In this document: piece by piece, positions 1-35,729 of the stretch | Position numbering within the stretch: position 1 is the stretch's first letter | How the letters are laid out: every line of letters starts with the position of its first letter | Origin: Halanaerobiaceae bacterium | Lineage (GTDB): Bacteria; Bacillota; Halanaerobiia; Halanaerobiales; Halarsenatibacteraceae | Length of the DNA: 35,729 bases | Direction: 5' to 3' | Assembly (NCBI GenBank): GCA_003554225.1 | Contig: PWFW01000067.1 | Span: 1-35,729 of the forward strand | Notes under the pieces: model-generated | The model's database searches: none | What the model was told of the DNA's origin: nothing | The model's input: the letters and a program-made list of their open reading frames with translations, nothing else | Program-made: the position numbers and the translations under genes

Positions 1-28
1 GTTATATTTTTGCAGATAAGGTCTTTAT

Positions 29-160
29 AAGGTAAACCGCCATGCCCCTCTGGGACACAACAATAGATGAAAATACAACAGCATATTTTCAAGATAAACT
101 ACCATGGCCCGTTAGTCCACAACAATAGATGAAAAAATCACGACATTTTTTCAAGATAAA
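29..160. repeat. Imperfect 62-bp tandem repeat (two near-complete copies of the core plus one partial), each core with a small hairpin
   Basis: caatag at 61 and 123, caagataaa at 90 and 152, ccatg at 40 and 102: all offset by 62. Segment 59-98 aligns to 121-160 without gaps. Each copy has a GAAAA..TTTTC stem. Confidence 0.8.
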
Positions 161-525
161 GGTTTTATAGTTATAAAGATATAACGGTTATTAGTTTATC
201 GTTTATTAAACATTGATCTTTTTGTATAACCATTACAGGTATATGCATTCTTGTTATAACAGTTATTAGTTTAGCTGCTATAGGTATAGATGGATACAGG
301 TTTTTTAGCATAAAGAAAAGTAAAAAATAGAAAATCCCGGGATCCAAAAAATTTGAGTCTCAGGATAAAAAATCAGACGGAACTTATCGTCGTCCTCTGG
401 TGGAATGTTATACCAGCTGTTCAGAAAAAGACCCGGGCAGACAGAAAGGCAGAAAAAGCAGAGAAATTATTGTATATTATTGTATATTATAGAAAGGAAA
501 AAGTGCATGAGAGAAGCAGGATAAT

Positions 526-2199
526 TTAAAACCGACCGGAACGGAGAATTGAGATTACCAGCCAGATGCCCAGGATACCTGCCATGAAGAATCCCAGAAA
601 ACCAAAGAGAGGAATTCCCCGGAAGAGAGGCTGAACCCCGGTCTGAATGATCATAGAAGAGCCCACTATCAGGGAAGAAATTATCAGACTGATTGCCAGA
701 CGGTTGGAGGCAAAATCAATTTCATTGATCAGATCTTCCAGGTTTTGGTGTTTGAAACCCACAGATAAATCATTCCGGGCCAGTTTTTCCAGTATCAGGG
801 CAAAGTTTTCGGGATAATCTTTTATGCTGTTGCGAAACTGCCAGAGGCTTAAACCCAGACGCTTTAAGAGATTATCAGGACGGAAGCGGTCCTGGAGCAG
901 ATCTCCCAGAAAGTCATTGCCTATTTCCACAATATTAAAATCGGGATCCAGACCGGAGGCAACACCTTCACTTAAACCCAGGGCTCGGAAAAGCAGAAAA
1001 AATTCCTGAGGCAGTCTGATATGGTGCTTGAAGACAATTCGCTGGAGATCCTGGAACAATACTCTAAAATTAATATCTTCCAGCCGGCGGTTGTAATAAC
1101 TGTGGATGAACTCTTCAATGTCAATTAAGAGTTTGCGTTCGTTGAGATTCTCAGGGAGATCACCGATCTCTATTATTATATCCTTGATTCCCTCCACATT
1201 ACGGCGCAGCAGAGCGGCAAAGAGCAGAGCAAAGTAATCCCGATCGACCTTGCTGATCTGGCCCATCATGCCAAAATCGACATAGGCAAGTTTAGAGTCC
1301 TCCAGAATAAAAATATTCCCGGGATGGGGATCAGCATGGAAAAATCCATCAATCATAACCTGCTTGAGAAAGGCCTCAGCCCCCAGGCGGGAAAGCTTTT
1401 TGTTTTCAATCTCGGTGAAATCTTCAATTTTGCTGAGCCTCTGACCCTGAATCTCCTCCATTACCAGTACCCGGTCACTGCTGTAAACTTCATACACTTT
1501 AGGAACAACTATATCTTCATAGCCAGCGTGATTGGCCTTAAAGCGCCGGATATTACTGAGCTCCTGATTGAAGTTAAGCTCCTTAAAGAGAGATTCCCGG
1601 AATTCCTCCACCAGCCCTACCGGATCGATAAAATCCGGCAGAATTCCTCTATGCAGGGCTATCTCAGCAAGATCAGAGATTATTTCCAGGTCAACCCGAA
1701 CTCTTTTCTGGATTCCCGGACGCTGGATTTTAACTATAACCGGCTCTCCGGTTTTCAGCCGGGCCCTATGAGCCTGAGCGATGGAAGCTGCGGCGGTCGG
1801 TTCTTGAGAAAACTCCAGAAAAACCTCCTCCAGACAGTTCTCACCCAGCTCAGCCTCTAAAACCGTTGTTATTTGAGAAAAATCGACTGCAGGAACCTCA
1901 TCCTGCAGTCGACGAAATTCTTTGATATATTCTGGAGGCAGAATGTCCGGTCTGGTACTTAACAGCTGTCCCAGTTTGACATAGGTCGGTCCCAGCTCCT
2001 CCATAACCTGACGCAATCTTGGCGGCAGGCTGGCCGGCTCCTCCAGTTCCTTATCCCGGGAAAATCGATCCTCCAGGGGAACAAACCTTCTCAGCTCAAA
2101 GCGGTCCAGTAGAAATCCCAGACCGTTTTTTAGGAAGACCTGGCTGATTTCCCGGTATCTTTGAAAATGTTTGTATTTTTTCCTGAGATTAAATAGCAT
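526..2199 (-). CDS. ABC1/UbiB (AarF) family atypical protein kinase
   Basis: 557 aa ORF; LRQVMEELGPTYVKLGQLLSTRPDILP, AAASIAQAHRARL, HADPHPGNIF and YVDFGMMG motifs; two C-terminal hydrophobic segments. Confidence 0.93.
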   Translation of the reverse strand: MLFNLRKKYKHFQRYREISQVFLKNGLGFLLDRFELRRFVPLEDRFSRDKELEEPASLPPRLRQVMEELGPTYVKLGQLLSTRPDILPPEYIKEFRRLQDEVPAVDFSQITTVLEAELGENCLEEVFLEFSQEPTAAASIAQAHRARLKTGEPVIVKIQRPGIQKRVRVDLEIISDLAEIALHRGILPDFIDPVGLVEEFRESLFKELNFNQELSNIRRFKANHAGYEDIVVPKVYEVYSSDRVLVMEEIQGQRLSKIEDFTEIENKKLSRLGAEAFLKQVMIDGFFHADPHPGNIFILEDSKLAYVDFGMMGQISKVDRDYFALLFAALLRRNVEGIKDIIIEIGDLPENLNERKLLIDIEEFIHSYYNRRLEDINFRVLFQDLQRIVFKHHIRLPQEFFLLFRALGLSEGVASGLDPDFNIVEIGNDFLGDLLQDRFRPDNLLKRLGLSLWQFRNSIKDYPENFALILEKLARNDLSVGFKHQNLEDLINEIDFASNRLAISLIISSLIVGSSMIIQTGVQPLFRGIPLFGFLGFFMAGILGIWLVISILRSGRF

Positions 2200-2217
2200 A
2201 GCAGACCAGAACTCCTG

Positions 2218-2535
2218 TTAATCTTCCGGGTTTTCGCTGCAGACTTCCTTGAGTCTGTCGACTTCCTTCTCCATAGCCGAAACCCTGCTGGTAATATTTT
2301 CCACATCTTCACTGGAGGAAAAACCCAGATCCTTAAGCTTCTTTTCAATCACCTTCTCAATCTCATCTTTTTTCTCATCGCCCCTCTGCTGCCACTTTTT
2401 TACGAGCTCCTCGCCCTGCTTGCGGGTAAGATCCCCCTCTTTCACAAGAGTGCTTATTACTTCTTCCAGCTTTTCCACGGTGAGATCGAGTGAGCCCAGT
2501 CCACGATATAAAATATCTTCCAGCTTTAATTTCAT
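2218..2535 (-). CDS. Small coiled-coil, phasin / PHA-granule-associated-like protein
   Basis: 105 aa, predicted helical, LVKEGDLTRKQGEELVKKW; directly upstream of the AarF-family gene. Confidence 0.6.
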   Translation of the reverse strand: MKLKLEDILYRGLGSLDLTVEKLEEVISTLVKEGDLTRKQGEELVKKWQQRGDEKKDEIEKVIEKKLKDLGFSSSEDVENITSRVSAMEKEVDRLKEVCSENPED

Positions 2536-2624
2536 TGACCTTCAACTCCCTTCTATCTCTTTAATCTTCTTGAATTAAAAATTTACAGGGAATTACTGTT
2601 AGCTTCTAGCTCAGGGATTTATCT

Positions 2625-3521
2625 TTAAGATTTAGCTTTGGCTTTAGATCTAATATCCCAGCTGACCAGAATCGGGCTGGCTACAAAAATCGAGGAGTAG
2701 GTTCCCACTGCCAGGCCGATAAAGAGAGCCAGCATAAAGGTTCTGATGGCAGCACCACCAAAGAAATAAATGGCCAGTATGGCTACCAGGGTGGTCATGG
2801 AAGTGTTAATAGAACGGGGCAGGGTGTCGACAACCGCCCGGTTAGCCTGTTCGATAAAGGGCATTTTTCGATAAAGTTTCATGTTCTCCCGTATCCTGTC
2901 AAAGATAACGATGGTATCGTTAATGGAATAACCAACGATGGTGAGAAGTGCGGCAACAAAGGCGGTATTGATCTCCCGGCCCAGCAGGGCAAAGATACCC
3001 ACGGTAAAAATTACATCATGGGAGAGAGTGGCCAGGGTGGTAATGGCAAATTTTGGCTCAAAGCGAAAGCTGATATAGGCCACCATGGCGAGACCGGCTA
3101 CCAGTAGAGCCAGAAGCGCCTGTCTTCTCAGCTCCTCTCCGATGGTGGGTCCTACCATGTCGGTCCGTAAAACTTCAGCTCCGGAAAATTCTGCCAGCAC
3201 AGCATTTTCCACCTGTTCAATCTCATCAGGTGCCAGCTCACCGGTTCTGATAATAATGCCCTGATACTCATCTTCAGTGGTGGTCTGCAGGGTGGCATCC
3301 TCTGCAATGCCAACCTCGGTCAGCACTCCCCGAACATCTTCAGTAGTTACTTCCTCTGCAAAACTGAATTCTATAATAGGCCCCCCGGCAAAATCAATCC
3401 CGAGATTGAGACCAAAAACCAGAAGAGAGAGCAGGGATAATATTACAACTGCTCCCCCTACAATAAACCAGATTTTCCTTTTACCCATTAAATCAAGTTT
3501 GCTGCTGTCAAAATTAAACAT
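2625..3521 (-). CDS. secF: Protein translocase subunit SecF
   Basis: LGIDFAGGPIIEFSF, IVGYSINDTIVIFDRIREN motifs; adjacent to SecD. Start probably at MFNFDSSK (3521), 8-bp overlap with the secD end; the ORF track starts at 3545. Confidence 0.95.
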   Translation of the reverse strand: MFNFDSSKLDLMGKRKIWFIVGGAVVILSLLSLLVFGLNLGIDFAGGPIIEFSFAEEVTTEDVRGVLTEVGIAEDATLQTTTEDEYQGIIIRTGELAPDEIEQVENAVLAEFSGAEVLRTDMVGPTIGEELRRQALLALLVAGLAMVAYISFRFEPKFAITTLATLSHDVIFTVGIFALLGREINTAFVAALLTIVGYSINDTIVIFDRIRENMKLYRKMPFIEQANRAVVDTLPRSINTSMTTLVAILAIYFFGGAAIRTFMLALFIGLAVGTYSSIFVASPILVSWDIRSKAKAKS

Positions 3522-4737
3522 TCTGCTGAACCCCCCTGTTGGCACCGAAGGACTGCTCGGTCTGGATCATACTGGACTGAGAAAATACATCTATCAGACT
3601 TCTGGTAATCAGGAAGGCTGTAAACATGCTGACCAGTATACCGATAATCAGGGTGACGGCAAATCCTCTGACAGCACCGGTAGTAAAGTAGGCCAGGATT
3701 GAAGCCGTAATCAATGTCGTAACATTGGCATCAACGATAGTGATATAGGCCCGCTTAAAGCCGGCATCGATTGCTGCCCTGATGCTCTTACCGCTGTTGC
3801 GTTCGTCCTTGATGCGCTCAAAGATAATAATGTTGGCGTCGACAGCCATACCGATGGAGAGAATGATACCGGCAATCCCGGGCAGAGTTAAAACTGCCTG
3901 CAGACCTGCCAGGGTTCCCATCATCACAATTCCATAGATGATCAGGCTCGAGGCTGCCAGAATTCCAGGAAACTTATAATAAAAGATCATATAAAGTGCT
4001 ACCAGCGCCAGGCCGATCAGACCGGCTCTGATGCTCTGCTGAATGGCTATTGCCCCCAGGGTTGGGCCTACAGTCCGGCTTTCCATTACCTCTACCGGCA
4101 CCGGCAGGGCACCTTCGCGAATCAGAATGGCATGCTCTTCAGCCTCTCTGACGTTAGCATAGCCGGTTATCTGACCCTGATCTCTGATTACCGACTGAAC
4201 TGTGGGGTTGGTAAGCTGCTCATCATCGAGATATATCCCGATCCGCTGCCCCATATACATCCGGGTAATTTCTTCAAATTCTCGAGATCCCTCGCGATCC
4301 AGCTGGAAGGAGACCACTGCCCGCCCGTGCTCATCATAACTGGCTCTGGCATCTGTTATTCTATCACCGGTTAAGAGCACTTCTCCCTCGGGGTTGCGGA
4401 TGGTTAACATGGCTGTCCGGCCGATGGTTTGAATTGCCTCCGAGGGATTATCCACCGCCGGCAGCTCGACGATGATGCGGTCCGAACCCTCGGTCTGAAT
4501 GACCGGTTCTGATAAACCCAGTTCGTTGACCCTTCTCTCGATTACACTGACAATTCCTGCCATAGTTTCTCGATCAATCGTCCTGCCCTCGGTCTCCTGA
4601 GCCTGCAGCACGATATGAGCCCCGCCCTCCAGGTCCAGACCGAGATTTATGCCGTAAAAAGAATAAAGAAATATTGCCAGAGCTATAACCCCGACAATGA
4701 AGGCAATTTTCAGCCTCCGCTTTTGTTTATACCTCAT
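3514..4737 (-). CDS. secD: Protein translocase subunit SecD
   Basis: LGLDLEGGAHIVLQ, GMAVDANIIIFERIKDE, six-TM SecD C-terminal domain. Confidence 0.95.
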   Translation of the reverse strand: MRYKQKRRLKIAFIVGVIALAIFLYSFYGINLGLDLEGGAHIVLQAQETEGRTIDRETMAGIVSVIERRVNELGLSEPVIQTEGSDRIIVELPAVDNPSEAIQTIGRTAMLTIRNPEGEVLLTGDRITDARASYDEHGRAVVSFQLDREGSREFEEITRMYMGQRIGIYLDDEQLTNPTVQSVIRDQGQITGYANVREAEEHAILIREGALPVPVEVMESRTVGPTLGAIAIQQSIRAGLIGLALVALYMIFYYKFPGILAASSLIIYGIVMMGTLAGLQAVLTLPGIAGIILSIGMAVDANIIIFERIKDERNSGKSIRAAIDAGFKRAYITIVDANVTTLITASILAYFTTGAVRGFAVTLIIGILVSMFTAFLITRSLIDVFSQSSMIQTEQSFGANRGVQQNV

Positions 4738-4787
4738 AAATTCATCCTCCTACAAAATAAAAATAATTTTAGAAAAATAAAAGATGA

Positions 4788-5342
4788 TTATTCCTGGTTA
4801 TCAATATTATATTCCTCGTGATCCAGTATTCTCATCTCGCTCAGGGGCCAGAAAACCCAGAAGGCTTTGCCGTGAATGGAATCTCTATCAACATAACCAA
4901 CCAGCCCGGGAAATCTGCTGTCGGCACTGTGATTGCGGTTATCACCCAGCACAAAATATTCTCCCTCGGGAACCTCAAAGGGGCCTGAATCTCCGATATC
5001 GCGCATCTCTTCCTTGATATAATCCTCTTCCAGCGGTTCTCCATTAACATAAACCTGCCCTTCCCTGATATAAACGGTGTCACCAGGCAGGCCAATTACC
5101 CGCTTAATATATCTCTGATCGCTGGCACCCTGAGGAGTAAAGACCACTATCTCCCCCCGCTGGGGGTCGCGAAAACGATAAATTATCTTATTAGCTATAA
5201 GCCTCTCTCCATTATCCAGGGTTTCCTGCATGGAGCTGCCTTCCACCACAAAGGATTGGGCCACAAAAGTAATAATTAAAAAGGCCAGCACACCTGCAAT
5301 GACCAGCGATTGAATAAATTCCTTGATATCACCCTTATCCAC
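4788..5342 (-). CDS. lepB: Signal peptidase I
   Basis: VEGSSMQETL (Ser box), QRYIKRVIGLPGDTV (Lys box), YFVLGDNRNHSADSR. Confidence 0.95.
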   Translation of the reverse strand: MDKGDIKEFIQSLVIAGVLAFLIITFVAQSFVVEGSSMQETLDNGERLIANKIIYRFRDPQRGEIVVFTPQGASDQRYIKRVIGLPGDTVYIREGQVYVNGEPLEEDYIKEEMRDIGDSGPFEVPEGEYFVLGDNRNHSADSRFPGLVGYVDRDSIHGKAFWVFWPLSEMRILDHEEYNIDNQE

Positions 5343-5384
5343 AGAAGTTACCTCCTATTTAAAAATCTACCCGGTCAAACCCTT

Positions 5385-5410
5385 AAACAGCCGAAAATCT
5401 TCGGCTTGTT
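5385..5410 (-). terminator. Hairpin between yajC and lepB (possible weak terminator or 5'UTR structure)
   Basis: AGCCGAA (5389-5395) / TTCGGCT (5400-5406); no clean U-tract on the minus strand. Confidence 0.3.
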
Positions 5411-5543
5411 AGCCTGCTATTTATTTTTTATCTCTTTGTCTGGGTGTAATAATTGAAGAATCCTGAATGATAGTACAATCAGCAAAATAAAACTAATAAA
5501 ATCAATAAATTCTGATCCAGGGCTCTACTGCCATATTTTACAA

Positions 5544-5825
5544 CTATTCCTCTTCAGCCTCATCCTTCTGTCTGGCAATCTGGCTGATGGAACTCTTCAT
5601 CATTTCAATATCAACTTCGGGAGAGATTCTCAGCCTGACGATATTATCTTTAATTTTGATTATTTTACCTCTGATGCCGCCAGCAGAAATTATTTCATCT
5701 CCGACCTCAAGGTTGTCCAGCATCTCCTGATGCTGCTTTTGCTGTTTCTTCTGAGGCCTGATCAGGAAAAACCAGAAGACCCCAAAGATTAAAATCCAGG
5801 GGATCAAAGAAACTACAACTTCCAT
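5544..5825 (-). CDS. yajC: Preprotein translocase subunit YajC
   Basis: IFGVFWFFLIRPQKKQQKQHQEMLDNLEVGDEIISAGGIRGKI; located between tgt and secD. Confidence 0.93.
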   Translation of the reverse strand: MEVVVSLIPWILIFGVFWFFLIRPQKKQQKQHQEMLDNLEVGDEIISAGGIRGKIIKIKDNIVRLRISPEVDIEMMKSSISQIARQKDEAEEE

Positions 5826-6012
5826 TAATATTCCTCCTTAATTTTTCATATTTCATCCTGCCATATTTTTTTTATTGTTTTCCTTTACTATTATAATATC
5901 TTATACCATTAATTACAAGAGATTTTACCGGGAGAAGGTTATTTTTTCACCTTAAGTGGAATTTCCCGTGCTATCAGCCAGAAAATAACAGCTGCTCACT
6001 GCCTTATCTGAC

Positions 6013-6102
6013 CTGGCTGTCCTGACTGTTCTGACTGCTCTAACTGCCCTGACTGCTCTGACTGCCTTAATTGCCCTGACTGCTCTGGCTGTCCTGACTG
6101 CT
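6013..6102. repeat. 9-bp tandem repeat, 10 contiguous units, directly behind tgt
   Basis: Units read on +: CTGGCTGTC CTGACTGTT CTGACTGCT CTAACTGCC CTGACTGCT CTGACTGCC TTAATTGCC CTGACTGCT CTGGCTGTC CTGACTGCT. Confidence 0.95.
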
Positions 6103-6114
6103 CTGGGATAGCTG

Positions 6115-7245
<1,131 letters not shown>

Positions 7246-7444
7246 TTATCAGTCCTTTTCTTCACAAATTAATATCTACATGAGCAGCGAGCCTCGATCA
7301 AAGACAGGGAGCTGAAAATAATTGAAAAATCATGTGTCGGGATAAAAATCTGTTTTTAAGTTTTAAAGGGGAAACCGGGGAAACCGGCACAATCCTTTAT
7401 CACCCGGGTAAATAATTGCCCCCAGCAAAGTAATTAAATAGCAA

Positions 7445-8512
7445 TTAAATAATTAACATTGCATCACCAAAACTGTAAAACCTGTACTCCCTCCGGATGG
7501 CTTCCTGATAGGCCTGCATGATATTCTCCCTGCCGGCCAGAGCTGAGACCAGCATCAGGAGAGTCGATTTGGGCAGATGAAAGTTGGTTAAAAGCCCATC
7601 GATCATCTGAAAATTATAGCCGGGATAGATGAAAATATCGGTCCAGCCCTGCCGTCCCTCCCCCTGAATAATGGAGCTTGAGGCCCCCTCCAGGGTCCGG
7701 GTGACAGTGGTTCCAACTGCAATGATCCGACCGCCGGATTCTCTGGTCCGATTAATTTCCCGGGCTGTCTCCTGGCTGACCTCAAAATATTCGGCATGCA
7801 TTTCATGCTCCTCCACCTCAGCAGTACGGACCGGGCGGAAAGTGCCGAGTCCGACATGCAGGGTGATAAAACTTAAGTCTATCCCGCTCTCCTTAAGCTC
7901 ATCGAGAAGTTCATCGGTAAAATGCAGGCCGGCAGTCGGGGCTGCCGCCGAGCCTTCCCGGCTGGCATAGACAGTCTGATAACGCTCCGGATCTCCGGTA
8001 TATTCAGTAATGTAGGGGGGCAGAGGCATCTCGCCCAGAGTCTCAAGTCTCTCTTTAAGTCTGCCGGGAGGATTAAACTCCAGAATCCGACCGCCAAAAT
8101 CTGTATAATCCAGGCATTGGGCTATGATCTCTCCCTCATTATCCTGTTCCGAATTCTGCTCTGAATCTTGCCTATCTCCGCTAAAAACTATTTTAGTTTC
8201 CTGCTTTACCCGCCGGCCGGGCTTAACCAGAACCTCCCAGCGGTCGGGCTTAATCTCATTTAACAGCAGCACTTCAATATCAATGCCTGAGGATACTTTC
8301 TCTCCATAAAGCCGGGCTGGAATTACCCTGCTGTCATTTAAAACCAGCCGGTCGCCGGTTCTGAGAAAATCACCTAATTGAAAAAATTTAGCATGCTCCC
8401 TTATTCCTCCGGATTTATTTAAAACCAGGAGCCGGGATTGATCCCGCCGGGAGGACGGTTCCTGGGCTATCAACCTCTCCGGCAGTTGATAATCAAAATC
8501 CTTAACCTCCAT
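7445..8512 (-). CDS. queA: S-adenosylmethionine:tRNA ribosyltransferase-isomerase
   Basis: [46 protein letters not shown]. Confidence 0.97.
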
Positions 8513-8767
8513 CTAAAGAAACCCCCATTAACTCTAAAGTAATCTCTCATGCTCCACTCATGCTCCAGCAAAATAAGAAAAATTATTGAAAATATTTACA
8601 GCCTGTATTCAAGGCAAACAAATGCCGCTGATGCAAACTTTAGCCTGAGTTAAAAACCCAGGAAAAATTCTCTGCAGGTCCGGGATATCCTGAATGATAC
8701 TAAATCATATCCCAAGCAGCATAGATCAGGCCATTGTCCTCATATCCCTCCAGATTAATCAGTAAAA

Positions 8768-9811
8768 TTAACCTGGCTGATCTTCTTCAAACAAAGTCTT
8801 CTGATGGGATTGAGGAAGCTCTATCTCCAGGTGCTGATAAGCTGCCCGGGTTGCTTTGCGGCCCCGGGGAGTCCTTTCCAAAAAGCCAAGCTGCAAGAGA
8901 TAGGGCTCATAAACATCTTCGATAGTTTCACATTCCTCGCTAATAGCAGCCGAAATGGTCTTGAGGCCGACCGGTCCTCCCCCAAATTTCTGGATTATGG
9001 TCTTTAGCAGCCGGTGGTCAATTTTGTCCAGACCCAGTTCATCAACCTCGAGAAGTTTGAGAGCCTCCCGGACCACCTTCGGGGTGATAGCGCCATCAGC
9101 CCTGACCTGAGCATAATCCCGGATTCTCTTTAAGAGCCGGTTGGCAATCCGGGGCGTTCCCCGGGAGCGGCGGGCAATTTCACCGGCTCCCTCAAGAGAG
9201 ATATCCACCTCAAGAATCCGGGCAGAGCGCTGGACAATCTCAGCCAGCTCCTCCCTGCTGTAAAACTCCAGCCGGTTAATAACTCCAAATCTGTCCCTCA
9301 GGGGTGAGGAAAGTTTACCAGCCCGGGTGGTGGCTCCCACCAGAGTGAACTGAGGTAAATCCAGGCGAACCGAGCGGGCCGAAGGCCCCTTGCCTATCAT
9401 GATGTCAAGCCCGTAGTCCTCCATGGCCGGGTATAATACCTCCTCCACCACCCGGTTTAAACGGTGAATTTCATCGATAAAGAGAATATCCTGGCCGGAA
9501 AGATTGGTCAGGATTGAAGCCAGATCTCCCGGCCTTTCAATGGCCGGACCGCTGGTGGTGTGGATATTGACGTTCATTTCATTGGCAATGATATTGGCCA
9601 GGGTGGTCTTACCCAGTCCGGGCGGACCGTAGAGCATGACATGATCTAAAGCATCGCCCCGCTCACTGGCAGCCTGAATAAATATATTCAGCTTTTCTTT
9701 GACCTTCTCCTGACCAATATAGTACTCCAGTCTGGTGGGTCGCAGAGTTTTATCGAGCATGTCATCCTCTACTTCCCGGGGAGTTACCACTCTTTTTTTA
9801 TCCTGATCCAT
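8768..9811 (-). CDS. ruvB: Holliday junction helicase RuvB
   Basis: [19 protein letters not shown], Walker [36 protein letters not shown]. Confidence 0.98.
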
Positions 9812-9817
9812 AAAAAA

Positions 9818-10405
9818 TTACTCCTTCCCCAAATAGAGCAGAACCTGACGGATCTTATCTTCCAGATTATCCTCCGGCTCAAGCTCGATCTCCTCCAGCG
9901 CTGAATTAACCTCGCTGTCGCTGTAACCGAGATTGTTCAGAGCTGAATAGAGTTCATTATCCCTGGTAAAGCTGGAAGCGGTATCAGAAAAGCTTTCACC
10001 TGCCACCAGATCATCAACCCTGCTCTTTAATTCCAGAATCATGCGCTGGCCGCTTTTGGGCCCGATGCCCTTCACTTCCTCTAAGGTATTGAGATCTTCA
10101 CTGAGTATGGCCCGGGCAAACCGGTCCGGTGAAAGAGTGGATATGATATTTAGAGCCACCCGGGGACCGATGCCCGACACCGTCAGCAGCTCCTGAAACA
10201 TCTGGCGGTGCGATTTGCGGGTAAAGCCAAAGAGCTCCAGGGCATCCTCCCGAACATGGGTGTGAATATAAAGCTCACAGTCTCCACCGGTTTCAACTCC
10301 TGCCATGGTGGTAGGTACTGTTACCTGATATCCCACATTGTTAACATCAACAATTACCTGATTCTCCCTCCGGGAGATAACCTTCCCCCTGACAAAACCA
10401 ATCAT
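9818..10405 (-). CDS. ruvA: Holliday junction helicase subunit RuvA
   Basis: MIGFVRGKV, YIHTHVREDALELFGF, HhH motifs VSGIGPRVALNI and VKGIGPKSGQRMILELK. Confidence 0.97.
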   Translation of the reverse strand: MIGFVRGKVISRRENQVIVDVNNVGYQVTVPTTMAGVETGGDCELYIHTHVREDALELFGFTRKSHRQMFQELLTVSGIGPRVALNIISTLSPDRFARAILSEDLNTLEEVKGIGPKSGQRMILELKSRVDDLVAGESFSDTASSFTRDNELYSALNNLGYSDSEVNSALEEIELEPEDNLEDKIRQVLLYLGKE

Positions 10406-10908
10406 ACCAGCTCACCCCAGTTCTTTTTAACGGCATAATTATGACCGTGGCAGATGGCCACTGCTATGGCATCGGCCTCATCATCTGTATCCGGTGCTGC
10501 CGGCAGGTTTAGAAGAGCTTTAACCATTTCCTGAACCTGATGTTTGCTGGCCCGGCCGTAGCCCACCACAGCCTGTTTAACCTGCAGGGGGGTATATTCG
10601 TAGACTTCAAGCCCCTGACGGGAGCCAGCCAGCAGGATAACTCCGCGGGCCTGACCCACCCGGATCGCTGTTTTGACGTTTTTATTGAAAAATAGCTCCT
10701 CAACAGCCATATGTCCGGGTTTTAAGTCATTGATTAGAGCTGAAAGTTCCTGAAATAGATCATCCAGTCTGGTTAAATCTTCTTTATCCGGTGGAGTTGT
10801 TATTCTGCCGGAATCTATCAGTTTAAAGGAGTTGCCCTGCTTCTCCAGCAGGGAAAATCCTGTGGTCGCCAGTCCGGGGTCGATACCTAATATCCTCACC
10901 GAGTTCAC
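10402..10908 (-). CDS. ruvC: Holliday junction resolvase RuvC
   Basis: ILGIDPGLATTGF, AVEELFFNKNVKTA, YTPLQVKQAVVGYGRASKHQVQ, DEADAIAVAICH. Confidence 0.97.
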   Translation of the reverse strand: MNSVRILGIDPGLATTGFSLLEKQGNSFKLIDSGRITTPPDKEDLTRLDDLFQELSALINDLKPGHMAVEELFFNKNVKTAIRVGQARGVILLAGSRQGLEVYEYTPLQVKQAVVGYGRASKHQVQEMVKALLNLPAAPDTDDEADAIAVAICHGHNYAVKKNWGELV

Positions 10909-10914
10909 CTCACC

Positions 10915-10948
10915 CTAAATAGTAAAAGACACTGAGGTATCAGTGTCT
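10915..10948 (-). terminator. Hairpin between yebC and ruvC, possible partial terminator
   Basis: AGACACTGA (10927-10935) loop GGTA, TCAGTGTCT (10940-10948); on the minus strand followed by TTTACTATTT. Confidence 0.5.
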
Positions 10949-10982
10949 CAGGCAAAACTGCAGGCCTCTTTACTGCTGCCGG

Positions 10983-11738
10983 TTATTCTTCCAGTTCAGC
11001 CATAATCTCTTCCGGAATATCGAAATTGGCATAAACTTCCTGAATATCATCATGATCCTCCAGTTCCTCCATTAATCTTAAAATCTCCCTGGCCTGAGGA
11101 CCGTCAAGCTCAACGATGTTATTGGGGCTCATAACAATATCAGAATCTGCAAATTCATAACCTGCCTCTTCCAGTCTCTCCTTGACCTGGATAAATTCTT
11201 TATCATCGGTAAATATCTGAATGAGCTCCTCTTCTTCTTGAATATCCTCTGCTCCTGCCTCCAGAGCATCGAGCATAACCTCGTCGAGATCATATTCTCC
11301 GCTGCTGTTGTCAAGAATCAGCTGACCCCGGCGCTCAAACATCCAGGCCACACAGCCTGATTCGCCCAGATTGCCGCCGTGCTCGGAAAGAATATGGCGG
11401 ATCTCGGAGGCGGTACGGTTGCGATTATCGGTGGTTATCTCCAGAAAGAGAGCAACTCCTCCCGGTCCGTAGCCTTCATAATTAAAGCTTTCATAGTCGA
11501 CACCCTCCAGTTCTCCGGTGCCTCGTTTGATTGCCTTCTCAATGTTTTCATTGGGCATGTTATTATTTTTGGCCTTCTCTATGGCCATTCTTAAATCCGG
11601 ATTGAACTCAGGATCTCCTCCACCTTCCCGGGCTGCCACCGCTATTCTGCGGCTCAGTTTGGAAAAAAGCTTGGCCCGACGGCGATCTTCCTTCTGCTTT
11701 TTATGCTTGATATTGGCCCACTTTGAATGTCCGGCCAT
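10983..11738 (-). CDS. YebC/PmpR family protein (translation/transcription factor)
   Basis: MAGHSKWANIKHKKQKEDRRRAKLFSKLSRRI, GYGPGGVALFLEITTDNRNRT. Confidence 0.96.
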   Translation of the reverse strand: MAGHSKWANIKHKKQKEDRRRAKLFSKLSRRIAVAAREGGGDPEFNPDLRMAIEKAKNNNMPNENIEKAIKRGTGELEGVDYESFNYEGYGPGGVALFLEITTDNRNRTASEIRHILSEHGGNLGESGCVAWMFERRGQLILDNSSGEYDLDEVMLDALEAGAEDIQEEEELIQIFTDDKEFIQVKERLEEAGYEFADSDIVMSPNNIVELDGPQAREILRLMEELEDHDDIQEVYANFDIPEEIMAELEE

Positions 11739-11802
11739 AGTAATCCCCCCTGGTAAAATTCCTAAACACTGACTTACATTTTAACATAATTCCCCTGCTA
11801 TT

Positions 11803-11839
11803 GCAAAAGAAAAAGCCTTCAGCTGGAGAGGCTGAAGGC
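11803..11839 (-). terminator. Rho-independent terminator
   Basis: Minus strand GCCTTCAGC CTCTCCA GCTGAAGGC TTTTTCTTTT, directly after the stop of the 11847 ORF. Confidence 0.88.
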
Positions 11840-11846
11840 GGGAAAT

Positions 11847-12068
11847 CTATTGATTCATTTTCTCTTTTAAGTCAGCTACCAGATTGCTCAGGCGCTCGCG
11901 ATTACCATTTTCCCATTCCTCAATAAACTGTTTAAGTTTTTCCCGATCTCTTTCGTTCAGCTTGTTAATCTCTTCTTCATACTTTTCTTCATCAAGAAAA
12001 ACCCGGTTGAGAGTTTCCACTGCTTTCTTGAGAGGATACTGTATTTTATAATAGACTTTATCAGTCAT
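11847..12068 (-). CDS. Small charged helical protein of unknown function (second gene behind rnpB)
   Basis: Likely start MTDKVYYKIQYPLKK (AGGTGAAAGTTATG); overlaps the preceding stop (ATGACTGA). The ORF track start at 12119 lies inside the upstream gene. Confidence 0.65.
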   Translation of the reverse strand: MTDKVYYKIQYPLKKAVETLNRVFLDEEKYEEEINKLNERDREKLKQFIEEWENGNRERLSNLVADLKEKMNQ

Positions 12069-12279
12069 AACTTTCACCTTCCAGCCGGTCGACAATTTTC
12101 TCAAGTTCGGAGATTCCATCCCGATCCATAAATCTCAGATAACCTTCCAGAGGAATAATCCGGTTATCAAGAATCTTATCATCGATATCGACTTCGTCCA
12201 GATTTAGTCTTTTAAGTCTTTTAATCACCAGGCTGATATCTTCCATGGCTTCCATGACTAATGATTTTCCCTCTGGCAT
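12061..12279 (-). CDS. Small acidic protein of unknown function (first gene behind rnpB)
   Basis: Likely start MPEGKSLVMEAMEDISLV with GAGGTGGGG SD just upstream. The ORF-track N-terminus MDDHHYRTRLTGQPADF is a translation of the rnpB 3' end. Confidence 0.65.
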   Translation of the reverse strand: MPEGKSLVMEAMEDISLVIKRLKRLNLDEVDIDDKILDNRIIPLEGYLRFMDRDGISELEKIVDRLEGESYD

Positions 12280-12313
12280 AAAGCCCCACCTCATCATTTG
12301 AAATTTAATAAAA

Positions 12314-12660
12314 TCGGCAGGCTGACCTGTAAGCCGAGTTCTGTAATGATGGTCATCCATCTAGCCTGACAGTTACCTGCCAGATCCAGCGTCCAGACCC
12401 GGGGGAAGGACGGGCCGCCCTCTTTCCCCTCTATTTGGACTTACTCCAGGTGGGGTTTGCCTGGCAGCTCAGTCACCTGAGCCCCGGTGAGCTCTTACCT
12501 CACCATTTCACCCTTACCGGGAAACCCGGCGGTATCTTTTCTGTGGCACTTTCCTGGGAGTTGCCTCCACTGGGTGTTACCCAGCACCCTGCCCTGAGGA
12601 GCTCGGACTTTCCTCGACTGCCTAAAGGACAGTCGCGACCATCCGATCAGCCTGCCCTGC
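12314..12660 (-). ncRNA. rnpB: RNase P RNA, class A
   Basis: Minus strand GAGGAAAGTCCGAGCTCC near the 5' end and ACAGAACTCGGCTTACAGGTC near the 3' end. Perfect 10-bp P1: GGCAGGCTGA (12647-12656) / TCAGCCTGCC (12316-12325). Ends approximate. Confidence 0.95.
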
Positions 12661-12694
12661 TATAACTTGAGTGAATTGCTTGTATTACACTTAA

Positions 12695-12723
12695 ATTATA
12701 GCACCCGCTGAAAAAACTGTCAA
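12695..12723 (-). promoter_or_regulatory. Consensus sigma-70/SigA promoter for rnpB
   Basis: Minus strand TTGACA (12718-12723), 17-nt spacer, TATAAT (12695-12700). Confidence 0.92.
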
Positions 12724-12760
12724 GTTTTATCAAAATATATTAAATTCAAACAACCGGATC

Positions 12761-13864
12761 TCAGGCCAGCTGCCAGGGAGATTCATCCCGGCTGGCTTCA
12801 ATGATTTCCAGCTCCCGGGTCGGAAAATACTCCGCAAGATAGCTGGCAAGCAGCTCTCTAAAAATCTTTTCGGTGGCAAAATGACCGGCATCAATAACCG
12901 CCAGACCTCTTTCCCGGGCCTCCAGGAGTTCATGATATTTTACATCTCCGGTAAGAAAAAGATCGATTCTTTCGGAATCTGCCTCTTTGAGGAAATCTCC
13001 CCCACTGCCGCAGGCCAGACCAACCTGCTTAATCCTCCGGGTCAGGCTGCCTGAATATCTGAGAACAGCAGGACTCAAAGTCTGTTTAACCTGCTGGAGA
13101 AATTTCTCCAGGCTGACCGGTTCTGCCAGCCTCCCCAGCCGGGCCGGCTGAGGTTCATTCCGGTGCTGCTCCAGAGCAAAGATATCATAGGCCGGTTCTT
13201 CATAGGGATGGGCTTCTTTGAGAGATTCGATAATTCTGCTGCGGTCCCGGGCCTGATAGATAACCTCCAGGCGGTATTCCTCCACCTCTTCCCTTCTGTC
13301 CTGCTGGCCGACTGCTGGAGAGCTGCCTGCCAGGGGCTTGAAGGTTCCAGTTCCCGGAGTGTAAAAGGAAGCTTCCGCATAGTTACCGATATTGCCGGCA
13401 CCGGCAGCAAAGAGAGCCTCTTGAACCTCATTAAGAAAATCCCGGGGAACAAAGACCACCAGCTTTTCCTGCTTGAGAGCTGACTCAAGATTTTCAACCT
13501 GCTTGAGCTCAAGCTTTTCAGCCAGAAAATCATTTAGGCCTCCCCGGGCCTGATCCAGGTTGGTGTGAGCGGCATAGACAGCCAGGTCGTTATTGAGAGC
13601 CCGGGCTATTAAACTGCCCCGGGGATGAGATAAATTTATACTTTTAACTCCCTGAAAAATCAGGGGATGGTGAACAATTAGAAGCTGGCAGTTCTTCTCC
13701 AGTGCTTCCAGGACAACTTTCTCTGTTGGTTCCACAGCAATCAGAATGCTGGTTACCTGCTTTTCCGGATCTCCCAGCTGAAGTCCGCTGTTATCCCAGT
13801 CCATGGCAGTTTCTAGGGGGGCCAGTTTTTCTATTTTGCCTGTAATATCTTTTATTTTAGGCAT
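12761..13864 (-). CDS. Nif3-like dinuclear metal centre hexameric protein (YqfO family)
   Basis: DNSGLQLGDPEKQVTSILIAVEPT, LLIVHHPLIFQGVKSI, AAHTNLDQARGGLNDFLA, ACGSGGDFLKEA, GDVKYHELLEARERGLAVIDAGHFATE; long YqfO-type insert. Confidence 0.94.
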   Translation of the reverse strand: MPKIKDITGKIEKLAPLETAMDWDNSGLQLGDPEKQVTSILIAVEPTEKVVLEALEKNCQLLIVHHPLIFQGVKSINLSHPRGSLIARALNNDLAVYAAHTNLDQARGGLNDFLAEKLELKQVENLESALKQEKLVVFVPRDFLNEVQEALFAAGAGNIGNYAEASFYTPGTGTFKPLAGSSPAVGQQDRREEVEEYRLEVIYQARDRSRIIESLKEAHPYEEPAYDIFALEQHRNEPQPARLGRLAEPVSLEKFLQQVKQTLSPAVLRYSGSLTRRIKQVGLACGSGGDFLKEADSERIDLFLTGDVKYHELLEARERGLAVIDAGHFATEKIFRELLASYLAEYFPTRELEIIEASRDESPWQLA

Positions 13865-13990
13865 TTTATCCTCCTGTCCTGGTTAAAGTAAATATTAAAC
13901 TTAAGATAACCAGATAATTGTATTAAAAATAACCGGGTATTTAAAATATTGATTGACCTGGCTGCTTTCTTAGGTTGAGCTGGTAAAACT

Positions 13991-14030
13991 ATAAAAATAA
14001 AACCCTGTTCCCGAAATTCAGAACAAGGTT
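13991..14030 (-). terminator. Rho-independent terminator behind the tRNA
   Basis: Minus strand AACCTTGTTC TGAATTTCGG GAACAGGGTT TTATTTTTAT. Confidence 0.8.
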
Positions 14031-14144
14031 AATGGTTGGGCTGATTAAAATTGAGAGCCTGGTCGATAAAATTTTAAAATTTCTCGATTGGACAATTAAA
14101 GCTGTGCCACAGGGCTATTATCGGTTTTTTGGTTATGATATAAA

Positions 14145-14221
14145 TGGTGGGCCCACCAGGATTTGAACCTGGGACTAGACGGTTATGAGCCGCCTGCTCT
14201 GACCAACTGAGCTATGGGCCC
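14145..14221 (-). tRNA. tRNA with CAU anticodon (Met elongator or Ile2; not separable here)
   Basis: GGGCCCATAGCTCAGTTGGTCAGAGCAGGCGGCTCATAACCGTCTAGTCCCAGGTTCAAATCCTGGTGGGCCCACCA; 7-bp acceptor stem, anticodon loop CTCATAA, encoded CCA. Confidence 0.96.
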
Positions 14222-14252
14222 TAATGCTAGCTTATTATCTGACGCAATCATT

Positions 14253-14281
14253 ATTATACGGGATATTGCAGCAGCAGTCAA
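14253..14281 (-). promoter_or_regulatory. Near-consensus SigA promoter for the tRNA
   Basis: Minus strand TTGACT (14276-14281), 17-nt spacer, TATAAT (14253-14258). Confidence 0.88.
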
Positions 14282-14405
14282 TAGAAATTCCCGGTTTTAA
14301 AAGGATAATATCTAACTTGAGAGCGGTTTAGGCTCCGATTGCTCAGTTTATCTCCAGTATTATAGCCTGCAGCTCCATAAAGGCTGTTTTGTAATCAGAT
14401 TAAAG

Positions 14406-15494
14406 TTAATCCAGATAGTCCTTCAGCTTTCTGCTGCGGGTGGGGTGGCGGAGCTTGCGGAGAGCCTTGGCCTCTATCTGGCGGATGCGCTCCCGGGTAA
14501 CTCCAAATTCCCGGCCCACCTCTTCCAGGGTTCGAGAACGTCCATCTTCAATGCCAAAGCGAAGCTCTAATACCCGCTTTTCCCTGTCGGTCAGGGTCTC
14601 CAGCACATCATCCAGCTGATCCTTGAGCAGCATAAAGGAAGCCGCTGAAGCCGGAGCAGGAGCATCTTCATCCTCAATAAAATCCCCCAGGTGGCTGTCC
14701 TCTTCTTCCCCGATGGGTGTCTCCAGAGATACGGGCTCCTGGGCAATTTTCATAATTTCTCTAACCTTATCGGCGCTGATATCCATCTCCTCTCCAATCT
14801 CATCAGGAGTGGGCTCCCTGCCCTTCTCCTGAAGCAGCTGTCGGGAGACCCGGATCAGCTTGTTAATGGTCTCAACCATGTGGACCGGAATTCTGATCGT
14901 TCTGGCCTGGTCAGCAATGGCTCTGGTTATGGCCTGCCTGATCCACCAGGTGGCATAGGGGCTGAATTTGTAGCCCTTACGGTAATCGAATTTTTCTACG
15001 GCTTTCATCAGCCCCATGTTACCTTCCTGTATTAGATCCAGAAAAAGCATACCCCGCCCAACATATTTTTTGGCAATACTGACCACCAGCCGCAGGTTGG
15101 CCTCGACCAGCTGCTGGCGGGCCTGCTGGTCTCCAGCCTCCATTCTCTTAGCCAGGTCCACTTCCTCTTCGGCTGTCAGCAAATCAACCTTGCCGATCTC
15201 CTTTAAATACATGCGAACCGGGTCATCAATCCCCACACCCTGAGGTACTTCCAGATCCAGCTCCCGGTCTTCCCCTCCGGAGTCCTCAGAGGAACTTTCA
15301 CCCTCAGTGATTATATCTATATTTAAATCTTCCATCATTTCATAAATTTCTTCGATTTCTTCAGAATTTAATTCCACATCTTCCAGGGAATCCATAATAT
15401 CCTGGTAGCTCAATTCTCCATCCTTCTGACCTTTCTGCAGCAATCCCTTAACTTCAGGCTGATTTTCCAGTTTTATCTCTTTTTTACTCATCAC
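14406..15494 (-). CDS. rpoD: Primary sigma factor RpoD/SigA
   Basis: [93 protein letters not shown]. Confidence 0.98.
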
Positions 15495-17253
15495 TGCTCC
15501 TCCTTTCTTCAGTGATCAACCTTTTATAGTAGAGCAGTATATCATTAATGGTGAATTTTTCTCCATTTTCTTTCTCTGAGAGAACTTCAATCAGGTTGTT
15601 TATTTCAGTTCGGACTCTGCGGTTTTTTATGGTTCTGGTAAGTTCAGCAAGCCTGGTCCGGGTTATCTGCCTGCCAGAATTTAAAAGTTCCCTGGAAACT
15701 ATCTGTTTTTTCGTTCCGGAGATCTCAGCCAAAATTTCTGTGCTGGTTATTTCCGGGTCCTGCCAAATCAGCTCAGCCAGCTGCCGGGTTTCTCCCCGGA
15801 AATATCCTGGTTTTAAGCTGGCAAGAACCTGATTACGATACTTCTGGTTATGAATAATGGCTGCCAGCAGCTGCCAGTCTACTGATTCATCAGCGGAAGC
15901 TGAGGTAAGAGGTCTTCTCCTTTTTTTTGACTCTCTCTTATTATTGTTTGTTATCTTTATACTTCTCTGTTTTTCGATTTCTTCCTGCAATTTTTCGGCT
16001 GAAAGAGAAGTTTTTTCAGCTAAAACCCGGGCATAGGTTTCCCGGGCTAAATTATCTTCCAATTCTGCCAGAAAATTGATGCCCTCCCGGGCAGCCTCGA
16101 GCCTATCTTCAGGAGACTTTAGCTCATAACCCTCTAAAATTACATCCAGCCGGTATTCTACCAGTTCCCGGGCCCTATCCTTGTAACCAAGAAAGGTTTC
16201 GGCTCCCTGAGAGATAATAATATCATCGGGGTCACTCTCTTCCGGCAGATCGATTACTGACACCCTGAGTCCGGTCTGGTGGAGTATCTCCAGACCTCTC
16301 AAAGTAGCCATATTACCAGCTGTATCGGCATCATAGGCAATGTAAACTCTCTCGGCAAAGCGGTTAAGCAGCCGGGCCTGTTCCCGGGTCAGAGAGGTGC
16401 CGAGCGAGGCTACCAGGTTTTCAATTCCATACTTATGGCCCGTTAAAACATCTGTATAGCCTTCAACCACGATGGCCTCCCCGCTCTTTCGAATGGGGGA
16501 TCTGGCCCAGTTAATTCCATAGAGAATGGTTTTTTTCGAAAAAATTTTGGTCTCCGGGGAGTTCAGATATTTGGGCTGATCATCCGGGCTGATGGCCCGG
16601 GCTCCGAAGCCCAGCACCTCTCCCCTGACATTATAAATGGGAAAAATTATTCGGTTGCGAAATTTATCATAGGTATTGCCTCCGGAAGCTCTGCCAATCA
16701 GACCGGCTTTAAGGAGAACCTCCTCCGAGAAACCTCTTCTGGATAAAAATTTAAGCAGCGATCTCCAGGAATCAGGGGCATAACCCAGCTGAAAATTTGA
16801 TATATCTTTGCTGCTGTAGCCCCGCTCTTCCAAATAGCTGCGGGCTTCGGCGGCACAGTCCTCCTTTAGCAGAAGGTAATTATAAAAACGGGCAGCCAGC
16901 TGATTGGCAGCAAAAACAGCTTCTCGCAGTTTCAGTTCAGCCTGATCCACCGGATCTCCTCCGGGAAGCTCCAGTCCGGCTCTTTCAGCCAGCAGTGTCA
17001 GCGATTCCTGAAAGGAAAGGCTGTCTATCTCCATGACAAAGTTAATGACATCCCCTCCTGCTCCACAGCCAAAGCAATGATAAAACTGCTCCTCAGGGTT
17101 GACGCTGAAGGAGGGAGTTTTTTCCTGATGAAAGGGGCAGAGCCCCATGTAATTTTTCCCGGATTTTTTCAGGGAGACATATTCCTCCACCACATTTACT
17201 ATATCAATCTCATGCTTGATTTTGGTGACAAACTCCCGCGGTATGGACGGCAT
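15484..17253 (-). CDS. dnaG: DNA primase
   Basis: [31 protein letters not shown] zinc motif, Toprim VVEGYTDV / YDADTAG. ORF track start (TTG) 17262; ATG at 17253 preferred. Confidence 0.97.
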
Positions 17254-17270
17254 GATTATCAATCCTCAAA

Positions 17271-17289
17271 GGGCCTAGGTATCAGGCCC
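17271..17289 (-). other. Small hairpin in the dnaG 5' leader
   Basis: GGGCCT (17271-17276) / AGGCCC (17284-17289), just upstream of the GAGG SD. Confidence 0.4.
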
Positions 17290-17354
17290 AAAATTGGTTA
17301 TTCTGATTTATTATTGTTGCTGTAATTATAAAGATAATCAAAAAATAAATTTTC

Positions 17355-17422
17355 CAGAAAAAATCCTGCTGCCCATTATATAGTTTCGGGACTGGAAAAG
17401 GGAAATCCTCCCGGGCAGCAGG
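17355..17422 (-). terminator. Long-loop terminator-like inverted repeat downstream of dgt
   Basis: Perfect 10-bp arms CCTGCTGCCC (17365-17374) / GGGCAGCAGG (17413-17422); on the minus strand followed by ATTTTTTC; an inner GGGA/TCCC hairpin is possible. Confidence 0.6.
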
Positions 17423-17430
17423 GTAAAAAA

Positions 17431-18462
17431 TTAAAGATAACCATAAAACCAGGGGGTGGGCAGCAGCAATTCCTGACCCCGTGAAATGGCATATCTGTCG
17501 GTCATTCCGGCAATATAATCCACCACTGCCTGTTCCCGCTCACCGCCTGCCGCCCGCCGGCTGAATTCTTCCGGCATCTTAGCTGCATTTTGATAAAAGT
17601 AATTATAGAGTTCTTCCACCAGCCGCTGGGCCTTATCCTCTTCTTTTTTGGCCAGAGAATCATAATAAACATTTTTAAAGAGAAATTTTCTCAGCCTGTC
17701 GGTGGCCTGTTTAATATCCGGACTCATTCGAATTCTCTTACTTTCCTGACTGGTCGAGATAATATCCCTGACCATGGTATCAATCCGACGGGAGGAGGTA
17801 TATCCCAAAAGCTTCAGGCAGTCAGCCGGCAGATCCTCCTGGGTCAAAATTCCAGCCCGGAGAGAATCATCAATATCGTGATTGATATAGGCCACCCGAT
17901 CGGCTATTTTAACTATCTGTCCCTCCAGAGTAGCGGGGAGAGTGCTGCCGGTATGATGAAGTATGCCATTACGGACTTCCAGGCTCAGATTAAGCCCGGG
18001 AGTTCCATCTGATCTGATTTCCAGCAGATCAACTACTCTGAGGCTCTGCTGGCTGTGATCAAAACCTCTGGTGGTCAGACGGTTTAAAACCTCCTCTCCG
18101 GCATGCCCGAAAGGGGTGTGCCCCAGGTCATGGCCCAGGGAGATAGCTTCAGTCAGGTCTTCATTGAGATTGAGAGCCCGGGCAATCGTCCGGGAAATCT
18201 GGGAAACCTCCAGGGTATGGGTCAGTCTGGTCCGGTAATGATCACCGGCTGGAGAGATAAAAACCTGGGTTTTATGCTTGAGACGACGAAAAGCCTTGCT
18301 GTGAATAATTCTATCCCTGTCATGTTGAAACAGGGTCCTGATATCACAGGGCTCTTCGGCCTCCCGGCGACCCTGGCTGGCCGAGCTTAAGACTGCCCGG
18401 GAAGACAAAATTTTTTCTTCTCTGAGTTCCAGTTCCCGGCGGCCGGAAAAATTAGTTGCCAC
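17431..18462 (-). CDS. dgt: Deoxyguanosinetriphosphate triphosphohydrolase-like HD protein
   Basis: IHSKAFRRLKHKTQVF, GDHYRTRLTHTLEVSQISRTIARAL, AISLGHDLGHTPFGHAGE, YINHDIDD. Confidence 0.93.
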   Translation of the reverse strand: MATNFSGRRELELREEKILSSRAVLSSASQGRREAEEPCDIRTLFQHDRDRIIHSKAFRRLKHKTQVFISPAGDHYRTRLTHTLEVSQISRTIARALNLNEDLTEAISLGHDLGHTPFGHAGEEVLNRLTTRGFDHSQQSLRVVDLLEIRSDGTPGLNLSLEVRNGILHHTGSTLPATLEGQIVKIADRVAYINHDIDDSLRAGILTQEDLPADCLKLLGYTSSRRIDTMVRDIISTSQESKRIRMSPDIKQATDRLRKFLFKNVYYDSLAKKEEDKAQRLVEELYNYFYQNAAKMPEEFSRRAAGGEREQAVVDYIAGMTDRYAISRGQELLLPTPWFYGYL

Positions 18463-18505
18463 GATAGCATCCCACCTTTTAAAAAATTCCGGAATCTTAA
18501 AAATG

Positions 18506-18529
18506 CTGATTAATTACGGAATTAATCAG
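18506..18529. promoter_or_regulatory. Perfect 10-bp inverted repeat in the dgt upstream region (candidate operator)
   Basis: CTGATTAATT ACGG AATTAATCAG. Confidence 0.4.
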
Positions 18530-18652
18530 GCTGATAGATCATAGCAGGTGATTTTCCAAGAAATTTTTCATAAAAATTTTAAAAAAGAGAGATTTATAAT
18601 TATTCCGGAACAGCTAAAGATATTTCCAGTTCTCCAGAATCCAGTTTCTGCT

Positions 18653-19450
18653 TTAAAGATATTCCATCAGCTCTTCTGCTGACTCTTCAATCGATTTATT
18701 GGTAACATTAATTACCGGGCAGCCGATCCGGCGCATGATATTGTCGGCATATTCCAGCTCTTCATTTATTCTCTTAATGGAAGCATACTGGGAATCCGGG
18801 CTCAAGCCCAGGGATTTCAGGCGCTCCTGTCTGATTTCGTTGAGCAGCAGGGGGTCGATGGTCAGGCCAAAGATCTTATCATCGGGATTCTGGAACAATA
18901 GTTTTGGCACATCAACTTCGGGAACCAGTGGCACATTAGCCGCCCGATATCCCCGGTAGGAAAGATAGATGCAGAGCGGGGTCTTGGAGGTCCGGGAGAC
19001 CCCGATCAGCACCACATCAGCAAGCTTGATCCCCTTTTCATCGTTACGGTCATCGTACTTAACGGTAAACTCCATAGCTTCTACCCTTTTAAAATAATTC
19101 TGATCAAGCTGATGGCGCAGTCCGGGCTGAAGCTGGGGTTTACTGTCTAATAGCTCCTCCATCTTTTCCATCACCGGGCCCATAATATCAACCATGGGGA
19201 TCTCCCTTTCCCGACCCAGGTTGAAAAATTCCTGCCGCAGCTCGGGGTTCACCAGAGTATAAACGATCAGGGCGCTCTCCTCTCCAGCCTGGAGAATTAT
19301 ATTTTTTAACTCCCTGGTAGCTTTGACATGGGAAAACTTCTCCACCTCGATATCCTCTTCCTGAAACTGGCTGGCAGCGGCCTCGAAGACAGCATTGGCC
19401 GTCTCACCCAGAGAATCGGAAACAACATAAACCCGGATTGGTTCGCTCAT
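18653..19450 (-). CDS. Pyruvate,phosphate dikinase / PEP synthase regulatory protein (DUF299; bifunctional kinase/pyrophosphorylase)
   Basis: VYVVSDSLGETA N-terminus, P-loop VLIGVSRTSKTPLCIYLSYRGYRAANVPLVPE, FGLTIDP. Confidence 0.94.
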   Translation of the reverse strand: MSEPIRVYVVSDSLGETANAVFEAAASQFQEEDIEVEKFSHVKATRELKNIILQAGEESALIVYTLVNPELRQEFFNLGREREIPMVDIMGPVMEKMEELLDSKPQLQPGLRHQLDQNYFKRVEAMEFTVKYDDRNDEKGIKLADVVLIGVSRTSKTPLCIYLSYRGYRAANVPLVPEVDVPKLLFQNPDDKIFGLTIDPLLLNEIRQERLKSLGLSPDSQYASIKRINEELEYADNIMRRIGCPVINVTNKSIEESAEELMEYL

Positions 19451-19461
19451 AACCAGACCTC

Positions 19462-21528
19462 CTAATCTTCGTCCAGGGCAATCTCAGCTATATCCATAAC
19501 AGGTTCTATCAGCTCAGCAACCTGTTCTAAAAGTCTGAGCCGATTTCTGCGCAGCTGACCGTCATCTACCATTACCACCACATTATCGAGAAATTCATCA
19601 ACCGGTGTTTTTAGATCAGCTATAGCAAGCAGGGCTGGAAAGTATTTCTCACTACTGTAATACTCCTTAACCTCAGCAGCAGCCTGCTTATACTTATTCC
19701 AGAGATTTTTTTCCTCCTGATCCTTAAGGAGATCTGGAGAAAATTCTTCTGCCGGTTCTCCCTGACTGGCTAAGTTCTGGCAGCGCTGCAGGCCGTACAT
19801 CAGGGCCAGGAAGTCCTGGTGGTCTCTTTCTCTGAGCTGCATAACTGCCTGACAGCGGGCAGAGATATCATCAAGATCAAAGCTGTTCTTTGCCAGGACA
19901 GCATTAATCACATCGTAGCGGATGCCCTCATCGGCCAGATAATTGCGGAGACGCTGCTGAAGAAAGTCCAGCACCCTTTCCCTTACCTCAGAGGCTGCTC
20001 CGATTTCCCGCTGCAGCTGCTGAAAAAGATCCTTTAAGTTCAGATCCAGATCCTTTTTAATTATCATCCTGATAATGGCAGTAGCCTTCCGCCTCAGGGC
20101 AAAGGGGTCCTGTGAACCGCTGGGAATGTTGCCAACAAAGAAATTGCTCATTATATCATCGGCTTTATCGCTTATGCTTAAAATTAAGCCAGGCTTGCTC
20201 TGGGGTAGTTCATCCTGAGAACCTGAGGGCAGATACTGCTCGGCTATGGCCTGAGCCACCGCTTCGCTCTCTCCGGCCAGCCGGGCATATTCTCCCCCCA
20301 TGAATCCCTGCAGGGAGGCAAATTCCCGTACCATCTCGGTGGCCAGATCAAATTTAGCCAGCCCGGCAGCCCGGATAGCCTGTTTTTTAACCTCCTCATC
20401 CTGAGAGACTGCAGGACTTATCACCCGGGCAATATTCTTCAACCGATCGACCTTATCGGCCAGACTGCCCAGTTCTTCCTGATAAACGATGTCTGTCAGC
20501 CGATCATTAAATTCTTCCAGGCTTTTCTTCTGATCCTCACGGTAAAAGAAAACAGCATCAGCCAGCCGGGCCCTGATAACCATTTCATTACCATTGACTA
20601 CTTCATTCAGGTGGGGATCATCTCCGTTCCTGACACCGACAAATTTATTGATTAGGCTGCCAGATTTTTCCAGGGGGAAATAGCGCTGATGTTTTATCAT
20701 TGAAGTTGTTAAAACTTCATCGGGCAGGCTGAGGAAATCCTGAGAAAACTCCCCCTGAAAGGCAGTGGGGTATTCCACCAGGTTGACAACCTCCTGCAAG
20801 AGCCCCTCAGGTCGGACCGCTTCTACTTCTGGAGGCAGCAGTTCATCCAGCTGGGCTAATATTCTACTGCGCCGTTCCTCATTTTTAACCAGCACCTTCT
20901 CTCCGGCAAGCTGTTTGAAGTAGCGACCGGCTGAGGGAATTTCCAGCCTCTCCGCTCCCAGAAAACGATGGCCCCTGGTGACCCGGCCGCTTTCAAGTCC
21001 GGCCAGTTCAAAATCAATTACCTTATCATCCAGCAGAGCCAGCAGCCAGCGGATCGGCCTAACGAAACGATAGTCTTTATCCCCCCAGCGCATCTTCTGG
21101 GGCTGAGGCAGGGAGTTTATTATTTCCGGCAGCAGGCTCTCTAAAACTTCGCCGGTCTTCTTGCCCTCAATCGTTCTTTCAGCAAAGAGATAACCATCCC
21201 GGATTACCACCTCATCGAGACTGATATTCTGACCCCGGGCAAAGCCTTCGCCGGCTCTGGTGGGGTTGCCCCTATCATCAAAGGCTATCTCTTCAGCAGG
21301 TCCTCTAACACTTTCTTCCTTGTCAGACTGGCTCTCTGCCAGACCTCGGCCGTGCAGAACCAGACGGCGGGGGGTGGAGTAACTGGTAAATTCAGCAAAT
21401 TCAATCCGGGCCTCGCTGAATTTCTCCCGGGCCAGCCGGGTTAAGTTTTTCCTCAGACCGGCTATCATCCCGGCGGGAATCTCCTCCGTTCCTATTTCTA
21501 AAATTAGTTCAGCTGACATCGGCATCAT
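19462..21528 (-). CDS. glyS: Glycyl-tRNA synthetase beta subunit
   Basis: [64 protein letters not shown]. Confidence 0.97.
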
Positions 21529-22375
21529 CCTCCCTGCTCATCATTTCCAGATAACCGGAGGCACAATCCTGGGCCAGATCCCTGACCCGCTTGATGTAGC
21601 GGGTTCTTTCTGTAACACTGATTGCCCCCCGGGCATCAAGGATATTAAAAATATGAGAACATTTCAGGGTGTTGTCATAGGCCGGCAGCGGCAGATTGCT
21701 GTCGTTACAGAGCCGGGCCTCTTTTTCACAGAGCTCAAACATCTGCTGCAGCCGACCGGTATCGGCTATTTCAAAATTATACTTTGACTGCTGATATTCA
21801 TTGGCATGGTAAACATCGCCGTAGGTGACATCGCCAACCCAGCAGAGATCGTAGACACTCTCCTCCTGCTGGAGGTACATGGCAATTCGCTCCAGGCCAT
21901 AGGTCAGTTCGACTGTCACCGGATCGGTATCATAACCTCCCACCTGCTGGAAGTAGGTGAACTGAGTAATCTCCATACCGTCCAGCCAGACTTCCCAGCC
22001 CAGTCCCCAGGCGCCCAGAGTTGGTGCCTCCCAGTTATCCTCAACAAAACGAATATCATGCTCTCGAGGAATGATTCCCAGCTCCTCCAGGCTCTCAAGA
22101 TAAAGCTCCTGAATATTTTCCGGTGAAGGTTTTAAAATCACCTGATACTGGAAGTGGCGCTGGACCCGGTTGGGGTTTTCTCCATAACGGCCGTCCTGGG
22201 GGCGGCGGGAGGGCTGGACATAGCCGGTCCGCCAGGGTTTTCTGCCCAGGGCTTTCAGAAAGGTGGCAGGACACATGGTACCGGCTCCCACCTCGACATC
22301 ATAGGGCTGCTCGATAACACAGTTATTTCTGCTCCAGTAATCTGTCAGTTTTTGAATAATCTCCTGAAAATTCAT
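21509..22375 (-). CDS. glyQ: Glycyl-tRNA synthetase alpha subunit
   Basis: [61 protein letters not shown] track start 22384 (GTG); ATG at 22375 also possible. Confidence 0.97.
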
Positions 22376-22423
22376 GCTTCCCACTCCTCTTAAAATATAT
22401 AATTCTTTTAGTGTTTCGCTCTG

Positions 22424-22510
22424 ATAAAGAAAAGCCTCCCTCCCTCGGGAACGAGGCGTTCTGTACTGCTGATTTATCTGCCGGAAAAGTTTCAGCCCCT
22501 GAACGGCAGA
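22424..22510 (-). promoter_or_regulatory. Attenuator-like leader of glyQS: hairpin plus terminator, possibly a degenerate T-box
   Basis: Minus strand: TCTGCCG..CGGCAGA stem (22504-22510 / 22477-22483), then AGCAGTACAGAACGCCTCGTTCC, then GCCTCGTTCCCGAGGGAGGGAGGC TTTTCTTT. Canonical TGGTACC core not present. Confidence 0.45.
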
Positions 22511-22531
22511 AGCTTCAATTTAAAGCAAAAA

Positions 22532-22635
22532 CTTTAGTTAAAGCATTAAATCGAAATATTTACTAAGCAAAAGCTTTAGTTAAAGCATTAAATCGAAATT
22601 TTTTACTAAGCAGAATCTTAAGTTAAAGCATTAAG
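22532..22635. repeat. ~42-bp AT-rich tandem repeat (about 2.5 copies) between recO and glyQ
   Basis: CTTTAGTTAAAGCATTAAATCGAAAT starts at 22532 and 22574; degraded third copy CTTAAGTTAAAGCATTAA at 22617. Confidence 0.9.
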
Positions 22636-22649
22636 TTAAAACATATAAG

Positions 22650-23501
22650 TTAAAACATATCAAGGAATCTCCGGGAGCGAAGATTTAACTCCAGATGATA
22701 GCTGATAAATTCATCCAAAATTCTGTTGATCTTGCTCCGGGCTGAGCAGGAAATTTTCAGCCCGGCTGGCAGCTGATACCCCCTGTTTTTAATGATTTTC
22801 AAAACCTGATAAACTTCGCCGGTAATTGCAATAGTTTTTTCAGCTAAAGAGTTTTCACCCTCAGGGTTTTCAGTCTGATGATTTTCAGCTGAAAGAGTAT
22901 CTCCTGGATAATTTTCTGCTGAAGAGGCTTGAGCTTTTGAGTTTTCCCGGGAAATATCCTCAGCCAGAACCAGACCGCCTTCTGGTATCGAAAATGCCAG
23001 ATTTCGAGAGGTAGAATACTCCTCTTTTAGGCAGTTATCATCATCCAGCCGAAGCGAAAATCCCAAATATTCCAGCATCAGCAGACGGAAAATTAGGTGA
23101 ATCAGACGGAAATCCTCATCTTCCCGGGCTTCCTCCAGCTGATAGAGAGTAGCTAACAGATGCTTAAAAAGAGCGGCATCGGACTGAGCGGTGCCGGCCA
23201 GGTAATAAAATTCCAATACATAACTGCCGTAGCTCATTTTTTTCAGGTCCTGGCGCAGGGCCTGAAAACTGTGTTTGCTGGTAAGTTTATTGAGCTGACC
23301 CAAGCCCTGGCCCTGGTAATACTCCAGCTCATTCCAGGAAAATTTCTGCAGCAGTCCGGACTTAAAGGAAGTGGTTTTCTTGCTGCCGGTTACTGCAATC
23401 CGGGCCAGTCCGTAATCCCGGGTATAAAAGGTTACCAGGGTATCGGATTCACCTAAATCCATGCTGCGCAGCACAACCCCCGAAGTTTTTCGGGATGACA
23501 T
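22650..23501 (-). CDS. recO: DNA repair protein RecO (divergent; zinc-motif cysteines apparently missing)
   Basis: GVVLRSMDLGESDTLVTFYTRDYGLARIAVTGSKK OB-fold N-terminus and LEYLGF region; located near era as in other Firmicutes. Confidence 0.88.
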   Translation of the reverse strand: MSSRKTSGVVLRSMDLGESDTLVTFYTRDYGLARIAVTGSKKTTSFKSGLLQKFSWNELEYYQGQGLGQLNKLTSKHSFQALRQDLKKMSYGSYVLEFYYLAGTAQSDAALFKHLLATLYQLEEAREDEDFRLIHLIFRLLMLEYLGFSLRLDDDNCLKEEYSTSRNLAFSIPEGGLVLAEDISRENSKAQASSAENYPGDTLSAENHQTENPEGENSLAEKTIAITGEVYQVLKIIKNRGYQLPAGLKISCSARSKINRILDEFISYHLELNLRSRRFLDMF

Positions 23502-23506
23502 TTAAG

Positions 23507-24196
23507 CTACTCCTCCTCATCGGTTACAATTTCCACTCCAGAACTGGTACCAATTCTGTTAGCTCCAGCATCCAGCATATCGAGAGCATCGGAAAAATTT
23601 CTGATACCCCCGGAAGCCTTTACCCCGACATCCCGGCCAACGGTCTTTCTCATCAGGCTGACATCTTCGGTGGTGGCATTGCCGGGACCAAAGCCCGTCG
23701 AGGTTTTAACAAAATCTGCCCCGGCGTCCCGGGCTAATTCACAGGCTTTCACAATCTCATCATCATCCAGATAACAGGTTTCAATTATAACCTTGACGAT
23801 AATATCGGAGGTCACCCCGGCAGTGTTGGTGGAATCAACCACCGATTTGATATCGGACCTGACCAGGTCATAGGCTCTGGATTTAAAGGCGCTGAGATTC
23901 ATTACCATATCCATCTCCTGAGCTCCATTTTTGATGGCATTTCTGGTCTCGAAGGCTTTGGTCTCGGTGGTGTTGGCACCCAGGGGAAAACCGATAACCG
24001 TGGTTACCTTAACCGAACTTTCTTTAAGCTGCTTGGCAGCAAAGGGGACAAAAATGGGATGAATACAGACCGAAGCAAATTCATGTTCTTTAGCCTCCTG
24101 GCAGAGTTTTTTAATATCCTCCACCCTGCCGGTGGGCCGTAAAAAGGTATGATCAATCATCTTTGCCATATCTTTAGGTTTGATAGCCATAAGCAA
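23507..24196 (-). CDS. deoC: Deoxyribose-phosphate aldolase
   Basis: [76 protein letters not shown]. Confidence 0.97.
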
Positions 24197-24239
24197 TTAT
24201 CACTCCTTATATAGTTACCCCGTAACACATCAACCGGAA

Positions 24240-24267
24240 AATTTATTAAAAGAAAAATATAAGTCAA
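24240..24267 (-). promoter_or_regulatory. Candidate SigA promoter upstream of deoC
   Basis: Minus strand TTGACT (24262-24267), 16-nt spacer, TAAATT (24240-24245). Confidence 0.4.
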
Positions 24268-24310
24268 TAATTATATTCTCGGTATAATCTCATTGTCCTT
24301 CCTGAAAGAG

Positions 24311-24450
24311 GAGAAATCTCTGAGAGAAAGCTGGAGCTTCTGACTTACTAAAGAAAAATATCTGAAAAATAGCCTGCGGCTCCGAACTGACTGAGGAGAG
24401 ATATCTGACAGAAAACCGGCTGCTACAAACTTACTGCAGAAAAATTACTG
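24311..24450. repeat. Degenerate ~43-bp tandem repeat (3 copies plus a fragment) between era and deoC
   Basis: Copies start at 24311 (gagaaatctctgagagaaagc), 24353 (gaaaaatatctgaaaaatagc), 24396 (gagagatatctgacagaaaacc), fragment at 24439 (gaaaaattactg); each ends with a (g)actta/gact-like block. Confidence 0.7.
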
Positions 24451-25335
24451 CTCTTTATAACCCAGTCTTTTCAGCCACTGCTCATCCTTGCGCCAGTTCT
24501 TTCTGACTTTGACCCAGAGGTCAAGGTAGACCTTGCGGCCCAGCATTCTTTCGATTTCCTTCCGGGCCCGGCTGCCGATCTTCTTCAGCATGCCGCCGCT
24601 CTCGCCGATAATAATTGCTTTGTGGCTGCTGCGCTCAACAAAGATATTGGTCCTGAGATAATAGAGGTCCTGCTCCTCCCTTTCCTTCATCTCCTCCAGC
24701 TGAACAGCTGTTCCATAGGGAATTTCATCATAGAGCAGCTGGAAAATCTGCTCCCGGACCAGCTCTTCAATTAAGTCCCGCTCCAGCTGATCGGTATACA
24801 TCTCTTCGGGATAATATTGAGGCCCCTCGGGAAGCTGCTGATAAATTTTATCCCTTAAGTTATCCAGTCCCTGACCGGTTTCAGCCGAAACTGCCAGGGG
24901 CGGGAGATCAGTACGGCGCTGAAAGTCAGCTAAAATTCTCTCAAGCTTATCCGGCTTAACCCTGTCAATCTTATTTGCCACCAGAATAACCGGTCTGTCA
25001 GCCTCCTGAATCTTTTCAAAGATAAACTGATCTCCACTCCCGTAGCCTGCCGGAGCATCGACCAGAAAGATCACCAGATCAACATCTCTGATTCCGTAAT
25101 AGATTTCATCGAGCATGTACTCATCGAGTTTATTTTTAGCCCGGTGAACTCCAGGGGTATCAACAAAAACAGCCTGATAGCAGGCTGTTGTCAAAATGGC
25201 CCGTATTCTTTTTCTGGTGGTCTGAGGCCGGGAGGAGATTATCGCAGCCTTAGCCCCGATCAACCTGTTCACCAGGCTTGATTTGCCAACATTGGGCCTG
25301 CCAACCACCGCCACAAAACCTGAACGATAGCTCAT
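24445..25335 (-). CDS. era: Ribosome biogenesis GTPase Era
   Basis: GRPNVGKSSLVN, DTPGVHRAKNKLDEYM, VANKIDRVK, KH domain IIGESGGMLKKIGSRARKEIERML. Confidence 0.98.
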   Translation of the reverse strand: MSYRSGFVAVVGRPNVGKSSLVNRLIGAKAAIISSRPQTTRKRIRAILTTACYQAVFVDTPGVHRAKNKLDEYMLDEIYYGIRDVDLVIFLVDAPAGYGSGDQFIFEKIQEADRPVILVANKIDRVKPDKLERILADFQRRTDLPPLAVSAETGQGLDNLRDKIYQQLPEGPQYYPEEMYTDQLERDLIEELVREQIFQLLYDEIPYGTAVQLEEMKEREEQDLYYLRTNIFVERSSHKAIIIGESGGMLKKIGSRARKEIERMLGRKVYLDLWVKVRKNWRKDEQWLKRLGYKEQ

Positions 25336-25751
25336 GATTGCTCCAGATCCCCGGCGGTAAAATGTTCCGGGAGGAGCTCACCGGCTGTCCGGCTCAGCTC
25401 AGCTCCGGCTAGATTTAACATCATCACATCCATTTCGGGATTAAACTCGTTCATGACCTGCCGGCAGGCCCCGCAGGGCGAAACCGGCCGGGCAGTATCG
25501 GCAGTAACCGCCAGGGCAATAATTTCCCTTTCCCCGGCAGTAATGGCCTGAAAAATTGCCGTCCGCTCGGCACAGATGCTCAGAGGATAGGAGGCATTTT
25601 CAATATTAGCTCCGGTATAAATGCTGCCCGAAGCAGTCAGAACTGCTGCTCCCACCGGGAAGGGAGAATAGGGTACATAGGCCCGTTCCCTGGCTTCCCG
25701 TGCCTTTTCTTTTAGTTTATCTCTGGCTGTCTGGTCCAGTTGATTTTCCAT
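25332..25751 (-). CDS. cdd: Cytidine deaminase
   Basis: AYVPYSPFPVGAAVLT, GANIENASYPLSICAERTAIF, PCGACRQVMNEF. Confidence 0.97.
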   Translation of the reverse strand: MENQLDQTARDKLKEKAREARERAYVPYSPFPVGAAVLTASGSIYTGANIENASYPLSICAERTAIFQAITAGEREIIALAVTADTARPVSPCGACRQVMNEFNPEMDVMMLNLAGAELSRTAGELLPEHFTAGDLEQS

Positions 25752-25901
25752 GCTTATCCTCCTTTGGCGCTGCAGGGCTGTGATAGCTGACTTTGTAAAA
25801 TCTCATTGTTTTATTATTTTTTGAGATTACTGCTGATATAACTAACTTTATACAGCTGGTCTCAAGATACAGCTGTTTTCTGATTGGACCGGAATCCAAT
25901 T

Positions 25902-27026
25902 TCAGTAATTTATCTCAGCATTAAGGGGCACCACCTGAATCCAGGTTCTGCCGGGGAGAAATTCCAGAGGTTCTCCCTTCCGGTTATAATATTCTGTCTC
26001 TCCCTGAGAGTCTTTCAGCCAGTAGCCGGAGGTGGCGGTGCCTTTTTGAAAAAATAGCAGCTCACCCTGAGAATCTAATTCCATCCGGAGTCTGCCAACA
26101 TCATCGATCACCCGGGTTGGTACATACTTAACTATAATGTTTTCTGCAGCAAGCTGTTTTCCGGTGGTATCAAGATGAGGCCTGCTGGCATCTCCCAGAT
26201 AGCGGAGGTAAGCACCGCTCTCCTCGGCAAAATGATAGCAGACGGTATAACCACCCCAGTATCTAATCTCAATTTCAGGAGCACTCTCAAATTCTGACCT
26301 GTTCTCTGAAGTTTTTTCTTCAGCTGGATTGGCAGCAGGCAGAACAGCAAAATATTTCTCCCTAACATGCTGCGGTAAGCTATCACTGCCGGTATATACA
26401 TTGTGGGGACGGGATCTATCGCTTTCTCTCCAGTAATAGCTGCCCCGGCTGATCTCATCATAATTTTCAACCTGAAGCTGGGAGAGATACTGATAACCCA
26501 GGGGGCTGGCTCCAATATGAAGCAGCCTGCTGTCATAACCGGAGGCGGTCTCCACCATGTAGGAGCGGAGACTGCGGATCGGCCCTATCTCCTGCGGCAC
26601 CCGAGAAAAATAGAAGGCCAGAAAACGGGTTATACCACCTTCCACCAGAAATTCATAAACAAGATCAGCTTCATTAAGCCCGGTCTGAGGTCGGGAAGAG
26701 GGATGATTTTCAATTACCACGGCCAGGGGACGTCTTAAGCCGGGCTGGAGATCTCCGGGCTGGACTGTAGCTCTGAAAAACTCTTCCAGCTGTCTGCTGC
26801 CTGGTGAGGAACTCACTCCTGAAAGATCAAGTCCGGTCTTATCTTCCATTTCCTCCAGTCTGAGGACTTCTTCCCGGAAAATGAAAAAATCAAAATCAAA
26901 AAAATCAGCGGTTAGATAAAGCAATCCCGCTCCCAGGACCAGAACCAGGATGATAACAGCGATCACTTCTTTTCTAAGGCTGTTAAATATCCCAGGATGG
27001 TTAAATTTTTTAAGGTAGTTAAGCAT
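25902..27026 (-). CDS. DUF3048 family (YerB-like) membrane-anchored protein
   Basis: N-terminal TM; PLAVVIENHPSSRPQTGLNEADLVYEFLVEGGITRFLAFYF, GPIRSLRSYMVETA, GRTWIQVVP. Confidence 0.88.
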   Translation of the reverse strand: MLNYLKKFNHPGIFNSLRKEVIAVIILVLVLGAGLLYLTADFFDFDFFIFREEVLRLEEMEDKTGLDLSGVSSSPGSRQLEEFFRATVQPGDLQPGLRRPLAVVIENHPSSRPQTGLNEADLVYEFLVEGGITRFLAFYFSRVPQEIGPIRSLRSYMVETASGYDSRLLHIGASPLGYQYLSQLQVENYDEISRGSYYWRESDRSRPHNVYTGSDSLPQHVREKYFAVLPAANPAEEKTSENRSEFESAPEIEIRYWGGYTVCYHFAEESGAYLRYLGDASRPHLDTTGKQLAAENIIVKYVPTRVIDDVGRLRMELDSQGELLFFQKGTATSGYWLKDSQGETEYYNRKGEPLEFLPGRTWIQVVPLNAEINY

Positions 27027-27036
27027 CTGCTCCCCC

Positions 27037-28284
27037 TCAACCTTCTGCCAGTTTCTTCTCGGAAACCAGCCGAACCTTTTTGATCCGGTGGCCGGTGGTG
27101 GAGACTACCTTTATTTCCAGCCCCTCTTCCTGAATGCTTTCTCCCTCCCGGGGCAGATAACCGAGTTTATAGAGAATATAGCCGCTGATGGTTTCATAGG
27201 TTTCACCATCACCCAGGGGCTGGTCAAGATATTCATTAATTTTATCTATATCAACCCTGCCGTCGACCAGCAGCTCATGGTCGGAAAGAGGCTCAATCTC
27301 CTTCCTGTCGGGATCAAATTCATCCTGAATATCACCTACTATCTCCTCCAGCAGGTCTTCGATGGTAATCAGACCGGCTGTTCCACCATATTCATCCAGG
27401 ACAATAGCCATGTGCTCCTTCCGCCTTTTCATTTCATTGAGAAGCTTATTAATGGGCTTGCTTTCAGGTATAAAATAAATCGGCTTGATAAACTCCTCCA
27501 GAGTATATTCTTTATTCTCTAAAAGCATAATCAAGAGATCTTTGACATATACCAGTCCGGTTATCTCATCAATCGACTCCTCAAAAACCGGAATCCGGGA
27601 GTAGCCGTGTTCCACGGCAAGCTCAACAACCTCCTGGACCGGGGTGGTATTCTCCACACAGATCATATCGGTTCGGGGAACCATTATTTCCCGGACCAGA
27701 ATATCATCGAAATCAAAAATGCTCTGAATCATTTCGCTTTCAACTTCTTTGATGGCTCCTTCCTTTTCCGAAACATTGACAAAGCGCCGGATCTCTTCTT
27801 CGGAAAGAAAGGCTGAAGACATTACATTTTCAGCCCCAATAATAATTTTGATTAACCAGGAAAAGAAGACCACAAAGGGGGCAAATATTTTTTCCACCCA
27901 GATTAAAAAGGGAGCAACTTTTATGGCATAGGAGAGAGATTTATTATTGCCCAGTGATTTAGGTGTGATCTCACCAAAAACTAAAATTAACAGAGTCATC
28001 ACCCCGGTGGCAATACCTACTCCCCGGCTGCCGAAGAGCTCAATGGCAATTGAGGTGGCAATGGCGGAAGCGGCAACATTTACCAGGTTATTACCAATTA
28101 GAATCGTGCTGAGCAGCCTGATTTCATCCTGAAGAAGCTCATCGGCAACCCTGGCTTTTTTATCACCCTCATTAACCATATCCTTAAGTTTTACCCGGCT
28201 GACAGCCATAAAGGCCGTTTCCGAGCCGGAGAAAAATGCTGACAGGAAAAACAGAATTATCAGCAGTGTTATTTGAATAGCCAT
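27037..28284 (-). CDS. CNNM/HlyC-CorC family membrane protein with paired CBS domains
   Basis: [83 protein letters not shown]. Likely start MAIQITLL (28284). Confidence 0.94.
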
Positions 28285-28309
28285 CAGGCAGTCCCCCCTG
28301 AACCGGTCA

Positions 28310-28750
28310 TTACTCCCGACCGAGCCCAAATTCAGTCAGTATTTCCTCTTCTCTCTTTCTCATAGTCTTTCTTCCAGCCTGCTCCCGGTGATCATATCCC
28401 AGCAGATGGAGAAGACCGTGAACTGTCAGGTAACCGATCTCTCTTGTAAGAGAATGTCCATATTCCCGGGCCTGCTCCCTGGCCCGGCCGCAGGCTATGA
28501 TAATCTCACCCAGGAGCTCCTCATCGATAGGAAAGGAAAGCACATCGGTTACCTCATTGCGGCTGCGATAGCGGTGATTTAATTCTCGAATCTTTTCATC
28601 TGTTACCAGAGTAATGCTGAGCTCTCCTCCAGTTATACTGAGCTCCCCACACTCCTGCTCCTGCTTAAGAGCAGATTCTGCCAGTTCTTTAGTTTCTGTC
28701 AGCAGCTCCGGACTGATTATTCTTTCCGGAACCTGACTTGTTATCAGCAC
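28310..28750 (-). CDS. ybeY: Endoribonuclease YbeY
   Basis: YRSRNEVTDVLSFP and zinc motif TVHGLLHLLGYDHREQA. Preferred start GTG at 28750 (AGGAG-ATAAAG-GTG); ORF track start 28768. Confidence 0.95.
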   Translation of the reverse strand: MLITSQVPERIISPELLTETKELAESALKQEQECGELSITGGELSITLVTDEKIRELNHRYRSRNEVTDVLSFPIDEELLGEIIIACGRAREQAREYGHSLTREIGYLTVHGLLHLLGYDHREQAGRKTMRKREEEILTEFGLGRE

Positions 28751-30881
28751 CTTTATCTCCTGAGCCACTACCCTTTAACCTCCCCATTTCCTCTTCTATT
28801 TCCTCGGGATATTCCACCCGCTGATGATAAATTCCGGTCAAGATCCTGCTGAAACTTTCCCCTATAAGGTTAAGCTCCTTCAGGGTTAGATTGGATTCAT
28901 CCAGCTCATTTTCAATCAATTTTTCCCGGATTAAGCCCCTGACCACGCTCTCAATCCGGCTGTGATTGGATTTATTAAAATTCTTGGACCTGACAGCTGC
29001 CTCACAGACATCGGCCAGCATGATCAGGGCAGCCTCCTTGGTCTGGGGTCTGGGGCCCTCATACCTGAAGTCACTCTCATTCAGACTGGAGCGGGTCTCA
29101 CTCTGCTGGGCTTCCTGATAGAAATAGGAGATCAGATTAGTTCCCTGATGCTGCTCGATTATATCGATTATTTCCTGAGGTAGATTATATTCTCTGGCCA
29201 GTTCCACCCCATCCCTGACATGAGACCTGATAATCAGAGCACTGAGATTGGGCTTAATATCATTGTGGGGATTATTGTCCCCGAACTGGTTATCACTAAA
29301 AAAGAAGGGGCGCTTCAATTTGCCGATATCATGATAGTAGGCAGCAACCCTGGTCAGCAGAGAGTCAGCCCCGATCTGATCAGCGGCATTTTCTGCCAGA
29401 TTCCCTACCAGCACGCTGTGATGATAGGTTCCCGGAGCTTCAATCAAAAGCCTCTTTAAAAGAGGGTGACTGGGGTTGGAAAGTTCCAGCAGCTTGACCG
29501 CTGAAGTTAGCTTAAAACCATTCTCCAGATAGGGCAGCAGCCCGTTGGCCAGGATGGCTACCAGCAGTCCGTTAGCCAGCCCTATGCCGGCAAAGATAAT
29601 ATAATCAAGCAGGAGCTGGGCCGGGTTGAGAAAATTCAAGACCATTATTGTAAGCACCAGAGCACCGCTGACATTAAAGCCGGCCTTGACCAGATCGCTG
29701 CGCTGGCTTACCTCAGCAACACTGAAGGCCCCAACCATGCCGCCGACAAAATAGGAAGCGGCCAGCAGGAAATTCCCGCCAAAAAGCACCGGCAGCAGCA
29801 GAGAAATATAGATAGTGACCGCCACCGCAGCAGCTGTTTTAATCAGCACGGTGACCAGAATGGAAACCATAGCTACCGGTGCCAGATAGGCCAGAAACTC
29901 CAGCTGAAAACGGCTGATAATCCAGGCGATGGCAAACAAAATTATAATCAAACTTTCCAGGAGAAATACCTGGTTGTTCTCCTGCCAGATTTCTTGATGA
30001 TAATTAATAAAATAATAGAAAATAACCAGAGTTATAATGATAAAATAAAAGGCTATCCCGGTAATTTGAAACCAGCTGATCTCCCCCCGACTTAAACCAA
30101 ACTCTTCCAGCAGTTGAAACTCCAGCTCGGAAATCTCCTGGCCCTGCTGAACTATCATCTCACCGGATCTGACGGTGGTAGTGACCGGTTCGATGCCTGC
30201 CAGAATAGTCTGTTCTCGCTCGGCGACAGCCTCCTCATCTACCACCAGATTGGGAACCAGCAGAGGTGCAAAAAAATCGATCAGATTATCCACTTCTCCC
30301 TCATCCCGAAGGTCGGTAAAAATTTCTCGAAACTGCTCCCGGTTATCCTGCTGCTCATCGCTGTAAAGAGGACCCTGATAGAGAGAACTCAATGTCTCCT
30401 CCAGCTGAAGCCTTAGTGCTGCCAGTTCGGCATTGCTGAGACCGAGAAAGAATTCCCACTGCTCCTCGGTTATCATCAGGTCGTAATCGGCAAAGAAAAC
30501 CTCTGCCTCATTCAGAGAAGCCTCTTCTTCCCGGGCTTCCAGAAGAAAGTCAAATATTTCAGCTAATTTTTCCCGGGTTATCTCCAGGGCCTGACGATTT
30601 TCCTGATAGATCGGACTGAGGTTTTCCAGAGCAAGTTCCTGACGGGCTCCGGTAGCCTCTTCATCGATAATAGTCCTGGTTTCAGGGGCTCTAATATCAA
30701 CCGGGCTTTCCTGGCCGACAGCAAATTCCATCTCCCGGGGAATCATATCAACGGTAAGAATCAAAAGAATGACCAGACAGAACAGAAGGCTGATGAAAAT
30801 TTTTCGGGTTCTATCATTTTTCGAGCCATAAATTTTATCCTTTATTCTGATAAAAACTTTCTTAATACTATCCATTATCAA
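28689..30881 (-). CDS. 7TM-HDED/HD phosphohydrolase (PgpH-type c-di-AMP phosphodiesterase)
   Basis: 7TMR-like membrane region; HD motifs APGTYHHSVLVGNLAENAADQIGADSLLTRVAAYYHDIGKLKRPFFFSDNQ; next to phoH and ybeY. Confidence 0.94.
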   Translation of the reverse strand: MIMDSIKKVFIRIKDKIYGSKNDRTRKIFISLLFCLVILLILTVDMIPREMEFAVGQESPVDIRAPETRTIIDEEATGARQELALENLSPIYQENRQALEITREKLAEIFDFLLEAREEEASLNEAEVFFADYDLMITEEQWEFFLGLSNAELAALRLQLEETLSSLYQGPLYSDEQQDNREQFREIFTDLRDEGEVDNLIDFFAPLLVPNLVVDEEAVAEREQTILAGIEPVTTTVRSGEMIVQQGQEISELEFQLLEEFGLSRGEISWFQITGIAFYFIIITLVIFYYFINYHQEIWQENNQVFLLESLIIILFAIAWIISRFQLEFLAYLAPVAMVSILVTVLIKTAAAVAVTIYISLLLPVLFGGNFLLAASYFVGGMVGAFSVAEVSQRSDLVKAGFNVSGALVLTIMVLNFLNPAQLLLDYIIFAGIGLANGLLVAILANGLLPYLENGFKLTSAVKLLELSNPSHPLLKRLLIEAPGTYHHSVLVGNLAENAADQIGADSLLTRVAAYYHDIGKLKRPFFFSDNQFGDNNPHNDIKPNLSALIIRSHVRDGVELAREYNLPQEIIDIIEQHQGTNLISYFYQEAQQSETRSSLNESDFRYEGPRPQTKEAALIMLADVCEAAVRSKNFNKSNHSRIESVVRGLIREKLIENELDESNLTLKELNLIGESFSRILTGIYHQRVEYPEEIEEEMGRLKGSGSGDKGADNKSGSGKNNQSGAADRN

Positions 30882-30931
30882 CCATCCTCAGGCCTGAAGC
30901 CAGCTGAATATCTTGCTGGCAATCTGTTTCC

Positions 30932-31903
30932 TTAATTCTCTTCTTCATGTTTTTCATAGGCCTCGATAATTTTTCGCACCAGATCATGTCGGACAACATC
31001 GGTTTCATCAAGATAGATGAATTCTATACCGGGAATCGATTTAAGGATCTTTTTAACTTCATTCAGCCCGGAAGATTTGCTGTAGGGCAGATCAACCTGA
31101 GTCACATCCCCGGTTATTACTGCCCGGGAATTAAAACCGATCCGGGTCAGCAGCATCTTCATCTGTTCAGTGGTGGTATTCTGGGCTTCATCCAGAATAA
31201 CATAGGAATCATCCAGAGTTCTGCCCCGCATATAGGCCAGGGGAGCCACTTCTATGATATCCTTTTCCAGATACTGATTTACCCTCTCCGGTCCCAGCAC
31301 ATCAAAGAGCGAATCGTAAAGCGGTCGGAGATAGGGGTCGACCTTCTCCTGGATATCGCCAGGCAAAAATCCCAGCTGTTCTCCAGCTTCAATAGCAGGC
31401 CGGGTGAGTACAATCCGGTTGACATTGTGATTTAACAGGTTTTTGACTGCCATAACCACAGCCAGATAGGTCTTGCCTGTACCGGCTGGACCTATGCCAA
31501 AAACAATATCATATTTTTTCATGGCATCAACATAAATTTTCTGGCCCAGCGTTTTAGGCTTTATCTCCCGTCCCTTGTAGCTTACCTGCAGTACCTCATC
31601 ATATATTTTCTGACAGTTCTGTTCGGGATTTTCCTGAAGGAGTTCAATAATATGCTTGATCTGCCTTTCATTGATCTTATCACCATTTTCCAGCAGACAG
31701 ATCAGTTCCTCCAGCACCCGGACAGCCAGGCTGACTTCGGATTTAGAACCCAGAATTTTAATTTCGCTGCCCCGGGCTATCAGCTTAACATCAATTTTTT
31801 CTTCTATTGTTTTAAGATTATCATCAAGCTGTCCAAAGAGCCTCCGGGCCTGATTATAATCCTTAACAGAAATAACTTCCTTGACTTCCTCTCCCACATT
31901 CAT
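30932..31903 (-). CDS. phoH: PhoH family ATPase
   Basis: GIGPAGTGKTYLAVVMAV, RIVLTRPAIEAGEQLGFLPGDIQEKVDPYLRPLYDSL, YVILDEAQNTTTEQMKMLLTR. Confidence 0.97.
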   Translation of the reverse strand: MNVGEEVKEVISVKDYNQARRLFGQLDDNLKTIEEKIDVKLIARGSEIKILGSKSEVSLAVRVLEELICLLENGDKINERQIKHIIELLQENPEQNCQKIYDEVLQVSYKGREIKPKTLGQKIYVDAMKKYDIVFGIGPAGTGKTYLAVVMAVKNLLNHNVNRIVLTRPAIEAGEQLGFLPGDIQEKVDPYLRPLYDSLFDVLGPERVNQYLEKDIIEVAPLAYMRGRTLDDSYVILDEAQNTTTEQMKMLLTRIGFNSRAVITGDVTQVDLPYSKSSGLNEVKKILKSIPGIEFIYLDETDVVRHDLVRKIIEAYEKHEEEN

Positions 31904-32105
31904 CCTCCTTCAAAAATATCGCTCTATCATATTCTTCCCGGACTAAAGCCCAGTATGCTGCAGACTCAAATTATAAAATAAACAGTTCTGCAGTATTACT
32001 CATAATATTCCAGTTAAATGAGGAAATTCCTGCCTTCCTGCTCCGTCTTATAACAACTCTTATTATATCACAATATCTTCAGCTTACAAATAGGGGTTAA
32101 TAAAG

Positions 32106-32143
32106 GACAAAAAGAGGGAAAGCAGCCGGGTCCGGCTGCTTTC
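32106..32143 (-). terminator. Strong inverted repeat / terminator downstream of ppsA
   Basis: GAAAGCAGCCGG GT CCGGCTGCTTTC (32118-32143), on the minus strand followed by CCTCTTTTTG. Confidence 0.8.
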
Positions 32144-32251
32144 TTTTGACTTAATATCTGCTTCAAAAAATTTGAAATAAATTCTGGGGTTTTCAACCCG
32201 GCTGATGGTAACAGGCTATGCTGAGAAAGAAAATATTGCGACTAATCAGCA

Positions 32252-34615
32252 TTAATCTCTCATCCTATTTAAAATGATCCTCTGCTCGACCTGAGCAACC
32301 AGGCGGCGGGTGTAATTTACAGTATCGGGATTGACGCTGATACTGTCGATGCCGGACTCTACAAGAAATTCAGCCAGTTCGGGATAAACCGAGGGGCCCT
32401 GACCGCAGATTGAGACCGTACATCCTCGATTGCCGGCTACCTCAATCAATTCCTTAATGGCTGTTTTAACAGCCGGATTCCGTTCATCAAAATAACCCAT
32501 CCGGCTCAATATTCCGGAATCCCGGTCGGCTCCCATTACCAACTGGGTCAGGTCATTACTGCCGATGCTGAAGCCATCGATCAGAGAGCAGAAATCAGCT
32601 GCCTGGAAGATCACCGAGGGAACCTCAGCCATGATCCAGATCTTGAAATCTGCCCCCCTTTCCAGTCCCTCTTCCTTCATAATCTCAAGCACCTGCTCAA
32701 TTTCCCAGGTGGTCCGGACAAAGGGCAGCATGACATAGACATTCTGGAGGTTGAAATCCTGGCGAACCCGTCTCAGAGCCTGACACTCCAGCCGAAAACC
32801 CTCCTGATATTTCTCAGAGATATAACGGGCTACTCCCCGCCAGCCGATCATGGGGTTGTTTTCCACCGGCTCAACCTCTTCTCCGCCCTTTAAACCTCTA
32901 AACTCATTGGTGCGAAAATCGCTCATTCTGACAACCAGAGGGCGAGGATAGATTTCCTGAGCCACGGTAGCAATTGATTCCGAAAGCTGCTTGATGAAGA
33001 GATCACCCTGCCCCTGTTCCAGCAGATAAATGGGATGGGCTCCAATCACATTGGAAAAGATAAATTCCACCCTCATCAGACCGATGCCGTCAAAATCAAG
33101 ATCCTTATAGCGGTTAATCAGATGAGGCTCACCCAGATTCATGTAGATTTTAGTTCCGGTAATTGGCCGATAGGGCTGAGGTTGAACTGCTTCTGCTGTT
33201 TTCTTCTCTCCGATCTCCTTACCGGATTTTTTCTCCTCTACTTCTCCCTCATAAACCACCCCTCTGGTGGCATCAACCGTAACCAGCTGTTTGTTTTCCA
33301 GAATCCTGGTAGCATCACCGCAGCCAACGATACAGGGAATACCCAGCTCCCGGGAGACAATGGCAGCATGACAGGTGCGACCACCCTCATCGGTAACCAC
33401 CGCTTCAGCCCGGCGCATAGCCGGAACCATATCGGGATTGGTCATCTCAGTTACCAGGATATCTCCCTCCTTAACCCGATCTAAATTGGTCAGGTCGAGA
33501 ATTTTAACTACCTGACCGCTGGCTGTTCCGGGGGAGGCATTTAAACCTCTGACCAGCGGGGTTAAAGAGGCCTGCAGTTCAGGCTTCTTCCCTGTCTCCT
33601 CCTCTTCCCTACGGGCTGAGGTAGCAATCTTATTTAAGGTGGTAATCGGCCGGGACTGCAGGATATATACCTGATCATCCTGCCCGGCGATGGCCCATTC
33701 AATATCCTGAGGACTGCCATAGAGCTGCTCGATCAGCCTGGCCTGTTCAATCAGGTCAGTCAGATCCTTATCAGTGAGAGAGGGGCTGGCAACCGCCTCT
33801 TCTCCCAGGTAGGATGCCGTTCTGACAATTTCAGTTCCGGTTTTCTCTCCAGACTTTTCAACAATCATCTTAATCTTCCTGCTGATATTCTGCTCTATAA
33901 TCTCACCACTATTTTTATCAATCACATAATCATCGGGGGTAACCAGACCGGAGACCACAGCTTCACCCAGACCCCAGCTGGAATTTATCAGGAGTTGATC
34001 CTGCCTTTCATTGAGGGGATTAACTGTAAAGATAACTCCCGACTTTTTGCCCTGAATCATCTGCTGCACTACTACACTTAAGGCAACCTCCAGATGATCA
34101 AAATTCTTTTCCTGGCGGTAATAGATAGCCCGGGGTGTCCAGAGAGAACTCCAGCACTGTTTGACATGATAGAGCAGCTCCTCCTCTCCCCGGATATTGA
34201 GATAGGTTTCCTGCTGACCGGCAAAGGAAGCCTCGGGCAGATCTTCAGCAGTGGCAGAACTTCTCACAGCTACCCTGGCAGTTTTGATGCCTCTCTCCTG
34301 CAGCTTCTGATAGGCCTGAAAAATTTCCTGCTGAATTTCCCGGGGAAAATCAGCTCCAGCCATCTCTCCCCGGATCTCCCGGGAAACTCGCTGCAGTTCA
34401 GCAGAGTCTTCCTGTTCCAGCTCGACCAGCAGACTGGAGATCAACTGCTGAAAATTGTTAATCTTTACGAACTCTCGATAGGCCTGGGCAAGCAGGCAGA
34501 ATCCGGGAGGAACATTAACTCCATTGATGGTAAGTTCGCCCAGATTGGCTCCCTTCCCTCCGGCCAGGTCGCCATCCTCCCGGGAAAGTTCTTCAAACCA
34601 TTTGATATAATCCAT
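32252..34615 (-). CDS. ppsA: Phosphoenolpyruvate synthase
   Basis: GGKGANLGELTINGVNVPPGFC, VRSSATAEDLPEASFAGQQETYLN, VTDEGGRTCHAAIVSRELGIPCIVG, SIGSNDLTQLVMGADRDSG, SICGQGPS. Likely start MDYIKWFEEL (34615). Confidence 0.96.
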   Translation of the reverse strand: MDYIKWFEELSREDGDLAGGKGANLGELTINGVNVPPGFCLLAQAYREFVKINNFQQLISSLLVELEQEDSAELQRVSREIRGEMAGADFPREIQQEIFQAYQKLQERGIKTARVAVRSSATAEDLPEASFAGQQETYLNIRGEEELLYHVKQCWSSLWTPRAIYYRQEKNFDHLEVALSVVVQQMIQGKKSGVIFTVNPLNERQDQLLINSSWGLGEAVVSGLVTPDDYVIDKNSGEIIEQNISRKIKMIVEKSGEKTGTEIVRTASYLGEEAVASPSLTDKDLTDLIEQARLIEQLYGSPQDIEWAIAGQDDQVYILQSRPITTLNKIATSARREEEETGKKPELQASLTPLVRGLNASPGTASGQVVKILDLTNLDRVKEGDILVTEMTNPDMVPAMRRAEAVVTDEGGRTCHAAIVSRELGIPCIVGCGDATRILENKQLVTVDATRGVVYEGEVEEKKSGKEIGEKKTAEAVQPQPYRPITGTKIYMNLGEPHLINRYKDLDFDGIGLMRVEFIFSNVIGAHPIYLLEQGQGDLFIKQLSESIATVAQEIYPRPLVVRMSDFRTNEFRGLKGGEEVEPVENNPMIGWRGVARYISEKYQEGFRLECQALRRVRQDFNLQNVYVMLPFVRTTWEIEQVLEIMKEEGLERGADFKIWIMAEVPSVIFQAADFCSLIDGFSIGSNDLTQLVMGADRDSGILSRMGYFDERNPAVKTAIKELIEVAGNRGCTVSICGQGPSVYPELAEFLVESGIDSISVNPDTVNYTRRLVAQVEQRIILNRMRD

Positions 34616-34689
34616 CCAGCTGTCACCTCTTTCCTGCTTATTAAAAATATTAACCACTGTTACCAGTAATCAGATTTTTTACAGCAAAT

Positions 34690-34718
34690 TTATCAGGAGC
34701 AGGCCCTGCAGCTGTCAA
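34690..34718 (-). promoter_or_regulatory. Candidate ppsA promoter region
   Basis: Minus strand perfect TTGACA (34713-34718) but only a weak -10 (TGATAA at 17 nt, or TAAATT at 19 nt). Confidence 0.3.
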
Positions 34719-34791
34719 GGAATCCAGTTTATGAAGAGACAAAAAGTTAATCCTTCTCAGGGTGATACCCGGCAAACAACCTGTCTTAAGG

Positions 34792-35376
34792 CTACTCCCG
34801 GCGCCGATAGGAAAAGAGATAGGGCCGGCGGCTTCGTGGTTGAGAAAGAATCTCTCTGAAAATCATGGCTCGAACAAAGTTATTCCGGGTCAGAGCCAGG
34901 TCCTCTTCGGTCAGCATTTTAACTGGACCTTTCTTTCTCTCCCTTCCATATTCCAGGCTGACAACCTGAAGCTCACCCTGACTGTCCCGCTGCTGACGAG
35001 CCTCCTTTCTTTTCTTTTCTGCCTTGAGAGAGGCCTGCGAAATTTCAGACTTAAAGGTGGCCTCAGCCGCACTTTCCTGCTCCCGGGAAGGTTCTTTACC
35101 AAACTTGTCATCGATATCGGAAAGATCCAGTTCAAAACCTTCAGGAATCCCCCTGCCCGGGGGAGAACTCTCGCTGCTGCGGGAAGGAGAGGAATCCCGT
35201 CTTCTTTTTCTCGAATCGGTCTGAGTGGGCCGGGATGATTCCGGCTTATCTCCTTTCTCTCCAGTACCTTCCTGCTCCTGCTTGATTTTTTCAAGTATTC
35301 TTAAGAAAAACTGCAGGATCCGGGTTATAATAATAAAGAATATTAAAAGCGGCAGGAGGGCATAAATAATCTCCAT
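34792..35376 (-). CDS. Membrane-anchored low-complexity protein of unknown function, between floA and ppsA
   Basis: N-terminal hydrophobic helix MEIIYALLPLLIFFIIITRILQFFL, long charged/Ser-rich linker, C-terminal block LTRNNFVRAMIFREILSQPRSRRPYLF. Confidence 0.7.
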   Translation of the reverse strand: MEIIYALLPLLIFFIIITRILQFFLRILEKIKQEQEGTGEKGDKPESSRPTQTDSRKRRRDSSPSRSSESSPPGRGIPEGFELDLSDIDDKFGKEPSREQESAAEATFKSEISQASLKAEKKRKEARQQRDSQGELQVVSLEYGRERKKGPVKMLTEEDLALTRNNFVRAMIFREILSQPRSRRPYLFSYRRRE

Positions 35377-35388
35377 GATGATCCCTCC

Positions 35389-35729
35389 TTAGTTATTACC
35401 TCGTTTGTTTTTATCTTTACCGCCAATATCTTTACCGGATTTACCCTCATCATCTTCCTGAATCCGGGAAATAGCATCTCTCATATCGGTGTCAGCTTCA
35501 ATGTTCTGCAGGTTAAAGTAATCCATTACCCCCAGATTTCCGCTGCGCAAAGCTTCAGCCATGGCCAGGGGAACTTCGGCCTCAGCTTCCACTACCTTGG
35601 CCCGCATCTCCTGAACTCTGGCTCTCATTTCCTGCTCTTCAGCAACGGCCATGGCCCGTCTTTCTTCAGCCTTGGCCTGGGCAATATCCTTATCAGCTTC
35701 GGCCTGATCCTTCTGCAGTCCGGCACCGA
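35389..35729 (-). CDS. floA: Flotillin-like protein FloA, C-terminal part (5' end beyond the window)
   Basis: In-frame read to the edge: [86 protein letters not shown]. Confidence 0.92.

Follow-up and report, generated by a model that had tools for sequence, protein, structure and literature searches.

The RNA component of RNase P is normally regarded as the product of an independent, self-terminating gene. The locus considered here raises the question of whether, in some Halanaerobiales, this gene (rnpB) heads a transcription unit that also encodes two small proteins, and whether these proteins have a part in RNase P function. The analyzed stretch of DNA (hereafter, the window) comprises positions 1 to 35,729 of contig PWFW01000067.1 from a Halanaerobiaceae bacterium; the source genome (G000, in which the window is C290) is a draft of 1.93 Mb that is 78% complete. 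All window features discussed below lie on the minus strand.

The rnpB gene (12314-12654) matches the class A RNase P RNA model RF00010 over its full length (model positions 1-367) with 311.5 bits (E = 2.4e-101), against a gathering score of 100, which identifies it as a full-length member of this class, and it is the single copy found in the source genome. The perfect promoter ascribed to it in the preliminary description, made from the sequence alone, is indeed present: TTGACA-17-TATAAT at 12723-12695 agrees with the consensus at 12 of 12 positions, is extended by a TG ahead of the -10 element, scores 16.6 with the promoter PWM, and is presumed to serve the entire rnpB-SmallA-SmallB unit (see below). 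Immediately upstream of rnpB, several families (L096-L102) encode a 63-aa DksA/TraR-type zinc-finger protein (PF01258). In two f10 genomes, another contig contains an additional, partial match to RNase P RNA of 178-180 bits (G047:C90:3229-3456 and G049:C113:3229-3416), for which a pseudogene, strain mixture and an assembly artefact are the candidate readings.

Downstream of rnpB are SmallA (12061-12279; ATG at 12279, stop codon ending at 12061) and SmallB (11847-12068), which encode predicted helical proteins of 72 and 73 aa, respectively, the former strongly acidic (pI about 4.4-4.5). SmallA is preceded by the Shine-Dalgarno sequence GAGGTGGGG (12292-12284) and shares an 8-nt stop-start overlap, ATGACTGA (12061-12068), with SmallB, so that both proteins are arranged as had been described. 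Both ORFs are real genes under purifying selection because the within-genus dN/dS values are low (0.10-0.13 for SmallA and 0.10-0.14 for SmallB) and homologues are found in most relatives (40 and 37 of the 61 genomes, respectively). The conserved core of SmallA is DNRI-x2-LEGYLRF, and that of SmallB is MTDxxYYKIQYPxKKA together with F48 and W52. The overlap is retained in 21 of the 22 loci in which both ORFs could be delimited, the genes being 1 nt apart in the remaining one, and SmallA and SmallB are always found together; this conserved overlap and constant pairing suggest that the two proteins work as a complex.

The pair is located directly 3' of rnpB in 25 examined genomes, which provides the neighbor conservation that had been proposed as a check. 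In families f1-f3, it is usually found right behind rnpB, with the SmallA match 28-124 nt past the end of the rnpB model; the distance is 138-177 nt in f10 and 143 nt in G013 (f7). In G011 (f5) and the other f7 genomes examined, a GAF-GGDEF gene separates rnpB from the pair. The product of this gene (L096, L098-L101) is diguanylate cyclase-like and about 500-540 aa long; no terminator was found after rnpB ahead of the gene in these loci, and it is possibly another protein gene co-transcribed with RNase P RNA. The pair has been relocated away from rnpB in G005 and G007, two members of the window's own family, and is found on a different contig, adjoining the yebC-ruv block, in G042. It is absent from G014, f6 and f8 (Acetohalobium-like) and from most if not all of the Halobacteroidales-like genomes; ordinary rnpB and rnpA are retained in G014, in f6 and in the Halobacteroidales-like genomes. 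Family f11 yielded no convincing match to either protein, its two weak matches falling within YtxC-size ORFs. A SmallA profile search of 399 Bacillota genomes retrieved matches only in the window's order and in one genome of the same class, G039.

This distribution allows termination to be compared between loci that differ in the position of the pair. Terminators were sought as hairpins (dG at most -6) with a T-rich tail behind them. The rnpB-SmallA junction (12280-12313), which measures 34 nt from the end of the model match to the ATG (previously given as about 36 nt from P1) and contains the SmallA Shine-Dalgarno sequence, includes no such site in the window, as had been noted. The first clear terminator is the one already recognized behind SmallB (11806-11839), where the hairpin GCCTTCAGCCTCTCCAGCTGAAGGC (dG -14.7) is followed by the T-tract TTTTTCTTTT (11839-11815) and closes the unit; a candidate yebC promoter (11778-11807; TTGCAA-17-TAAAAT or TTTGCA-18-TAAAAT) marks the next one. 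Among the genomes with an adjacent pair, a hairpin-T terminator separates rnpB from SmallA in only 1 of 25, and this one is weak (-6.3), whereas 15 of the 23 genomes in which the pair is absent or moved have a terminator right after rnpB (Fisher p = 6e-6 when counted by genome and 4e-4 when counted by genus; neither unit is phylogenetically independent, and relatedness is not fully removed). A terminator follows SmallB within 160 nt in all 24 loci, mostly within about 40 nt, compared with 11 of 156 shuffled sequences (7%). In G005 and G007, rnpB is directly followed by a terminator (dG -13 to -14) and then yebC, and this terminator, CCCATGGC..GCCATGGG, resembles the one found behind SmallB in relatives, CCATGGC..GTCATGG. 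Such likeness would be expected had the shared terminator stayed in place after rnpB when the pair was excised, as we infer for these two genomes. In G014, which lacks the pair, rnpB is followed by a -17.8 hairpin and T8.

The promoters vary along with the terminators. Upstream of SmallA, the promoter matrix produced no hit above the shuffled 95% level in any of the 15 adjacent genomes analyzed (the window and 14 others); in the window, the gap reaches 2.6, below the null median of 4.0, whereas the rnpB promoter reaches 16.6. The relocated pair of G005 and G007, by contrast, has its own strong promoter, TTGATA-17-TATAAT, with an above-null score of 13.9. Candidate promoters of its own also accompany the pair in f7, f9 and f10, so that reliance on the rnpB promoter does not extend to every family. 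In f7 and G011, a strongly conserved TATTATAATATAAATAAC-type element lies some 30 nt ahead of the SmallA start (L096, L098, L141, L144, L149, L152, L154); it is a candidate promoter whose 19-nt spacer is unusual (TTGAAT-19-TATAAT in f7). In G039 (L102) and G042 (L103), a TTGACA-17-TATAAT promoter precedes SmallA at the head of a roughly 190-nt leader, which is alike in both genomes and is possibly regulatory or a tiny ORF.

Because the pattern of terminators and promoters switches when the pair adjoins rnpB, moves or is lost, an operon is the simplest reading of these data, and in the window lineage rnpB, SmallA, SmallB and the terminator probably form one transcription unit. More generally, rnpB of Halanaerobiales, which are salt-loving anaerobes, seems to lack a stop signal of its own and to share its transcript with the two small proteins. 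The proposal that rnpB heads a mini-operon and is co-expressed with the pair is thus supported at the level of genome comparison, namely by the gap that is free of terminators and promoters, the single shared terminator and the matching change upon relocation. Within the window clade, we detected neither a dedicated promoter combined with complete termination after rnpB nor a lack of neighbor conservation, the observations that had been named as speaking against it. Under this scenario, RNA polymerase would initiate from the strong consensus promoter of rnpB, meet no intrinsic terminator in this gene, continue through SmallA and SmallB, and stop at the hairpin and T-tract behind the latter. 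Cutting or trimming in the AU-rich junction of 34 nt would then release the RNase P RNA from the precursor, and the remainder would be a dicistronic mRNA led by the Shine-Dalgarno sequence, in which translation of the two ORFs would be coupled via the overlap; the products probably act jointly as a small helical hetero-oligomer. Some rnpB transcripts might still be ended by Rho or at the U-run that follows the long-range P1 helix and that is clear and strong in Halanaerobium but is reduced to UUUU in the window.

The strongest competing explanation, which we nevertheless consider unlikely, treats the pair as a bystander, simply the next genes along a stable stretch of chromosome. A weak promoter concealed within the gap or the 3' end of rnpB would then drive transcription of the pair, and the arrangement would have no regulatory meaning. 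The gene order dnaG-rpoD-nif3-rnpB-yebC-ruvCAB-queA-tgt is indeed kept across relatives irrespective of the presence of the pair, and the nif3-rnpB-yebC-ruvCAB block could hold the pair regardless of function. The pair's own promoters in other families fit this explanation, and weak promoters are conceivable in AT-rich gaps (G020 reaches 9.1, under the null 95% level of 9.7, and G002 contains TATTAT). However, it accounts neither for the disappearance of rnpB terminators exactly where the pair adjoins nor for the below-null promoter score of the window gap.

A more doubtful alternative concerns the origin of the proteins, which under this hypothesis would be split or degenerate relatives of known families, with SmallB corresponding to the C-terminal lobe of the ribosome assembly factor DarP/YjgA (PF04751) and SmallA to the central segment of the sporulation protein YtxC (PF08812). 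Profile searches of Pfam, NCBIfam, PHROGs, PADLOC and PDB placed neither protein above the curated cut-offs. The AlphaFold2 models consist of two helices for SmallA (residues 3-24 and 34-68; pLDDT 82, pTM 0.51) and three for SmallB (2-23, 27-35 and 39-71; pLDDT 87, pTM 0.64), and a Foldseek comparison of both models with PDB gave no match. The resemblance of SmallB to the C-terminal segment of DarP/YjgA is sub-threshold (E = 0.025 for YjgA in PDB; E = 0.0021 for the best YjgA member in NCBIfam; 15.3 bits to NF003593 against a cut-off of 70, that of PF04751 being 26.3; hhalign probability 15-30%). DarP is, however, a protein of about 180 aa, PF04751 had no match in any of the 61 relatives' genomes, and SmallA has no DarP signal; a split DarP was accordingly rejected, the probabilities against a small DarP profile built from the E. 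coli and plasmid-borne copies being at most 30% for SmallB and 0.2% for SmallA. SmallA and YtxC share a local LEG(F/Y)(I/L)RF-like motif in a helical context (E = 6e-4 for the best Pfam member; hhalign 64-76%), at 15.5 bits to PF08812 against a gathering cut-off of 33.1, and this likeness is best treated as a motif-level lead. YtxC proper is about 280-300 aa long, and its gene adjoins thrS in both loci whose neighbor was read. Replacement of YtxC by SmallA was discarded because the two co-occur in several families (f7, f9 and one f10 genome).

The suggestion that SmallA and SmallB bind or regulate RNase P RNA is not supported because the pair survives away from rnpB, is lost beside normal rnpB and rnpA, and includes a strongly acidic protein. 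We judge it very improbable that the pair is a two-protein partner, specific to this lineage, of RNase P or of its tRNA/rRNA-maturation network and is kept in stoichiometry by sharing a transcript with the ribozyme. Least probable of all is a lineage-specific cofactor of RNase P (or of tRNA or rRNA maturation) that binds co-transcriptionally or regulates rnpB in cis, which would agree with adjacency to rnpB in most Halanaerobiales, with co-transcription as deduced by comparison, and with small helical proteins of which SmallB has a conserved basic and aromatic N-terminus, but conflicts with the three genomes in which the pair is elsewhere (G005, G007 and G042), with its absence from lineages that have normal rnpB and rnpA (G014, f6 and most if not all of the Halobacteroidales-like genomes), with the acidity of SmallA and with the lack of a family or fold match for either protein. 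The neighborhood of rnpB can be explained without a functional link because the pair sits within a block of conserved synteny. Substitution for RnpA was rejected, with rnpA present in 57 of 61 genomes, including close relatives that have the pair; neither protein matches PF00825, the RNase P protein subunit, and rnpB lengths, compared by eye, show no link to the presence of the pair, those of genomes that have it overlapping with those of genomes that lack it. To return to the operon, linkage to rnpB most likely provides the pair with strong constitutive, growth-linked expression rather than with a place in a physical RNase P complex.

If the operon reading is true, rnpB leads a protein operon, its 3' end needs processing, and the expression of a core ribozyme is linked to two conserved, unnamed protein families. 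The lineage amounts to a natural experiment, with the pair adjacent, moved or lost, and both transcription and the functional link can be tested in culturable Halanaerobium species.

Among known systems, the ordinary monocistronic rnpB genes of relatives in the class, with an intrinsic terminator of their own (L110, L122 and L130), belong to the same RNA class and chromosomal block and have the same consensus promoter, but differ from the window-type rnpB, which has no terminator before the one behind SmallB. The open-licence papers surveyed describe no operon of rnpB with protein genes and include no Halanaerobium transcriptome. The closest parallel appears to be the enterobacterial tRNA-tufB operon (thrU-tyrU-glyT-thrT-tufB), in which a strong growth-linked promoter serves stable RNA genes that come first and a protein gene that follows in the same operon (PMC6134099). 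The locus described here likewise has a stable RNA gene first, protein genes behind it and a strong, probably growth-linked promoter, with all genes in the same orientation, no intervening terminator, a shared downstream terminator and, by computational PWM analysis of the window and 14 adjacent genomes, no promoter dedicated to the protein genes. It differs in that the RNA is the RNase P ribozyme, the proteins are two uncharacterized small helical ones, and co-transcription is a deduction from sequence comparison. Comparative evidence thus supports the view of rnpB-SmallA-SmallB as a putative mixed stable-RNA/protein operon that carries an uncharacterized protein pair and would couple a catalytic RNA to protein genes in an unusual way.
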